Of a DNA stretch of 64,000 bases, positions 1-64,000 are shown piece after piece (position 1 is the first letter of the stretch; every line of letters begins with the position of its first letter). A program made the translations under genes and the position numbers. The DNA is taken from contig LBMP01000002.1 in assembly GCA_001184205.1 (NCBI GenBank), positions 514,726 through 578,725 on the forward strand, given 5' to 3'. A model generated the notes under the pieces. It was not told where the DNA came from. It was given only the letters and a program-made list of their open reading frames with translations, and ran no database searches. Origin of the DNA: Desulfocarbo indianensis (GTDB taxonomy: Bacteria > Desulfobacterota > Desulfarculia > Desulfarculales > Desulfarculaceae).

Positions 1-26
1 CGCATCCTTGCGTAGGGCGGTGCGTA

Positions 27-1331
27 ATGCTTAGCAACACCTTGGTAGGCGTCATCGGCATCGTTTTGCTGGTGGCGCTCTTCTTCTTGCGCATACCCGT
101 GGCTTACGTCATGGCCCTGGTGGGTTTCGCCGGCTTCGCCTGGGTGCGGGGCCTGGACCCCGGCTTAAGCATTCTGGCCCGGGATATCTACGGGGTGTTT
201 TCCTCCTACGGCCTCACCATCATACCCCTGTTCATCTTCATGGGGCATCTGGCCTATCACGCCGGCATCAGCCGCCGCCTGTACGACACGGCCTATAAAT
301 TCACCGGCTCCACCAGGGGCGGCCTGGCCATGGCCACCATCTGCGCCTGCACCGCCTTCGGCGCGGTGTGCGGCTCCTCGCCGGCCACCGCCGCCACCAT
401 GGCCACGGTGGGCCTGCCCGAGATGCGGCGCTACGGCTATCATCCCGAGCTGGCCACGGGCAGCGTGGCCTCGGGGGGCAGCATGGGCATGCTCATGCCG
501 CCCAGCGTGGTGCTCATCGTTTACGGGGTGCTCACCGAGCAGTCCATCGGCCGGCTGTTCATGGCCGGCGTGGTCCCGGCGGTTTTCATCACCGCGCTTT
601 TCATCGCGGCCATAGCCCTCATGTGCCGCTGGCGGCCGGAATTGGGCCCGGCGGGCCCGCGCCACAGCCTGCTCCAGAAGATGCAGTCGCTGTTCAACCT
701 GATAGAGACCCTGGCCGTTTTTCTCCTGGTGATGGGAGGGCTCTTCCTGGGCTGGTTCACGCCCACCGAGGCCGGCGGGGTGGGGGCCATGGGGGTGCTG
801 CTGGCCGCCCTGGCCCGGCGGCAGATATCCTGGGACGGCTTCTGGCGGGCGGTGGTGGATAGCCTGCGCACCTCCTGCATGGTGCTTTTCCTGGTGGCCG
901 GTGCGGTGATTTTCGGCCACTTCTTGGCGGTCACCGGCATACCCATGGCCGTGGCCGAGGCTATCAGCGGCTTGGACCTGCCGGGCTGGGCGGTTATTTT
1001 CCTCATGGTGCTGGTGTATCTCCTGGGCGGCTGCTTCATAGACGCCCTGGCCCTCATCATGCTCACCATCCCCATCTTCTATCCCATCGTGCTGCGCCTG
1101 GGCTACGATCCCATCTGGTTCGGGGTCATCATCGTGCTGGTCACCCAGATGGGGGTCATCACCCCGCCGGTGGGCATCAACGCCTACGTGGTGAAAGGGG
1201 TGGACACCAGGACTCCCCTGGAGACCATTTTCAAGGGCTGCCTGCCCTTTTTGGGCGCGCTCCTGGCCGGCACCGTGGCCCTGGTTTTCGTGCCGGAGCT
1301 GGTGCTCTGGCTGCCCCGCCTGATGTACTAA
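27..1331 (+). CDS. dctM: TRAP transporter large permease (DctM family)
   Basis: This is the 12-TM large subunit of a TRAP transporter, the sodium-driven channel for carboxylate-type substrates in the inner membrane. The 434 aa length is normal for DctM. The protein is hydrophobic throughout. It has the family signatures GSSPATAATMATVGLPEM near residue 116, GWFTPTEAGGVGAMG in the middle and GVITPPVGINAYVV near residue 376. A TAG at 13-15, in frame with cgc atc ctt gcg, is compatible with the end of the small-subunit gene (dctQ), but too little is visible to annotate it. The binding protein and small subunit would lie outside the window. The family is certain; the substrate is unknown. Confidence 0.95.
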   Translation: MLSNTLVGVIGIVLLVALFFLRIPVAYVMALVGFAGFAWVRGLDPGLSILARDIYGVFSSYGLTIIPLFIFMGHLAYHAGISRRLYDTAYKFTGSTRGGLAMATICACTAFGAVCGSSPATAATMATVGLPEMRRYGYHPELATGSVASGGSMGMLMPPSVVLIVYGVLTEQSIGRLFMAGVVPAVFITALFIAAIALMCRWRPELGPAGPRHSLLQKMQSLFNLIETLAVFLLVMGGLFLGWFTPTEAGGVGAMGVLLAALARRQISWDGFWRAVVDSLRTSCMVLFLVAGAVIFGHFLAVTGIPMAVAEAISGLDLPGWAVIFLMVLVYLLGGCFIDALALIMLTIPIFYPIVLRLGYDPIWFGVIIVLVTQMGVITPPVGINAYVVKGVDTRTPLETIFKGCLPFLGALLAGTVALVFVPELVLWLPRLMY

Positions 1332-1434
1332 GCTACGTCAAGGCCCGAGAGCGGCCAGCAACACAGGGTGCCGCTGGCTGGCGCAGCCGGACGCGCGGCC
1401 CTCGTGAAATATGCGGGCGAGCCAGCCACCATTC

Positions 1435-1473
1435 AGCCGCCGCGCCGCGACTTACAGCCTCGGCGCGGCGGCT
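1435..1473 (+). terminator. GC-rich hairpin after the TRAP permease
   Basis: A perfect 13-bp stem (AGCCGCCGCGCCG at 1435-1447 pairs with 1461-1473) encloses a 13-nt loop. No clean T-tract follows, so it may be a weak terminator of the TRAP operon or a leader structure for the CNNM gene 59 bp downstream. I see no ORF of its own in the 200-bp gap. Confidence 0.5.
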
Positions 1474-1531
1474 CAGTCGTGGTATTCTGCTTTAATCAGC
1501 AGGAGTTTTTTCAATTCCGCGCGGAGGTGCC

Positions 1532-2572
1532 ATGACCACCCTTGTGCTGGCGGTGAGCGTATCCATCGTGGTTTCAGCCTTGTGCTCGCTCTTGGAATCG
1601 GTGCTTTACTCCACCAGGGTCATAACCCTGGAGGCGGCGGCCCATGGGGGGGTCGCCGTGGCCCAGCAGATGAAGCGCCTCAAGGCCGAGGTGGATAAGC
1701 CCCTGGCCGCCATCCTGATCCTGAACACCTTGGCCAACACCGCCGGCGCTTCCCTGGCCGGCTGGGCCGCGGGCCAGATCTGGGGAGCCGGCTCCCTGTG
1801 GGCCTTCTCCCTGTTCTTCACCCTGGCCATCCTGATTTTTTCGGAGATCATTCCCAAGACCGTGGGCGCGGTCTATTGGCGCTATCTGTGGAAAGGCTCG
1901 GTCAAGCCGCTCAGGATAATGGTGATCGCGGTGATGCCGGTCATCTGGCTGACCCAACTCCTCACCCGGCTCATAACCAGGGGCAGGCCCAAGACCCCCA
2001 GCATCAGCGAGGAGGAGATTCTGGCGGCGGCCAAGATGGGCGCCAGCGCCGGCCAGATCAGCAACATGGAGCACGAGCTGATCCGCAACATCATCAGCCT
2101 GGAAGACGTGCGCGCCGGCGACATCATGACCCCGCGCACCGTGCTGTTCACCGTGCAGGCCGATCTGCCCTTGGACCAGGCCCGCGTGCAGGCCAGGGAT
2201 TGGCCCCACAGCCGGGTGCCCCTGGTGGCCGAGGGCCCCGAGGACGTGGTGGGCTATGTGATCAAGGACGAGGTGCTCTCCGCCGGGCCCGGCGCCGCGC
2301 CGGGACCCTTGGCGAATTTGGCCAAGCCGGTGCGCTTCGTGCCGCCCTCGGCCAACGCCCTGGACCTGTTGCAGACCTTTTTGGTTCGCCGCGAGCATCT
2401 CTATCTGGTGGTGGACGAATACGGCGGCATCATGGGCCTCATCACCCTGGAAGACGTGCTGGAATCCCTGGTGGGTTCCGAGATCGTGGACGAACATGAA
2501 ACCGTGGCCGATTTGGCCGAGCTGGCCAGGCGCAGGGCCCTGGCCAAACTGGACCCCACGGAACCTCAATAA
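1532..2572 (+). CDS. CNNM/CorC-type membrane protein (DUF21 + CBS pair)
   Basis: Probable inner-membrane divalent-cation (Mg2+/Co2+) transport or efflux protein of the CNNM/HlyC-CorC superfamily. Residues 1-170 form the DUF21 transmembrane domain, with the conserved FSEIIPKTVG segment. Two CBS motifs follow: the first starts near DIMTPRTVLF (about residue 197), the second ends with EYGGIMGLITLEDVLESLVG (about residue 296). At 346 aa it lacks the C-terminal CorC_HlyC domain of the longer paralogues. A GGAGG lies just before the ATG. The flavoenzyme gene follows after 28 bp, so the two may be co-transcribed. The old name haemolysin for this family has no functional support here. Confidence 0.9.
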   Translation: MTTLVLAVSVSIVVSALCSLLESVLYSTRVITLEAAAHGGVAVAQQMKRLKAEVDKPLAAILILNTLANTAGASLAGWAAGQIWGAGSLWAFSLFFTLAILIFSEIIPKTVGAVYWRYLWKGSVKPLRIMVIAVMPVIWLTQLLTRLITRGRPKTPSISEEEILAAAKMGASAGQISNMEHELIRNIISLEDVRAGDIMTPRTVLFTVQADLPLDQARVQARDWPHSRVPLVAEGPEDVVGYVIKDEVLSAGPGAAPGPLANLAKPVRFVPPSANALDLLQTFLVRREHLYLVVDEYGGIMGLITLEDVLESLVGSEIVDEHETVADLAELARRRALAKLDPTEPQ

Positions 2573-2600
2573 ACGCGCAATCTAAAGCGGGAGCGGATTA

Positions 2601-3968
2601 ATGGCGGAATTCGATCTGGACGTGCTGGTCATCGGCGGCGGCGGCAGCGGGGGCTTCACCGCGGCCACCACTGCTTTGAAAAACGGGGCCAGGGTGGGCA
2701 TGGTGGAGGCCGGCCGCCTGGGAGGCCTGTGCATCCTGGCGGGCTGCATGCCCAGCAAATCGCTTTTGCACAGCGCCGAGGAAACCTTCAAGGCGGGCCT
2801 TTCCGGCCGCCAGGCCTATCAGGAGATAATCGCCCGCAAGCGCGGCGTGGTGGACGGCCTGGCCGGCAACCGCGTGCAGGCGGTGGCCGCCAAGCAGAAA
2901 CAGGGCCTGGTGATTTACGAGGGGCTGGCCAGCTTCGTGGACCCCCACACCGTGCGGGTGGGCGAAAAGACCATCAGCGCGGACAAGCTGGTGATCGCCA
3001 CCGGCAGCCGGGAGTTGCTGGCTCCGGTGCCGGGGCTGGAGGAAACCGGCTATGTTTTCAGCGACGGCCTCATGGAAATGGACGAGTTGCCCGCCTCCAT
3101 GGCCATCCTGGGCGGAGGCACCATCGCCCTGGAGATGGCCCAATACCTCACCCGCATGGGGGTGGCAACCCACGTGATCCAGCGCTCCGACCATCTTCTG
3201 AGCAAGGAGGACCCCCGCATAGGCAAGCTTCTGGAAGCGGCGCTGGCCGAAGAGGGGGCCCAGGTCCACACCGGCACGGACCTCAAGCGGGTGAGCCAGA
3301 CCCCACAGGGCAAGCTCGTGGAATTCGAGCAACAGGGCAAGCCCAGCCGGATCACGGTGGACGAGATTCTGGTGGCCTTTGGCCGGGGGCCCAACAGCCG
3401 GGGGCTCAACCTGGAGGCGGCGGGAGTGGAAACCCGCAAGGGCGCGGTGACGGTGGACCGGCGGATGCGGACCAGCGCGCCCCATATCTTCGCGGCCGGC
3501 GACGTCACCGGGCACAAAATGGTGGTGAACCTGGCGGTATTGCAGGGCGAGGTGGCCGGCCACAACGCCACCCGGCCCGACCCCCGCGAGATCGACGACC
3601 GGGTGCTGCCCTGGGCCATATTCAGCGAGCCCGAGGTGGCCCGGGTGGGGCTGGGCAAGGCGGAATGCCAGGCGGCGGGGCTGGATTTCCTGGAGGCCGA
3701 CTACGACCTGGAGAGCATGGGGGTGGCCCGCACCTATCCCCGGCCGCCCAAGGGATTCATGACCATGCGCGCGGAAAAGGCCAGCGGCCGGATTCTGGGC
3801 GCCGATCTGGTGGCCCCCCAGGCCTCGCTCATGATTCACGAGGTGGCCGTGGCCATGCGCCTGGGCGGCTCTGCCCAGGACATCGCCGACCTGCCCTATA
3901 TTCACCCCTGCCTGGCCGAATTGGTGAACCTTTGCGCCTACCGTTTGGCCCGCATGGTTGCGAAATAA
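2601..3968 (+). CDS. FAD-dependent pyridine nucleotide-disulfide oxidoreductase (Lpd/MerA-like)
   Basis: Class I flavoprotein disulfide reductase, 455 aa, the usual length for dihydrolipoamide dehydrogenases. It shows an N-terminal FAD Rossmann motif (VIGGGGSGGFTAA, residues 10-22), the redox-active pair C44/C49 in CILAGCMPSK, and a second Rossmann motif (AILGGGTIALEMA, about 170) for NAD(P)H. It also has the AAGDVTG FAD-binding segment and a C-terminal dimerisation domain ending in IHPCLAE. There H435 and E440 form the catalytic His-Glu pair, so it should be an active dithiol oxidoreductase. No 2-oxoacid dehydrogenase or glycine-cleavage genes are nearby, so the partner is unknown. A soluble pyridine nucleotide or mercuric-reductase-like role remains possible. 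Confidence 0.9.
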   Translation: MAEFDLDVLVIGGGGSGGFTAATTALKNGARVGMVEAGRLGGLCILAGCMPSKSLLHSAEETFKAGLSGRQAYQEIIARKRGVVDGLAGNRVQAVAAKQKQGLVIYEGLASFVDPHTVRVGEKTISADKLVIATGSRELLAPVPGLEETGYVFSDGLMEMDELPASMAILGGGTIALEMAQYLTRMGVATHVIQRSDHLLSKEDPRIGKLLEAALAEEGAQVHTGTDLKRVSQTPQGKLVEFEQQGKPSRITVDEILVAFGRGPNSRGLNLEAAGVETRKGAVTVDRRMRTSAPHIFAAGDVTGHKMVVNLAVLQGEVAGHNATRPDPREIDDRVLPWAIFSEPEVARVGLGKAECQAAGLDFLEADYDLESMGVARTYPRPPKGFMTMRAEKASGRILGADLVAPQASLMIHEVAVAMRLGGSAQDIADLPYIHPCLAELVNLCAYRLARMVAK

Positions 3969-3996
3969 ACCGCGGCCAGACTTCAGCCAAAGTGAA

Positions 3997-4021
3997 AGCG
4001 CCCCGCGGTTTGCGGGGCGCT
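3997..4021 (-). terminator. Terminator hairpin between convergent genes
   Basis: A perfect 10-bp stem (AGCGCCCCGC, 3997-4006, pairs with 4012-4021) has a 5-nt loop. On the minus strand it is followed by TTTCACTTT, so it best fits the end of the minus-strand gene cluster. It may also stop the flavoenzyme transcript. Confidence 0.65.
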
Positions 4022-4146
4022 CAGGCTGCCGATAAAACCCCATCTGCGTCGTTGCTGCGGAAAAGGCTGAAACTCAGGTAGGTCCAACTACGCTTCATTC
4101 CAGCCTTTTTCTCGCGCCTAGCATCCGGGGCTTTCTGGGCAGCCTG
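4022..4146 (-). repeat. 125-bp palindromic dispersed repeat, copy A
   Basis: The element is an imperfect palindrome with about 20-bp terminal inverted repeats (CAGGCTGCCGATAAAACCCC at 4022-4041 against GGGGCTTTCTGGGCAGCCTG at 4127-4146). It also has an inner AAAAGGCT/AGCCTTTT pair. It is about 93% identical, in opposite orientation, to 23177-23301. The similarity continues a further 16-17 bp beyond one end (to 4162 here, to 23160 in copy B). It sits in the 3' gap between convergent genes. It carries no transposase and no credible ORF. I interpret it as a MITE- or REP-like element. Confidence 0.85.
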
Positions 4147-4184
4147 GTCAGCTTGGCTTGTCAGGCTTTTATCGGACGGGCGGC

Positions 4185-4901
4185 TCAGTTGGCCTTGGCC
4201 ACTTGGGCCGGGTCCACGCCCAGGGCCACCAGGCGGCCGCGCGCGAAATCCAGGGCGCGGGGGGTGGGCGGCTGGGCCACTGCCTCGCGATAGGTCTGGA
4301 TGGCCGCCTGCTTGTCGCCGGCGGCTTCCTGGGCCCTGGCCAGGTCCAGGCGGAAGGAATTGCCCAGGGCCGGGCCGGCCTCTTTCATGGCGCTCTGATA
4401 GGCGCTGGCCGCCTCGCTGAATTTCTTCTGGCCTTCCAGGCTGAGGCCCAAGCCGTGCCAGGCCAGGGGAAGCATGGCCGCCGGCAGGTCGGGTTCCTCG
4501 CACAAGTCGTTAAGCACCTTTTCCGCCTCGGCGTATTTGCCTTGCTCCAGGAGCATGTCGCCCAGGGCCAGGCGGGCCTGGATGCCCGCCGGGGTGGCCC
4601 CGTATTGCTCCACCACCTTGGCCAGGCTTTCCCTGGCGGCTTTTTCCTGGGCGGGATCGGCCTTGCCTTCCACGCCCTTGGCATAGTTCTCAAAGGAGTT
4701 GGCCAGGGCGTTGGCCGCCTGATTCTGTCGGTAATCGAAATACGCGCCAAGGCCTACCCAGGCTCCCACCGCCAGGACCAGCGCTGCCGCGATCCCGATA
4801 ATGATTTTGGCGTTGTCGCGGCCCCAATTGACGGCCCGTTCGGAAAAGGTGAGGAACTCGTCGGGTTCCTTTAACAGCTTTTTGCGGTTGATCTTGGCCA
4901 T
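4185..4901 (-). CDS. Membrane-anchored TPR protein (YfgM-like)
   Basis: 238 aa protein with a short cytoplasmic N-terminus, one transmembrane helix (about residues 32-54) and a periplasmic tail of TPR-like helices (motifs such as ARLALGDMLLEQGKYAEAEKV). This is the layout of the YfgM/TPR_21 family, which associates with the Sec translocon and periplasmic chaperones in enterobacteria. That role is only suggested here. The ATG at 4901 has an AAGGA six bases upstream. It starts 15 bp after the ROK kinase stop and is the last gene of the minus-strand run, followed by repeat copy A and a terminator hairpin. Confidence 0.75.
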   Translation of the reverse strand: MAKINRKKLLKEPDEFLTFSERAVNWGRDNAKIIIGIAAALVLAVGAWVGLGAYFDYRQNQAANALANSFENYAKGVEGKADPAQEKAARESLAKVVEQYGATPAGIQARLALGDMLLEQGKYAEAEKVLNDLCEEPDLPAAMLPLAWHGLGLSLEGQKKFSEAASAYQSAMKEAGPALGNSFRLDLARAQEAAGDKQAAIQTYREAVAQPPTPRALDFARGRLVALGVDPAQVAKAN

Positions 4902-4916
4902 GCGCGTTCCTTTTCT

Positions 4917-5843
4917 TTAGAGAGGATTGTCCCGGACCATGGCCGCCGCGCCCATGAGGGGGGCGTCGTCGCCCAGCTGGGACCGGCGAATCTCCATCCG
5001 TTGGGGGTCCACCAAACGGAGGCGGTCGCACATCTCCTCGTGAGCGGCCGGAGCCATGAGCGGCCACGCCGCCGAGACCCCGCCGCCGATGATGATCAAA
5101 TCCAGGCCGGTGAAGGCCGCCACGTTGGCGAAGGCCCGGCCCAGGGCCCGGCCCGCCTGGGCCAATAGCTCCAGGGCCAGTTCATCGCCGCTCTCGGCCG
5201 CCTGGGTGAGGCGGTTTACCCCGGCGCCCCGCTCCAGCGCGGTGGGCCGGCCCTGCTCGTGGGCCTCCCGGATCAGGCCCTTTAGCCCGGTGGCCGAGGC
5301 GTAGGCCTCCACGCAGCCCCTGGCGCCGCAGCCGCACAGGCGGCCGCCGCTCACCGCCAGGGTGTGGCCCAATTCACCGCCGGTGCCCAGGGGGCCCACC
5401 ACCACGCGGCCGCCGATTATGAGTCCGCCGCCCACCCCGGTGCCCAGGGTGAAACAGGCCAAGTCGCGGCCCGCCCCCGCCCCGAAGCGGTGCTCGCCCA
5501 GGGCGTAGCAATTGGCGTCGTTTTCCACCAGGGCCGGCAGCCCCAGAGCCCGGCCCACCTCCCGGGCCAGGGGGAAGTCCCGCCAGGCCGGCAGGTTGGG
5601 GGAATTCAAGATGATTCCCTGGGGCCGCTCTATGATTCCGGGGCTGGCCACCCCCACGGCGGCCGGCCGCGGCCCCTGGGCCAGCAATTCGGCGGCCGCT
5701 GCCTGCAAATTTTCCAGCCAGGGCCCAGGGCCCAGCGGGGCTTGGGTGGCGAAACGCTCCCTGGCCAGCAGGCCGCTTTCATCCACCAGGCCCAGGCGGG
5801 TGTTGGTGCCGCCCAGGTCTATGCCCAGCCAGGCCTGGTCCAT
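4917..5843 (-). CDS. ROK-family sugar kinase (glucokinase-like)
   Basis: 308 aa ROK-family kinase that phosphorylates a hexose, most likely glucose or an N-acyl hexosamine, in the cytoplasm. The N-terminal phosphate loop is DLGGTNTR (residues 9-16). The centre has ENDANCYALGEHRFGAG and GTGVGGGLIIGG, and the ROK zinc motif is CGCGARGCVE. No N-terminal helix-turn-helix is present, so it is an enzyme rather than a repressor. The ATG at 5843 has GGAGA upstream. The gene lies 9 bp after the nucleotide-sugar dehydrogenase and 15 bp before the TPR gene, which suggests one transcript and a link to sugar-nucleotide supply. Confidence 0.9.
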   Translation of the reverse strand: MDQAWLGIDLGGTNTRLGLVDESGLLARERFATQAPLGPGPWLENLQAAAAELLAQGPRPAAVGVASPGIIERPQGIILNSPNLPAWRDFPLAREVGRALGLPALVENDANCYALGEHRFGAGAGRDLACFTLGTGVGGGLIIGGRVVVGPLGTGGELGHTLAVSGGRLCGCGARGCVEAYASATGLKGLIREAHEQGRPTALERGAGVNRLTQAAESGDELALELLAQAGRALGRAFANVAAFTGLDLIIIGGGVSAAWPLMAPAAHEEMCDRLRLVDPQRMEIRRSQLGDDAPLMGAAAMVRDNPL

Positions 5844-5852
5844 GGCCGTCTC

Positions 5853-7499
5853 CTATTTGGCGTCACGCACCTCGTCCTTGATGCGCTTCACGTGGCCGCG
5901 GCCCATGCCCTTGACCTCGCAGCCCAGCTCGAAATAGCGCTTTATCTTGGCGTCGTCCAGGATTCCGAAGCAATCCACCACCGCCACCGGGCCGCCGGCT
6001 TTCTCCACCAGCCAATCCGGCTCCAGGGCCAGGTATTCGGAATGCCGCACGGCCAGCACCACGGCGTCGGCGTCCTTGAGGCTGCCGGCCAGGTCCTGGG
6101 AAACGCGCAGGGAGGTCAGCTCCTCCTGGTTGCGGAAGAAGCGGCCCCGGCTCTTGCCCGGCGCGGGATAGGAGTCTTGCTTCTCGAATTCCCACCAGCG
6201 CAGCACGTAGGGATCATGCACCTTCAGGTTGGCGCCCATCTCGGCCAGTTTGCGCACCACCAGCTCGGAGCCGGAATAGCGGGTGTCTCCCACGTCCTCG
6301 CGGTAGGCCGCGCCCAAGACCACCACCTGGCTGGCGGCCACGATGCGGCCCATGTTGCGCAGGGCGTCGCGCACCAGCTCGGCCGCGTGCAGGGCCCGCC
6401 GGTCGTTGACGTTGATGGCCAACGGCGTGATCTCAAACAGCTTGTTCTGGAAGCCCATGAGGTGATGGTAGGCCCACACCCCCAGGCCGCCGTCCTTGGG
6501 CAGGCAATAGCCGCCGATGCCCGGACCGGGGAAAATCAGGTTGGAATGGGTGGGCCGCACCTTGATGGCCTCGATGACCTTGACGATGTCCACCCCGTTG
6601 CGCTCGGCGAACAGCGACCATTCGTCCATGAAGGCCAGGATGCTGGCCCGGAAGCTGTTTTCCACGATCTTGGTGGTCTCGCTCTCGATGGGCCGGTCCA
6701 GCACGGTCAGGGGGAATTCCTTGGTGTTCAGCACCTCGGTGAGGAACTTTTCCACCCGCGCCCGGCTCTCGGCGTTGATGCCGCTGCATACCCGCCAGAA
6801 ATCCCGGATGCTGCGCACGTATTCGCGGCCGGGCATCACCCGCTCGAAGCTGTGCGACAAGAGGGGCTCCCCTTCGATGCCGCGCGCGCGGAAGGCTTTT
6901 TTCATGATGGGGTAGGCCACGTATTCGGTGGTGCCCGGCGGCACGGTGGTTTCGATCAAGACCATGCAGGCGGGAGGTATGTGCTGGGCGATGACCTTGA
7001 GGCTTTCCTCCAGGGCGCGCATCTCCACGGTGCCCTGGGTCACGTCGGCCAGGGCTTCCTTGGAGTAATCGCACTGCACGTCCACCACCACCACGTCGGC
7101 GTGCTTCAGGGCGTCGAAGGAGAAGCTGGCGGTGAGGGTGCCCTTTTCTTTCACGCAGCGCCGGATGACCACGTCCACCTCGGGGTCCTCGGCCTTGACC
7201 GGCGCCTCGCCCCGGTTGAGATAGGGTATTTTCCAATAGCTGCGGGTGCTGGGCCGCTGCATGCCGATCACGAACTTGCCCGGCTTGCCGTCGGCGTTTT
7301 CGCTGTCGGCCACCACCGCCGCCATGACCGCGCCCACGAACCCCACGCCCATGACCACCACGATCTCGCGGCCCAGTTCGCGCTGCTGGGCCACCAGCTC
7401 CGCCAGCCGGCGGTTTTCCTTCTCATAATCCTTGGGGGTGGGTAGCTCGAAAACTTCGCCCTCGGGGCTTACCGATACTTTTTTTTTCTCGGGGCTCAC
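5853..7499 (-). CDS. UDP-sugar 6-dehydrogenase family protein (UDP-GlcNAc/ManNAc type)
   Basis: Nucleotide-sugar dehydrogenase that would oxidise the C6 hydroxyl of a UDP-hexose or UDP-HexNAc to a uronate, feeding envelope polysaccharide. The NAD-binding motif is VVMGVGFVGAVMAA (about residue 46). The catalytic cysteine is in GGYCLPKDGG (about residue 332). At 548 aa it is about 100 residues longer than typical WecC/Ugd enzymes. The extra length includes a charged N-terminus and an insert before the NAD domain is completed. The GTG start at 7499 has AGGAG about 9 bases upstream. It heads the three-gene run with ROK kinase and TPR protein. The exact substrate cannot be told from motifs. Confidence 0.85.
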   Translation of the reverse strand: MSPEKKKVSVSPEGEVFELPTPKDYEKENRRLAELVAQQRELGREIVVVMGVGFVGAVMAAVVADSENADGKPGKFVIGMQRPSTRSYWKIPYLNRGEAPVKAEDPEVDVVIRRCVKEKGTLTASFSFDALKHADVVVVDVQCDYSKEALADVTQGTVEMRALEESLKVIAQHIPPACMVLIETTVPPGTTEYVAYPIMKKAFRARGIEGEPLLSHSFERVMPGREYVRSIRDFWRVCSGINAESRARVEKFLTEVLNTKEFPLTVLDRPIESETTKIVENSFRASILAFMDEWSLFAERNGVDIVKVIEAIKVRPTHSNLIFPGPGIGGYCLPKDGGLGVWAYHHLMGFQNKLFEITPLAINVNDRRALHAAELVRDALRNMGRIVAASQVVVLGAAYREDVGDTRYSGSELVVRKLAEMGANLKVHDPYVLRWWEFEKQDSYPAPGKSRGRFFRNQEELTSLRVSQDLAGSLKDADAVVLAVRHSEYLALEPDWLVEKAGGPVAVVDCFGILDDAKIKRYFELGCEVKGMGRGHVKRIKDEVRDAK

Positions 7500-7540
7500 C
7501 GCCTGTCGCTCCTGGTAGGTTGTTGATTTTAATTACTACT

Positions 7541-7567
7541 AGACCCGGTCGCCTAGGGGCCGGGTCT
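7541..7567 (-). terminator. Terminator-like hairpin after the epimerase gene
   Basis: AGACCCGG (7541-7548) pairs with CCGGGTCT (7560-7567), extendable by two more pairs. It lies downstream of the minus-strand epimerase and upstream of the dehydrogenase. No strong T-tract is present. Confidence 0.45.
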
Positions 7568-7616
7568 TAAGTGCCAATTAATACCCGGCGGGGGCTTTCC
7601 AGTCAAGGCGCCGATC

Positions 7617-8546
7617 TTATTTGCGATGGGCCGCCGCATCGCCCAGCAGGTCCTCCAGGGCGGCGCGCAGGTCCGGGAAATGAAAGTCGAAACCCGCTTC
7701 GGTGAGTTTACCCGGCAGCACCCGCTGCCCTTCCAGAAGCACCGAGCCGAACTCGCCCAGCATGAGCTTGACCGCCAGGCCGGGGGCCGGCAAGATGGCC
7801 GGCTTGCCCAGGGTTTTGGCCAGGGCCTTGGTCAGCTCCCGGTTGGTGACCGGTTGGGGAGCCGTGCAATTGACCGGGCCGGAGAGGTTTTTGTCTTCCA
7901 GGCAAAACAGGATGGCCCGCACCAGGTCCATTTGGTGAATCCAGGAAAACCATTGCCGGCCCGAACCCAGCTTGCCGCCCAGGCCCTTTTTGAAAACGGG
8001 CAGCATCTGGCCCAAAGCGCCGCCCTCCGAGCCCAGCACGATGCCGAAGCGGGTGACGGCCACCCGCGCTCCCAGGTCCCGGGCCTTGAGGGCCTCGGCT
8101 TCCCAATCCTGACAGAGCCGGGCCAGGAAATCGCCGCCGGGGGGCGAGGATTCGCTCAATTCCTCATCGCCGCAAAAGCCGTAATAGCCCACCGCCGAGG
8201 CGCTGATAAGCACCGGCGGCGCTTCTGATTCGCGCCCGGCCATGGCTTCCACCAGATTCCGGGTGGTGTTAATCCGGCTGGAGCGCAGGAGTTCCTTGTA
8301 GTCGTCATCCCAGCGGCCGAAGATGGAAGCGCCGGCCAGGTTGATGAAGCCCTGGTAGCGGGCCGCCTCCTTCTGCCAGGGCCCCGGCTGGGTGGGGTCG
8401 CCGAGGGTGTGGCCTATGCCCTTGGGCAGGGACTGGGCCGCGCCGGCGCTGCGCGAAAGCACCGTGGCCCCATGCCCGGCGTTCTGCAATATCCGGCATA
8501 GGGTTTTGCCCACAAAGCCGCTGCCGCCGGTGATGAATACTTCCAT
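7617..8546 (-). CDS. TIGR01777-family NAD-dependent epimerase (YfcH-like)
   Basis: 309 aa extended short-chain dehydrogenase-like protein. It has the N-terminal nucleotide-binding motif FITGGSGFVGKTLCRIL and the family-typical stretches NLAGASIFGRWDDDYK, SASAVGYYG and RFGIVLGSEGGALGQMLP. It ends with the C-terminal DUF1731-like segment (PAPGLAVKLMLGEFGSVLLEGQRVLPGKL). The length is normal for the TIGR01777 family. The substrate is unknown for most members. The SDR tyrosine is in VGYYG. It is set apart from the dehydrogenase cluster by a hairpin and from the upstream reductase by about 75 bp. Confidence 0.88.
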   Translation of the reverse strand: MEVFITGGSGFVGKTLCRILQNAGHGATVLSRSAGAAQSLPKGIGHTLGDPTQPGPWQKEAARYQGFINLAGASIFGRWDDDYKELLRSSRINTTRNLVEAMAGRESEAPPVLISASAVGYYGFCGDEELSESSPPGGDFLARLCQDWEAEALKARDLGARVAVTRFGIVLGSEGGALGQMLPVFKKGLGGKLGSGRQWFSWIHQMDLVRAILFCLEDKNLSGPVNCTAPQPVTNRELTKALAKTLGKPAILPAPGLAVKLMLGEFGSVLLEGQRVLPGKLTEAGFDFHFPDLRAALEDLLGDAAAHRK

Positions 8547-8622
8547 GCCCGCCTCCCGGAAGCGTATGAGGAGTTAATCCCTGAACCTCATTGTAAGCCC
8601 CGGAGGGCGGCTTTCCCAGCGG

Positions 8623-10626
8623 CTAAAGCGATGCCGCTATCTTGTGGGCCTGGGCGATGGATTTGAGCACGCTGCCCGCGCCGGCCGCGTCGCCCGCCAC
8701 CTGCACCGCGAGCCCCAGGGATTTGAGTTCGGCGGCCAGGGCGTCGTTGGGCTTGGCGCCGGTGGCCAGGATCACGGTGTCGGCGGGCAGCAGGGATTCG
8801 CCCTCTTGGTCCTTGATTCGCACGCCGCCTTCTTCTATGGCCAGCACCTTGACCTTGGTCTTGAGGGCGACCCCGAAGCGCTTCAGCTTGCCGAACACGA
8901 TCCAGCGGGTGGAGCGGCCGATGTCCTGGCCCACCTTGGCCAGCATCTCCACCACGGTCACCGGCTGGCTGCCGGTGGAGAGGAGATGATCGATGACCTG
9001 GGGCTCCTCGGCCCGGTAAAGCGCCAGGAAATAGGTCTGCTCCGGGGTGAGGGCGCCCTTCTTGGCCACGAAGATGGCGGTTTCCAGACCCACCGCGCCG
9101 CCGCCGATCACCACCACCCGGCCCCTGGGCCGCGTCTTTTTCTGCAGCACGCTCCAGGCGTGGAGCACATGGGGCCGTTCCGCCCCCGCGATGGGCGCCA
9201 AGGACGGCTGGCTGCCCGCGGCCAGGACCACGGCGTCGGGTTTTTCCGCGGCCACCAACTGGGCGTCGGCCCTGCAATTCAGCCGCACCTCCACCCCGGC
9301 CTCGGCCAGGGCCGCGCCGAAATAGGGGCCGATGAGGGCGAAATCGGGCTTTTCCGTGGCTTCATGATACCAGGCGGGCTGTCCGCCCAGGCGTTCCACC
9401 GCCTCCAGGAGCACCACCCGGTGGCCGCGCCGGGCGGCGGTGAGCGCGGCCTGGCAGCCGGCCGGGCCCCCGCCCACCACCACCACCTTGCCCGGCCGGG
9501 CGGCGGGCTGGGGAGCCGGGGTGGCCTCGCGGCCCGCCCTGGGATTTATCAGGCAGCCCACCGGCTGCAATTGGGTGATGGCGTCGAAACAGCCCTGGTT
9601 GCAGGAAACGCAGGGGCGGATCAGGCCGGCGCGCCCCCTGGCGGCCTTGTTGGGCAGTTCGGGATCGGTGAGCAGGGGCCGGCACATGCAGATCATATCC
9701 GCGTCGCCCCTGGCCAGCACGTCCTCGGCCAGGCCGGGATCGCCGATGCGGTTGGAGGCGCACACCGGCACCCCCACCGCGCCCTTGATGCCCCGGGCCA
9801 GGTAGGTGAGGCCGGCCGGGGGCAGCTCGGGGGTGAGCTGGGGCACCTTGGTCTCGTGCCAGCCGCCGGTGACGTTGATCATATCCACCCCGGCTTCCTG
9901 GCAGGCCGCCGCGAAAAGGCGGGATTCCTCATTGGTGTGGGAGCCGGGCACGAAATCGTTGCCCGCCAGACGGATGCCCACGCAGAAATCCGGCCCCACC
10001 GCCGCGCGCACCTTTTTGACCACCTCCAGGCCGAAGCGCATGCGGTTTTCCAGGGAGCCGCCGTACTGGTCCTCGCGCCGGTTGATCTTGGGCGAAAGGA
10101 ACTGGCAGATGAGATAGCCCGCCGAGCCCAGAATCTCCACCATGTCGAAGCCGGCCTCCTTGGCGCGCGCGGCGGCGGCGGCGAACTGGTCCTGGATGGG
10201 CGCTATCTCCTCCAGGGCCAGGGCGCGGGCTTCTTCCCTGGTGAAGCCCGAGGTATGCACCGAGGAGCTGACCGCCACCCCGCCTATGAGCATGCGGTGG
10301 GCATAGGCCCCGGCGTGATAGAGCTGGGCCCCCATGGCCGCGCCGTGATCGTGCGCCGCCTGGCAGAGGCGGCTCAGGCCTTCGATATCGTTATCGTCCT
10401 TGATGGATAGCATCATGGGGCCGCCGGCCATCTCGCTGATGGCCGCCCCGCCCGCGATCAACAGGGCGGCGCCGCCCTTGGCCCGGTCGCGGTAGAAGGC
10501 CACCAATTGATCGGTGACCTTGCCGCCGGGCGTGTAGTTGAGATGGATGGCCGGCATGACGATGCGGTTGCGCAGCTCCAGCCGGTTGACCTTGCGGGGC
10601 GAAAACAAAAGGGGATAGGCGCTCAT
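8623..10626 (-). CDS. Old-yellow-enzyme/2,4-dienoyl-CoA reductase-type FMN/4Fe-4S/FAD oxidoreductase
   Basis: Three-domain NAD(P)H:flavin oxidoreductase of the FadH/trimethylamine-dehydrogenase family. It has an N-terminal FMN TIM barrel (about residues 1-330) and a 4Fe-4S site with cysteine spacing CVSCNQGC then C 12 residues on. C-terminal FAD/NAD Rossmann motifs are VVVVGGGPAGCQAAL and VVVIGGGAVGLETA. Such enzymes reduce enoyl-CoA or related alpha,beta-unsaturated carbonyls. I start at the ATG at 10626 (MSAYPLLF, 667 aa) rather than a longer in-frame ATG. It has GGAG upstream and matches where the family begins. It appears monocistronic. In an anaerobe it could serve in unsaturated fatty acid or aromatic-acid breakdown. 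Confidence 0.9.
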   Translation of the reverse strand: MSAYPLLFSPRKVNRLELRNRIVMPAIHLNYTPGGKVTDQLVAFYRDRAKGGAALLIAGGAAISEMAGGPMMLSIKDDNDIEGLSRLCQAAHDHGAAMGAQLYHAGAYAHRMLIGGVAVSSSVHTSGFTREEARALALEEIAPIQDQFAAAAARAKEAGFDMVEILGSAGYLICQFLSPKINRREDQYGGSLENRMRFGLEVVKKVRAAVGPDFCVGIRLAGNDFVPGSHTNEESRLFAAACQEAGVDMINVTGGWHETKVPQLTPELPPAGLTYLARGIKGAVGVPVCASNRIGDPGLAEDVLARGDADMICMCRPLLTDPELPNKAARGRAGLIRPCVSCNQGCFDAITQLQPVGCLINPRAGREATPAPQPAARPGKVVVVGGGPAGCQAALTAARRGHRVVLLEAVERLGGQPAWYHEATEKPDFALIGPYFGAALAEAGVEVRLNCRADAQLVAAEKPDAVVLAAGSQPSLAPIAGAERPHVLHAWSVLQKKTRPRGRVVVIGGGAVGLETAIFVAKKGALTPEQTYFLALYRAEEPQVIDHLLSTGSQPVTVVEMLAKVGQDIGRSTRWIVFGKLKRFGVALKTKVKVLAIEEGGVRIKDQEGESLLPADTVILATGAKPNDALAAELKSLGLAVQVAGDAAGAGSVLKSIAQAHKIAASL

Positions 10627-10732
10627 GGTTTTCTCCAGACCTGGGATTGGCCGTGGCGGGCGACCGTGGCTTATAGGGGTAGCCTGAATCGCCCGGCTTG
10701 GCAAGAAGCTATTTTCCCTAACCGGCAGAAGG

Positions 10733-12649
10733 CTAATCGGAAGGCCGTTTCACCACGCGATAGTCGCGGACCCAGCCCCGTTTCTTCAGGGCCCTGGCCT
10801 GTTCCTCGGCTTGTTTCTGGCTGGGGTAGGGCCCCAACAGCACCCGGTGCCAAGCGCGGCCCCGGCGGTCGCGCCAGTTCTCGATGCTCACCGGAACCTT
10901 GCGGCGCTGCCAGGAGCGCAGCTCCTTTTGGGCCAGGGATTCCGGCCGGAAGGAGGCCACCTGGATCAGGAAATAGGGCCCGGCCGGTTTTGGGTCCGGC
11001 GCGGCCGCTGGTTCGGCCGGAGGCGTTGCGGTCTTTTCCGTCTGGTCCTTTTTCGGCGCGGCCTTGGCTGCGGCGGGGGCGGCTGCCGCCTTGGGGGCCT
11101 GGCCCGGTGGGGACTTGGCCTTATCCCCGTCTGCTTCCTGGCCCTTGGGCGGCTTGGCCGGCTCGCTGGCCTTGCCCTCGGACGGGGGGGTCGTTTTTGG
11201 CGCGGCCTTGGCTTCGGCGGAGGCGGCTACTGCCGTGGGGGCCTGGCCTGGCTCGGCTTTGGCCGGCGCGGCGGTTGGCTTCTGGTTCTCGGGTGGCTTG
11301 GCTGGCTCGCTGGCCTTGTCCACGGTGGGCGGGTCTGTTTTCAGCGCGGCCGGACCGCCTTCCCCGGCGGGTAAAGGCCTATCGTCCCTGGCCCTGGCCG
11401 GCACCTGCTCCGGGAACTTGGGCATGGGCAGGGAGACCACCCGGCCGCTGGCCCCGGAAGCGGCCACGGCCTCCGGCGGCGCTGCCGGCGCCGCAGGCGC
11501 ACGCGGGGGTTGCCCAACGGGCTTGCCGCCGGCCGGCGCGGCTTTTTGGGCCACGGCGGGAGACGGCGGCAGCGCGGGCCATCGGCTGGGCAGTTCGAAC
11601 GGCGGGGCCGCCAAATCCGGGGCCCGCTTCAGCCCCTTGAAGGGCTCGTCCTCCTTGGCTTCTTTCTTGGCGGTGGGCTTTTCCGGGGCCTGGCCCAGCC
11701 GCTCCACCACCTTGGCGTCCAGGGCCAATACGCTTTTCAGCAGGTCTTGGCCGGCCTCGTTGAGCTGGGGATCGAACAGCAGGGCCTGGCGCAGGCTGGC
11801 CACGGCCTTCCCGTGCCGGCCCTGGGCCGCCTGCACCTTGCCCAGGGTGTGCCAATAGCGGGCCTGCCCCGGCGCTTCCTGGCAGGCCTGTTGGGCGAGC
11901 TTTTCCGCCCGCTCCGGCTGCTTGCCGGCCAGGGTCAGGGCCCAGGCCAGGTTGCTTATGATGGTGGGGTTCTTGGGGTCCAGCTTGAGGGCTTTCTCAA
12001 AGATCGGGAGCGCCGCCTTGGGTTTGCCCAGGTTGGCCAGGGCCGAGGCCTGGTCGTTGAGCATGGCCGGGTTGTCCGGGGTCAAGGCCAGCGCCTTGTC
12101 CAGGGCGGCCAGGGCTTCCTTGTAATGACCCTGGGCGGTGCGGGTCAAGGCCAGCATGTGCCAGGCCGGGGCGCTGGCCGGGTGCAGCTTGAGGTCCCGC
12201 AGCAGTTCCCGCTCGGCCCGGGCGAAGCGCCCCTGGGCGTAGAGCTCCTGGGCCAGGCGGCGATGCTCGTCGGTGGTGCGCATGACCAGGGCCGAGCCGC
12301 CGCCCAGGTCAAAGGGGCGGCTGATCTGGCCGATGCTCAGTTCCCTGGCCACCGCCAATACCAGCGGGTCCATGCCGGCGGCGGTCATGCAGTCGGCGTT
12401 GGCCTGGCTGGTCTTGGGATGGGCGCGCGCCGTATCCCGCGCCACCACCATGAAGGGTTCGCCCTGGGCCAGGCGGGTCAGGGCTCCCTTGATCAGCGCC
12501 GGATCCTTGGTCCAGAGAAGCCAGATGCAATAGCGGTCGGCGGTTTTGACCTGGGCCTGGGCCACGGAGGCCGGACAGAGGGCTCCCGCCAGGAAAAGCA
12601 GACAGAAAAGGATACCGGCGGCGGCTATTTGTGTCGTTCGCGCAAGCAT
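10733..12649 (-). CDS. Secreted parvulin-like/TPR/SPOR-domain protein
   Basis: About 638 aa from the ATG at 12649, chosen because it begins directly with a signal peptide (hydrophobic run to VAQAQ). Residues about 35-130 resemble a degenerate parvulin (PpiC) domain: a GEPFMVVARDTA stretch and ELSIGQISRPFDLGGGSALV. Residues about 130-310 hold TPRs (GHYKEALAALDKALALTPDN, GKPKAALPIFEKALKLDPKN). A Pro/Ala/Lys low-complexity linker (about 330-545) contains near-repeats around KASEPAKPP. The last about 80 residues are a SPOR domain (YFLIQVASF ... VLLGPYPSQKQAEEQARAL), which binds denuded peptidoglycan at division sites. I infer an envelope or septal scaffold. The parvulin assignment is the least certain part. 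Confidence 0.8.
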   Translation of the reverse strand: MLARTTQIAAAGILFCLLFLAGALCPASVAQAQVKTADRYCIWLLWTKDPALIKGALTRLAQGEPFMVVARDTARAHPKTSQANADCMTAAGMDPLVLAVARELSIGQISRPFDLGGGSALVMRTTDEHRRLAQELYAQGRFARAERELLRDLKLHPASAPAWHMLALTRTAQGHYKEALAALDKALALTPDNPAMLNDQASALANLGKPKAALPIFEKALKLDPKNPTIISNLAWALTLAGKQPERAEKLAQQACQEAPGQARYWHTLGKVQAAQGRHGKAVASLRQALLFDPQLNEAGQDLLKSVLALDAKVVERLGQAPEKPTAKKEAKEDEPFKGLKRAPDLAAPPFELPSRWPALPPSPAVAQKAAPAGGKPVGQPPRAPAAPAAPPEAVAASGASGRVVSLPMPKFPEQVPARARDDRPLPAGEGGPAALKTDPPTVDKASEPAKPPENQKPTAAPAKAEPGQAPTAVAASAEAKAAPKTTPPSEGKASEPAKPPKGQEADGDKAKSPPGQAPKAAAAPAAAKAAPKKDQTEKTATPPAEPAAAPDPKPAGPYFLIQVASFRPESLAQKELRSWQRRKVPVSIENWRDRRGRAWHRVLLGPYPSQKQAEEQARALKKRGWVRDYRVVKRPSD

Positions 12650-12656
12650 GGCCTGA

Positions 12657-13334
12657 TTATAGATGGGGCGGGAAGGGTAAAGCAACGCCGGCTTCCCCGG
12701 CCCGGCCCGGGAACCCCCGGCCCGGCCGGCCCCGCCGGCAGTCGGTTTGATCGAAGCGGCGACAGGCCAGGGGCTTTATGGGGTGCAGGGCGCAGAAGAA
12801 AAGCGGCCGTTCCAGGGCCTGGAACAGGAAGGGGCAGAAGGGCTGATGGAGCAGCGCCTCGCCCGCCAGCGCGTGATAAAACCAGGGAGGATAATCCACC
12901 CCCTGGGGCGGGGTGGGCACGGTGCCGCAATGGCAACAGCACTGGCCGCAGAGATCGCACCAGCCGCCGTCGCCGTCCAGGCCCGCCATGCTCTGACCCT
13001 CCTCCGGCCAGGCCACCAGGCCCTTAAGGCCGCGCCTGATGCGCAGATGCAGCTTGAGGAGGGTCAGCAGGTCGCTTGCCAGCCGGGGGCCGTCCTGGTC
13101 GCGGGGGCGCAGGTGGTTGGGGTTGCCCCGGAAGCCCTGCCCCAGGGTGCGCCAAAGCATGGTGGCGGCCAGGTAGGGGTCGGCCAGGGCCTCGGCGGCG
13201 GCCTCTTCCGGCGGCCATATCAGCCCAGCCAGGCGCGCGGCCTCATGCTCCCCGACGGGGAGCCCCTTCTCGCGTAAGGCTCCCGCCCAGGACAACAGCT
13301 CCAGGCAGTGCCGCAGGATTGGATCGGCTGGCAT
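12657..13334 (-). CDS. CxxCxxCC cysteine-cluster protein (YkgJ-like)
   Basis: 225 aa protein of unknown function. Its helical N-terminal half has no recognisable motif. The C-terminal half has a cysteine cluster CDLCGQCCCHCG (C126, C129, C132-134, C136) followed by CPF, FFCALHPIKPLACRRF and DC. This is the pattern of YkgJ-type metal (Zn/Fe-S) binding proteins. I start at the ATG at 13334 because an upstream in-frame ATG at 13406 would sit inside the subtilase gene. It is packed between the subtilase (20 bp) and the SPOR protein (7 bp), so the three may be co-transcribed. Confidence 0.65.
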   Translation of the reverse strand: MPADPILRHCLELLSWAGALREKGLPVGEHEAARLAGLIWPPEEAAAEALADPYLAATMLWRTLGQGFRGNPNHLRPRDQDGPRLASDLLTLLKLHLRIRRGLKGLVAWPEEGQSMAGLDGDGGWCDLCGQCCCHCGTVPTPPQGVDYPPWFYHALAGEALLHQPFCPFLFQALERPLFFCALHPIKPLACRRFDQTDCRRGRPGRGFPGRAGEAGVALPFPPHL

Positions 13335-13353
13335 GGCTTGCGCGTCGCCGCCC

Positions 13354-14553
13354 TTAGAGGACGGGCGTGGTATCCAGATAACCCGGCCGGGGTCCGGGAG
13401 AATCAAGTTCGTAGCCGTTGGTGCGCAAACCGAGCTGCGCGTCCTGGGGATTGCCCTCGCCGTCGACCAGGTACTCCGGGGTCCAATGGCTGTTTTGCCG
13501 CCAGCTCATCAGGGCCCCGTTTATGGAGGGCTGGCCGGAATTCAAGAGCGCCAGCGCGTTCGCGGCCTGCACCAGGCCGTAGCCATAGAGCTCGTCCGGG
13601 CCGGCTTCGCCCAAATCCAGGGCGGTGGTCATTATGATGGCCTTGAGCCAATCCACCCTGTCGCCTCCCTCGGGGATGGCCAGCCCCAGATCGCGCGCCT
13701 CGGAAAGGATCAAGGCGGCCAGGCCGGAGACGTGGGGCGCGGCCATGGAGGTGCCCTGCTTGAACCAGTAGTTGCCGTCCGCCGACTGCTGCAGCACGCC
13801 GTCGGCGTAGCCGTCGCTGTTCTGGTCCATGCGCGTCTCGCCGCCGGGCGCCAGCACCATGTCCCTGGTGTGGTTGGAATAATAGGCCAGTTCCTGGTCG
13901 AGGCGCACCGCGCCCACCGCCAGGGCGGTGGGGTAGGCCGCCGGGTATTCCAGTTGGTTGATACCGGCGTTGCCCGCCGCGGCCACCACCAGCACCCCGG
14001 CGTCATAGGCCCGGCGGCAGGCCTCGCGCACCACCTGGTAATCCTGGCCGCCGGCGGAAAAATTGATGATGTCCGCGCCCCGGCTCACCGCGTAGTCGAT
14101 GCCGTCGGCCACGTCCTGGGGGTTGGCGCCGCCTTCGGGGTTGAAGACCTGCACCGGTAAAATGGTGACGCCGTAGGCCACGCCGGAGACCCCGACGCCG
14201 TTATCGGTGGTTTGGGCTATGGTTCCGGTGACATGAGTGCCGTGGCCGTTGGAATCGTTGGGATGGGAGTCATTATAGACCGCGTCGTAGGCGTTTTCGC
14301 GGTCGAAAAGGGTGCCGGCCAGGTCCGAGACCATGTTCCAGGTCTCGTAATCCTCGTAGGCCACCCCGGTGTCGAGCACCGCCACCTTCACGTCGGCCCT
14401 GCCGCCCTGGTTGTAGTCCCAGGCCTGGGCCATGCCGATCTGGTCCAGGTGCCATTGCTTGTCGCGATAGGGGTCGTCGGGGGTGAAGGCCAAGGCGGGC
14501 GACCAGGCCAGAACCAAAGCGGCGGTCAACAGGCTGCGCAGGAGGCTTGACAC
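13354..14553 (-). CDS. Secreted subtilisin-like serine protease (S8)
   Basis: Exported endopeptidase, 399 aa, with the full catalytic triad: D61 in KVAVLDTGVA, H104 in SNGHGTHVTG and S269 in QGTSMAAPHV. The oxyanion Asn is in VVAAAGNAGINQ. The start is a GTG at 14553: AAGGAG lies seven bases before it, and it gives a clean signal peptide (SSLLRSLLTAALVLAWSPALA). An upstream in-frame ATG at 14589 lacks a ribosome site. There is almost no propeptide between the signal cleavage site and the catalytic domain, which begins TPDDPYRDKQWHLDQIG. The C-terminal 60 residues have no recognised domain. Likely periplasmic or extracellular. Confidence 0.92.
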   Translation of the reverse strand: MSSLLRSLLTAALVLAWSPALAFTPDDPYRDKQWHLDQIGMAQAWDYNQGGRADVKVAVLDTGVAYEDYETWNMVSDLAGTLFDRENAYDAVYNDSHPNDSNGHGTHVTGTIAQTTDNGVGVSGVAYGVTILPVQVFNPEGGANPQDVADGIDYAVSRGADIINFSAGGQDYQVVREACRRAYDAGVLVVAAAGNAGINQLEYPAAYPTALAVGAVRLDQELAYYSNHTRDMVLAPGGETRMDQNSDGYADGVLQQSADGNYWFKQGTSMAAPHVSGLAALILSEARDLGLAIPEGGDRVDWLKAIIMTTALDLGEAGPDELYGYGLVQAANALALLNSGQPSINGALMSWRQNSHWTPEYLVDGEGNPQDAQLGLRTNGYELDSPGPRPGYLDTTPVL

Positions 14554-14625
14554 GGGACTCTCCTTGTAAGGCTTTATAATCTCAAACAATAATTAAACTC
14601 TGCCCCCGCCGGTTTGTCAAGCGCC

Positions 14626-15362
14626 TCACCGGCCGGGGCCGAAAAGGCGCTCCGCCAGCCAATCGCGGCCCAGGCTCAAAAGCGCCTCGTCGCTTTCCAG
14701 GGCCCGTTGCACCGCCTGGGGGTCCAGGCCGGCCCTGGCGGCGAAATCCGCCTGGCCCACGGCCTGGCGGAAGACGTCGAGGTTGTACAGCGAGGCGATC
14801 ACCGCGTGGGTTTGGGCCTGGTTGAGCTTGAGGCGGCCCCGCCTCTTGGGATGGAAAAACAGGCCCAACAGCGCGGCGTTGGCCTCCAGGTAGGGCTCCA
14901 GGCCCTGATCGGCCACCCAAGTGGCGGGGGTGTGCTCCCTGGCTTCCCGCCAGCCCAGGCAGCCCTTGGTCTCCTGGCGCACGAAAAGCTCCTGGGGCGG
15001 CAGGCCCTCGGCCGCGGGCTTGGCGGCCCAGGCCAGGGGATAAATTCGGCAGGCGGCCGGACGATGGGCGTACACCCCGCAGCCCTCCGGGGTGAGCAGG
15101 GGGCAGCGCCCCTGATCGTCCAGGCGCAGGCGCAGGGAGGGCCAGCCGGAGCGGGGGTCGAATTCCAGCTCGGCGTACTTTTCCAAAATCCGCGCCGAAT
15201 CCATTGGCAGGGAGCGGCGCAGGCGCAGGAGATCATAGGGCCAAAGGGGCAGGCGCTTATCGCGGCAGCAGGAATTGAAGCAGGCCAGGCCGGGGTGGCA
15301 GGCGAAGTTGAAAACCTGGTCCCGCTCCAGGCGCTGGCCGCCCATGTCGGCTTGGGTCTCGA

Positions 15363-15366
<4 letters not shown>
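14626..15366 (-). CDS. YkgJ-family cysteine-cluster protein
   Basis: 246 aa protein with the YkgJ metal-binding pattern: CHPGLACFNSCC near residue 20, then CPLLTPEGCGVYAHRPAACRIYPL, and a later lone Cys (TKGCLGW). Related proteins are annotated as Fe-S or zinc proteins with no established activity. The start is a GTG at 15366 that overlaps the stop of the sigma-54 regulator (GTGA), with GGAGG about 11 bases upstream. The first in-frame ATG (15345) has no ribosome site. The overlap indicates translational coupling to the regulator. Confidence 0.75.
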
Positions 15367-17003
<1,637 letters not shown>

Positions 17004-17010
17004 GACCCGC

Positions 17011-17970
17011 CTAACCCTTCTCGGCGCGGCCCAGGATCAGGCGGCGCCAGGCCGGATTCCGGATGATATAGGGGGTCTGGCACCAGCCTTTTTCTTGGGT
17101 CGATTGGCGGTCGGTCCGCTCCTGGGCGTAATAAAAAGCCGCCGCCAGATCGCCCTTATGGTGGCGCAAGCCCTGGATGAGATAATAGGTGAATATGCTG
17201 GAGCCCAGTTGGCGCGATTCCCAGGCCCGCTCACGGCCCAGGCAGGAGGCCAGGATCAAGGTGACCTGGTCCTCGCCCGAGCCCGGTCCGGCGGCGCGGT
17301 CCGGCCCGGTTTCCGTCTCGGAGCCGGGGGGATAGCCCTTCAATCTGGCCGTCGGGCGGGAAAGGCCGGCCGTGGCGTCGGCGCCATGGCAGACATCCAA
17401 CACCACGGCTCTTTTGCGGGCGGGCAGCCGGCGCAGGAAATCGCGGAGATCGTCCCGGACGAGAGCGCTGGGGGCGCTGACGATGGGGCCGTAGGCGCCG
17501 CCGCGGTCCGTGGCGCGGCTGTCATGGCAGACGACGCTGGCCTGGCGTTCCTGGGTGTAGGCCCCGTGGCTGGAGAAATACAACAGCACGGTGTCCCCGG
17601 GTTTGGCCAGGCTCGATATGCGCTCGGTGTGGGCCAGGATGTTGGCCCTGGTGGCTTGTTCATCCAAGAGGACGGCGACGTCCCGGGGAGCGAAGCCGCC
17701 GCCCTGGGGGTCGCTGAGATAGGCCGCCATCTGGCGGGCGTCGCCGGCCGCGTAGCGCAGGGGCTCAAAGGCCTGATCCTGAAAAGCGCCCACCCCCACC
17801 ACCAGGGCGAAATCGCGGGCCTGGGCCAAGCAAGGCGCCAAGGCCACGGCCAACCAAGCCAGGGCCAGGAGCAAGGCGCGGGCCGCGGCCCCTCCCACGA
17901 GCGGGGCGGCGGCCGCCCCGGCCGCTGAAAAAGAAGCCTTCGCCTGGTCTAGCCTTCCCGTTCTTGCCAT
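17011..17970 (-). CDS. Exported caspase-like (C14) cysteine protease
   Basis: About 319 aa. After an N-terminal hydrophobic segment (ALLLALAWLAVALAPCLAQA), probably a signal peptide, comes a caspase/metacaspase p20-like fold. It opens with FALVVGVGAFQD. The catalytic His is in LLYFSSHGAY (H135) and the catalytic Cys in VVLDVCHGAD (C194). A later ILASC strand fits the p10 half. The ATG at 17970 overlaps the 3' end of the arginine decarboxylase gene by 22 bp. A longer start at 18009 would overlap more, and neither has a clear ribosome site. Family members cleave after Arg/Lys or Asp and often act in stress or cell death. The periplasmic location argues for an envelope role here. Confidence 0.8.
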   Translation of the reverse strand: MARTGRLDQAKASFSAAGAAAAPLVGGAAARALLLALAWLAVALAPCLAQARDFALVVGVGAFQDQAFEPLRYAAGDARQMAAYLSDPQGGGFAPRDVAVLLDEQATRANILAHTERISSLAKPGDTVLLYFSSHGAYTQERQASVVCHDSRATDRGGAYGPIVSAPSALVRDDLRDFLRRLPARKRAVVLDVCHGADATAGLSRPTARLKGYPPGSETETGPDRAAGPGSGEDQVTLILASCLGRERAWESRQLGSSIFTYYLIQGLRHHKGDLAAAFYYAQERTDRQSTQEKGWCQTPYIIRNPAWRRLILGRAEKG

Positions 17971-18515
17971 TCCATGATCATTACCGCGGCGGCCACGGTG
18001 GTGACCCAACGGCCATCCTTGGGCCCCACCGCGGTCTGGGTGATGTTGTCGGTGCGCACTATCTTGCCGGACATGCGGAAGACCTGTTTCTTTTCATCCC
18101 AGCTCTGGTCCAGGTTGAAATCGATGCCCAGGGTGGTGGCCAGCATCTCGGCGGCCAGGTCCTCGGCGTAGTCCCCGCTCACCATGGCGTTCTGGCCATA
18201 GCCTTCGTGCTCGGAAAGGTAGCCGTGCATGCCCTTGTCGGCCGGCATGGCCAAGCCTATGGAAGAGGATATCAGGCGGTTGGGTTCGTTGGTATCGTTG
18301 CGGGCCATGACGCAGAAGCAGATTTGGCCCGCCAGGAGCTTGGCTTGTCCGGATCTTCGCGATATCAACTTGCAGTTGGGCGGAAAGATGCTGGAAACGT
18401 AAACCAGGTTTTGTTCGGCTATGCCCGCCGAGCGCAAGGCCAGCTCGAAACTGGCCAACCGCTCCTTGTGATAACCCCGGCCTTTGGTGAGAAAAATTTG
18501 TTTGGGCACCAGCAT
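17949..18515 (-). CDS. pdaD: Pyruvoyl-dependent arginine decarboxylase
   Basis: Converts L-arginine to agmatine and CO2. The 188 aa proenzyme is the usual size for PvlArgDC and self-cleaves at a serine to create the pyruvoyl group. The conserved cleavage region RLISSSIGLAMP lies at residues 80-91, with the Ser triplet at 83-85. Conserved features also include the N-terminal PKQIFLTKGRGYHKERL and the C-terminal GRWVTTVAAAVMIMEW. A strong AAAGGAGGG precedes the ATG. It is divergent from agmatinase across 211 bp. Arginine decarboxylase and agmatinase together give putrescine. This enzyme type is best known from archaea and chlamydiae, so lateral spread is plausible. Confidence 0.93.
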   Translation of the reverse strand: MLVPKQIFLTKGRGYHKERLASFELALRSAGIAEQNLVYVSSIFPPNCKLISRRSGQAKLLAGQICFCVMARNDTNEPNRLISSSIGLAMPADKGMHGYLSEHEGYGQNAMVSGDYAEDLAAEMLATTLGIDFNLDQSWDEKKQVFRMSGKIVRTDNITQTAVGPKDGRWVTTVAAAVMIMEWQEREG

Positions 18516-18726
18516 GGCGACCCTCCTTTGTCGTCCGCCCTTTTAGAGGGGGGCAAGGCCGGCCGGGACCGGCGCATTTTTTATGGTGCAGGGCTTTTTT
18601 TGCGCTGTTATTATCCCCGACCGCGCCGGGCGTCAACCCTAAAAAAGCTCGCCGGGCCCCAAGCTTGCGGCCCGGACGCCGGCCAGCCTATACTGCATGT
18701 GTCAAAGCCTAACAGGAGAACGGCCA

Positions 18727-19602
18727 TTGGACCATAGCGTCAATCTGATTCCCTTCCTGGGCATGCCTCTTCCGCCCGCCGAAACGGCCAGGGCCGCCCT
18801 GATCCCCGTGCCCCTGGAAAAGAGCGTCAGCTACGGCGGCGGAACCGGTTTGGGCCCGGCCGGCCTCCTCATGGCCAGCGCCCAGGTGGAGCTGTACGAC
18901 GAGCTGCTGGACATGGAGCCCTACGCCCTGGGAATCCTGACCCGGCCCAGGGTGCCGGTGCGGGGCGCCCTGGAGGAGGTGGTGGACCTGGTGGAAGAGG
19001 CGGTGGCGGCCGAGCTGGCCGCCGGCCGGCTGCCGGCGCTCATCGGCGGCGAACACACGGTCACCGTGGGCGCTCTGCGGGCCCTGGTGAAAGAGCGGGG
19101 GCCGGATTTCACGGTGCTGGTGCTGGACGCCCACCTGGATTTGCGCGACGAATATGAAGGCAACCCCCTGTCCCACGCCTGCGTCATGCGCCGGGCCCTG
19201 GATTTGGGCCTGGCGGTGCGCCACGTGGGCTCCCGCTCCTGCTCGGCCGAGGAAATGGCCCTGGTGCGGGAATTGGGCTTAAAGCCCCTCTGGGCGCGCC
19301 AGGTTCATAAGGACCCGGAATGGCTGGACAAGGCCTTGCAGGGTTTGCGGGGGCCAGTATATTTGAGCCTGGACGTGGACGGCCTGGACCCGGCCATCAT
19401 GCCCGCCACCGGCACCCCCGAGCCGGGCGGCCTGGATTGGGACCAGGTCAGCGATTGGCTGCTGGCCGCCTGCCGCGGCCGGGAGGTGGTGGGCCTGGAT
19501 ATCGTGGAATTGGCGCCGCTGCCGGGCCAGGCCTTGAGCGATTTCACGGCGGCCAGATTGCTTTACCGGGCCTTGGGCCTGGCCTTGAAGGAGCGAGCAT
19601 GA
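18727..19602 (+). CDS. speB: Agmatinase (ureohydrolase family)
   Basis: Hydrolyses agmatine to putrescine and urea using two manganese ions. 291 aa. The metal-binding motifs are all present: GGEHT (His ligand), DAHLDLRDE (Asp/His ligands) and [22 protein letters not shown]. The start is a TTG at 18727, supported by AGGAG at 18714-18718 with eight bases of spacing. No ATG fits, and the in-frame ATG at 18697 lies upstream of that ribosome site. Its stop overlaps the ATG of the deoxyhypusine-synthase-like gene (ATGA), so the two are coupled. With the divergent pdaD it forms an arginine-to-putrescine route. Confidence 0.93.
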
Positions 19603-20675
19603 TCGAACACAAGGGACCGGCCATCATACCTCCTCCCCTGGATGAGAACACCGGCCTGGCCCAGCTCATAGAACAGCATTTCCTGGCCTATAACGCGGCC
19701 CGCCTGCGCGAGGGCTGCCTTTTGTGGTCGCGCTTCATGGCCCGGCCCGAGGTCACGCTGGGCCTGACCCTCACCGGCGCCCTCACCCCGGCCGGCCTGG
19801 GCGCCGGCTGCCTGGTTCCCCTGGTGCGCCGGGGGTTCGTGGATTTCATCATAAGCACCGGCGCCAACCTGTATCACGACGCCCATTTCGCCCTGGGGCT
19901 CAGCCTGCACCGCTCCAGCCCCCACGTGGACGACACCCAGCTGCGCCGCGAGGGGCTGGTGCGCATCTATGACATCGTCATGGATTACGAGGTGCTGCTA
20001 AAAACCGACGCCTTTTTCCGCGAGATCATGAAAGCGCCGGAGTTCGACCGGGTGATGGGCAGCGCCGAGTTCCACATGCTGGCCGGCCGCTATCTGGCCG
20101 AGCGCCAGCGGGTCTTGGGCCTGGGCGACGCCAGCCTCTTGGCGGCCTGCGCCGAAATGGAGGTGCCGGTCTACACCTCCAGCCCCGGCGACAGCTCCAT
20201 CGGCATGAACGCGGCGGCCATGGCCCTCAAGGGCTCCCAGTTCGCCTGGGACGCCAACCGCGACGTCAACGAAACGGCGGCCCTGGTGCTCATGGCCAAG
20301 CGCGGCGGCGGCAAGACCGGGGTGGTCATCATGGGCGGCGGTTCTCCCAAGAATTTCATGTTGCAGACCGAGCCCCACCTGCAGGAGGTATTGGGCATCG
20401 ACGAAAAGGGGCACGACTATTTTCTGCAGGTCACCGACGCCCGGCCCGACACCGGCGGCCTTTCCGGGGCCACGCCCTCCGAGGCGGTGAGCTGGGGCAA
20501 GGTGGACCCCGCGGGGCTTCCCCACACCGTGGTGTGCTACGTGGACAGCACCGTGGCCCTGCCCATTCTGGCGTCCTACCTTATCCAGACCCAAGGCTCC
20601 CGGGAGCCCAAACGCCTGTACGCCCGCCGCCAGGAAGCCCTGGACCTCTTGGCGCGAGAGGCCAAGCCCGCCTAA
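19599..20675 (+). CDS. Deoxyhypusine synthase homologue (likely polyamine synthase)
   Basis: 358 aa NAD-dependent aminobutyl transferase of the deoxyhypusine synthase family. The catalytic lysine is kept: K301 in [13 protein letters not shown]-binding stretches such as [32 protein letters not shown] and [12 protein letters not shown] are also kept. Bacteria lack eIF5A. In cyanobacteria a homologue (SpeY) makes homospermidine from two putrescines or putrescine plus spermidine. Coupling to agmatinase by a 4-bp overlap supports a polyamine product here, most simply homospermidine, but that is inference. A long same-strand ORF extending upstream from 19320 is rejected as the start because it would overlap speB. 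Confidence 0.88.
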
Positions 20676-20753
20676 CGGAAAAAGGAAAAAGGCTTGCGCC
20701 GCGCCCGCGGGGGATGCTAGAAGGGGTTTATCTGGAAATAATTTTGTATAGAA

Positions 20754-21200
20754 GTGAAGAAGGGCATGGACCGGGCGCAAGGATATTTCATCAACGAGGT
20801 GGCCAGAAGGGTGAACCTCTCCCAGAAGCGCATCCGCGAGTATGAGCGAGAAGGCTTCATCCGCCCCCAGCGCGAAGCCAAGACCAACAACCGCCGTTAC
20901 AGCGAGTTCGAGATAACCCAGATAGAACGCATCAACTACCTGATCCACGAACGCGGCTTCACCCTGGCCTGCCTGCGCAATCTTTTGGTGCTGGCCCCCT
21001 GCTGGAACATCTTCGCCTGCCCGGAGCCCCAGCGCTGCGCCGCCTTCAAGAACCCCCATCATCCCTGCTGGCAGATACGCGCCCGGCTGGGGACCATGTG
21101 CCCCGGCCCCTGCGAGCGCTGCGCGGTTTTCCTGAACCGCGAGGAAGAAAAGCGGAAGGTCTTGGAGAACCTGGGCCACGGCCCCATGGAGCACGAATAG
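20754..21200 (+). CDS. MerR-family regulator with cysteine-rich C-terminus
   Basis: 148 aa from the GTG at 20754; an ATG four codons later (20766) is equally possible, and neither has a good ribosome site. Residues about 12-75 form a MerR winged HTH (INEVARRVNLSQKRIREYEREGFI). The helix ERINYLIHERGFTLACLRNLL follows. The C-terminal about 60 residues carry eight cysteines (CW, CP, RC, CWQ, CPGPCERC), a plausible metal or Fe-S sensor site. The stop codon abuts the mobA start, so the two are co-transcribed. That could tie the regulator to molybdenum-cofactor demand or redox state. Confidence 0.82.
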   Translation: MKKGMDRAQGYFINEVARRVNLSQKRIREYEREGFIRPQREAKTNNRRYSEFEITQIERINYLIHERGFTLACLRNLLVLAPCWNIFACPEPQRCAAFKNPHHPCWQIRARLGTMCPGPCERCAVFLNREEEKRKVLENLGHGPMEHE

Positions 21201-21812
21201 ATGGCCGCTCCCTGGGGATTGATTCTGGCCGGCGGGCCGGGTAAGCGCATGGGGGGCGGCAAGCCGCTCAAGGAATTGGCCGGCCAGCGGCTCATTGATC
21301 TCGCCTTGAGAAACTTGAGTGCGGTCTGCGAAAACTGCCTGGTGGTGGCGGTGGACGTGGCCGGCCTGGCCAGCCTGCCGGTGCCCATATTGCGCGACCG
21401 CTGGCCGGGCCAGGGACCCCTGAACGCCATCGCCACCGCCCTGTTGGACGGTCAGGCCGAATCGGTTTTGGCCCTGGCGGTGGATTTGCCGCTGGCCAAT
21501 CCCAACCTGTTGAAATTGGTGATCTCTTCACCTGAAGGCGACAAAGCCCTGGCCCCTCTGGGACCCAAGGGGCCCGAGCCTCTCCTGGCCTATTATCACC
21601 GCGACTGCCTGCCCGCCGCCATGCGGCTTCTCGAACAGGGCGAGCGCAGGCTACGCATGCTTTTGCAGGCGGTGGGCGCGCGTTATCTGAGCCGGGAGGA
21701 GATCCAGGCGGTGGACTCCGAGGACCTTAGCTTCATAAACGTCAATTATCCGGAAGACTTGGACAGGGCCTACCAGTTGGGCCTCGCTCGTGGCTTGTTT
21801 GACACACCCTAG
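21201..21812 (+). CDS. mobA: Molybdenum cofactor guanylyltransferase
   Basis: Transfers GMP to molybdopterin to give MGD, needed by DMSO-reductase-family enzymes such as formate dehydrogenases. 203 aa. The nucleotide-binding signature is LILAGGPGKRMGGGKPL (residues 7-23), followed by LRDRWPGQGPLNAIATAL and AVDLPLANPNLL. The C-terminal FINVNYPEDLDRA is typical of MobA and related nucleotidyltransferases. It starts directly after the MerR stop codon, with GGAG inside the MerR gene as ribosome site. An imperfect hairpin at 21812-21832 follows the stop. Confidence 0.9.
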   Translation: MAAPWGLILAGGPGKRMGGGKPLKELAGQRLIDLALRNLSAVCENCLVVAVDVAGLASLPVPILRDRWPGQGPLNAIATALLDGQAESVLALAVDLPLANPNLLKLVISSPEGDKALAPLGPKGPEPLLAYYHRDCLPAAMRLLEQGERRLRMLLQAVGARYLSREEIQAVDSEDLSFINVNYPEDLDRAYQLGLARGLFDTP

Positions 21813-22009
21813 GGCTGCCGTTGTGGCGGCCCAGCCACACCGCGGCTATTCTCTCCGCACGGGCCTTGAGCGGGCCTTGCCAAAATATATCATTAAAAAC
21901 AATATCATAGCTTAGACGATTCCCGGCGGGCCGGTCTGTTGCGTCTTGTGGCACAAAGGTTGCTAGCCTCCTATGGCGGTGCTGTATTCACCAGTTGAAG
22001 GAAGGCATA

Positions 22010-22939
22010 ATGCAGATTTATCAGCGCACGCTCAAGCGACCCGTAGCCTGCACCGGCATCGGCCTGCACAGCGGTAAAAAAGTCAATCTCTGCCTGCGGC
22101 CCGCCGCCCCCGACACCGGCGTGATGTTCAAGCGTTCCGATTTGGCGGGCGCTCCCCTCATCCCCGGCGACGTGCACCACGTGATGGCTACCTCCATGTG
22201 CACCACGGTGGGCAAGGACGGCGTCAGCATCTCCACGGTGGAGCATTTGCTTTCCGCTCTCTCCGGTTTGGGCGTGGACAACGTCCTGGTGGAAGTGGAC
22301 TCGCCCGAGGTGCCCATCATGGACGGCTCGGCGGCGCCCTTCGTGTTTCTCATCAAGAACGCCGGCCTCACCTCCCAGGCGGAGCTGCGCCGGTTCTACA
22401 TGGTCAAGCGCGAAGTCAGCATAACCGATAACGATAAATTCGTTAAAGTGGCCCCCGCGCGGGGCTTGGAAGTCAATTTCACCATAGAATTCAACCACCC
22501 CATGATCCGCCATCAGGCGCTGGGCCTGCGTTTTGACGAACGCACCTATGAAAAAGACATATCCCGGGCCCGCACCTTCGGCTTCCTGGAAGACCGCGAA
22601 CGCCTGCGGGCGGCCAACCTGGGCCTGGGCGGCTCCCTGGACAACGCGGTGGTGGTGGATAAATACCGGGTGCTCAACGACGACGGCCTGCGCTTCCCCG
22701 ATGAATTCGTGCGCCACAAGGTATTGGACTTCATCGGCGATTTGGCCCTGGTCGGCCGGCCGGTCCTGGGCTCCTTCACGGCCCACAAATCCGGTCACGC
22801 CCTGAACAACCAGCTCTTCCGCAAGTTCCTGGACGATCCCCAGGCCTGGCAGCTGGTCACCCCCGCTCCGCAGCGGGCCGATGAGCTGGCTCCCCTGGAA
22901 GAGATGCTTCCCGCCTTTGGCCGCGCCGTGGTGGCCTAG
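22010..22939 (+). CDS. lpxC: UDP-3-O-acyl-N-acetylglucosamine deacetylase
   Basis: Committed step of lipid A synthesis: zinc-dependent removal of the acetate of UDP-3-O-acyl-GlcNAc in the cytoplasm. 309 aa. The zinc ligand H79 is in STVEHLLSAL, matching the E. coli numbering. The other zinc/catalytic segment is RHKVLDFIGDLALVG, and HKSGHALNN carries the catalytic His. The ATG at 22010 has GAAGGAAGG just upstream; an in-frame TTG at 21995 lies before that ribosome site and is rejected. The 197-bp upstream gap has an AT-rich stretch (21881-21910), the probable promoter, though I cannot assign hexamers. It shows that the organism makes lipid A. Confidence 0.96.
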   Translation: MQIYQRTLKRPVACTGIGLHSGKKVNLCLRPAAPDTGVMFKRSDLAGAPLIPGDVHHVMATSMCTTVGKDGVSISTVEHLLSALSGLGVDNVLVEVDSPEVPIMDGSAAPFVFLIKNAGLTSQAELRRFYMVKREVSITDNDKFVKVAPARGLEVNFTIEFNHPMIRHQALGLRFDERTYEKDISRARTFGFLEDRERLRAANLGLGGSLDNAVVVDKYRVLNDDGLRFPDEFVRHKVLDFIGDLALVGRPVLGSFTAHKSGHALNNQLFRKFLDDPQAWQLVTPAPQRADELAPLEEMLPAFGRAVVA

Positions 22940-22952
22940 GGGTCTACTGAAG

Positions 22953-23030
22953 GGGGCGACTGAAAGGGGCGACTGAAGAGGGTGGCTGGAAGGGGCGACT
23001 GAAAGGGGCGACTGAAGAGGGTGGCTGGAA
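22953..23030 (+). repeat. Two perfect 39-bp tandem repeats
   Basis: 22953-22991 and 22992-23030 are identical 39-bp units beginning GGGGCGACTGAAAGGGGCGA. Within each unit the 13-mer GGGGCGACTGAAA recurs as GGGGCGACTGAAG. A degenerate half unit lies on each side. It starts 14 bp after the lpxC stop. In this frame it would encode only low-complexity peptide, and I see no gene. Confidence 0.9.
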
Positions 23031-23122
23031 GGGCGGCTTAGGGGGGCGCAACGGGGCGGCCGGCAAGCGGCGGAGGATAGGCGAAACCCAGGCGGCCACG
23101 CGGACCACACATAAAAAATACA

Positions 23123-23150
23123 GACGGGGCTCCTGAAAAGGGACCCCGTT
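23123..23150 (+). repeat. Direct repeat (hairpin) left of palindromic element copy B
   Basis: GACGGGGCTCCTGAAAA followed by GGGACCCCGTT is almost the same as 23302-23330. It folds into a nine-pair stem with one mismatch but lacks a T-tract. With the right copy it brackets the 125-bp element. Confidence 0.75.
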
Positions 23151-23176
23151 CAGCTTGATGACAAAGCCGAGCTGAC

Positions 23177-23301
23177 CAGGCTGCTCAGAAAGCCCCAGAT
23201 GCTAGGCGCGAGGAAAAGGCTGGAACGAAGCGTAGTTGGACCTACGTGAGTTTTAGCCTTTTCCGCAGCAACGACGCAGATGGGGCTTTATCAGCAGCCT
23301 G
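23177..23301 (+). repeat. 125-bp palindromic dispersed repeat, copy B
   Basis: Same element as 4022-4146, in the opposite orientation. The terminal inverted repeats CAGGCTGCTCAGAAAGCCCC (23177-23196) and GGGGCTTTATCAGCAGCCTG (23282-23301) differ at two positions. The inner arms GAGGAAAAGGCT and AGCCTTTTCCGC pair. The centre is CGTAGTTGGACCTACG. The whole element can fold into one long hairpin. It lies within a 591-bp gene-free block between lpxC and the NtrY gene. Confidence 0.85.
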
Positions 23302-23302
23302 G

Positions 23303-23336
23303 ACGGGGCTCCTGAAAAAGGGGTCCCGTTTTTTAT
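23303..23336 (+). terminator. Rho-independent terminator right of copy B
   Basis: ACGGGGCTCC pairs with GGGGTCCCGT (10 pairs, two G-T wobbles) around a TGAAAAA loop and is followed directly by six T. It is the intact copy of the hairpin duplicated at 23123. Confidence 0.8.
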
Positions 23337-23408
23337 TGGCGGCCTTAAGCGCGGCGTTCGCTTCGGCCATGGTCGGGAAACCGCCTCCTGTTGGGGCTCC
23401 CCTATCCC

Positions 23409-23428
23409 AAAGCCGCCCCCGGCTTTTT
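23409..23428 (+). terminator. Second terminator before the ntrYX operon
   Basis: AAAGCCG (23409-23415), loop CCCC, CGGCTTT (23420-23426), ending in a run of five T. It would isolate the two-component operon from upstream transcription. Confidence 0.6.
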
Positions 23429-23453
23429 ACGCCGGGCTCCTGTTTTCAAAGGC

Positions 23454-23482
23454 TTGCCACTGGCTTTCCGCTCCCGTAACAT
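23454..23482 (+). promoter_or_regulatory. Predicted sigma-70 promoter for ntrYX-like operon
   Basis: TTGCCA (23454-23459), 17-bp spacer, TAACAT (23477-23482), about 49 bp before the kinase ATG and just after a terminator. Confidence 0.5.
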
Positions 23483-23530
23483 AGCAGTCTGGTTTGTTAT
23501 CCCCCACTCACCCAGGGGCGCGACGGAAGC

Positions 23531-25795
23531 ATGGCCACCAATCCGCAACTGGCCGAGCAGCGCAGCAAGGAGATGACCCGCCGCAAGCGGGAGCGCATCA
23601 TCATCGCCATACTGGTGGTGGTGGTGGCGGCGGTGACCTACCTGGAAACCCAGGTGGTGGACCTTTCCGGCGAGCTGCCCCTGGGCTCATCCCTCCTGGT
23701 CTTCGCCCTCATCAACTTGAACGCCCTGCTCCTGCTCCTGTTGATCTTCCTGGTGCTCAGGAATTTGTTGAAGCTCACCGTGGAGCGCCGGCGCGGCGTG
23801 CTGGGGGCCAGGCTTAGAACCAAGCTGGTGGTCACTTTCGTCATCCTTTCGCTGGCGCCCACCATCCTCTTGTTTTTCGCCGCCTTCCAGTTCGTGGGCA
23901 CCTCCATGGAGTATTGGTTCAGCGCCCAGGTGGAGCGTTCCCTTTTGGAGGCCATGGAGGTCAGCGAGGCCTATAACCGGCAGCTCGCCTCCAGCTCCGC
24001 GCGCTTTGCCGCCGAATTGGCCGGCGAAATGGAGGCCAAGGCCCTGGACATAAGCCGGCCCTCCAAGGGCCTGACCTCGTTCATCGAGGCCCGGCGGCAG
24101 CTTTTCGGCCTGGCCGCCGTGCGCGTATTCAACACCGATCTCACCGAGCCGGCGGTGGCCACCCAGAGCGGCACCCATATTAGCCATTTACAGACCTTTC
24201 CCCTGGACCTGGTCAAGCGGGTGCTGACCCAGGGAGAGCCGCTCAGCCATTTGCAGCCGGCGCCCACCGGCGATTTCGTGGCCGCGGTGCAGCCCTTGCT
24301 CGTGGGCCAGACCGTGCGCGGCGCGGTGGCGGTATTTCAACTGCTGCCCCCCGGAGCCATGGCCAAGATCGGCGGCATCAACAAGGGCCTGGAGGGCTAC
24401 CGAGAACTGAAGGCCGTGAAGCAGCCCATCAAGACCAATCAGTACATAACGCTTTCCATCGTGACCCTGCTCATCATCTTCGCGGCCACCTGGTTCGGCT
24501 TTCATCTGGCCAAGACCATCACCGTGCCCCTCATGGAGCTGGCCCAGGGCACCCAGCGCATCGCCGGCGGCGATTACGACTTTTTCATAGATTTGGAGGG
24601 CAGCGACGAAATCGGCACCCTGGTCAACGCCTTCAACCGCATGACCGCCGACCTCAGAACCTCCAAGGCCCGCCTGGACGAAGCCCAGGACGAGATGCGC
24701 CGCACCAACCTGGAGCTGGAGCAGCGGCGCAGCTACATGGAGATCGTGCTGAAAAGCGTGGCCGCCGGCGTGGTGGCGGTGGACGCCGAGGGCAGCGTGA
24801 CCACCTTCAACCCCTCGGCCGAGCGGCTGCTCATGGTGCAGGCCGAGTCGGTGTTGGGGCGGCATTGGCGGCAACTCCTGCCCCGCGACCAGATCGATCT
24901 GGTGGAGCGCCTGCTCATGGGCCTGGTGCCGGGCGGCCGCGGCACGGCGGGCAAGCAGGTTCGCCTCAGCGTGGGCGGCGAGTCCCTCACCCTCATGGTG
25001 CATCTGGGGTTTTTGCGCGACGACGCCGGCAAGAACCTGGGCATGGTGGTGGTGTTCGAGGACCTCACCGAATTGGAAAAGGCCCAGCGCATGGCCGCCT
25101 GGCGCGAGGTGGCCCGGCGCATCGCCCACGAGGTCAAGAATCCCCTGACCCCCATCAAGCTGAGCGCCCAGCGCCTCATCCGCCGCTACGGCGAGGCAAT
25201 GGGGCCGGACGAGACCGTGTTCCATGAATGCACCATCACCATCGTGCGGCAGGTGGAGGAGCTGCGGCGTCTGGTCAACGAGTTCTCCACCTTCGCCCGC
25301 CTGCCCTCGGTGCACCTGGCCCCCGGCGATTTGACCGCCATCGCCGAGGACGCCCTGGCCCTGTTCCGGGGGGCCCACCCTGATATCAGCTTCGAGCTGG
25401 AGCGCGACCAGGCGGTGCCGGTCTTCGACCTGGACCGGGAGCAGATGTCGCGGGTGATGATCAACCTGTTGGACAACGCGGTGGCGGCGGTGGAGGCGGC
25501 CGACCCGCCGCGCCAGGTGGTGGTGCGCCTCTCCTATGACGATATTCTGAAGATAGTGCGCCTGGAGGTGGAGGACACCGGGCCCGGCGTGCCGCCCGAA
25601 TACCGGCTGCGGCTTTTCGAGCCCTATTTCTCCACCAAAAAGGGCGGCACCGGCCTGGGCTTGAGCATCGTGAGCACCATCGTGGCCGATCACAACGGCT
25701 ACATCAGGGTGCAGGACAACCAGCCGGTGGGCACCCGCATAATCGTGGAGCTGCCCGCCCGGGGCGCCAAGACGGGCGGCGCGCAACCGGTTTGA
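23531..25795 (+). CDS. ntrY: NtrY-type membrane sensor histidine kinase
   Basis: 754 aa. Three N-terminal transmembrane helices (about residues 24-42, 55-77, 97-119) precede an extracytoplasmic loop. A fourth helix (about 305-325) leads to HAMP, then a PAS domain (LKSVAAGVVAVDAEGSVTTFNPSAE). A HisKA box follows, with H533 in RRIAHEVKNPLTPIKLSAQR, which is the hallmark of NtrY kinases. The HATPase has LLDNAVAAVEAA, DTGPGVPP and GGTGLGLSIV. It is 33 bp upstream of its response regulator. NtrYX pairs respond to nitrogen status, redox or envelope signals depending on the organism, and the stimulus here is unknown. Confidence 0.93.
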   Translation: MATNPQLAEQRSKEMTRRKRERIIIAILVVVVAAVTYLETQVVDLSGELPLGSSLLVFALINLNALLLLLLIFLVLRNLLKLTVERRRGVLGARLRTKLVVTFVILSLAPTILLFFAAFQFVGTSMEYWFSAQVERSLLEAMEVSEAYNRQLASSSARFAAELAGEMEAKALDISRPSKGLTSFIEARRQLFGLAAVRVFNTDLTEPAVATQSGTHISHLQTFPLDLVKRVLTQGEPLSHLQPAPTGDFVAAVQPLLVGQTVRGAVAVFQLLPPGAMAKIGGINKGLEGYRELKAVKQPIKTNQYITLSIVTLLIIFAATWFGFHLAKTITVPLMELAQGTQRIAGGDYDFFIDLEGSDEIGTLVNAFNRMTADLRTSKARLDEAQDEMRRTNLELEQRRSYMEIVLKSVAAGVVAVDAEGSVTTFNPSAERLLMVQAESVLGRHWRQLLPRDQIDLVERLLMGLVPGGRGTAGKQVRLSVGGESLTLMVHLGFLRDDAGKNLGMVVVFEDLTELEKAQRMAAWREVARRIAHEVKNPLTPIKLSAQRLIRRYGEAMGPDETVFHECTITIVRQVEELRRLVNEFSTFARLPSVHLAPGDLTAIAEDALALFRGAHPDISFELERDQAVPVFDLDREQMSRVMINLLDNAVAAVEAADPPRQVVVRLSYDDILKIVRLEVEDTGPGVPPEYRLRLFEPYFSTKKGGTGLGLSIVSTIVADHNGYIRVQDNQPVGTRIIVELPARGAKTGGAQPV

Positions 25796-25828
25796 CCTAC
25801 GGCGGCTTCGGCCGGCCAGGGAGAAGGC

Positions 25829-27199
25829 ATGAGCGGGCACGTGCTCATAGTGGACGATGAAAAGGCCATCTGCTCCTCTTTACAGGGCATCCTCACCGAC
25901 GAGGGCTACGAGGTCTCCTCGGCCCACGACGGCGAACAGGCCTTGAAGGCCTTGGACGAGGAAGACCCGGACCTGATGCTCTTGGACATCTGGATGCCCG
26001 GCCGGGACGGCATGGAAATCCTGGAGCTGGTCAAGAAGCGCAACCCGGCTCTACCGGTGATCATGATTTCCGGCCACGGCACCGTGGAGACCGCGGTCAA
26101 GGCCACCAAGCTGGGGGCTTACGATTTCATCGAAAAGCCCCTGGACATGGACAAGATTCTGCTTTCGGTGCGCAACGCCCTGGAGTTCAGCCGCATGGCC
26201 GAGGAGAACCTGCTCCTCAGGGCCAAGAGCGCGCCGCCCCGGCTTTCCGGCCAGAGCCCCCTGATCCGCTCCCTGCGCCAGGCCATCGACCGGGTGGGGC
26301 CCTCGGACAGCTGGGTGCTGATAACCGGCGAAAACGGCACCGGCAAGGAGCTGGTGGCCCACGCCATCCACCGCCACAGCCCCCGGGCCAAAGGCCCCCT
26401 GGTGGACGTGAACTGCGCGGCCATCCCCGAGGAACTCATCGAGAGCGAGCTGTTCGGCCATGAAAAAGGCGCCTTCACCGGCGCGGCGGGCCGCAAAAGG
26501 GGCAAGTTCGATCTGGCCAACGGCGGCACCCTGTTCCTGGACGAGATCGCCGACATGAGCCTCAAGACCCAGGCCAAGATTCTGCGCATCCTCCAGGAGC
26601 AACGCTTCGAAAGGGTGGGGGGCACCAAGACCATCGCCGTGAACGTGCGCGTCCTGGCCGCCACCAACAAGGACCTTACCACCGAAATAGAGGCGGGCCG
26701 CTTCCGGGAGGACTTGTATTACCGCTTGAACGTCATCCCCATTCATGTCCCGCCGCTCAGGGAGCGCAGCGAGGACATCCCCGAACTGTGCCGGGAGTTC
26801 ATGGCCGAGTTGGCCGGCAAGTTTCATCAGGAACCCAAGAGCATCTCCCCCGGCGCCTTGGAAAGGCTGAAGGCGCAGCCCTGGCCGGGCAACGTGCGCG
26901 AGTTGAAGAACCTCATGGAGCGGCTGTTCATCCTGTGCCCGGAGGCGGAGATAACCGCCCGCGACCTGGCGCCCTTTTTGGGCGAGGCCCCCCCGGCCGG
27001 GGAAGGCCTGCCCCAGGCCCTGGGGCGGGGCGATTTCAAGGAGGCGCGAGCCGAGTTCGAAAGGCTCTACCTGGAAGAGCAACTGGCCCGCCACGGCGGC
27101 AACATCAGCCAGACCGCCGAGGCGGTGGGCCTGGAGCGCTCCCACCTGCACAAGAAGCTAAAGTCCCTGGGCCTAAAAACCGAGCGCAACGGGGATTGA
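25829..27199 (+). CDS. ntrX: NtrX-type sigma-54 response regulator
   Basis: 456 aa. The receiver domain has D10/D11 acid residues in VDDEK and the phospho-acceptor D53 in LLDIWMPG. The AAA+ domain has Walker A GENGTGKELVAH and the GAFTGA loop (EKGAFTGAAGRKRGKFDLA), so it can activate sigma-54. The C-terminal Fis HTH is GGNISQTAEAVGLERSHLHKKLKSLGL. The SHLHKKLK helix is characteristic of NtrX rather than NtrC. Together with the upstream kinase it forms an NtrYX system. It converges on engB. Confidence 0.94.
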   Translation: MSGHVLIVDDEKAICSSLQGILTDEGYEVSSAHDGEQALKALDEEDPDLMLLDIWMPGRDGMEILELVKKRNPALPVIMISGHGTVETAVKATKLGAYDFIEKPLDMDKILLSVRNALEFSRMAEENLLLRAKSAPPRLSGQSPLIRSLRQAIDRVGPSDSWVLITGENGTGKELVAHAIHRHSPRAKGPLVDVNCAAIPEELIESELFGHEKGAFTGAAGRKRGKFDLANGGTLFLDEIADMSLKTQAKILRILQEQRFERVGGTKTIAVNVRVLAATNKDLTTEIEAGRFREDLYYRLNVIPIHVPPLRERSEDIPELCREFMAELAGKFHQEPKSISPGALERLKAQPWPGNVRELKNLMERLFILCPEAEITARDLAPFLGEAPPAGEGLPQALGRGDFKEARAEFERLYLEEQLARHGGNISQTAEAVGLERSHLHKKLKSLGLKTERNGD

Positions 27200-27227
27200 G
27201 GGGGCTTGCCAGAGCCCGGCCCCAGCG

Positions 27228-27242
27228 GGGCCCGAAGGGCGG
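27228..27242. terminator. Short GC hairpin between convergent ntrX and engB
   Basis: GGCCCC, loop AGC, GGGGCC in the 48-bp gap between the two stop codons. No T-tract is present, and it could act weakly in both directions. Confidence 0.4.
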
Positions 27243-27247
27243 GGGCT

Positions 27248-27856
27248 TCAGGCGGGATCGGATTCGGGCGCCAGCAGGCTCTCCAGGCGCTTGATCAGCT
27301 CCGGCCGGCCCAGGCCGTTCAGCGAGGAAAAAGCCACGAAAGCGGGGTCGAATGCCGACAGGCGCGGCCTGAGCTTGGCCAGGCGGGATGCGCGCTGGTT
27401 GTTGGAGAGCTTGTCCGCCTTGGTGACCGCGATCACCGCCGGCAAGCCATGGGCGGCCAGGAAGTCCAGGAGCATGAGGTCCTCGCCGGTGGGCTCGCGG
27501 CGGATATCCAGGATCACCACCACTCCCTTCAGGGTGGGGCGGCCGGTCAGGTAGGCCTCCACCATTTGCCGCCAGCCGGCCCTTACCCTGGCCGGCACCT
27601 TGGCGAAGCCGTAGCCCGGCAGATCCACCAGGCGGGCCTTGTCGTCGGCCAGGCTGAAGAAATTGATAAGTTGGGTGCGGCCGGGAGTTGAGGATACCTT
27701 CACCAGCTTCTTGCGCCTGATCAGGGCGTTGATCAGAGACGACTTGCCCACGTTGGAGCGGCCCGCGAAGGCTATCTCGGGCGGTCCGGCCGGCGGATAG
27801 CCGGAGGGCTTGACCGCCGAGACCAGGAAGCTGGGATTGGCGAGGTCCAGTTTCAT
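27248..27856 (-). CDS. engB: Ribosome biogenesis GTPase EngB/YsxC
   Basis: Essential GTPase of large-subunit assembly (TrmE-Era-EngA-EngB family). 202 aa, typical length. G1 is AGRSNVGKSS (residues 31-40), the G2 threonine is in VSSTPGRTQLINFF, G3 is DLPGYGFA, G4 is TKADKL and G5 is FSSLNG. The ATG at 27856 lies only six bases after a perfect TATAAT box and has no ribosome site, so the mRNA is predicted to be leaderless or nearly so. It is a monocistronic gene convergent with ntrX. Confidence 0.95.
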   Translation of the reverse strand: MKLDLANPSFLVSAVKPSGYPPAGPPEIAFAGRSNVGKSSLINALIRRKKLVKVSSTPGRTQLINFFSLADDKARLVDLPGYGFAKVPARVRAGWRQMVEAYLTGRPTLKGVVVILDIRREPTGEDLMLLDFLAAHGLPAVIAVTKADKLSNNQRASRLAKLRPRLSAFDPAFVAFSSLNGLGRPELIKRLESLLAPESDPA

Positions 27857-27862
27857 GCGCCC

Positions 27863-27890
27863 ATTATAACTTGGCGGGAGAATTTGACAA
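27863..27890 (-). promoter_or_regulatory. engB promoter predicting a leaderless mRNA
   Basis: Reading the minus strand: TTGTCA (27890-27885), 16-bp spacer, TATAAT (27868-27863), then GGGCGC and the engB ATG. The expected start point, six to seven bases after the -10 box, falls on or next to the A of the ATG. Confidence 0.75.
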
Positions 27891-28022
27891 TCGCTTGGCC
27901 TTCCGGGGGGCTCCCCGTTGGCATAGGCCGGGCGTATAATAAGAATCGTCGCCTGTTGGGGGGGCGGCGGGAATCGTCAAGCAAACCACAATTCAGATTT
28001 GGGAGAAAGTGAGGAGGGATAC

Positions 28023-28652
28023 ATGCCCGGCAAGCTCAAATTGGCTTTTTGGGTTTTGATTGCCATCATGGCCTGTGCCTTGCCCGCGGCGGCCAGCGAG
28101 TTTTCGGCCGATGTCATGATAAGCGCCGGCGGTCAGCAGATGCCCAGCAAGCTTTATATAAAGGGCGAAATGCAGCGCATGGAGATGACCACGCCCGGCG
28201 GGCAGATGATCAACATCGTGGATTTCAAGACCGGCAACATGCTGACCCTGATGCCGGCCCAGAAAATGTATATCGAGCACAAGAGCCTGGACGACGCTTC
28301 CCTGCGGCAGATCCAGGAGTTCCGCGACGGCAAGCCCGGCAAGGCCAAAAAGATCGGCTCCGAGAAGGTGGCCGGCTACAAGACCGATGTGTACCAGTTG
28401 ACAGACCCCGAGTCGGGCCAGGCCAAGATTTGGTACGCGCCCAAGCTGAAATACCCGGTCAAGACCGAGGGCCAGGGCCCCATGGGCAAGCACTCCATGA
28501 CGCTCTCCAACATCAAGGAAGGCGGGGTGGCTGCCGGCGTGTTCAAGGTGCCCGCCGGTTATCAGAAGCTACAAATGCCCAAGGGCATGCCCCGCGGCGG
28601 CATGGGCGGCGGCATGGGCGGCGGCGGCGCGCGGGGAGGCGTGGGCCAATAG
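28023..28652 (+). CDS. Secreted DUF4412-like protein with LolA-type features
   Basis: 209 aa with a signal peptide (LAFWVLIAIMACALPAAASE). The mature part has the alternating strand pattern of lipoprotein-carrier folds (SADVMISAGGQQMPSKLYIKG, MLTLMPAQKMYIEH). It resembles DUF4412 proteins, whose function is unknown. The C-terminus is a Gly/Met/Arg-rich tail (MPRGGMGGGMGGGGARGG). GGAGGG precedes the ATG at 28023; an upstream in-frame start at 27999 lies before that site. A TATAAT at 27935-27940 and a loose sigma-54-like TGGCAT...GGGC at 27919-27933 are candidate promoter parts. A hairpin and a new promoter separate it from the ABC operon downstream. Confidence 0.7.
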   Translation: MPGKLKLAFWVLIAIMACALPAAASEFSADVMISAGGQQMPSKLYIKGEMQRMEMTTPGGQMINIVDFKTGNMLTLMPAQKMYIEHKSLDDASLRQIQEFRDGKPGKAKKIGSEKVAGYKTDVYQLTDPESGQAKIWYAPKLKYPVKTEGQGPMGKHSMTLSNIKEGGVAAGVFKVPAGYQKLQMPKGMPRGGMGGGMGGGGARGGVGQ

Positions 28653-28682
28653 CCGCGCCAAGGCGCTGAGTCTGAATCGCGT

Positions 28683-28716
28683 CAAAGCCGCCGCGGCAAT
28701 AAGCCCGGCGGCTTTG
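28683..28716 (+). terminator. Hairpin between the DUF4412-like gene and the ABC operon
   Basis: CAAAGCCGCC (28683-28692) pairs with GGCGGCTTTG (28707-28716) around a 14-nt loop. The T-run is short, so termination is probably partial. Confidence 0.5.
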
Positions 28717-28746
28717 GCATGCCGATGAAACCTGACGAGTTGGTGA

Positions 28747-28775
28747 TTGACTTGCCCGAGCGGCGATGCTATTTT
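28747..28775 (+). promoter_or_regulatory. Predicted promoter of the LolA-like/ABC operon
   Basis: TTGACT (28747-28752), 17-bp spacer, TATTTT (28770-28775), 60 bp before the first gene of the operon. Confidence 0.5.
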
Positions 28776-28835
28776 GGAATTGTTTGTTGGTTGGCCAGCC
28801 AATACTTCTGTCCGGTTTCACGCGGGGAGCGGCGA

Positions 28836-29597
28836 ATGAAAGCTAAAGCACTCAAGAGCCTGTGCCTGGTTTTGGTTTTTAGCGTGGCCTGCCCGGCGCT
28901 GGCCCTGGCCCAAGACGCGGAGAGCCTGGTGAAGGCCGCCTTTGACTACATGCGGGGCAAGGCTTCCGTCTCCACCGCCACCATGACCATCCACCGGCCG
29001 GATTGGCAGCGCAGCATGACCATCAGGGCCTGGACCCTGGGCCAAAGCGACAGCATTTTCTATATCGTCGAGCCGCCCAAGGACTCCGGCAACGGCACCC
29101 TGAAAAAGGGCGGGGAAATGTGGATGTACAACCCCAAGGTCAACCGGGTGATCAATCTGCCGCCCTCCATGATGTCCCAGGGCTGGATGGGCTCGGATTT
29201 CTCCAACAACGACCTGGCCAAGACCGACAGCCTGATCAAGGACTACGTGCACACCCTGGAGGGCAGCGAAACCATCGACGGCAAGAAAGTCTTCCACATT
29301 AAAAGCATGCCCAAGCCCCGCGCGCCGGTGGTATGGGGCATGCAGAAGCTGAAAATCCGCGAGGATCATATCTTCCTGCAAGAGGATTACTACGACGAGG
29401 ACTTGCAGCTGGTGAAGAGCTTGACCCTCCTGGACATCAAGCCCTTGGGCGGCAGGCTCTACCCAGCCAAGTGGCGCATGCAAAAGGCCGGCGTCAAGGA
29501 TGAATACACCGTGGTGGGCTACGAGAAGTTGGAATTCAAGGACAGCCTGCCGGCGGATTTGTTCACCCTGTCCAGCCTGCGCAATCCCAGGTTTTAG
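28836..29597 (+). CDS. LolA-like outer membrane lipoprotein-sorting protein
   Basis: 253 aa periplasmic protein with a signal peptide (LCLVLVFSVACPALALAQ) and no lipobox. The mature chain fits the LolA_like (outer membrane lipoprotein-sorting) family: TMTIHRPDWQRSMTIRAWTL, FYIVEPPKDSGNGTLKKGGE, MWMYNPKVNRVINLPPSMM and a late LQLVKSLTLLDIKPLGGRLYP. Such proteins have a half-barrel that holds acyl chains. GGGAG precedes the ATG at 28836. The two permease genes, the ATPase and the outer-membrane barrel follow, suggesting it shuttles a lipid or lipoprotein across the periplasm. It is not the housekeeping LolA by sequence appearance, but I cannot run that comparison. Confidence 0.85.
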   Translation: MKAKALKSLCLVLVFSVACPALALAQDAESLVKAAFDYMRGKASVSTATMTIHRPDWQRSMTIRAWTLGQSDSIFYIVEPPKDSGNGTLKKGGEMWMYNPKVNRVINLPPSMMSQGWMGSDFSNNDLAKTDSLIKDYVHTLEGSETIDGKKVFHIKSMPKPRAPVVWGMQKLKIREDHIFLQEDYYDEDLQLVKSLTLLDIKPLGGRLYPAKWRMQKAGVKDEYTVVGYEKLEFKDSLPADLFTLSSLRNPRF

Positions 29598-29703
29598 CGA
29601 CCGCCGGCCTGGCGGCGCGGGCGGCGGATCGAGGAGCCCCCCGCCAACCCGCGCGCCCTGGCCGGGGCCTGCCTGGCCGCTGATCATCGATTAGGAGCCC
29701 GTC

Positions 29704-30936
29704 GTGTCCATTGATCTCAGGATGGCTTGGCGCAACCTCTGGCGCAATCCCCGCCGCACCCTGCTCACCATGTCGGCCATCGCCTTTGCCTGCGTGCTTC
29801 TGGTGTTCATGCTTTCCTGGCAGTTCGGGTCCTATGAAACCATGATCAACACCGCGGTCAAGGTGCAGACCGGTCATCTGCACGTGGAGGCCGCCGACTA
29901 CCAGGACCGCCAGGACATGCGCCTGGTCATCAAGGACCCCCAGGCCGTGACCAAGATGGTGCAGGCCGCGCCCGGAGTCGAGGCCTACACCGTCAGGGCC
30001 AATTCCTTCGCCCTGGTCTCCAGCCAAGAGCGCACCTACGGCATCCTGGTGGTGGGCATCGACCCGGCCAGGGAGGCCAAGGTTTCCACCCTGAAAAGCA
30101 TCGTGCGCCAGGGCTCCTTTCTGGAGCCCGGCGACCACGAGGGGGCCCTGGTGGGCCGTCTCCTGGCCCAAAACCTGCAAGTGAAGCTGGGCGACGAACT
30201 GACCGTGCTGGGCCAGGGGCGCGACGGCTCCATCGCCGCCCTGGTGCTAAAGGTGCGCGGCATCTATTCCTCCGGCATGGACGATTTCGACCGATCCTCC
30301 ATCCAGATGGGCCTCCAGGCCTTCCAGGACGCCTTCACCATGGAAGGCGCGGCGCACCAGGTGGTGGCCATCTGCCAGAGCTTGGAGGAGGTGGCCGGGG
30401 CCAAGGCCTATATGGCCGCCCATCTGCCGCCGCAGAAAGACCCGGGCCTGACCGTGCTGGATTGGAAACAACTCATGCCGGGGCTGTTGCAGGGCATCGA
30501 GATGGACTTGGTTTCCGGCATCATCTTCTACATAATCCTGCTGGTGGTGGTCACCTTCTCCATCCTGAACACCTTTCTCATGTCCATCCTGGAGCGCACC
30601 CACGAGTTCGGGGTGCTCATGGCCATGGGGGCCAAGCCGGGCCGCCTGGGCCGCCTGGTGGTCATGGAGTCTCTGGCCATGAACTTGTTGGGCGTGGGCG
30701 CGGGCATGATCATGGGAGCCTTGATCACCTGGTATTTCCAGGTCCAGGGCATCGACCTGGGCGCCCAGGAACTGATGGCCCAGTACGGCATCGTGGGCCG
30801 CATTTACCCCCGGCTCTCCTGGCTGAGCCTGTTGAGCGGGCCGGCGGTGGTTTTCGTCATGACGCTTCTGGCCGCGCTGTATCCCACCCGCCGCCTTTGG
30901 AAGCTGAGGCCGGTGGAGGCCATGAACTATGCCTGA
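29704..30936 (+). CDS. ABC permease, FtsX/LolCE type (first subunit)
   Basis: 410 aa with the MacB/LolC-E plan: TM1 after WRNLWRNPRRTLLT (about residues 18-40), a large periplasmic domain (about 45-265), then three helices in the C-terminal FtsX domain (FYIILLVVVTFSILNTFLMS, a second near 320 and a third near 380). It ends with YPTRRLWKLRPVEAMNY. It starts with GTG at 29704. The mechanotransmission class of exporters pulls substrates from the outer leaflet of the inner membrane rather than importing. A distinct second permease follows after 30 bp, implying a heterodimer like LolCE. Confidence 0.9.
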   Translation: MSIDLRMAWRNLWRNPRRTLLTMSAIAFACVLLVFMLSWQFGSYETMINTAVKVQTGHLHVEAADYQDRQDMRLVIKDPQAVTKMVQAAPGVEAYTVRANSFALVSSQERTYGILVVGIDPAREAKVSTLKSIVRQGSFLEPGDHEGALVGRLLAQNLQVKLGDELTVLGQGRDGSIAALVLKVRGIYSSGMDDFDRSSIQMGLQAFQDAFTMEGAAHQVVAICQSLEEVAGAKAYMAAHLPPQKDPGLTVLDWKQLMPGLLQGIEMDLVSGIIFYIILLVVVTFSILNTFLMSILERTHEFGVLMAMGAKPGRLGRLVVMESLAMNLLGVGAGMIMGALITWYFQVQGIDLGAQELMAQYGIVGRIYPRLSWLSLLSGPAVVFVMTLLAALYPTRRLWKLRPVEAMNYA

Positions 30937-30966
30937 TCGCTTGCGGGCCGTGAAAGAGGTGAGCAC

Positions 30967-32187
30967 GTGTTCCTGAGCCTGGCTTGGCGCAATATCTGGC
31001 GCAATCCCCGGCGCACCGCCGTGATCCTGGCCGCGGTGGTGATCGGGGTGTGGTGCATGGTGTTCTTGGGGGCGCTTATGCGGGGCATGATGGTGGAGAT
31101 GGTGGACAACGGCATCGCCACCTTGACCGGCCACCTCCAGATTCATCGCAAGGGCTACCAGTCCGATCCGGTGATCGAAAACAGCATGCGCGATCCCGGC
31201 CCGGCCAGCAAGGCCCTGCAAGACTCCCTGCCTGCCGGCTCCCATTGGACGGCCAGGGTGCGGGTCAACGCGGTGGCCAACAACGCCCGCCACAACGCGG
31301 GCGTGACTCTGGTGGGCATCGATCCCGCGTGCGAGGCCAAGGTATCGTTCATCGGGCATGCGGTGGCCCAGGGCCAATACCTGAAACCGGACGACGACTA
31401 CGGCATCGTGGTGGGCCAGGCGCTCCTGGAAAAGTTCGAGACCAAGCTGGGGCACAAGCTCATCCTCATGTCCCAGGACACCGGCAGGCAGATCGCCTCG
31501 CGGGCCTTCCGCATCCGGGGCGTTTTCCACGCCCAGCAGCGCGCCACCGAAAAGCAGTTCGTTTTCGTGACCAAGGCCGCCGCCCAAGACATGCTCAAAT
31601 TGGGCAGCGGCATAAGCGAGCTTTCGGCGCTCTTGCCGGAAGCAGCCTCGCCGCAAAAGGCGGCCGATCGCCTGCGCGGCGAATTGCCCGGCGCTTACGA
31701 GGTTCTCACCTGGCCCCAACTGCTGCCCCTCATCAAGCTCTATTTGGGCATGATGGACAGCTTCGTGGTGATTTGGTACGTGGTGGTTTTCGTGGCCATG
31801 GGCTTCGGCATAGTCAACACCACCCTCATGGCCGTGTTCGAGCGCATAAGAGAATACGGCCTGCTGAAATCCCTGGGCCTCAAACCCTGGGGCATCATCA
31901 AGGGGGTGATGGCCGAGTCCTTTTTCCTCCTTTTGATCGGCGCGGCCTTGGGCAACGCCCTGGGCCTGGCCACGGTGTGGGCCCTGTCCTATCACGGCAT
32001 AGACCTGAGCGCCCTTGCCCAGGGCGCGGAGTTTTTCGGCATGGGCCGGGTGATCTACCCTGAGGCGCATATCAAAGATATTCTCACCGCCAATCTGGTG
32101 GTGTTCATTTTGGGCCTGGTGGTGTGCTTGTATCCGGCGGTGAAGGCCGCCCGTTTCACGCCGGTTGAGGCATTGGCCCACACCTAG
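30967..32187 (+). CDS. ABC permease, FtsX/LolCE type (second subunit)
   Basis: 406 aa, GTG start at 30967. It shares the opening LAWRNIWRNPRRTAVILAAV and the overall topology with its neighbour: one N-terminal helix, periplasmic domain, then three helices (IWYVVVFVAMGFGIVNTTLM, FFLLLIGAALGNALGLATVW, a last one before YPAVKAARFTPVEAL). Sequence between the ends has clearly diverged, so the pair is an old duplication and probably a heterodimer. The ATPase starts 22 bp after the stop. Confidence 0.9.
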   Translation: MFLSLAWRNIWRNPRRTAVILAAVVIGVWCMVFLGALMRGMMVEMVDNGIATLTGHLQIHRKGYQSDPVIENSMRDPGPASKALQDSLPAGSHWTARVRVNAVANNARHNAGVTLVGIDPACEAKVSFIGHAVAQGQYLKPDDDYGIVVGQALLEKFETKLGHKLILMSQDTGRQIASRAFRIRGVFHAQQRATEKQFVFVTKAAAQDMLKLGSGISELSALLPEAASPQKAADRLRGELPGAYEVLTWPQLLPLIKLYLGMMDSFVVIWYVVVFVAMGFGIVNTTLMAVFERIREYGLLKSLGLKPWGIIKGVMAESFFLLLIGAALGNALGLATVWALSYHGIDLSALAQGAEFFGMGRVIYPEAHIKDILTANLVVFILGLVVCLYPAVKAARFTPVEALAHT

Positions 32188-32209
32188 CCATATGGGCCGA
32201 GGAGTTTTT

Positions 32210-32896
32210 ATGCCTATCGTCCAATGCGATCATGTGAACAAGACCTATCGCCAGGGCAATATCCAGGTGCGGGCCCTGCGGGAGGTGAGCCTGGAGGTGG
32301 ACAAGGGCGGCTTTGTCGCGCTTTCCGGCCCCTCCGGCTCGGGCAAGACCACGCTTCTCAACATCATCGGCGGCTTGGATTTGGCGGATTCCGGAGCGGT
32401 GGTGGTGGACGGCGAGTCGCTGGAGCAGATGAGCCAGACCCAACTGGCCGAGATGCGCCTGCAAAAAGTCGGCTTCGTGTTTCAGGCCTACAACCTGGTG
32501 CCCGTGCTTTCGGCCCTGGAAAACGTGGAGTTCGTCATGCTCTTGCAGGGCGTGCCCACCGACGAGCGCCGCAAGCGGGCGCGGGCCATCCTGGACGCGG
32601 TGGGTTTGGAAGGCAGGCACGACCGGCGGCCCCGCGAGCTTTCCGGCGGCCAGCAGCAGCGGGTGGCCGTGGCCAGGGCCATCGTGTCCAATCCGGCCAT
32701 CGTCCTGGCCGACGAGCCCACCGCCAACCTGGACTCCAAGACCGGCCAGGGCCTTTTGGAAATGATGCGCCAAATGAACCAGGAGCGGGGCGTCACCTTC
32801 ATCTTTTCCACCCACGATCAAATGGTCATGGATTTCGCCCGCCGCTTGGTGATCATCCGGGACGGCCAGGTGGTGGACGACCGGGTCAAGGGTTAA
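32210..32896 (+). CDS. ABC ATPase, LolD/MacB type
   Basis: 228 aa nucleotide-binding subunit. Walker A is GPSGSGKTTLLN, the Q-loop is FVFQAYNLVPVLSALENV, the signature is LSGGQQQRVAVARAI, Walker B is IVLADEPTANLDS and the switch His is in IFSTHD. This matches the LolD/MacB/FtsE subgroup that works with FtsX-type permeases. The ATG at 32210 has GAGGAG six bases before it; an upstream ATG in the same frame (32165) would overlap the permease gene. The outer-membrane barrel gene follows after 3 bp. Confidence 0.95.
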   Translation: MPIVQCDHVNKTYRQGNIQVRALREVSLEVDKGGFVALSGPSGSGKTTLLNIIGGLDLADSGAVVVDGESLEQMSQTQLAEMRLQKVGFVFQAYNLVPVLSALENVEFVMLLQGVPTDERRKRARAILDAVGLEGRHDRRPRELSGGQQQRVAVARAIVSNPAIVLADEPTANLDSKTGQGLLEMMRQMNQERGVTFIFSTHDQMVMDFARRLVIIRDGQVVDDRVKG

Positions 32897-32899
32897 GCC

Positions 32900-34207
32900 A
32901 TGCCGCGCCTTATCGCCCGGCTCGCCTGCCTTTTGGCGGCGCTGCCGTTTTTCCTGGCCGGGGCCGCGCCGGCCGGCGAGCCCCAGCCCTGGTGGCAAAG
33001 CCTGGAGACCGAGTGGGGCGGCCACCTTCGCCTGCAGGCCAGGGCCTACCAGGCCCAGCGCCAGTCCTATTATCAGCCGGTGGGCACCGAGCGCTATTAC
33101 GACGGCCTGGGCGATTTCCGGCTCAAGGCCAAGACGCGCCTGGGGGATTGGGGATATTTCGAGGCCCATTACGAGGCGGCCTTTGACGGCGGCGACACGG
33201 TGCGCAAGAACAACGAGCTGGCGGGGCGCTATCCGGGCCTGTTCGGCGGCTATCTGCGGCAGGGGCCGGTGGAGGACGGCCGCCGCTTCATGGACCTTTC
33301 CCGCACCGTCTCCAGCGACAATTCCTATTATCTCTCCCACCGCCTGGACCGCCTGCTCCTGGCCTGGCAGCCGGATTGGGGCGCGGTGAAGCTGGGCCGC
33401 CAGGCCTTGACCTGGGGCAACGGGCTCCTGTTCAACCCCATGGATTTGTTCAATCCCTTCGCGCCCACCGATTTCATCCGCGATTACAAGGTGGGCGACG
33501 ACATGGCCGTCTTGCAGGCGTCCCTGGGCGAGGTAGGCAACCTGCAAGTCCTGGCCGTGCCCCGCCGCGACCCGGCCACCCGCGAGGTGGAGGCGGACAA
33601 GTCCTCGGCCGCGGCCAAGCTGCATGTTTTCTACGGGATCACCGAATTCGATTTCATGCTGGCCCGCCATTACGGCGACAACGTGGCGGGCCTGGGCGGC
33701 ACCGGCGAATTGGGCCAGGCCGCCTGGCGCGCCGATGCCACCTGGACCGATCTGCGGGACGGCGGCGGCTATCTGTCCCTGATGGCCAACCTGGATTATT
33801 CCTGGGTGCTCTGGGACAAGAACTGGTACGGCTGGCTGGAGCTCTATTTCAACGGCCTGGGCCGCGACGACATGAGCGAGGCCCTGGGCGACGAGCTGAT
33901 CCTCGACCGGGTGGCGCGAGGCGAGCTTTTTTCCCTGGGCCGCGCCTATTTGGACGCCGAGCTGAAGGTGGAGCTGCACCCCCTGTTCAACGCCCTGTGC
34001 ACGGCGATTCTGAATCTGTACGACGCCTCGGGCGTGCTGCAACCCAGGGGCGTGTGGGATGTCACCCAAAGCAGCCAGGTCATCTTCGGGGCCAACCTCT
34101 CCTTCGGCGCGCCGGACACCGAGTACGGCGGTTTCCCCCTGCCGGGGCTGCCCTGGCAGAGCGCCTCGCCGGACACGGCCTATATCCTCTACACCTGGTA
34201 TTTCTAG
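32900..34207 (+). CDS. Outer-membrane beta-barrel protein of the LolA-like/ABC operon
   Basis: 435 aa with a signal peptide (ARLACLLAALPFFLAGAAPA) and a mature part of alternating amphipathic strands rich in Tyr, Trp and Gly. It ends YILYTWYF, the terminal phenylalanine typical of Bam substrates. A distinctive stretch GRQALTWGNGLLFNPMDLFN near residue 168 recalls the GRQ-W-NP-D segment of DUF1302-type barrels. That link is from memory and tentative. With only 3 bp after the ATPase stop it is surely part of the operon. It may be the outer-membrane acceptor or exit channel for whatever the LolA-like protein carries. Confidence 0.75.
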   Translation: MPRLIARLACLLAALPFFLAGAAPAGEPQPWWQSLETEWGGHLRLQARAYQAQRQSYYQPVGTERYYDGLGDFRLKAKTRLGDWGYFEAHYEAAFDGGDTVRKNNELAGRYPGLFGGYLRQGPVEDGRRFMDLSRTVSSDNSYYLSHRLDRLLLAWQPDWGAVKLGRQALTWGNGLLFNPMDLFNPFAPTDFIRDYKVGDDMAVLQASLGEVGNLQVLAVPRRDPATREVEADKSSAAAKLHVFYGITEFDFMLARHYGDNVAGLGGTGELGQAAWRADATWTDLRDGGGYLSLMANLDYSWVLWDKNWYGWLELYFNGLGRDDMSEALGDELILDRVARGELFSLGRAYLDAELKVELHPLFNALCTAILNLYDASGVLQPRGVWDVTQSSQVIFGANLSFGAPDTEYGGFPLPGLPWQSASPDTAYILYTWYF

Positions 34208-34226
34208 GCGGGAAATATAAGCGGAC

Positions 34227-34250
34227 GCGCCGGCCCGCAAGGGCCGGCGC
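34227..34250. terminator. Bidirectional hairpin between convergent operons
   Basis: A perfect 10-bp stem GCGCCGGCCC / GGGCCGGCGC closed by a GCAA tetraloop, between the barrel gene and the aminotransferase. No T-tract follows. Confidence 0.6.
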
Positions 34251-34270
34251 TCGCCGTTTGGCGGCCGGGT

Positions 34271-35440
34271 TCATTTGCGCTGGGCCAGATACTCGGCCAG
34301 CCGCCGCAAGCCTTCCTCGATATTGGCCAGGTTGTTGGCGTAGGAGAAGCGCAGGTAGCCGTGCCCGCCCGGCCCGAAATCCCGGCCCGGCGTCACCGCC
34401 ACCCCGGCCTTTTCCAGGATGTCGAAGGCCAGGCGGTAATCGTCCGGGTCGATGTGGTCGGCCTTGGCCAACACGTAGAAGGCCCCGGTGGGCGTCACCT
34501 TGATGCCCAGGCCCAGCTCCTTGAGGCCGGCCACCAGGCGCAGGCGGCGGGCGTTGTAGCGCTCCCGCATGCGGGCCACGTCCTGGGCGGCGCGGGGGTC
34601 GTTCAGCGCGGCCAGCCCGGCCCACTGCGACAAGGAAGGCGCGCAGATGGCGAAGTTCTGGTGCATCTTCTGCAAGGGCCGCACGTAGTGGGGCGGGGCG
34701 ATGACATAGCCCAGCCGCCAGCCGGTCATGGCGTGCAGCTTGGAAAAGCCGTTCAGCACGAAGGCGTTGTCCGTGAACTCCAGGATGCTGTGCTCCTCGC
34801 CCTCGTAGACCAGGCCGTGATAGATCTCGTCGGAGACCACGTAGGGCGGGCCGCTGGCGCCCGGCGCCAGCTCGGCGATGGCTTGCATGCGCTCCGGCGA
34901 TAAAAGCTGGCCGGTGGGGTTGGCCGGCGAATTGATCACCACCGCCTTCACCCGGGGGGAAAGCTTCTTGGTGATTTCCTCGGGCCGGTATTGAAAGGCG
35001 TCGTCGTCGCGCACCGGCACCCGCACCACCCGGCCGCCCACGAAGCTGATGAAGTTGGCGTAGCAGGCGTAGCAGGGGTCGGAGATTATCACCTCGTCGC
35101 CCTGTTCCAGCATGGCCGAGAACATGAGCAGCATGGCCGGGCTGGTGCCGCAGGTGACCATGACCCGGGCCGGGTCCACCTGCACCTTATAGCGGCGGCG
35201 GTAATGCTCGGCGATGGCCTTTCTCAGCTCCAAAAGGCCCAGGGAATGGGTGTAGTGGGTGCGGTTCTCCTCCAGGGCCCGGCCGGCCGCCTCCTTCACG
35301 CACTGGGGCGTGTCGAAATCCGGCTCGCCCACCTCCAGATGGATGACGCTGCGCCCGGCCGCCTCCAGCTCCTGGGCGCGCTCCAGCACGTCCATGACGA
35401 TGAAGGGTGGTATGGTCCTGGCCCGCTCGGTGATTCCCAT
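34271..35440 (-). CDS. Class I/II PLP-dependent aminotransferase
   Basis: 389 aa aspartate/aromatic-type aminotransferase. The substrate-site motif EVGEPDFDTPQCVKEAA lies near the N-terminus, with NSPANPTGQ, DEIYHGLVYEG and the PLP lysine in NGFSKLHAMTGWRLGY. The conserved Arg near the C-terminus is in YLRFSYANN. A good GGAGGAG precedes the ATG at 35440. It stands alone between the hairpin and the radical SAM gene. Motifs do not fix the amino-acid specificity; alanine, aspartate or aromatic acids are all possible. Confidence 0.9.
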   Translation of the reverse strand: MGITERARTIPPFIVMDVLERAQELEAAGRSVIHLEVGEPDFDTPQCVKEAAGRALEENRTHYTHSLGLLELRKAIAEHYRRRYKVQVDPARVMVTCGTSPAMLLMFSAMLEQGDEVIISDPCYACYANFISFVGGRVVRVPVRDDDAFQYRPEEITKKLSPRVKAVVINSPANPTGQLLSPERMQAIAELAPGASGPPYVVSDEIYHGLVYEGEEHSILEFTDNAFVLNGFSKLHAMTGWRLGYVIAPPHYVRPLQKMHQNFAICAPSLSQWAGLAALNDPRAAQDVARMRERYNARRLRLVAGLKELGLGIKVTPTGAFYVLAKADHIDPDDYRLAFDILEKAGVAVTPGRDFGPGGHGYLRFSYANNLANIEEGLRRLAEYLAQRK

Positions 35441-35568
35441 GGCTCTCCTCCGCGCCGTGGCTGAGGACGTCTCAGCGCGCGGGATAATTCTATATAACCA
35501 GGCCCGGCCGGCAAGGGCAAATCCGCCCGGCGGGGGACTCCCCCACCTTTGGGGGGCGCGGCAACCGG

Positions 35569-36516
35569 CTAGAGCTTGAAGCCCGGCAAATACTCGCCGT
35601 TGGAAGAATCCAAGCCCTGCACGAAGCCGTTTTCAATGCCGGCCTCTTCCAGGGCCCGCTCGGCGGCCCGGTATTCGGCGGCAATGAGGCGGCGCTCCAG
35701 GCCGGGGGTCTCTTTGGCCTTGTAGGCCGGGTAGTATTGGCTCATGAGCCCCAGCCAGACCTCGGGGCCGGTGATCCGCACCAGATCGGGCAGCACCCGG
35801 TCGGTGCCGGAAAGGTTCTGGGGCAGCACCAGATGGCGCACCAGCACGCCCCTCAGCGCCACCCCCTGCTCGTCCATTTGCAGCGGCCCCACCTGGCGGA
35901 ACATCTCGGCCAGGGAGGCGCGGCAGTGCTCCACGTAGTTGGGCGCCTGGGAAAGCCGGGCCGCCACCTGGTTGTCCGCGTACTTGTAATCGGGCAGGTA
36001 AATCTCCACCAGCCCGGCCAGGCGGCGGATGACCGCGGCGCGCTCGTAGCCCGAGGTGTTGTAGACCACCGGCAGGCGGCAGCCGTTTTCCCGGGCGATG
36101 GCCAGGGCCTCCAGAATGGCCGGCAGGTGGGGGGTGGGGGTGACCAGGTTCAGGTTGTGGGCCCCGCTCAGTTGCAGGCGCAGGAACACCGCGGCCAGAT
36201 CCTCTGGCGCCAGCTCCTCGCCCCAGCCCTCCTGGCTTATCTGATAATTCTGGCAAAAGCGGCAGGCCATGGTGCAGCCCGCGAAAAACACGGTGCCCGA
36301 GCCGCCGCTGCCGCTGATGGGCGGCTCCTCGCCGTGGTGCAGCTGGGCCACGTTGACCACCGCCTTGACCCCGGCCCGGCAAAAGCCGCGCTCGCCCGCC
36401 AGGCGGTTAACCCGGCAGGCCCGGGGACAGATGACGCAGGCCTTCAGCCAGCGGCGCAGGACGCCCGCCGCGCGGCGGTAGGCTTGGGGCTCTGGAAAGC
36501 TCATGGTGGCGCTCAT
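35569..36516 (-). CDS. PflA-like radical SAM protein
   Basis: 315 aa. The radical SAM 4Fe-4S motif is CTMACRFC (CxxxCxxC). A second, N-terminal cysteine set (CVICPRACRVNRLAGERGFC) is typical of the COG1313 group of uncharacterised PflA-like proteins. Other conserved parts are NLVTPTPHLPAILEAL and YNTSGYE. Members activate glycyl-radical enzymes or modify unknown targets, and no glycyl-radical enzyme is in the window. The first ATG (36516) has GGAG almost touching it, and an ATG four codons in (36504) may be the real start. It follows the terminator of the cytochrome operon. Confidence 0.85.
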   Translation of the reverse strand: MSATMSFPEPQAYRRAAGVLRRWLKACVICPRACRVNRLAGERGFCRAGVKAVVNVAQLHHGEEPPISGSGGSGTVFFAGCTMACRFCQNYQISQEGWGEELAPEDLAAVFLRLQLSGAHNLNLVTPTPHLPAILEALAIARENGCRLPVVYNTSGYERAAVIRRLAGLVEIYLPDYKYADNQVAARLSQAPNYVEHCRASLAEMFRQVGPLQMDEQGVALRGVLVRHLVLPQNLSGTDRVLPDLVRITGPEVWLGLMSQYYPAYKAKETPGLERRLIAAEYRAAERALEEAGIENGFVQGLDSSNGEYLPGFKL

Positions 36517-36554
36517 GCTCCGGGCTCGCTTAAGGGGGTCGGGTCGCTCAGCCT

Positions 36555-36596
36555 AAAAAATACCGCCCCCGCCTTGCCGGGGCAAGACGGGGGCGG
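36555..36596 (-). terminator. Strong intrinsic terminator of the HAO/NapC operon
   Basis: On the minus strand CCGCCCCCGTCTTG pairs with CAAGGCGGGGGCGG (14 pairs, one G-T) around CCCCGG, followed by TATTTTTT. Confidence 0.9.
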
Positions 36597-36612
36597 GTGG
36601 GGGCGGGGATGG

Positions 36613-38025
36613 TTACTTCTTGGCGGCCGGCTTGAAAAGCTGGGGCGGCTTGGTGGTGTCGCCGGTGGCGCCCGGGTAGTCCGAGGTCACGAACACCTTT
36701 TCGCCCTTGGCCAAGTGCTGGTCGGCCTCGTGCATGAAGTTCACGAAGCGCTTCTTGCACTCGTAGAAGCCGTGCCACCAGGCGTAGTCCGGGGCCATCA
36801 TGGCCGAGCCCATGCGGGCCCGGCGGCCTTCGTGGTGCCACAGCTCGTAGAACTCGGTCCACAGGGGGGCCTTGAAGAAGGCGTCCTTGGCCAGGAGCCC
36901 CTTGGCATAAAGCTCGTTCAGCTTGGCCAGGGCCGGCTTGTAATAGGTGTCGTTATACAGATTGACCGCGCCGTCCATCTGGGCGTAGTGGGAGAGCACC
37001 CATTGCTTGCCGTGGCACTGCATGCAGACCTGCTGCATCTTCTGACGCTCCTCCTGCCAGTTGGTGGGCGCGGGGAAGGCCTTGAAGTCGCTGGGCCGCA
37101 CGGTCAAGGGCGCTTGCAGCTCCCAGGAAAGGCGCTCGGTCACGTCGTGGGTGGTGAGCACCTGGCCGGAGCCGCTCATGTGGCAGGCGGCGCAGGCCGG
37201 GGCGCGGTAATCCACCCCCGGCGTCCAGGTGCCGGGCGCGGCGGTCCAGTTCCACTTCTCGCCTTCGGAGCGGGTGATGGCCCCGTGCTTGGATTCGTTC
37301 CAGATCTCAAGCTGGGGATGGTCGGGCCCCAAATGGCACTGGCCGCAGGTGTCGGGCTTCCTGGCCTCGGCCACGCTGAAGCGGTGCCGGGTGTGACAGG
37401 CCGCGCAGGAACCCTTGGAATCGTCCAGGTTCACCCGGCCCACGCCCACGTTGGGCCAGGTCAGCGGGTCCAGTTGGCCCTTGTCGTCTATCTTCAGCAC
37501 CGTGCCGTGGCAATGAAAGCAGCCGTTGGACCGTTCGAAATCGCTGTTGAGCCCGAAATTGAGCCAGGGATCTATCTTCCAGATGATCTCCATGGTGTTG
37601 GCGTGCTTGCTCTTGGCGTATTGCTTGGCCTCGTCCGGGTGGCAGCGCGAACAGTCCTTGGGCGTCACCACCGCGGAAATGGCGGCCCGGTACTGGCTGG
37701 TCCCCCATTTATTGTCCGAGCGCTGGTATTGCTTGAAGTGCTCCTGGGCGACGTCCTTGTCGGTCTCCTCGGCCTGGTGGCAATCCAGACAGGTGATGTT
37801 GGCGCTGGCGTGCCGGCTGTGGGCCCAATCGGCGAAAATGCCGGGGCTCTCCGTCTTGTGGCACTCGATACAGGCCTGGGCCTGCGGGCTCATGCCGCGC
37901 ACCACGCGGAATTCCTTCATCTTTGGCTGGTTCGGCGCCGTTTGCTCGGCGGCCCAGGCCGCGCCCGCCAGCAGCCAAAGCGCGGCCAGGATGGCCGGCA
38001 GGGCCAGGGTGCAAAGCTTTTTCAT
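36613..38025 (-). CDS. Octaheme c-type cytochrome, hydroxylamine oxidoreductase family
   Basis: 470 aa periplasmic cytochrome with a signal peptide (LALPAILAALWLLAGAAWA) and eight CxxCH haem sites: CIECH, CLDCH, CSRCH, CFHCH, CAACH, CGQCH, CAACH and CMQCH. Number, spacing and the HAO-typical C-terminal aromatic stretch (MAPDYAWWHGFYE) place it in the HAO/octaheme nitrite-hydroxylamine group. The start at 38025 is the ATG that directly opens the signal peptide. With a NapC/NrfH-type quinol oxidase 131 bp upstream it probably reduces nitrite, hydroxylamine or a similar N (or S) oxyanion. Oxidative ammonia metabolism would be unexpected here. Whether the P460 cross-linking tyrosine is present needs an alignment. 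Confidence 0.88.
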   Translation of the reverse strand: MKKLCTLALPAILAALWLLAGAAWAAEQTAPNQPKMKEFRVVRGMSPQAQACIECHKTESPGIFADWAHSRHASANITCLDCHQAEETDKDVAQEHFKQYQRSDNKWGTSQYRAAISAVVTPKDCSRCHPDEAKQYAKSKHANTMEIIWKIDPWLNFGLNSDFERSNGCFHCHGTVLKIDDKGQLDPLTWPNVGVGRVNLDDSKGSCAACHTRHRFSVAEARKPDTCGQCHLGPDHPQLEIWNESKHGAITRSEGEKWNWTAAPGTWTPGVDYRAPACAACHMSGSGQVLTTHDVTERLSWELQAPLTVRPSDFKAFPAPTNWQEERQKMQQVCMQCHGKQWVLSHYAQMDGAVNLYNDTYYKPALAKLNELYAKGLLAKDAFFKAPLWTEFYELWHHEGRRARMGSAMMAPDYAWWHGFYECKKRFVNFMHEADQHLAKGEKVFVTSDYPGATGDTTKPPQLFKPAAKK

Positions 38026-38156
38026 CCCCCGCTCCTCCTTTTGAGATTTATCTCGCCGCCGCGGGCCTCCCCAGACCCCATGACGGGCGGCGTAAAACCT
38101 TGGCATCTCCTCAAGCGGCCCGGTGAGCGGCGTGACGCCGGCTCCTCATGGCCGCC

Positions 38157-38687
38157 TCAGCTACCCAGTTGGGCGTATTCGTAAAGCGGTTTATCCCTGT
38201 GCACGAAATTGCGGTGGCAATCGGTGCAGCGTTTTTCATAGCCCGGCCGCGCATACAGCACGCTGCGGTGGGCCAGCATGGCCCCGCGCCGGTTGGGCAT
38301 ATAAAGCAGATTGCGGTGGCATTTGAGACACTGATCGTTGGCCATGGTGGCCCAGGCCTGCTCGCGCATGGCTTGGCGGTCGTAGGCGCCGCCCAGGAAA
38401 TGGACCACCACGTCCTTGATGCCGTGGGCGGTCTTGGCGTAGAAAAAATTGAAGGTATCGTGGGGCGCGGGCAGATGGCAATCCATGCAATCGGCCACGA
38501 AGCCCTTGGTATTGGCCACGTGGCTGGACATGCGCCAGGCGTTGTAGGCGGGCTCTATCTCGTGACAGGAGGCGCAGAATTCGGGAGTGGAGGTGCGGGC
38601 CATGGTGTAATAAGTGAGACTGAAAAGCGGAAAGGCCAGGATCAGACCGGCGCATACCAGGATGGCCGCTTTCAGGTATTTCGGCAT
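38157..38687 (-). CDS. NapC/NrfH-family tetraheme quinol dehydrogenase
   Basis: 176 aa. One N-terminal membrane helix (ILVCAGLILAFPLFSLTYYT) is followed by a periplasmic domain with four CxxCH sites: CASCH, CMDCH, CLKCH and CTDCH. It passes electrons from menaquinol to a periplasmic partner, here most likely the adjacent octaheme cytochrome. The ATG at 38687 has GGGGAGGGG upstream; a TTG one codon earlier is less likely. A weak -35/-10 pair and an 18-bp palindrome lie upstream. Confidence 0.92.
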   Translation of the reverse strand: MPKYLKAAILVCAGLILAFPLFSLTYYTMARTSTPEFCASCHEIEPAYNAWRMSSHVANTKGFVADCMDCHLPAPHDTFNFFYAKTAHGIKDVVVHFLGGAYDRQAMREQAWATMANDQCLKCHRNLLYMPNRRGAMLAHRSVLYARPGYEKRCTDCHRNFVHRDKPLYEYAQLGS

Positions 38688-38762
38688 CAATCCCCTCCCC
38701 CGAGTGATGAACGCCCCGCTTTTGGCCCGCGCTTTTTGGTTGCGCCATTGCCTATTTTTTAA

Positions 38763-38792
38763 ATTCTAAAGTAGCGGGACCGGCGGGCACAA
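38763..38792 (-). promoter_or_regulatory. Possible promoter of the cytochrome operon
   Basis: Minus strand: TTGTGC (38792-38787), 18-bp spacer, TAGAAT (38768-38763), about 75 bp before the napC-like ATG. The -10 is good, the -35 poor. Confidence 0.35.
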
Positions 38793-38797
38793 GGGAG

Positions 38798-38815
38798 AAA
38801 AGCCGATTTCTCGGC
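38798..38815 (-). terminator. Short terminator after the ZIP gene
   Basis: Minus strand GCCGA, loop GAAA, TCGGC followed by TTTTC. It has a five-pair stem with a stable tetraloop, about 130 bp after the ZIP stop. Confidence 0.45.
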
Positions 38816-38878
38816 CAAAAGAATAACCATTATCGCTATTTATGAATTAAATCCCTATTAAGATATGTTTTACCACTA

Positions 38879-38896
38879 ATTATAAGCGCTTATAAT
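38879..38896. promoter_or_regulatory. Perfect 18-bp palindrome, candidate operator
   Basis: ATTATAAGCGCTTATAAT is self-complementary and is framed by an outer inverted pair CCACTA ... TAGTGG. It lies in an AT-rich stretch between the ZIP stop and the cytochrome operon start. The regulator is unknown. Confidence 0.5.
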
Positions 38897-38946
38897 CACC
38901 TAATTTAAGTAGTGGATATTTGGCGTGATAAATTGAACTAATTTTT

Positions 38947-39768
38947 TTAGCCGAGCGCCACGTCCAGCACCATCATGGTGGTGAATCCCAACAGGGCGCC
39001 CAGGGTGGCCAGGTCGGTATTGCCGCCGCGTTGGGATTCCGGGATAAGCTCTTCCACCACCACGAAGATCATGGCCCCGGCCGCGAAGCTCAAGGCATAG
39101 GGCAGGATGGGCTTGGACCAAAACACCAAGGCCGCGCCCAAGACCGCCGCCACCGGCTCCACCACCCCGGATAGCTGGCCGTACCAGAAGCATTTCAAGC
39201 GGCTGAGCCCCTCGCGCCTGAGCGGCACGGAAACCGCGGTGCCCTCGGGCAGGTTCTGGATGCCGATGCCCAGGGCCAGGGCCACGGCCCCGCCCAGGCT
39301 GGCCGCGGGATAGCCGGCGGCCACCGCGCCGAAGCCCACCCCCACGGCCAGGCCCTCGGGGATGTTGTGCAGGGTGATGGCCAACACCAGAAGCGTGCTG
39401 CGCCGCCAGGAGGTGGCGATGCCCTCGGCCTCGGAGCGCGGGGCGTTCAGATGCAGATGGGGCAGGATGAAATCCAGCATCCGCAAAAAAGCGCCGCCGG
39501 CCAGAAAGCCCGCCGCCGCCGGCAGCCAGCCCGGCGTGCCCATCTCCTCGGCCAGGGCGATGCCCGGCGCCAAGAGCGACCAGAAGCTGGCCGCGATCAT
39601 CACTCCGGCGGCGAAGCCCAGCATGCCGTCCAACAGCTTGCGGTTGATCTCCCTGGCCATGAAAACCACGGCCGCGCCCAGGGCGGTCATGCCCCAGGTG
39701 AACAGGGAGGCGGCCAGGGCCTGGCTCACCGGGCCCATGCCCATGAAAAACGTTGTCGCCGTATCCAA
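38947..39768 (-). CDS. ZIP-family divalent metal transporter
   Basis: 273 aa inner-membrane transporter with about eight helices. The two metal-path helices are intact: [16 protein letters not shown] and [17 protein letters not shown]. They carry the paired His/Asn/Glu ligands of zinc-iron permeases. Start choice: a TTG at 39768 has GGGGGAAG at proper spacing, whereas the ATGs at 39744 and 39738 have none. The C-terminus [13 protein letters not shown] is typical of the ZupT/GufA branch. It lies between the cytochrome operon and a divergent amino-acid operon. The metal (Zn, Fe or Mn) is not resolved. Confidence 0.9.
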
Positions 39769-40025
39769 GGCTTCCCCCTCATGGTTGCCGAAAGCGTCGT
39801 TGTGAACAGGATACGGCCAAGCCGGGCGGCTTGTCATCCCCTGGCGGAAACCCACCGCTCTTGCGGCTGGCCTGCTTCCTGGCCCCCCAGGATTGAAACG
39901 CGGCTTTTTGCGGGTTTTGCCGGCCCTTGGCCGGAGCTGATCTCTTTCAGCTATGATCTCGATATTATAAACTAAATAATTGAAAGCCCTGCCCGCTATC
40001 CCCGCAGGCTGCGGCCGGCCAAGCC

Positions 40026-40054
40026 TTGACACCCCCCCCGCCCTGGGATAAATT
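40026..40054 (+). promoter_or_regulatory. Predicted sigma-70 promoter of the alaC-hom operon
   Basis: A consensus TTGACA (40026-40031) is followed by a C-rich 17-bp spacer and TAAATT (40049-40054). The rest of the 365-bp gene-free stretch 39769-40133 shows only an AT-rich patch near 39955-39985, presumably promoter or operator DNA for one of the divergent genes. Confidence 0.55.
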
Positions 40055-40133
40055 CGTATATTCAGCCGGAAACGGCTCAAAAGACAGCGATAAACCCCTT
40101 AACGGCCCTTTTGGGCGAGCGAGAAAACCAGCC

Positions 40134-41306
40134 ATGCAAGAGTTCCGCCGCATGAAGCGGCTGCCGCCATACGTTTTCGCAGTGGTGAACGATCTCAAGA
40201 TGGAACTGCGACGCCAGGGCGAGGACATCATCGACCTGGGCATGGGCAACCCTGATTTGGGCACCCCGGACCACATCGTGGCCAAGATGGTGGAAAAGGT
40301 GCAGGACCCGCGCAACCACCGCTATTCGGCCAGCAAGGGCATCACCGGCCTGCGCAAGGCCATCTGCGCCTGGTACAAGCGCCGTTACGACGTTGATCTG
40401 GACCCCGACACCGAGGCGGTGGCCACCATCGGGGCCAAGGAAGGCCTGAGCCATTTGGTTCTGGCCACCATCAGTCCGGGCGACGTGGTGCTGGTGCCCA
40501 GCCCCACCTATCCCATCCACCCCTACAGCGTGGTGATTTCGGGCGGCGACCTGCGCAGCGTGCCGCTGATGCCCGACCGGGATTTCTTCGACGATCTGCT
40601 CACGGCTTTCCGCCAGACCTGGCCGCAGCCCAAGATGCTGATCATCAGCTTCCCCCACAATCCCACCACGGTGTGCGTGGACATGGATTACATGACCAAG
40701 ATCGTGGAGTTCTGCAAGGAACACGAGATCTGGCTGGTGCATGATTTCGCCTACGCCGATTTGTGCTTCGACGGTTACCAGGCGCCCAGCGTTTTGCAGG
40801 TGCCGGGGGCCAAGGACGTGGCCGTGGAGTTTTTCTCCATGAGCAAGTCGTACTCCATGGCCGGCTGGCGGTTGGGCTACTGCGTGGGCAATCCGGAGTT
40901 GATCCACGCCCTCACCCGCATCAAGAGCTATCTGGATTACGGCGTGTTCCAGCCCATCCAGATCGCGGCGGTGGAAGCCCTGAACAAGGAACAGGATTGC
41001 GTCAAGGAAATCGTGGAGGTCTACCGGCACCGGCGCGACACCCTGGTCAGCGGCCTAAACCGGGTGGGCTGGGAGGTGCCATGCCCCAAGGGCACCATGT
41101 TCCTTTGGGCGCCCATCCCGGAGCAGTTCCGCGCCATGGGCTCGGTGGAGTTCAGCAAGCTTCTGATCCGCGAGGCCAAGGTGGCGGTGAGCCCCGGCCG
41201 GGGCTTTGGCGAATACGGCGATGATTACGTGCGCTTCGCCCTGGTGGAGAACGAGCACCGCATCAACCAGGCCATTCGTGGCCTGCGCAAGTTCTTCCAG
41301 GCCTAG
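40134..41306 (+). CDS. alaC: Alanine-type aminotransferase (AlaC/LL-DAP-aminotransferase-like)
   Basis: 390 aa class I aminotransferase. It has [20 protein letters not shown] near the N-terminus, [10 protein letters not shown] and [13 protein letters not shown]. The PLP lysine is in [20 protein letters not shown]. This Y-A-D-L and S-K-S-Y pattern is that of the AlaC/YfdZ and LL-diaminopimelate aminotransferase group. The start at 40134 is the ATG nearest the family N-terminus; its ribosome site is weak. Homoserine dehydrogenase and ApgM follow, an arrangement common in anaerobic proteobacteria, so it may supply alanine or diaminopimelate. Confidence 0.88.
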
Positions 41307-41414
41307 GCGCGGCAGGGGCGGCTATTAGGCGAGAGACAAGACGACGGCGAGGGAAACACCCTCTGACCTAATCCGGGGCAGGCGAGAGCGGCTATTCGAA
41401 GCAAGAGGCAAGGC

Positions 41415-42722
41415 ATGGCTGAGCGGTCGGTCAAAGTGGGTCTCATCGGCCTGGGCGTGGTGGGCGGCGGGGTGGCCCGTTTGCTCCTGGAGGAAAAAGA
41501 GCGCCTGGCCGAGGTCTTGGGCGCGGAACTCCAACTGGCCAGGGCCGCGGATCTGGACGAGAAACTGGCCGGGGAACTGGCCTTGCCCGCCGGGGTCTAC
41601 ACCGCCGAGGTGAACGCCATCCTGGACGACCCGGCCATAGATATCGTGGTGGAACTCATAGGCGGCCTGGAGCCGGCCAAGAGCTTCATCCTGAAGGCCA
41701 TCGCCGGCGGCAAGCAGGTGGTCACCGCCAACAAGGCTCTTTTGGCCCACCACGGGGCCGAGCTGTTCGCCGCGGCCCGGCAAAAGGGCGTGGGCGTGGC
41801 CTTCGAGGCCTCCGTGGGCGGCGGCATACCCCTGATCCGCAGCCTGCGCGAGAGCCTGGCCGCCAACCGCATCAACGCCTGCCTGGGCATCCTGAACGGC
41901 ACCTGCAACTTCATCCTCACCAAGATGACCGCCGAGGGGGCCTCCTTCCAGGACGTGCTCAAGGAAGCCCAGGCCAGGGGGTTCGCCGAGGCCGATCCCG
42001 CCTTCGACGTGGAGGGCATCGACACCGCCCACAAGCTGGCCATCGTCACCGCCCTGGTCACCGGCGCCCAGCCCCGGCTGGAGGACATCCCCACCGAGGG
42101 CATAAGCAGGCTCACGCCCTTGGATATCCAGTTCGCCGGCGAGTTCGGCTACAAGGTCAAGCTGCTGGCCCTTTTCAACCAGGATGGGGGCGGGGTGGAG
42201 GCCAGGGTTCATCCGGCCCTGGTGCCCCGGGACCACGTGCTGGCCTCGGTGGACGGGGCCTTCAACGCCCTGCACATAAACGGCGATTGGGTGGGGGACG
42301 TGCTGCTTTACGGCCTGGGCGCGGGCCGGCGGCCCACCGCCTCGGCCGTGGTGGGCGATATCCTGGAGATGGCCCGCGGCATCCTGGGCGGCGGGCGCGG
42401 CCAGACGCCCCCCCTGGGCCGGGCGGGCCTGAAAAACGGCGGGCCCCTGGCCCTGAAGCCTCTCAGCGAGGCGGTTTGCCAGTATTATTTCCGGTTTACC
42501 GCCCTGGATAAGCCGGGGGTGCTGGCCGCCATCGCCAAGGTTTTGGCCGAGCACCGGATTTCCATCGAGGCCGTGATCCAAAAGGGGCGCGAGACCGGCG
42601 GCGGCGTGCCCATCGTGATGCTGACCCACGAGGCCCGCGAGGCCTCGGTGCAGGCGGCGCTTGAGATCATAGACGGGCTGGAGGTGATCTCCCAGCCCAC
42701 CATGCTCATACGCAAGGCTTGA
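41415..42722 (+). CDS. hom: Homoserine dehydrogenase
   Basis: Reduces aspartate semialdehyde to homoserine for threonine and methionine. 435 aa, the monofunctional type. The NAD(P) motif is GLIGLGVVGGGVARLL (residues 9-24). The catalytic core includes VTANKALLAHHG, GGGIPLIRSLRESL and LNGTCNFILTKM, and FAEADPAFDVEGIDTAHKLAI holds the catalytic Lys. A C-terminal ACT domain (about residues 355-430, YYFRFTALDKPGVLAAIAKVL) implies threonine feedback. An AGAGGCAAGG ribosome site precedes the ATG. The next gene, apgM, starts 18 bp after it. Confidence 0.96.
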   Translation: MAERSVKVGLIGLGVVGGGVARLLLEEKERLAEVLGAELQLARAADLDEKLAGELALPAGVYTAEVNAILDDPAIDIVVELIGGLEPAKSFILKAIAGGKQVVTANKALLAHHGAELFAAARQKGVGVAFEASVGGGIPLIRSLRESLAANRINACLGILNGTCNFILTKMTAEGASFQDVLKEAQARGFAEADPAFDVEGIDTAHKLAIVTALVTGAQPRLEDIPTEGISRLTPLDIQFAGEFGYKVKLLALFNQDGGGVEARVHPALVPRDHVLASVDGAFNALHINGDWVGDVLLYGLGAGRRPTASAVVGDILEMARGILGGGRGQTPPLGRAGLKNGGPLALKPLSEAVCQYYFRFTALDKPGVLAAIAKVLAEHRISIEAVIQKGRETGGGVPIVMLTHEAREASVQAALEIIDGLEVISQPTMLIRKA

Positions 42723-42740
42723 GAAGGCTGTGCTAAAGCC

Positions 42741-43943
42741 ATGAAATACCTGATTTTGGTTGGCGACGGCATGGGCGACCGCCCCAGGGGGGACCTGGGC
42801 GGGCGCACCGTGCTGGAGGCGGCGGAAACCCCCCACATGGACCGTCTGGCCAGGGAGGGCGAGCTGGGCCTGGCCCTCACCATTCCGCCGGGCAAGGACC
42901 CCGGTTCGGACACGGCCAACATGAGCCTCATGGGTTTCGATCCGGCCAAGTACCACACCGGCCGCTCACCCATCGAGGCCGCGGCCATGGGCGTGGACCT
43001 GGGCCCCCGGGATATAGCCTTCCGCTGCAACCTGGTGACCCTGGACCGGGGGGATGGCGGCGTGATCATGCAGGATTACGCGGCGGGCCACATCGACACC
43101 CAGAGCGCGGCCCGCTTCATAGAAGCGGTGGACGCGGCCCTGGGCCGGCCGGGGTTGAAATTTCATCCCGGCGTGAGCTACCGGCACCTTTTGGTGTGGC
43201 AAGACGGGCCGTTAAAGGCCCTCACCGTGCCGCCGCACGACCGCAGCGGCCAGGCGGTGGACGATGTTCTGAACCAGGGCGGGGAGAGCGCGGCGGTGAA
43301 CGACCTCATGCGCGCCTCCTGGCCGGTTTTGGCGGATCATCCCCTCAACCAGCTGCGCCGCCACGAGGGCAAGCCCGAGGTCAGCTCCATCTGGCTGTGG
43401 GGCCAGGGCACCAAGCCCAGCCTGGTCAGCTTCCAGGACAGCTACGGCCTCACGGGATTCACGGTGAGCGCGGTGGATTTGATCAAGGGCCTGGGCGTGC
43501 TGGCGGGCCTGCGCGCGGTGAACGTGCCCGGCGCCACGGGTTTCCTGGACACCGATTACGCCGGCAAGGTGCGGGCGGTGCTGGAGGGACTGGAAAACGA
43601 CGACCTGGCCTTTCTGCACGTGGAGGCCCCGGACGAGGCCGGCCACAGCGGCAAGCTCGACCTCAAGATGCGGGCGGTGCGGGAGTTCGACCAAAGGGTG
43701 GTGGGTCCGGTGCTGGAGGGTATGGCCAAATTGGGGCCTCACCGGGTGCTTTTGGCCACTGATCATTACACGCCCCTGGAGGTGAAGACCCACACCCCGG
43801 AGCCGGTCCCCTACGTGATTTGGGATTCGGAAAATCGCGCCGAAGGCGGCGAGGGCTTCAATGAAAAGGCGGCTGCGGCCGCCTCCCGGGGACGGGTGCT
43901 GCCGGCCCATGGCCTCATAGGCCGCCTGGTGGGGCGCAAATGA
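42741..43943 (+). CDS. apgM: Cofactor-independent phosphoglycerate mutase (archaeal type)
   Basis: Interconverts 3- and 2-phosphoglycerate, or acts as a phosphohomoserine-type mutase homologue. 400 aa member of the alkaline phosphatase superfamily, ApgM branch. It has the N-terminal metal site LVGDGMGDRP and the catalytic serine region PGSDTANMSLMGFDP. Histidine and aspartate ligands are in VEAPDEAGHSG and LLATDHYTP. It is placed in the threonine operon, as in many relatives. Some such neighbours are annotated as a homoserine kinase-like function, and a role in that pathway cannot be excluded. The next gene overlaps it by 4 bp. Confidence 0.9.
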   Translation: MKYLILVGDGMGDRPRGDLGGRTVLEAAETPHMDRLAREGELGLALTIPPGKDPGSDTANMSLMGFDPAKYHTGRSPIEAAAMGVDLGPRDIAFRCNLVTLDRGDGGVIMQDYAAGHIDTQSAARFIEAVDAALGRPGLKFHPGVSYRHLLVWQDGPLKALTVPPHDRSGQAVDDVLNQGGESAAVNDLMRASWPVLADHPLNQLRRHEGKPEVSSIWLWGQGTKPSLVSFQDSYGLTGFTVSAVDLIKGLGVLAGLRAVNVPGATGFLDTDYAGKVRAVLEGLENDDLAFLHVEAPDEAGHSGKLDLKMRAVREFDQRVVGPVLEGMAKLGPHRVLLATDHYTPLEVKTHTPEPVPYVIWDSENRAEGGEGFNEKAAAAASRGRVLPAHGLIGRLVGRK

Positions 43944-44368
43944 GCCATCGTGTTGAATTGCGTCCCCTTTTCGGGGACGTAGACGCCATGAACGTGGTTT
44001 ATTACGGCAATTATCTGCGTTTTTTCGAGCGCGGCCGGGCCGAGCTGATGCGCGCGGGCGGCGGCAGTTACGCCGCCATGGAGAGCCAGGGGCTGCATTT
44101 GCCGGTTTCCGAGACTGGAATCAAGTATTTACGGCCGGCGCACTACGACGAGCTCTTGATCGTGGATACCTCGGTCGCCTGGGTGAAACGCGCGACATTG
44201 CGCTTTGATTATAATGTGTTACGTGATGCCGGCCCAGAGGGGGAGGAGTTCATCGCCCAAGGCTTCACCGTGCACGGCTGCGTGGATGACCAGGGAAAAA
44301 TAGTACGCCTGCCTCTGTGGGTGACCGAGGTCGCCCGCGCCCATCTAACCCAAAAGGCGGCTCCGTGA
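43940..44368 (+). CDS. Acyl-CoA thioesterase, 4-hydroxybenzoyl-CoA thioesterase family
   Basis: 142 aa hot-dog fold thioesterase (YbgC-like). The catalytic Asp is in [20 protein letters not shown] near the N-terminus, followed by [14 protein letters not shown]. Length and motifs are normal. The ATG overlaps the apgM stop (ATGA), so it is the last gene of the alaC-hom-apgM operon. The substrate is unknown. Confidence 0.9.
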
Positions 44369-44420
44369 AGCTATAAGCTCTCTTACCCTTCTGATTTGCT
44401 TGCCAAACGGGGCCCCCGCG

Positions 44421-44440
44421 TGCAATAGTTTAACATTGCA
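44421..44440 (+). promoter_or_regulatory. Inverted repeat upstream of ppdK
   Basis: TGCAAT, 8-bp spacer, ATTGCA, 56 bp before the ppdK start. Possible operator; no regulator can be named. Confidence 0.35.
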
Positions 44441-44495
44441 AGTTGTTATCGCCCAAGTTCCACCATGGGAATTTGACGGCCTAGGGAGGAAGCAA

Positions 44496-47261
44496 GTGGC
44501 CACGAAAAAATTTGTGTACTTTTTTGGCGACGGCAAGGCTGACGGCTCGGCGGACATGAAAAACCTGCTTGGCGGCAAGGGCGCCAACATCGCCGAGATG
44601 ACAAATTTGGGCATACCGGTGCCGGCGGGCTTTACCATCACCACCGAAGTGTGCACCTATTACTACGACAAGGGTCATAAATACCCTCCCGGCCTCAAGG
44701 CCGAGGTGGAAAAGGCCTTGAAGCGGGTGGAAAAATGCATGGGCGCCAAGTTCGGCGACGCCAAGAACCCGCTTCTGGTTTCCTGCCGGTCCGGTGCCCG
44801 CATCTCCATGCCGGGCATGATGGACACGGTGCTCAACATCGGCCTCAACGACCAGACCATTAAGGGCGTCATCGAAAAGACCGGCAACGAGCGCTTCGCC
44901 TATGACGCCTACCGGCGCTTTGTGCATATGTACGGCGACGTGGTGATGGGCGTGCGGCCCAAAAGCGAAAAAGAGCACGAGCCTTTCGACGAGATCATGG
45001 ACAAGCTCAAGGCCCGCCGCAAGGTCAAGCTGGACACCGAGCTGACCGCCGAGGACCTGAAGGAGCTTGTTACCAAATACAAGGCCCTGATCAAGCAGCG
45101 CCTGGGCAAGCCTTTCCCGGAGCAGCCCATTGACCAGCTTTGGGGCGCCATCGGCGCGGTGTTCAGCTCCTGGAACGTGGCGCGGGCCATAAGCTACCGC
45201 CAAATCCACGGCATACCCGAGGATTGGGGCACCGCGGTCAACGTGCAGTCCATGGTGTTCGGCAACATGGGAGATGATTCCGCCACCGGCGTGGCCTTCA
45301 CCCGCGATCCGGCCACCGGCGAGAATTACTTCTACGGTGAATACCTGACCAACGCCCAGGGCGAGGACGTGGTGGCCGGCATCCGCACCCCCCAGCCCAT
45401 CAACCGGGCCAAAAAGGTGCCCAAGGGCATGAAGACCCTGGAAGAGGAGATGCCCAAGCTGTATCAGCAGCTGGCGGGCATCCGCAACCGCCTGGAAAAG
45501 CATTACCGCGAGATGCAGGACATCGAGTTCACCATCCAGCAGGGCAAGCTCTGGATGCTGCAAACCCGCACCGGCAAGCGCACCGCGGCGGCGGCCATCA
45601 AGATCGCGGTGGACATGGTGAAGGAGGGCCTGATCAAGAAGGACCAGGCGGTCATGCGGGTGGCGCCCGAGCAGATCGACCAGCTCCTGCACCCCACCCT
45701 GGACCCCAAGGCCGAGAAGGAGCGCATCGCCAAGGGCTTGCCCGCCTCGCCCGGCGCGGCGGTGGGCCAGGTGGTCTTCAGCGCCGAGGAGGCCGAGGCC
45801 TGGGCCAAGGAGGGCAAGCGGGTCATCCTGGTGCGCATCGAAACCAGCCCGGACGACATCCGCGGCATGAACGCGGCCGAGGGCATCCTCACCTCGCGGG
45901 GCGGCATGACCTCCCACGCGGCGGTGGTGGCCCGCGGCATGGGCAAATGCTGCGTGGCCGGGGCCGGCGACGTGGTGGTGGATTACAAGAAATCGCGTTT
46001 CGCGGCCGGCGGCAAGACCGTGAAGCAGGGCGACTGGATCAGCATGGACGGCAGCAAGGGCGAAGTCTACCTGGGCAAGGTGGCCAAGGTGGAGCCCAAG
46101 CTTACCGGCGATTTCGCCAGCTTCATGAAATGGGTCGATGAATACCGCCGGCTGGGCGTGCGCACCAACGCCGACACGCCGCACGACGCCGGCGTGGCGC
46201 GGGCCTTCGGGGCCGAGGGCATCGGCCTTTGCCGCACCGAGCACATGTTCTTCGAGGGCAAGCGCATCGACGCGGTGCGCGAGATGATCCTGGCCGAGGA
46301 CGTGGAGGGCCGCAAGAAAGCCCTGGCCAAGATCCTGCCCATGCAGAGGGACGATTTCATCGGCATTTTCACGGCCATGGCCGGCCTGCCCGTCACCATC
46401 CGCACCCTGGACCCGCCCTTGCACGAGTTCCTGCCCCACACCAGGGAGGAAATCGCGGCGCTGGCCAAGGACATGGGCGTCAAGCCGGCCCTGCTGAGCG
46501 CCAAGGTGGAATCCCTGGCCGAGGCCAACCCCATGCTGGGCCACCGCGGCTGCCGTCTGGGCATCGCCTATCCCGAGATAACCGAGATGCAGGCGCGCGC
46601 CATCTTCGAGGCGGCTTGCAAGGTGACCAAGCAGGGCAAGCGGGTCTATCCCGAGATCATGATTCCCCTGGTGGCCACGGTCAAGGAACTATCCCTGCAA
46701 AAGGCCATCGTGATCAAGACCGCCGAGGAGGTCATGAAGGCCCAGGGCGTCAAGATCAAATACCTGGTGGGCACCATGATCGAGCTGCCTCGGGCGGCGC
46801 TCACCGCCGGCGAAATCGCCGAGGAGGCGGAGTTCTTCTCCTTCGGCACCAACGACCTCACCCAGACCACCTTCGGCCTTTCCCGCGACGACGCGGGCAA
46901 GTTCCTGCCCATGTACGTGGACCAGGGCATTTTACCGGCCGATCCCTTCGTGAGCATCGACGTGGGCGGCGTGGGGCAACTGGTGGAGATGGGCGTGGCC
47001 AGGGGCCGCGCCACCCGCAAGGATTTGAAAGTGGGCATTTGCGGAGAGCACGGCGGCGATCCTGAGTCGGTGGTGTTTTGCCACAAGGCCGGGCTCAATT
47101 ACGTGAGCTGCTCGCCCTTCCGGGTGCCCATCGCCCGCCTGGCCGCCGCCCAGGCCTCGTTGCTGGAGGACGCGGCCGTCCCCAAGAAAAAGGCCGCCGC
47201 GCCCAAGAAGAAAGCCGCGGCTAAGAAGGCGGCCCCCAAGAAGAAAAGCGCCAAGAAGTAA
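44496..47261 (+). CDS. ppdK: Pyruvate, phosphate dikinase with lysine-rich C-terminal tail
   Basis: Interconverts pyruvate, ATP and Pi with PEP, AMP and PPi. The GTG start at 44496 has AGGGAGGA six bases upstream; the longer ORF start at 44400 adds non-conserved residues. At 921 aa it is longer than the usual 870-880. The ATP-grasp domain opens [15 protein letters not shown]. The phosphohistidine is H474 in [16 protein letters not shown] and the catalytic Cys is C849 in [11 protein letters not shown]. After the normal end ([16 protein letters not shown]) comes a tail of Lys/Ala/Pro repeats (47178-47258, 13 lysines), like the tails of histone H1-type proteins. It is monocistronic, with a strong terminator after it. 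Confidence 0.96.
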
Positions 47262-47279
47262 AGATTATTGCCTGGCACG

Positions 47280-47310
47280 CCGCGCCTCCTTTTCCTCAAA
47301 GGAGGCGCGG
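47280..47310 (+). terminator. Terminator between ppdK and fabH
   Basis: A perfect 13-bp stem CCGCGCCTCCTTT / AAAGGAGGCGCGG with a 5-nt loop, followed by a T-rich run (TTCGCTCTTGTT). Confidence 0.75.
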
Positions 47311-47336
47311 TTCGCTCTTGTTCCCCGGAGGAAGTG

Positions 47337-48320
47337 ATGGTTGCCATGCGCTTGGCCGGCAGCGGATCTTACCTGCCCGAAAAGATACTGACCAACCACG
47401 ATCTGGAAAAAACCCTGGACACCTCGCATGAGTGGATAGTCAAACGCACCGGCGTGGAGGAGCGCCGCATGGCCGCGCCCAGCGAAGCCACCTCCGACCT
47501 GGCCCTCAAGGCCAGCCGCCAGGCCCTGCAAGCGGCGGGCATCGAAGCCAAGGACCTGGACTACATAATAGTGGCCACCATCACCCCGGATACCTGCTGC
47601 CCGTCGGCGGCCAATTGGCTGCAAGCCAAGCTGGACGCCCCCCAGGCGGTTTCCTTCGACGTCACCGCGGCCTGCTCCGGCTTCATCTTCGCCCTGGACG
47701 TGGCCCGGCGCTATCTGGCCACCGGCGCCCGCAACGTGCTGGTGGCCGCCAGCGAGGTTATGAGCCGGGTGCAGGATTGGACCGATCGCTCCAACTGCAT
47801 CCTCTGGGGTGACGGTTGCGGCGCGGCCGTGTTGCAGGCAGACGGAGGCAAGCCCCGCTTCATCGATCTGTTCGTGGGCAGCGACGGCGCCCAGGGCGAG
47901 AATCTTCTCCTGCCGGGCGGCGGCTCCAAAACCACCCCCATCTCCCATGAGTCGGTGGACCAAAAGCGCCATACCTTGCGGATGATAGAGGCGGCGGCCA
48001 GCGTGCGGGTGGCGGTCAAGTATTTCGCCGACAGCGCCATCCGGGTGATAGAGGGGAACGGCTATTCCCTGGGCCAGGTGCGGCATTTCATCCCCCATCA
48101 AGCCAACCTGCGCATGCTGCAGGCGGTGGCCAAGCGCCTGGACGTGCCCTTTGAGAAATTCGTGGTCACCGTGGATAAATACGGCAACATCTCCAGCGCT
48201 TCCTGCGCCATCGCCCTGGACGAAGCCATCCGCTCCGGCCGCATCCAGCCCGGGGACCTGGTCTGCCTCACCGTGTTCGGCGGCGGCCTTACCTGGGGCG
48301 CGGCGCTCTTGGAATTCTGA
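47337..48320 (+). CDS. fabH: 3-oxoacyl-ACP synthase III
   Basis: Condenses acetyl-CoA (or another acyl-CoA) with malonyl-ACP to start fatty acid synthesis. 327 aa. The triad is intact: C113 in DVTAACSGF, His in FIPHQANLRM and Asn in KYGNISSAS. The substrate-entry motif DTSHEWIVKRTGVEERR is present. The ATG at 47337 has GGAGGAAG upstream; a second ATG three codons on is possible. It is alone, not with other fab genes, so it may be a second copy for branched or unusual primers. It converges on the histidine kinase. Confidence 0.94.
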   Translation: MVAMRLAGSGSYLPEKILTNHDLEKTLDTSHEWIVKRTGVEERRMAAPSEATSDLALKASRQALQAAGIEAKDLDYIIVATITPDTCCPSAANWLQAKLDAPQAVSFDVTAACSGFIFALDVARRYLATGARNVLVAASEVMSRVQDWTDRSNCILWGDGCGAAVLQADGGKPRFIDLFVGSDGAQGENLLLPGGGSKTTPISHESVDQKRHTLRMIEAAASVRVAVKYFADSAIRVIEGNGYSLGQVRHFIPHQANLRMLQAVAKRLDVPFEKFVVTVDKYGNISSASCAIALDEAIRSGRIQPGDLVCLTVFGGGLTWGAALLEF

Positions 48321-48364
48321 GCGGGTAACCCGGCGCGCGAAGGTCGAGGAGGGGTAGGGGCCGG

Positions 48365-48440
48365 CCGGCGGAAGCCGCCGGAACGGGGGAAGATCGCGCG
48401 GGGTAGGGCCACCGCCGCAGGCCATCAGGGGCCGCCCTAC
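48365..48440. terminator. Double hairpin between convergent fabH and kinase gene
   Basis: CCGGCGG-AAG-CCGCCGG (48365-48381) is followed by GTAGGGC (48403-48409) pairing with GCCCTAC (48434-48440). No clear T-tract is present; a bidirectional terminator region is likely. Confidence 0.4.
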
Positions 48441-48457
48441 GTCGTTGGAAGCGCTTA

Positions 48458-51400
48458 TCAGCCGCCGTCTCCTTGGTCCAGGGCGCTTCTGATGGCGCTC
48501 AACAGCTCGCCCGCCCGGTATGGCTTGGCCACGAATTTGGCGGCGCCCTCGGCCAGGGCGTCTTTGGTCTGGTCGCCGGCCAGGTAGCCGCTGGCGATGA
48601 CCACCTTGGCCTCCGGGTTTCGCTTAAGGATTTCCCGCAGGCACTTTCTCCCGCCCATGCCCGGCATGTTGAGGTCCAACACCACCAAATCCACCTCTCC
48701 CGGCCGGGACTCCAGCGCCCTTAGCGCCTCCTCGCCGCTGGAGGCCTTGAGCACCTTATAGCCCGCCATGGAGAGAATGCGTTTTCCCAACTCGCGGAGG
48801 GATTCCTCGTCATCCACCAGGAGGACGGTTTCCTGGCACTGGGCCGGCTTGAATGCCTGCTCCAGGGTGGCAGCGGCGGGTTGCTCGCGGTGGTCCAGGG
48901 GAAAGAAGATGTTGAAGGTGGTGCCCCAGCCCGGCCGGCTGTGGCATTGAATATGGCCGCGATGGTCCTTGACTATGCCGTACACCATGGAAAGCCCCAG
49001 GCCGGTGCCCTTGCCCACTTCTTTGGTGGTGAAAAAGGGATCGAAGATGTGTTCCATGGTCTTTTGGTCTATGCCCTGGCCCGTGTCCACCACGGTTAAT
49101 TGAATGTAATCACCGGAAAAAACCGCGCCGCAGGCCTGGCAGGTCCGTTCCCGGGCCGAAATCAGCGCGGTGCCGAAATAAAGTTGGCCGCCGCCCGGCA
49201 TGGCGTCGGCGGCGTTGCTGGCCAGGTTTATGAGCACCTGGCCCACTTGGTTGGAATCAGCCCTCACCGGCGGCAGATCCTCGGCCAGGTTGGTGCGGAT
49301 GTCTATCATTTTGGGCAAGGTGCGGTGGAGCACCGCTACGGCGTCCAGAATTTCGGCGTTGAGGTCCAGCGGCTGGAAATTATGCTCGACCTTGCGGCTG
49401 AAGGTGAGGATTTGCCTGACCAGATCCCGGGCCCGCTGGGCCGAGCGGATGATCTGGGCCATGTCTTGCGTATCCTGGCCCCGGCGCCTGGCGGCTTCCA
49501 GGGCCAATTCGGCGTAGCCCACGATGGCGGCCAGGATATTGTTGAAATCGTGGGCTATGCCGCCGGCCAGCACGCCCAGGGCCTCCATCTTCTGGGCCTG
49601 GCGCAGCTGCATCTCCAGATTGGCCCTTTCCCGCTCGGCGTTAATCTGCTCGGTGACGTCGCGGGCCACCGCGTAGATAAGCTCTTCCTCTTTCGAGGAC
49701 ACGGCGACCCAGGACAGCCAGCGGTAGTTGCCTTCCTTGGCGCGGTAGCGGTTTACGAAGTTGAAGACCGGCTCGCCCATGGCCAGCTGGGCCATCCTTT
49801 GCCGGGTGTCTTCCCGATCCTCGGGATGCACCAGTTCCAGGAAGGGCCGCGCCAACAGTTCCGTTGCGCCGCAGCCCAGAGCTTTCGGCATGGAGGGGTT
49901 TATCCGGAGGAAATGACCGGCAAAGTTGGCAATGCACAGGATTTCCGGGGAAATGTTGAAAAAATGGTCCAGCTGCATTTGCGAGCGCTTGGCCTCGGTG
50001 AGCTTTTGGAAATATATGGAAACGCCCTCGGCGGAGGGAAAGGCGCGGACCCCGTACCAGTGTTCGGGAGAGTCGTCGGGGAAACGGGCCTCGAATTGCT
50101 GGCTGGCGCGCCGCCGCAGGGCTTGCAGGCATTTTTGGGCGAAGAGGCTCCGCCGGGTTCCGGGAAACACCTGAAAAAAGTCTCGACCGATAACCTCTTC
50201 GGCCTTGCGGGCCAGAAGCTGCTCGGCGGCTTTGTTGAAATAGGTGATCCTGTGATCGCGGTCCATGGAGAAGAATCCGTCGCTTATGCTTTCCAGCAGG
50301 CTCTGGTTGCGCTGGTGCGCGGTGAGCAACTCGGCCTGGGCTTGCTTGCGCTCGGTGATGTCCTCGGCTATGCCGGCCACCCGGTATATGCGGCCCTCGT
50401 GATTGCGCACCGGGAAATACCTGGCTTCTATCCAGCGCACCGAGCCGTCGCCCCGCCGCACCCGGTATTGGGGAAATATCCCGGCGGTAAGTTCATCTTT
50501 TTGCAGGCCGTCAAAATAGTCCATCACCGCCTGCCGGTCTTGGGCCGGCAAGGACTCCATCCAGGATAGGGGCTTCTGGTAGAGAGTCTCGACCGGCCGC
50601 TGCCAGACCTCCTCGTAGGCGGGGCTCACGTAATGGATGGTCTGCCAATCCGTGTCAACCAGCCAGAACACCTCGCGGATGCCTTCGGCGATCTGGCGGA
50701 AGCGCTCCTCGCTTTCGGCCAGGGCCCGTTCCATTTCCTTGCGGCCGGTGACGTCGCTCAAGAGGCTCAAGGCGGCCGGCTTTCTTTCCCATTGGATGAG
50801 CACCACGTTGATTTGCAGCCATTTGAGCCGGCCGCTTTTATCCAGGATGCGGAACTCGTAGGATTCCGGCGTGGGCCGGCCGGACATTCTGGTCTGGTGC
50901 CTTTCCACCACCATCCGCCGGTCGGCGGGGTGAATGGTTTCCTTGAAATCCAGCGCCGCCAGCTCGTCTTCGGCATAGCCGGTGATCTCCAGCATTTTTT
51001 CATTGAAGAGCTTGGTCTTGCCGTTCTGGAACACCGCCACGCCCTCGCTGGCGTTTTCCACCAACAGCCGGTAACGGGCCTCGCTTTCCGATAATTGCCT
51101 TTTGGCCTTCTCGAAGTGGGCCAAGAGCGCGCCCAGGGCCACGATGACCTCCAGGGCCGCGCCCAAGAGAAAGCCCCAGGGCGCGGCCCAGGTCAGGCCC
51201 CGCAGAAAGGGATAGTTTAATTTGTGCAGGCCCCATATCACAAAGGCCACGCCGGTGATCCGGGCGGGGAGGCCGGTCAGCTCCTTTTGCCTGAGCCACA
51301 AAACGCCCGACCGCCCGTAGGCCAGCCCCTGGAAAATGAAACACGGCAGGGCGGTCCACATGAAGGAAAGCTTTAAGTAAATGGCCAGGCTGGCGGCGAT

Positions 51401-51709
51401 GGCCACCAGGGCCGTGAGCAGGGCCCAAAAGGGCGACATCCTGGCCCCCACCAGGGCATGAGAACCCCAGAGCAGCAAAAAGGCGCTGCCCAGGGCGCTG
51501 AGCTGCACGCCGACCGAGGCCGCCAGCGCTCCGGGCCACCAGCCCAGCCCGATTTCGAAAACGAAACGCAGGCAATACAACCCCCAGGCCGCGGTCCAGA
51601 GGCCGAGGCCCGGCTGCCTTTCCTTGCAATGGAGATAGAGAAAAACCAGGACAAGGATAATGCTGCCCGAAAGCGTGGCCACGATAGCCGGTATTATCCA
51701 ACCAGGCAA
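48458..51709 (-). CDS. Multi-PAS hybrid histidine kinase with receiver domain
   Basis: 1083 aa membrane sensor. About seven hydrophobic helices (residues 5-205) are followed by four PAS/PAC units (starting near [56 protein letters not shown]). HisKA has the phospho-His in [20 protein letters not shown]. The HATPase has [23 protein letters not shown] and [13 protein letters not shown]. The C-terminal REC domain has DDE and the acceptor Asp in [14 protein letters not shown] CxxC pair ([12 protein letters not shown]) sits in the HATPase. No DNA-binding output is fused and no partner regulator is adjacent, so the receiver may be autoregulatory or act through a remote phosphotransfer protein. Confidence 0.93.
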
Positions 51710-52183
51710 GCGGTCCTCTTTCCGTGCAGGCTCTGATTGTTAGTTAACCAGTGCGGACGGTTCCCCGTTACGAATTTGTCATCCCACTACCAGCATACTA
51801 GCTGCTAATCTGCCAGGTCAATTTCCTCAAACGACACTTTTGGTGAGCCGGGACACCCGCCCGGCTCACGCGGACTCCATGGCCGGGTCAGGGCCGTAAA
51901 AAGATTTGGGGTTGCATTTGGCGTAAGCCATGTATTAAATTATATCACATATCAACATTAATTAACGAGTAGCGTTAAAAATGGATGCATTGCCAAGCTG
52001 TCTTTCAGGCCCGCGCCGCGCTTGCTTTTCAAAGGCGCACCGCAGCGAATGGGCCGGGCGGCCCCGCCAGGAACGGCATCCGGAATCACCTGGCGCGGAG
52101 CCGGCCTTGTCCCGGCCGAATGCCCAGCGACGCGGTCATGACGTTTTTAATAAAACCCCAAACTACCTGCAGGAGAGACTGAG
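51710..52183 (+). other. 474-bp gene-free region upstream of the CoA-ligase/TAXI operon
   Basis: An AT-rich island (about 51900-51980) contains a possible sigma-70 promoter: TTGCAT (51912-51917), 17-bp spacer, TTAAAT (51935-51940). If used it gives a leader of about 240 nt before the TTG start at 52184. Short ORFs near 51981-52187 have no ribosome site or recognisable product. I see no other feature. Confidence 0.4.
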
Positions 52184-53713
52184 TTGAACGTAGGCTACCT
52201 ACTGGCCAACACCGCGGCCAGGGAACCCCAATCCCTGGCCTTGGTTTCCCGGCAAGGCCGACAAAGTTTCGCTCAATTGGAAGACCGGGTGTCCCGCTTG
52301 GCGGGGGCCATGCTGGCCAAGGGGCTCAAGCCCGGCCAGAGGGTGGGGATATTGTTTTTCAATGGGGCCCATTTCGTGGAGACCTATTTCGCGGCGCTCA
52401 GGGTGGGCCTGGTGGCCGTGCCGGTCAATTTCCGGCTGGTCGGCCGGGAAATGGCTTTTGTCCTGAACGATTCGCAGACTGATGCCCTGTTTTTCGGGGC
52501 CGAGTTCGCCGAGGCCGTGGCCAACACCGCCGCCCGCCTGGAGACCGTGCGCTTTTTCGTGAGCCCCGGCGGGCAGGGTCCCGACCCCTGCCACGACTAT
52601 GAGAGCTTTCTGGCCGCGGGCCAGCCCCGGCCCCTTAACACGGCGATCATGGAAGACGACCCTTGCCAGATCATGTACACCTCCGGCACCACGGGGCTGC
52701 CCAAGGGCGCGGTGATAAACCACCGCAACGTGCTGTGGAACCTCTGCAACACCATGCATGGCCGCCAGGACTCGCGGGGGCAGATTTCCATCATCGTGGG
52801 GCCCCTCTACCACACCGCCGCTCTCAACAACCACCTGACCATCCAGGTCGCCCTGGGCGGGGCCTGCGTGTTGGTGGAGAAGTTCGACGCCCAGGAACTG
52901 CTGGAAATAATACAGCGCGAAAAAGCCACGGTGATCTCGGGCTCGCCGGCCATGTATCTCTTGCTGATGCAGCAAGCCAAGGCCGGGGCTTACGACACCT
53001 CCAGCATCAGCAAATGCACCGCCGGCGCGGACAAGCTGCCCATGGAGGCCAAGCGGCGGCTTCTGGAGTTTTTCCCCAACATCAGCGGGGTATTCGACGT
53101 TTACGGCTGCACCGAGGCCTCGCCCACCATAACCATCCTGAACGCGGCCGACAGCCTGCGCAAGGACCTTTCGGTGGGCCTGCCCGTGCCGTTTCTGAAC
53201 GCCAAGCTGGTCGACGAGTTGGGCCGGGAAGTGGGCCCCGACGAGGTCGGCGAGATAATCTGCAAGGGCCCCAACGTGATGACCGGCTATCACCAGAAGC
53301 CCGAGGCCACGGCCGAGGTCCTGCGCGACGGCTGGCTGTACACGGGCGATTTGGCCCGGCGCGACCACGAGGGCTTTTTCTATATCGTGGACCGCAAGAA
53401 GGACATGCTGGTCAGCGGCGGGGAGAATATATACCCCCGCGAAGTGGAGGAGATAATCTTCACCCACCCGGCGGTGGCCGACGTGGCGGTGGTGGGGGCG
53501 CCTGACGAGCTGTGGGGCGAAAGCGTGCAGGCCTTCGTGGCCTTGAAAGCGGGCATGAGCGCCACGGCCGAGGAAATAATCGATCTGTGCAAGGAGAACC
53601 TGGCTTCCTACAAAAAGCCGCGCAAAGTCAGTTTCGTGGCGGAGATTCCGCGCAACGCCTCAGGGAAAACGCTCAAGTATCAACTGCGCGAAAAGGCCGC
53701 GACACAAGAATAG
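52184..53713 (+). CDS. AMP-dependent acyl-CoA synthetase (ligase 1)
   Basis: 509 aa adenylate-forming enzyme that activates a carboxylic acid to its CoA thioester. The core motifs are YTSGTTGLPKGA, DVYGCTEASP, YTGDLARRDHEG, RKKDMLVSGGENIYP and the A10 lysine in RNASGKTLKYQLRE. The start is TTG at 52184 with AGGAGAG seven bases upstream. It heads the operon that continues with the TAXI-TRAP transporter, so it likely activates the imported acid. A long-chain, aryl or dicarboxylic substrate cannot be distinguished from motifs. Confidence 0.93.
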   Translation: MNVGYLLANTAAREPQSLALVSRQGRQSFAQLEDRVSRLAGAMLAKGLKPGQRVGILFFNGAHFVETYFAALRVGLVAVPVNFRLVGREMAFVLNDSQTDALFFGAEFAEAVANTAARLETVRFFVSPGGQGPDPCHDYESFLAAGQPRPLNTAIMEDDPCQIMYTSGTTGLPKGAVINHRNVLWNLCNTMHGRQDSRGQISIIVGPLYHTAALNNHLTIQVALGGACVLVEKFDAQELLEIIQREKATVISGSPAMYLLLMQQAKAGAYDTSSISKCTAGADKLPMEAKRRLLEFFPNISGVFDVYGCTEASPTITILNAADSLRKDLSVGLPVPFLNAKLVDELGREVGPDEVGEIICKGPNVMTGYHQKPEATAEVLRDGWLYTGDLARRDHEGFFYIVDRKKDMLVSGGENIYPREVEEIIFTHPAVADVAVVGAPDELWGESVQAFVALKAGMSATAEEIIDLCKENLASYKKPRKVSFVAEIPRNASGKTLKYQLREKAATQE

Positions 53714-53808
53714 CGGGGCATGGCTTTGACTGCGAAAGGAGGCGATTCCGGGCCTGCCCAAAAAGACGTATAGCAATCCGCCGGCCGGCGGAGTGCGGAA
53801 AACTGGGA

Positions 53809-53857
53809 GGCCGTTGCCGGCTTTCCACACCAGCAGGCGGGCGCGCCGGCAACGGCC
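53809..53857 (+). promoter_or_regulatory. Long-stem hairpin before the TAXI binding-protein gene
   Basis: GGCCGTTGCCGGC (53809-53821) pairs perfectly with 53845-53857 (13 bp) around a 23-nt loop. A 16-bp perfect palindrome TCCGCCGGCCGGCGGA lies at 53777-53792. There is no T-tract. It may slow transcription or shield the 5' end of the binding-protein mRNA. Confidence 0.5.
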
Positions 53858-53888
53858 CGCTTGCAAACCAGCTCCTGGGAGGGACGTG

Positions 53889-54875
53889 ATGTATTTCAAG
53901 AAGAGCAGTGGAAAAATAGTGGCTTGCTTGGCGGTTTTCGTTCTGTGCCTCGCCCTGGCGGCGCCGGCCCTGGCCGAAGACGAGAGGCTGTCCATCGGCA
54001 CCGCATCCACGGGCGGAACCTGGTATCCCCTGGGAGGCGGTGTGGCCAACATGATCAATAAATACGTGAAAGGCTACTACGCCTCGGCGCATCCCTCGGG
54101 GGCCTCCATCGAGAATATCCGCAACGTGATGAAGGGCAACGACGCGCTGGCGCTTTCCATGCCCGACGCGGCCTTTTACGCCTATACCGGCCAGGAGGTT
54201 TTCAAGGACAATCCCCAAAAGGACCTGAGGGCCCTGTTCTCCACCTATCCCATCGACATCCAGATTTTCGTCCTTGATGAATCACCCATTAAAAAGATCG
54301 GCGACATTAAAGCCCACAAAGGACTGAAGGTGGCCTTGGGCGCTCCGGGTTCCGGCACCGAGGCCATGGCCCGTTACGTCCTGGGCGTCTACGGCATCAC
54401 CTACGACGACATCGACGAGCAGTTCCTTTCGGCCACCGAGACCTCGGCGGCCATGAAGGACGGCAACATAGACGTGGGCATCGTGACCCTGGGCACGCCG
54501 GCCCCCACCCTGGTGGATTTGGCCACCCAGCGCAAAATCCGCTTCCTCGACATCGAGCCCGAGGTGGCCAGGAAGATCAACAAGAGCTTCCCCGCCTATT
54601 ACCCGCGCACCATCAAGGCCGGAACCTACAGGGACATGGCCGCGCCGCATCACACCCTGGCTTGGATGGGCATCTTCGTCGTCAGCAAGGATATGAAAGA
54701 CCAGCTGGCCTATGACATCCTGAAGGCGGTGTTCGACCACAAGGACGAACTGGATCAGATTCACGCCAAGTTCAAGCTCATGGGCTTGCAGACCGCCACC
54801 GTGGGCATCCCGATCCTGCTGCATCCCGGCGCTGAGAAGTACTTCAAGGAAAAGGGCGTGATCAGGGAACGCTAG
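53889..54875 (+). CDS. TAXI-family TRAP solute-binding protein
   Basis: 328 aa periplasmic receptor. It has a signal peptide (IVACLAVFVLCLALAAPALAE) and the TAXI signature RLSIGTASTGGTWYPLGGGVANMINK at the mature N-terminus. VALGAPGSGTEAMARYVL and MKDGNIDVGIVTLGTPAP follow. The ATG at 53889 has GGGAGGG upstream. It works with the fused permease at 55538. TAXI receptors bind small acids such as glutamate, 2-oxoglutarate or aromatic acids; flanking CoA ligases point to an acid that is activated after uptake. Confidence 0.93.
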   Translation: MYFKKSSGKIVACLAVFVLCLALAAPALAEDERLSIGTASTGGTWYPLGGGVANMINKYVKGYYASAHPSGASIENIRNVMKGNDALALSMPDAAFYAYTGQEVFKDNPQKDLRALFSTYPIDIQIFVLDESPIKKIGDIKAHKGLKVALGAPGSGTEAMARYVLGVYGITYDDIDEQFLSATETSAAMKDGNIDVGIVTLGTPAPTLVDLATQRKIRFLDIEPEVARKINKSFPAYYPRTIKAGTYRDMAAPHHTLAWMGIFVVSKDMKDQLAYDILKAVFDHKDELDQIHAKFKLMGLQTATVGIPILLHPGAEKYFKEKGVIRER

Positions 54876-54889
54876 GCCCCTAAAGCGGC

Positions 54890-55471
54890 ATGAACGACAA
54901 AGCTCAAATAAACGGCCCGGCGCGGCCCGCCCCTTCCCCTGGGAAGGGCCGCGCCGCGGGCCGGATTTGGGTTCTGGTTTTGGCCTTGGCCATACTGACG
55001 GGGGGACTGTTTTGGGCCCATTACGCCAACCAGCCGGAATTTTGCCTGGCGGTGCGGGAAGCGGACACCGGCAAGGTTCTGACTCTATATCCGGCCCGGC
55101 CCGGCCAGGAGTTCACCTTGTGGTTTCTGCACTCCTATGACCGGGCCTTTTTCGCCGAACATTACCGGCTGGAGGCGCCAGGCCGCATCGTGCTTACGCA
55201 TATGACTTTCAAGTCCAACCTGAATGGCGAAGGCTTCGAATACAGCGACTTTCATCTGCGCGCCGACGGCGTGGGTGAGCTGAGGAACATCAACGAGCCC
55301 CGAGGAAAGGTGGACTTCCGCTTGGGCTCCCCGGACATGGCCAACCACACCTTGATTTTGAACGGGGAACGCTTCCCCCTATGCGCCGTGGCCATGCCGG
55401 GGGCCCTTATCAATCTGGAGGCCGCCCAGGCGCCGCGCTGGCGCCTGTGGTGGAATATACCGGGCCTATAG
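54890..55471 (+). CDS. DUF1850 protein
   Basis: 193 aa with one N-terminal membrane anchor (IWVLVLALAILTGGLFW) and a periplasmic domain containing FTLWFLHSYDRAFFAEHYRLE and GELRNINEPRGKVDFRLGS. DUF1850 genes are regularly found between TAXI receptor and fused TRAP permease genes, as here. An accessory role in transport is assumed but unproven. It starts 15 bp after the receptor gene and ends just before an intra-operon terminator. Confidence 0.85.
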   Translation: MNDKAQINGPARPAPSPGKGRAAGRIWVLVLALAILTGGLFWAHYANQPEFCLAVREADTGKVLTLYPARPGQEFTLWFLHSYDRAFFAEHYRLEAPGRIVLTHMTFKSNLNGEGFEYSDFHLRADGVGELRNINEPRGKVDFRLGSPDMANHTLILNGERFPLCAVAMPGALINLEAAQAPRWRLWWNIPGL

Positions 55472-55478
55472 CGGCCCG

Positions 55479-55501
55479 GCTGGCGGTTGGCCAGCTTTTT
55501 T
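55479..55501 (+). terminator. Intra-operon terminator before the TRAP permease
   Basis: GCTGGC, 5-nt loop, GCCAGC, then six T (55496-55501). A second hairpin GGCCCC-GCAAA-GGGGCC (55506-55522) lies directly upstream of the weak permease ribosome site. Partial termination would keep permease levels below receptor levels. Confidence 0.7.
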
Positions 55502-55537
55502 AGCCGGCCCCGCAAAGGGGCCAGGGAATAACGGGAC

Positions 55538-57439
55538 ATGGCAGACAACGCGACTCGGAAAAGCCTGAGCGCCTGGGCGGTAACCCTGGTGGCGCTGGGC
55601 ATGTGCGCCTTTCACTTGTACACGGCCCAATTCGGGGTTTTCTCGGCCATGGTGCAGCGGCCGGTGCACTTGCTTTTCGCCTGCACCTTGGTTTTCCTCA
55701 TCTATCCGGTGGCCAAGAAAAACATGAACCAGCCCTGGGCGGCCGCGCAGCTGGCCTGGGACCTGGTCCTCATCGGGCTCTCCGCCTGGACGCTCCTGCA
55801 CCTGAGCTCCAGCTACAAGCTGTTGGTCATGCGCGGAGGCATGGCCACCACCACCGACCTCTGGCTGGGCGGGACCGTGATAATCCTGGTGCTGGAGGCC
55901 ACCCGGCGGGTCATGGGCAACGCCCTGCCCATCATAACCCTGGTGGCCTTGGCCTACAGCCTGTGGGGCCACCACATACCCGGCATGTGGGGGCACCGCC
56001 CCATCGATCTGGAGCAGTTGGTCTCCTACCAATATCTCACCACCGAGGGCCTGTTCACCATTCCCCTGGGGGTTTCGGCCAGCTTCATCTTCATCTTCAT
56101 CCTGTTCGGGGCGTTCCTGGTGGTCTCCGGCACCGGCGAGTTCTTCATCCAATTCGCCAACGCCCTGGCCGGGCATCTGCGCGGCGGGCCGGCCAAGGTG
56201 GCCGTGCTTTCCTCCGCCACTTTCGGCTCCATCTCGGGCTCGGCCGTGGCCAACGTGATGAGCACCGGCTCCTTCACCATTCCCCTGATGAAAAAGATAG
56301 GCTACAAGCCCAAATTCGCGGGGGCCATCGAGGCGGTGGCCTCCACCGGCGGCCAATTCATGCCGCCGGTGATGGGCGCGGCCGCCTTCATCATCGCCGA
56401 TATGCTGGGCATCGCCTATCTGGAGGTGTGCAAGGCCGCGGTGATTCCCTCGGTGCTGTATTTCTTCGCGCTTATCTACATGGTGCACCTGGAGGCCCTG
56501 CGGCAGGGGCTGAAAGGCATGGCCCGCGAGACGTTGCCCAAGGTGGGGCCGGTGGTGGCGCGGGGCGGCTATCTTATGTTTCCGGCGGCGGTGCTCATCG
56601 GGGCCCTGGTCATGGACTGGTCGCCCATGAAGGCGGGCCTGTGGGCCATCGGCACCGTGGTGCTCATCATGCTCCTGGAGAGCCTGGTAAAGGGCACCCT
56701 GCGCCAACTGCCCGGCAAGATTCTGGAGGCCTTGGAAAAGGGCGCCCGCGGCTCCCTGGAGGTGGCGCTGGCCTGTGCCTGCGCGGGCATAGTCATCGGC
56801 AACGTGACCCAGAGCGGTCTGGGTTTGAAATTCTCCAGCCTGGTGGTGCAGGCCAGCTCCGGCTCCTTGTTCCTTTCCCTGGCCTTCGTCATGGTGGCTT
56901 CCCTGATATTGGGCATGGGCCTGACCACCTCGGCGGCCTACATCCTGACGGTGATCCTGGCCGGCCCGGTTTTGATCCAGTTGGGCGTGGAGCCCCTGGC
57001 CGCGCACATGTTCGTTTTCTACTACGCCTGCCTCTCCTGCATAACCCCGCCGGTGGCCCTGGCCGCCTTTGCCGGCGCGGGCATAGCCGGGGCCAGACCA
57101 TTCGCCACCGGCTTCGAATCCATGCGCCTGGCCATAATCGCTTATATAGTTCCCTTCATCTTCGTCTATCATCCGGTTTTGATCTGGCAGGGCACCTGGT
57201 GGGGCATCGCACTGAGCTTCGTTTCGGCGCTCATGGGCTGCATGGCCATCGGTTCGGCCCTGATGGGCTATCTGAAGGACCGCGTCAATATCCTCATGCG
57301 CGGATTGTTGCTGGCGGCGGCCTTCCTGCTCATCATGCCCGGTTATAAAAGCGATCTGGTGGGCGCGGCGCTTTTGGCGGGCCTCTACGCCTGGCAAACC
57401 TGGCGCGCCCGTTTAGTAGAAGCCAACAGCCACGCCTAG
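55538..57439 (+). CDS. TAXI-type TRAP transporter fused 4TM/12TM permease
   Basis: 633 aa polytopic protein. The first about 190 residues form the DctQ-like four-helix unit. The remainder is DctM-like, with FILFGAFLVVSGTGEFF, SATFGSISGSAVANVMSTGSFTIPLM, EAVASTGGQFMPPVMGAAAFI and SCITPPVALAAFAGAGIAGA. Fusion of the two units is the norm for TAXI systems. Only a weak AGGG precedes the ATG and a hairpin may partly cover it. The CoA ligase 2 gene follows after 12 bp. It couples acid uptake to the sodium or proton gradient. Confidence 0.95.
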   Translation: MADNATRKSLSAWAVTLVALGMCAFHLYTAQFGVFSAMVQRPVHLLFACTLVFLIYPVAKKNMNQPWAAAQLAWDLVLIGLSAWTLLHLSSSYKLLVMRGGMATTTDLWLGGTVIILVLEATRRVMGNALPIITLVALAYSLWGHHIPGMWGHRPIDLEQLVSYQYLTTEGLFTIPLGVSASFIFIFILFGAFLVVSGTGEFFIQFANALAGHLRGGPAKVAVLSSATFGSISGSAVANVMSTGSFTIPLMKKIGYKPKFAGAIEAVASTGGQFMPPVMGAAAFIIADMLGIAYLEVCKAAVIPSVLYFFALIYMVHLEALRQGLKGMARETLPKVGPVVARGGYLMFPAAVLIGALVMDWSPMKAGLWAIGTVVLIMLLESLVKGTLRQLPGKILEALEKGARGSLEVALACACAGIVIGNVTQSGLGLKFSSLVVQASSGSLFLSLAFVMVASLILGMGLTTSAAYILTVILAGPVLIQLGVEPLAAHMFVFYYACLSCITPPVALAAFAGAGIAGARPFATGFESMRLAIIAYIVPFIFVYHPVLIWQGTWWGIALSFVSALMGCMAIGSALMGYLKDRVNILMRGLLLAAAFLLIMPGYKSDLVGAALLAGLYAWQTWRARLVEANSHA

Positions 57440-57451
57440 GAGATTTACAGC

Positions 57452-59023
57452 ATGCGAAGCGTTCGGGAGTTGATTGAAGCCAGGGCCGCCCAGTTGGGGG
57501 ACAAGATTTACCTGGTGTTCAGCCAGGAGGAGATCACCTATGCCCAGATGAACCGCCGGGTGGATCGGGTCGCGGCCGGCTTGGCCAAGCTGGGGGTGGG
57601 GCCGGGCGACCGGGTGGCGCTGTTGGTGGCCAATTCGCCCAAGTTCATCTATCTGTGGTGGGCCCTGTTCAAGCTGGGCGCGGTCCTGGTGCCGGTGAAC
57701 TTAAGGCTCACCGCCAAGGAAGCGGCCTACGCATTGAATCATTCCAAGGCCAAGGCCGTGGCCCTGGGGGGGCAATCCTTGGACCTGCTCTCCCATCTGC
57801 AGAAAGAATGCCCGTCAGTCGCCCATTGGCTGGGGGTGGACGCCGAGGATAAGGGGCTCTTGCCCTGGAGCCGATACGGCCAGTCCCAAGAAGCCCCGCC
57901 CCGGCCCGAGCTGGACCTGGATACCTGGGCGGCGGTGCTCTATACCTCGGGCACCACCGGCTTTCCCAAGGGCGTGGTGCACACCCAGGGCGATTACCTG
58001 CGCACCGCGGCCGCCTTTGCCAAGACCGCGGACCTGAAGGAAACGGACCGCCTCTTGACCGCCAACCCGCTGTTCCACGTGAACGCCCAGTTTTATTCGG
58101 CCATGGGCTGCCTGTGGAGCGGGGCCACCTTCATCCTGGCGGAAAAGTTCAGCGCCTCGCGCTGGTGGGGATGGACCCGGCAATACCGGGCCAACAAGGC
58201 GGTGATGCTCTTGGCCTTGACCACCATTTTATGGGGGCGCGATCCCCAGGACGACGACGCCGACAATCCTCTGGAACACGTGGTGGCCGGCGGCGCGCCC
58301 AAGGGCCATTACCACGATTTCGAGCGGCGTTTCGGGGTGCGTCTGCAAACCCTCTACAGCCTCACCGAAGCTCCCATGGCGGTGATGGGGGCCAGGGGCG
58401 GGCCCTGCGTGGAAGGCGCGGTGGGCCTGCCCATGGAGCCGGCCTGGCCCGATGATTACAACCGGGTGAAGGTTTTCGACGATAAAGACAAAGAGGCCGC
58501 GCCGGGGACTCCGGGCCAGATCGTCATCCAGAACCCGGCCATCATCAAGCAATACCTGGACGACCCGCAGGCCACCGAGGAAGTGCTGGCCGGCGGCTGG
58601 CTGCACACCGGCGACCGGGGCAAGCTGGATGAAAACGGAGTGCTCTATTTCCTGGGCCGGGCCAAGGACGTGATCCGCAAGAAGGGCGAGAACATCAGCG
58701 CCGCCGAGGTGGAGGCCGCCCTGGCCGGCGCGGCGGGCGTGGCCGAGGCGGCGGTGATCGGGGTCAGCCCGCCGGACGCCGCCGGCGAGGAGGAGATCCT
58801 GGCCCTGGTGGTCTGGAAACCCGGCGAAAAAGACGATTGGCAAGGGTTGATCGCCCATTGCCAGAATGAACTGGCTGATTTCAAGGTGCCGCGTTTCTGG
58901 CGCAGGCTGGAGCAGCTTCCCAAAAACGCCCTGAACCGGGTGGTGAAGGAACGCCTGCGGGGAGCCATCCCGCCGGAAGAAGAACCGGGCACCTTTGACC
59001 GCGAAAAGGGAGTTGTCAAATGA
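57452..59023 (+). CDS. AMP-dependent acyl-CoA synthetase (ligase 2), A10 lysine replaced
   Basis: 523 aa, related to the crotonobetaine/carnitine-CoA ligase branch. The motifs YTSGTTGFPKGVVHT, LYSLTEAPM, HTGDRGKLDENG and FLGRAKDVIRKKGENISAAEVE are all present. In the A10 region the sequence is PKNALNRVVKERLRG: the lysine found in SGK of ligase 1 aligns with arginine. A similar NR variant occurs in some CaiC-like proteins, so activity is possible. Its stop overlaps the dehydrogenase ATG by 4 bp (ATGA). It probably activates the same acid as ligase 1 or a later intermediate. Confidence 0.9.
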   Translation: MRSVRELIEARAAQLGDKIYLVFSQEEITYAQMNRRVDRVAAGLAKLGVGPGDRVALLVANSPKFIYLWWALFKLGAVLVPVNLRLTAKEAAYALNHSKAKAVALGGQSLDLLSHLQKECPSVAHWLGVDAEDKGLLPWSRYGQSQEAPPRPELDLDTWAAVLYTSGTTGFPKGVVHTQGDYLRTAAAFAKTADLKETDRLLTANPLFHVNAQFYSAMGCLWSGATFILAEKFSASRWWGWTRQYRANKAVMLLALTTILWGRDPQDDDADNPLEHVVAGGAPKGHYHDFERRFGVRLQTLYSLTEAPMAVMGARGGPCVEGAVGLPMEPAWPDDYNRVKVFDDKDKEAAPGTPGQIVIQNPAIIKQYLDDPQATEEVLAGGWLHTGDRGKLDENGVLYFLGRAKDVIRKKGENISAAEVEAALAGAAGVAEAAVIGVSPPDAAGEEEILALVVWKPGEKDDWQGLIAHCQNELADFKVPRFWRRLEQLPKNALNRVVKERLRGAIPPEEEPGTFDREKGVVK

Positions 59024-60117
59024 AAACCAGGGCCATGGTGGCGACCGGACCGGGGCAAATGGAAATGCAGGAGTTCCCCCTGCCCGAGGTGGGGCCGGAG
59101 GACGGCATTCTCAAGCTGGAGCTGGCCGGCGTGTGCGGCTCGGACCCCGGCATCTTCAAGGGCAAGGCCAGCCGGGCCCCGCGCCCCTATCCCATCATCC
59201 TGGGCCACGAGATCGTGGGCCGGGTTTATAAAATGGGCGAGGAGGCCAAGAAGCGCCACGGGGTGAAAGAGGGCGACCGGGTGATAATCGAGTACGCCTT
59301 TGGCTGCGGCAAATGCCGCCCCTGCCTGGCGGGCCGCTACACCCTGTGCGAGCGCTACTACACCTACGGCTCCATGGTGTCCTGCGCCGAGCCGCCCCAT
59401 CTTTTCGGGGCCTACGCGGATTACATGTATATCCACCCCCGCGCCATGCTGCACAAGGTGAGCGAGGACCTGGAGGCCGGCACGGCGGTGCTGATCTGCG
59501 CGGTGCTGGGCAACGCGGTGCGCTGGCTGCGCCACATCGGCGGCGCCTCCCTGGGCCAGGCCGTGGCCATCGTGGGGCCGGGCCAGCAGGGCCTGGCCGC
59601 GGCGGCGGTGGCCAAGGAGGTGGGGGCCGGGCCGGTGATGCTGGTGGGCCTGGAGCGGGACGCCCCGCGCCTGGCCATGGCCTCCCGCTTCGGCGCGGAT
59701 TTGGTCATCAACGCCGACCGCGAGGACCCCCGCGAGGCGGTGGCCCGGGCCACCGGCGGGGCCATGGCCGGCCTGGTCATGGACGTAACCGGCAGCCCGG
59801 CCGGGGCCCGCACCGCTCTCAGCCTCTGCGGGCTGGGGGCTTCCCTGGTGCTGCCCGGCCTCTACGGCGGCCAGACCGAGGTGCCGCTCCTCCTGGACCA
59901 GGTGGTGTTCAAGGAGCTGAAGCTGCTGGGGGCCTTTTCCCACGACTTCCGGGCGGTGGAGCCGGCCATAAAACTGGCGGCCAAGGGCAACTATCCCTGG
60001 CATGAAATGATCACCCACCGCCTGCCCCTGCAAGAAGCTCTGCAAGGCATCAAGCTGGTGGCGGGCGAGGTGCCCGGCGAAAGCGCCATGAAGGTAGTGC
60101 TGGATCCCTCCCTCTAG
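59020..60117 (+). CDS. Zinc-dependent medium-chain alcohol dehydrogenase
   Basis: 365 aa MDR-family enzyme. The catalytic zinc ligands lie in GVCGSD (Cys) and GHEIVG (His-Glu). The structural zinc lobe is CGKCRPCLAGRYTLC. The NAD(P) motif is VAIVGPGQQGLAAAAVA, of the threonine/sorbitol-dehydrogenase type. It is translationally coupled to ligase 2, so it likely oxidises or reduces an intermediate of the imported acid. 6-hydroxycyclohex-1-ene-CoA dehydrogenases of anaerobic benzoate breakdown belong to this superfamily, a possibility not shown by motifs alone. An imperfect hairpin follows. Confidence 0.92.
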   Translation: MKTRAMVATGPGQMEMQEFPLPEVGPEDGILKLELAGVCGSDPGIFKGKASRAPRPYPIILGHEIVGRVYKMGEEAKKRHGVKEGDRVIIEYAFGCGKCRPCLAGRYTLCERYYTYGSMVSCAEPPHLFGAYADYMYIHPRAMLHKVSEDLEAGTAVLICAVLGNAVRWLRHIGGASLGQAVAIVGPGQQGLAAAAVAKEVGAGPVMLVGLERDAPRLAMASRFGADLVINADREDPREAVARATGGAMAGLVMDVTGSPAGARTALSLCGLGASLVLPGLYGGQTEVPLLLDQVVFKELKLLGAFSHDFRAVEPAIKLAAKGNYPWHEMITHRLPLQEALQGIKLVAGEVPGESAMKVVLDPSL

Positions 60118-60154
60118 CCGGCGACCCTGGCGCTTGCCGGGAGCTTTGGGGTAT

Positions 60155-60184
60155 GCTTGCCAGACCCGGCAGGGTCCGGCAAGC
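60155..60184 (+). terminator. Hairpin after the ADH operon
   Basis: GCTTGCC-A-GACCC, loop GGCA, GGGTC-C-GGCAAGC: twelve pairs with one mismatch. No T-tract is present; it ends 27 bp before the next start codon. Confidence 0.45.
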
Positions 60185-60210
60185 TACCCCCGAGGCAGGA
60201 AGGGCGCCGC

Positions 60211-60987
60211 ATGAAAAAACTCATCATCAACGCCGACGACTTCGGCCTCACCGAGGGCGTGTGCCGGGGCATCGTGGAGGCCATCACCAAGGGCCTGGTC
60301 TGCTCCACCACGGCCATGGTGTGCATGCCGCTTTCCGCCGAGCGCATCGCCCGCTGGGCCCGGCGGATTCCGGGCAAGGTGGGCCTGCACCTTCAGCTCA
60401 CCGGCGAGGGCGAGCCCTGCCTGCCCCCCGAGGAGATACCCTCCCTGGTGACCGCCAAGGGCCGCTTTCCCCGCCACCCCAGCCAGGTGCGGGCCGAGCC
60501 CGACCAGGCGGCCAGGGAGTGGCGGGCCCAGGTGGCCCGTCTGCGCGAGCTGGGGGTGGAGCCCAATCACCTGGACTCCCATCACCACGTTCACCAGCGT
60601 CCCGAGTTGTTCCCGGTGTTCGTGGAATTGGCCCTCGAGTTGGGGCTGCCGGCGCGCAACGAGGAGCCGCGGCACGATGCCCTGCTGAACGCCCGCGGCG
60701 TGCCCCATCCCAGGGCCTGCCTGATTACCTGGTACGGGGCCAACACCAATCTGGAGGGGATGCTGGCCTGCCTGGAAAAAGGCTTTGCCCGGGCCGGAGA
60801 CGGCGCGGTGCTGGAATTGATGTGCCATCCGGGCCTGGTGGATTATGAGTTGGAGTCGCTTTCCACCTATTGCGCCCCCCGCCAGGCCGAGCTGGCAGTC
60901 CTCACCGCTTCCCGCACCGCGCAAGCCCTGGCCGCCATGGGCGTTGAGCTGACCGGATGGTCCGAGGTGGCGCATAAGGGCAAATAG
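60211..60987 (+). CDS. YdjC/ChbG-family carbohydrate deacetylase (HpnK-like)
   Basis: 258 aa. Metal-binding and catalytic motifs are at the N-terminus (LIINADDFGLTEGVCRGI) and centre (NHLDSHHHVHQRPELFPVF), with GKVGLHLQLTGEGEPCLP between them. The late ELMCHPGLVDYELE completes the site. The family removes acetyl groups from N-acetylated sugars such as chitobiose. A branch (HpnK) sits in hopanoid clusters, but no hopanoid gene is nearby. AGGAAGGG precedes the ATG at 60211. It appears monocistronic. Confidence 0.9.
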   Translation: MKKLIINADDFGLTEGVCRGIVEAITKGLVCSTTAMVCMPLSAERIARWARRIPGKVGLHLQLTGEGEPCLPPEEIPSLVTAKGRFPRHPSQVRAEPDQAAREWRAQVARLRELGVEPNHLDSHHHVHQRPELFPVFVELALELGLPARNEEPRHDALLNARGVPHPRACLITWYGANTNLEGMLACLEKGFARAGDGAVLELMCHPGLVDYELESLSTYCAPRQAELAVLTASRTAQALAAMGVELTGWSEVAHKGK

Positions 60988-61177
60988 CAATAAAATAAAT
61001 AAGATTGTCGAAATCCCGGCCGCTGCGGCGCTGCATAATTAATATGCACTTATTACGAGACCGGGCGTAACTATTATTCAGGGAGCCGCGGCCGGATTCC
61101 ATGCCTCCCCCGGCAATCAACGAAATACTCTATTCATTAAAGGATGTTATGTCTAAAAGCCTATCAAATTGATAGGT

Positions 61178-61192
61178 TGGCATGGCTCGTGC
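61178..61192 (+). promoter_or_regulatory. Strong sigma-54 promoter
   Basis: TGGCATG-GCTC-GTGC matches the consensus TGGCACG-N4-TTGC at all but two positions, with exact GG-N10-GC spacing. The start point would be near 61204. A 17-bp palindrome CCTATCAAATTGATAGG (61160-61176) abuts it upstream. Confidence 0.7.
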
Positions 61193-61465
61193 CTATATTT
61201 TTTACAGTCGGCGGGCGGAACCATTGCCTTGGCAACGAGCCAAGGCGGGAGAAAGAGCAACGCCCGACCTGCCCCGTCGTAAACCCCGTTGGGGGGCCCG
61301 GCCTTAACCCGCACGGCTGGGTGGCGATGTCCGAGCGCCGCGCGATCCTGTTGCGGAGGGAAATTCCCTGCCGGTCTGCCGCCGGCTGCCCCGCCCGTTT
61401 CGCCCGGCGCCGGCCTGGAATCCGGATTGGCATTGGCGGTTACTTTAAAAAGGAGAGCATGAGAA
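61193..61465 (+). other. Structured long leader or small RNA downstream of the sigma-54 promoter
   Basis: About 260 nt lie between the predicted start point and the next ATG. It contains a perfect hairpin GCCTTGG-CAACGAG-CCAAGGC (61226-61246) and several GC-rich inverted segments. It matches no riboswitch class I can recognise. The preceding stretch 60988-61160 is AT-rich with no gene. Confidence 0.4.
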
Positions 61466-61927
61466 ATGAAACGTCTTTTGGCCCTGACGATTGCGGGATT
61501 GATGCTGGTGGCCCTTGGCGGCCTGCCGGCGCTGGCCTACGGGCCGGGCGGCGCGGCCGAGGCGGCGGGCAGGGGGCAGGGCGCGGGAACGGGAACACCC
61601 GTCCATGATCCTTCTTACATCCTGGCCGGGACGCCCTTCACCTACAGCGGCACGGTTTCGGCCGTGGGCTATCTCAACGGCGGCGGCCTGACCTTGGTCA
61701 CCGACAGCGGCAGCGTGACCCTTTACGGGCTGGGCCCCTGGTGGTATTGGGAGCAGCAGGGCGTCAACTGGCCCCAGGTGGGCGCGGTGATTACCGCCAC
61801 CGGCTACACGGTGGAGCTGGACGGCGTGGCCACCAACATCCTCATGACCGTCACCAGCGACGGCCAGACCATTCAACTGCGCGACCCCGACACGGGTTGG
61901 CCCCTGTGGGCAGGGGGGCGGCAATAG
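61466..61927 (+). CDS. Small secreted protein of unknown function
   Basis: 153 aa. A signal peptide (LLALTIAGLMLVALGGLPALA) is followed by a Gly/Ala linker (GPGGAAEAAGRGQGAGTG). A compact beta-rich domain comes next, with FTYSGTVSAVGYLNGGGLTLVTD, YGLGPWWYWEQQGVNWP and VGAVITATGYTVEL. This resembles an OB-fold, but I cannot name a family. AAGGAG lies 10 bases before the ATG. An out-of-frame ATG at 61459 is closer to that site but opens no sensible protein. Expression is predicted from the sigma-54 promoter at 61178, so it should be under enhancer-binding-protein control. Confidence 0.65.
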   Translation: MKRLLALTIAGLMLVALGGLPALAYGPGGAAEAAGRGQGAGTGTPVHDPSYILAGTPFTYSGTVSAVGYLNGGGLTLVTDSGSVTLYGLGPWWYWEQQGVNWPQVGAVITATGYTVELDGVATNILMTVTSDGQTIQLRDPDTGWPLWAGGRQ

Positions 61928-61978
61928 CTAGCAAGGTATTGCTAAGCGGGCCATGGACGGCCCGCCAATTTGCCAGAC

Positions 61979-62011
61979 AAAAGGCCGCGCCCATAACCGG
62001 CGCGGCCTTTT
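61979..62011. terminator. Bidirectional intrinsic terminator
   Basis: AAAAGGCCGCGCC pairs perfectly (13 bp) with GGCGCGGCCTTTT around a 7-nt loop, so either strand ends in a T-run. A second hairpin GCGGGCC-ATGGAC-GGCCCGC lies at 61946-61965. It serves the secreted-protein gene and the convergent kdsB. Confidence 0.85.
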
Positions 62012-62108
62012 GGTTCATCTTCCAAAGCTGGGACCACCTTCGCCGAACAGGCAATCGGCGAGGCCCTATCATGCGCCAGCCCCCCCTTGAGTTCCGGCCG
62101 GCCGGTTC

Positions 62109-62837
62109 CTAATCCAGGAGCGCGGCCACCCGCAGGGCGTCCTCGGGCCGGTCCACCTCGGGCGAGTCAAAGGGGGTCACCACGCAACGGACTGCGTAGC
62201 CGGCCTCCAGCACCCGCAGCTGCTCCAGCTTTTCCAGCTCCTCCAACTGGCCGGTGGGGAGTTGGGCAAAGGTCTGCAAAAAGGAGCGCCGGAACACGTA
62301 AACGCCCAGGTGCTTGTAATAGGTGACGTGCCCGCCGTCGCGGGGGTGGGGTATGGCCTGGCGGGAAAAATAAAGGGCGTCGCCATTGGCGGCCATCACC
62401 ACCTTCACGTGGTTGGGGTCGCCCACCTCCTCGGGCCGGCGGATGGGCATCACCGGGGTGCTCATGACCACCTCCGGATCATCCAGAAGCGGCTTGGCGG
62501 TCTGGTTGATGACCTCGGGGGGCAGCAGCGGCTGATCGCCCTGCACGTTCACCACCAGTTCGTCGGGGCCCAGGTTCAAAAGCTCGGCCGCCCTGGCCAC
62601 CCGGTCGGAACCGGAGCGCAGCTCCGCCGGGGTCATGAGGGCCCGGCCGCCGAAGGCCTCCACCGCCTGGGCGATGCGTTCATCGTCGGTGGCCACGGCC
62701 ACGGTTTTAACGCCGTCGGCCTTGAAGGCCCTTTCCATGACGTGCTGGATCATGGGCTTGCCCCCGATATTGACCAGGGGCTTGCCGGGAAAGCGGCTGG
62801 AGCCGTAGCGGGCGGGGATGATGACGTGCAGGGCCAT
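62109..62837 (-). CDS. kdsB: CMP-Kdo (or CMP-8-amino-Kdo) synthetase
   Basis: 242 aa cytidylyltransferase that activates Kdo for transfer to lipid A. It has PARYGSSRFPGKPLVNIGGKPM at the N-terminus, AVATDDERI, SGSDRVARAAE, VVNVQGDQPLL and DPNHVKVV, all typical of KdsB. It starts 8 bp after the KdnA-like aminotransferase stop. In Shewanella the KdsB encoded beside KdnA/KdnB prefers 8-amino-Kdo, so this copy may too. Confidence 0.93.
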   Translation of the reverse strand: MALHVIIPARYGSSRFPGKPLVNIGGKPMIQHVMERAFKADGVKTVAVATDDERIAQAVEAFGGRALMTPAELRSGSDRVARAAELLNLGPDELVVNVQGDQPLLPPEVINQTAKPLLDDPEVVMSTPVMPIRRPEEVGDPNHVKVVMAANGDALYFSRQAIPHPRDGGHVTYYKHLGVYVFRRSFLQTFAQLPTGQLEELEKLEQLRVLEAGYAVRCVVTPFDSPEVDRPEDALRVAALLD

Positions 62838-62845
62838 GTCGTTTC

Positions 62846-64000
62846 TTACCAGTTGGCCACGGCGTGGTTGATGGCCTGGGTCATTTGCTCCAGCTTTTCC
62901 TCGCCCCAGCCCAGCATGATCTGCCAGCTCAGGCAGCGGGCGAGCAGGGCGGCGGTTTGGGGCAGGGCTTCAGGGCCGTAGCTCAGGTCTCCCTCGGGCC
63001 GCTTGAAGGGCCAGCCGCTCTTGATCGCGCTGGAGCCGGCGTGCAGGTGTTCCCAGTGGGGATAGGCGTGCCAGGTGTTCTTGCCCCAGGGAATGGCGCC
63101 GGCTCCCTCTTGGGCCAGCATGCCGGCCAGGCGCTCGGTTTCCTCGGCGCCGGGCATGAACCAGGAGAGGAAGGTGGCCGAATCGCCGGCCGGGTCCAGG
63201 ATCTCCCGGAAGCTGACGCCGGGGATGCGGGCCAGGGCCTCCTTCAGGGCCGCCTTGTTGGCCTGCTGGGTCTTCACCATATCGGGCAGCTTCTTGAGCT
63301 GGGCCAGGCCCAGGGCCCCCTGCAATTCCATCATGCGGTAGTTGAAGCCGAGGAAGCGCCGGCCCTCGTTGCCGCGGCCCACGGGCTTGTGGTCGTGGCC
63401 GTGGTCGTGATACTCGCTGGCGTTCTGGTAGAGGCCCTGGTCGTCGGTGATGATCATGCCGCCCTCGCCGGTGGTGAGGGTCTTCACCGAATCAAAGGAA
63501 AAGGTGCCCGCCGCGCCGAAGGTGCCCAGGCCCTTGCCGCCCAGGAAGCCGCCCGCCGATTGGGCGGTGTCTTCCAGCACCGGGATGCCGCGCTTGTCGG
63601 CGATGGCCTTGATCTCCTTGATGCGGGCCTGGGCCCCCATCATGTGCACCGGGACGATGCAGCGGGTCTTGTCGGTGATCTTTTTCTCCAGATCGGCCGG
63701 GTCCATGCACAGGGTCCGGTCGATCTCGCAGAACACCGGGGTGCACCCGCACTCGAAGATCGTTTCCCAGGTGGCCACGAAGGTGAAGCCCTGGGTGATG
63801 ACTTCGTCGCCGGGGCCCACGCCCAGGGCGGCCAGCGCCACCTTCAGGGCCGCGGTTCCCGAACTCACCGCCAGGGCGTAGCGGGCCCCGGCGTAGGCGG
63901 CGAAGGCCTCCTCGAACTCGCGGACCCTGAAAGCGCCTTGGCGCTGGTCTTGAAATTCATAACGGAACAGCACCCCCCGGTCCATGACGTCCAGGACCGC
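62846..64000 (-). CDS. kdnA: DegT/DnrJ/StrS aminotransferase, KdnA-like (partial, 5' end beyond window)
   Basis: PLP-dependent sugar aminotransferase; 384 codons are visible and the frame stays open through base 64000 (codons for AVLDV precede the first in-window ATG). The PLP lysine is in TFSFDSVKTLTTGEGG. SSGTAALKVALAALGVGPGDEVI and VPVHMMGAQARIKEIKAIADK are conserved. HDHGHDH and IPGVSFREILDPAGDSA recall KdnA, which makes 8-amino-3,8-dideoxy-octulosonate from the C8 aldehyde. The resemblance is from memory of the Shewanella protein. The next gene is kdsB. The ATG at 63985 is internal: family members carry about 30 more residues at the N-terminus. A KdnB oxidase would be expected just outside the window. 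Confidence 0.85.
   Translation of the reverse strand, partial: AVLDVMDRGVLFRYEFQDQRQGAFRVREFEEAFAAYAGARYALAVSSGTAALKVALAALGVGPGDEVITQGFTFVATWETIFECGCTPVFCEIDRTLCMDPADLEKKITDKTRCIVPVHMMGAQARIKEIKAIADKRGIPVLEDTAQSAGGFLGGKGLGTFGAAGTFSFDSVKTLTTGEGGMIITDDQGLYQNASEYHDHGHDHKPVGRGNEGRRFLGFNYRMMELQGALGLAQLKKLPDMVKTQQANKAALKEALARIPGVSFREILDPAGDSATFLSWFMPGAEETERLAGMLAQEGAGAIPWGKNTWHAYPHWEHLHAGSSAIKSGWPFKRPEGDLSYGPEALPQTAALLARCLSWQIMLGWGEEKLEQMTQAINHAVANW

Follow-up and report, generated by a model that had tools for sequence, protein, structure and literature searches.

The LolCDE and MacB transporters, the closest relatives of the pump considered here, move cargo away from the cytoplasm. In the LolCDE-LolA (or LolFD-LolA) pathway, which transports triacylated lipoproteins, FtsX-type permeases and a LolD-type ATPase are paired with a LolA-fold carrier (PF03548), whereas MacB, which likewise has MacB_PCD and FtsX domains and a LolD-like ATPase, is a single fused permease-ATPase found with the MacA adaptor and TolC (MacAB-TolC), and has neither a LolA-fold carrier nor a barrel of the type described below. 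The Hook, a part of LolC/LolF that recruits LolA, has been called essential for this recruitment (PMC10865981). Additional LolA-fold carriers include LolA2/LolB2 from the flexirubin locus and LolA3 of Bacteroidota, for which pathways outside general lipoprotein sorting have been proposed; in the relevant passages of these reports, LolA2/LolB2 are placed in the pigment locus, LolA3 is given no function, and no ABC pump with a barrel is described (PMC11885536, PMC13103446).

Other related systems are driven by RND or MMPL pumps. AmeABCD of Castellaniella defragrans protects against monoterpenes, and deletion of ameABCD lowered monoterpene tolerance; the same study treats it as one lineage within the conserved HAE3 cassettes (PMC6394551). 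These cassettes combine an inner-membrane pump (RND/HAE3), a LolA-superfamily periplasmic protein (DUF1329 in AmeABCD) and a DUF1302 barrel, and AmeABCD has an extra YCF48-like protein (COG4447). In the set PP_0765/0766/2018/2019, growth on Tween 20 depends on PP_0765 (DUF1302) and PP_0766 (DUF1329); these two have been suggested to work as a transport system together with a transporter and a periplasmic protein (PMC10866462). In P. gingivalis and P. intermedia, low iron or hemin strongly induces operons that encode TetR, an MMPL protein and an outer membrane lipoprotein-sorting protein (PMC10470040, PMC10434189). Little is known about how the outer membrane receives lipids other than LPS and lipoproteins.

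Here we describe a gene cassette of Desulfocarbo indianensis (GCA_001184205.1, contig LBMP01000002.1, 514,726-578,725 of the forward strand; this 64,000-nt stretch is the window, and positions below are counted within it). The cassette probably serves to move a hydrophobic or lipid-like cargo across the envelope through a dedicated ABC-driven line, which would make it an ATP-driven sibling of the lines that consist of an MMPL/RND pump, a LolA_like/DUF1329 carrier and a DUF1302 barrel. Six genes lie where the original prediction placed them, and their reading frames and families agree with its description. The features of the region are as follows.

28023..28652, + strand: DUF4412 secreted protein (PF14371) with a predicted LolA/LolB-like half-barrel; upstream neighbour, outside the conserved cassette.
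28747..28775, + strand: possible sigma-70-like promoter of the cassette (weak; 9/12 positions match, with TG ahead of the second hexamer; may reflect chance).
28836..29597, + strand: LolA_like periplasmic carrier (PF17131) with signal peptide, 253 aa, assigned by Pfam and similarity to solved LolA-superfamily proteins.
29704..30936, + strand: FtsX/MacB_PCD permease 1 (LolC/E/F-like, without Hook), GTG start, assigned by profiles; Hook segment of 26 residues versus 31 in LolF.
30967..32187, + strand: FtsX/MacB_PCD permease 2, also without Hook, GTG start, assigned by profiles and Hook-segment alignment.
32210..32896, + strand: LolD/MacB-type ABC ATPase, 228 aa, assigned by profiles; Walker A, signature and Walker B intact.
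32900..34207, + strand: outer-membrane 18-strand barrel, a distant DUF1302 relative with signal peptide and C-terminal F, assigned by model and profile comparison.

The conserved unit comprises the last five genes (28836-34207), which form a tight run on the + strand in the order carrier, permease 1, permease 2, ATPase and barrel, with intergenic gaps of 106, 30, 22 and 3 bases. The region is flanked by engB and an aminotransferase gene, both on the - strand. Further upstream (23531-27199, + strand) lie two genes that by eye resemble NtrY/NtrX, one for a membrane histidine kinase and the other for a response regulator of the sigma-54 type.

The pump falls within the Type VII ABC (MacB/LolCDE) superfamily, having FtsX and MacB_PCD permease domains and a LolD-like ATPase with the motifs GPSGSGKTT (Walker A), LSGGQ (signature) and ILADEPT (Walker B). 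All of its subunits score below their Lol equivalog cut-offs (ATPase, TIGR02211, 234.3 bits versus 307.75; permeases, TIGR02212, 135.0 and 100.5 bits versus 362.45). The Hook segment is 26 residues long in 93/93 sampled cassette permeases, compared with 31 in 18/18 neighbouring LolF proteins, and the five missing residues fall exactly at the LolA-docking Hook; alignment of E. coli LolE with LolF has no such five-residue gap. Since the Hook is absent, the carrier must dock otherwise, provided that the permeases are its docking partner in the first place. Unlike LolCDE-LolA, the cassette thus lacks the Hook, has a dedicated barrel and coexists with a canonical set. That set includes a LolF above the curated cut-off (394 bits) on contig C279, in the housekeeping context lysS-lolF-lolD-bamA-skp-lpxD (neighbour names read from their sequences), and a canonical LolA (PF03548) on contig C1, and LolC/E/F above the cut-off is present in 16/18 genomes holding a relative of the cassette barrel. 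A housekeeping Lol identity of the cassette is ruled out by these separate lolF, lolD and lolA genes, which also remove the main ground on which the proposal of a separate line might have failed, namely a genome with no other LolCDE.

A second Lol pathway for special lipoproteins, in which a subset extracted by the pump would travel on the carrier to the outer membrane, with the barrel aiding surface exposure, would be in keeping with the nearest solved or curated relatives of the permeases and ATPase (LolF/LolE/LolD) and with the LolA superfamily of the carrier. We consider it unlikely, given the loss of the Hook in all 93 permeases, their placement in a clade of their own apart from LolF (support 100, in a quick tree), and the carrier and barrel kin tied to RND hydrophobe pumps; moreover, no conserved lipoprotein gene adjoins the cassette in the relatives examined. 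A search of the D. indianensis genome found no recognisable LolB, which also fits a second Lol pathway; LolB is divergent, so its absence here is possible but unproven. The contrast drawn in the original prediction, that a housekeeping Lol system has LolB as acceptor, accordingly fails in this genome.

The carrier matches PF17131 (3e-46, 157.7 bits versus a gathering score of 30) and, in contrast to the canonical Lol carrier, only this family. Its sequence is similar to the solved LolA-superfamily proteins 4z48, 9tp6 (LolA3 of P. gingivalis), 3buu and 3bk5. All four PF17131 genes of the D. indianensis genome adjoin a pump and a barrel. Three of these cassettes, on C312 (L014), C290 (L015) and C1 (L016), have an MMPL/RND pump in addition to the LolA_like/DUF1329 carrier and outer-membrane barrel, while the cassette described here has a two-permease ABC/FtsX pump in the place of the RND/HAE3 pump of AmeABCD. 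The C1 cassette resembles AmeABCD further in having a YCF48-like protein. The carrier is therefore kin to those of the RND lines. As judged from sequence, the nearest relatives of carrier and barrel together appear to be the MMPL/RND lines with LolA_like/DUF1329 and DUF1302 proteins and not Lol, the kinship of the barrel being less even. The proposal of a dedicated Lol-like line spanning inner to outer membrane is thus partly supported: the separateness and the barrel have stood, but Lol as the nearest kin of carrier and barrel has not.

The last protein of the cassette is confirmed as a predicted outer-membrane barrel, with a signal peptide, the C-terminal residues YTWYF and a structure model with 18 strands (counted from the listed strands; pLDDT 92.6). 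The barrel itself has no match to PF06980 (DUF1302) in Pfam, which is matched by 8/47 members of its family; the more distant barrels have no Pfam match, and sequence searches of solved structures, whether started from the barrel or from its profile, gave no relevant match. The family profile aligns with the MMPL-linked barrel on C312 of the same genome, which is DUF1302 by Pfam (hhalign 96%, 267 columns), and both contain a GR...G.G..NP.DL.NP region, the stretch best conserved within the family. The alignment with the C1 barrel is weak (hhalign 56%), and similarity to the C290 barrel is confined to one short stretch. By profile comparison, kinship of the barrel with the RND lines is thus well supported for one line (C312) and partial for the others.

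In fold, the modelled barrel comes closest to the OprD/Occ channels (Z about 24), followed by AlgE (Z about 23), a resemblance that says little about function because the barrel fold is shared. Charged residues kept in the family (R74, R151, R167, D201 and E314), together with this resemblance, would be in keeping with a cargo or head group of polar nature, which is a point against the reading we favour. The likeness to OprD/Occ uptake channels and the need for PP_0765/PP_0766 in growth on Tween 20 could also be read in terms of import, in which a hydrophobic nutrient would enter through the barrel and travel with the carrier to the inner membrane, retrograde transport being driven by the ABC proteins. 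Such an importer seems improbable, as the nearest pump relatives, LolCDE and MacB, work in the outward direction, and no catabolic genes are conserved next to the cassette in the relatives examined.

The same gene order was found in other genomes, across several phyla, for the five-gene unit. A scan for relatives of permease 1 gave 34 loci in Desulfobacterota and relatives (some records labelled Deltaproteobacteria fall under Myxococcota in tree placement), an Alphaproteobacterium, an Ignavibacterium and three Elusimicrobia. About 20 loci uncut by contig ends keep the order carrier, permease 1, permease 2, ATPase and barrel, one with an insertion. In the Ignavibacteria phylum, a permease relative is present at E 1e-20 or better in 75/247 sampled genomes (about 57 of the 75 at E 1e-50 or better, as counted), mostly as tandem pairs, and 12/13 of the paired-permease stretches fetched contain the five-gene set. 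This order is not due to chance, because it recurs in dozens of genomes. Variants also occur: the Elusimicrobia cassettes (L080, L081 and L082) have a single permease instead of two, which parallels LolF versus LolC/LolE, and the order ATPase, single permease, carrier and barrel is found at loci L192 and L195, in G384 and in G161, the latter a member of the Desulfobacterota. Barrel relatives, many of them distant, are present in 42/297 Desulfobacterota genomes, and within the family their occurrence is patchy.

Among the relatives examined, no gene that might indicate the cargo recurs next to the cassette; the recurring neighbours are regulators, and the genes directly upstream often encode TetR (six confirmed), Crp-like (two) or MarR-like proteins (two, weak matches). 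Their frequency suggests that an inducible line fits better than constant lipoprotein sorting. These regulators, the effect of the ameABCD deletion and the MacB-type kinship of the permeases would also suit an inducible tripartite efflux system that expels toxic hydrophobic compounds, in which, as has been proposed for AmeABCD, the LolA_like protein would serve as adaptor and the barrel would form the exit duct. This reading overlaps with the one we favour and differs in having a foreign compound instead of an own lipid, and a continuous conduit instead of a shuttle; it is unlikely, since the cassette includes neither TolC nor a MacA-type adaptor, a barrel of 18 strands differs from a TolC-type duct, and the D. 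indianensis copy has no adjoining regulator, which also counts against the reading we favour. As for the suggestion that the set has its own promoter at 28747, a consensus-like site is indeed present (TTGACT, a 17-base spacer and TATTTT) but weakly supported, with 4 such sites in 6.6 kb versus 1.4 expected.

In the trans-envelope line that we favour, the two permeases and the ATPase would act together as a LolCDE/MacB-like pump and extract an amphiphile from the inner membrane. The LolA_like carrier would cover the hydrophobic part of the cargo through the periplasm, and would then hand it over to the barrel in the outer membrane, where the cargo may be inserted or released. A hydrophobic or lipid cargo is favoured because the RND siblings (AmeABCD, PP_0765/0766/2018/2019) act on hydrophobic compounds. 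The five genes would thereby provide a complete route of inner-membrane motor, carrier and outer-membrane barrel, and the kinship with the RND-driven cassettes suggests one carrier-barrel module run by two kinds of motor. More tentatively, and with somewhat more doubt than belief, the cassettes could represent an unnamed multi-phylum trans-envelope lipid system with an interchangeable motor (ABC or MMPL/RND) and a shared carrier and barrel, the barrel being a dedicated acceptor that places the lipid in or on the outer membrane, a part without counterpart in the Lol pathway. We found no published description of this ABC-driven cassette in open-licence full texts, which is weak evidence of absence. 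The labels 'lipoprotein-releasing' and 'outer membrane lipoprotein-sorting' in gene annotations call for caution, since genes that bear them may be unrelated to lipoproteins.

The DUF4412 gene upstream (PF14371, 5e-13) had been proposed to encode a second carrier of the same fold. The fold agrees: a LolA/LolB-like half-barrel is predicted (pLDDT 85.8), with LolA as the first Foldseek match and LolA, VioE and ependymin folds at Z 11-14 in structural comparison. Its membership in the set does not hold, and as a second carrier of the set it was rejected: none of the recurring cassettes examined carries DUF4412, genomes with both DUF4412 and barrel relatives have them on different contigs (e.g. 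G010, G048 and G160), and G089 has DUF4412 without the barrel. A second DUF4412 gene is present elsewhere in the D. indianensis genome (C290:259144-259545). Downstream of the region, the window contains a gene (36613-38106, - strand) whose secreted product has numerous CxxCH haem-binding motifs and is probably a multihaem cytochrome.
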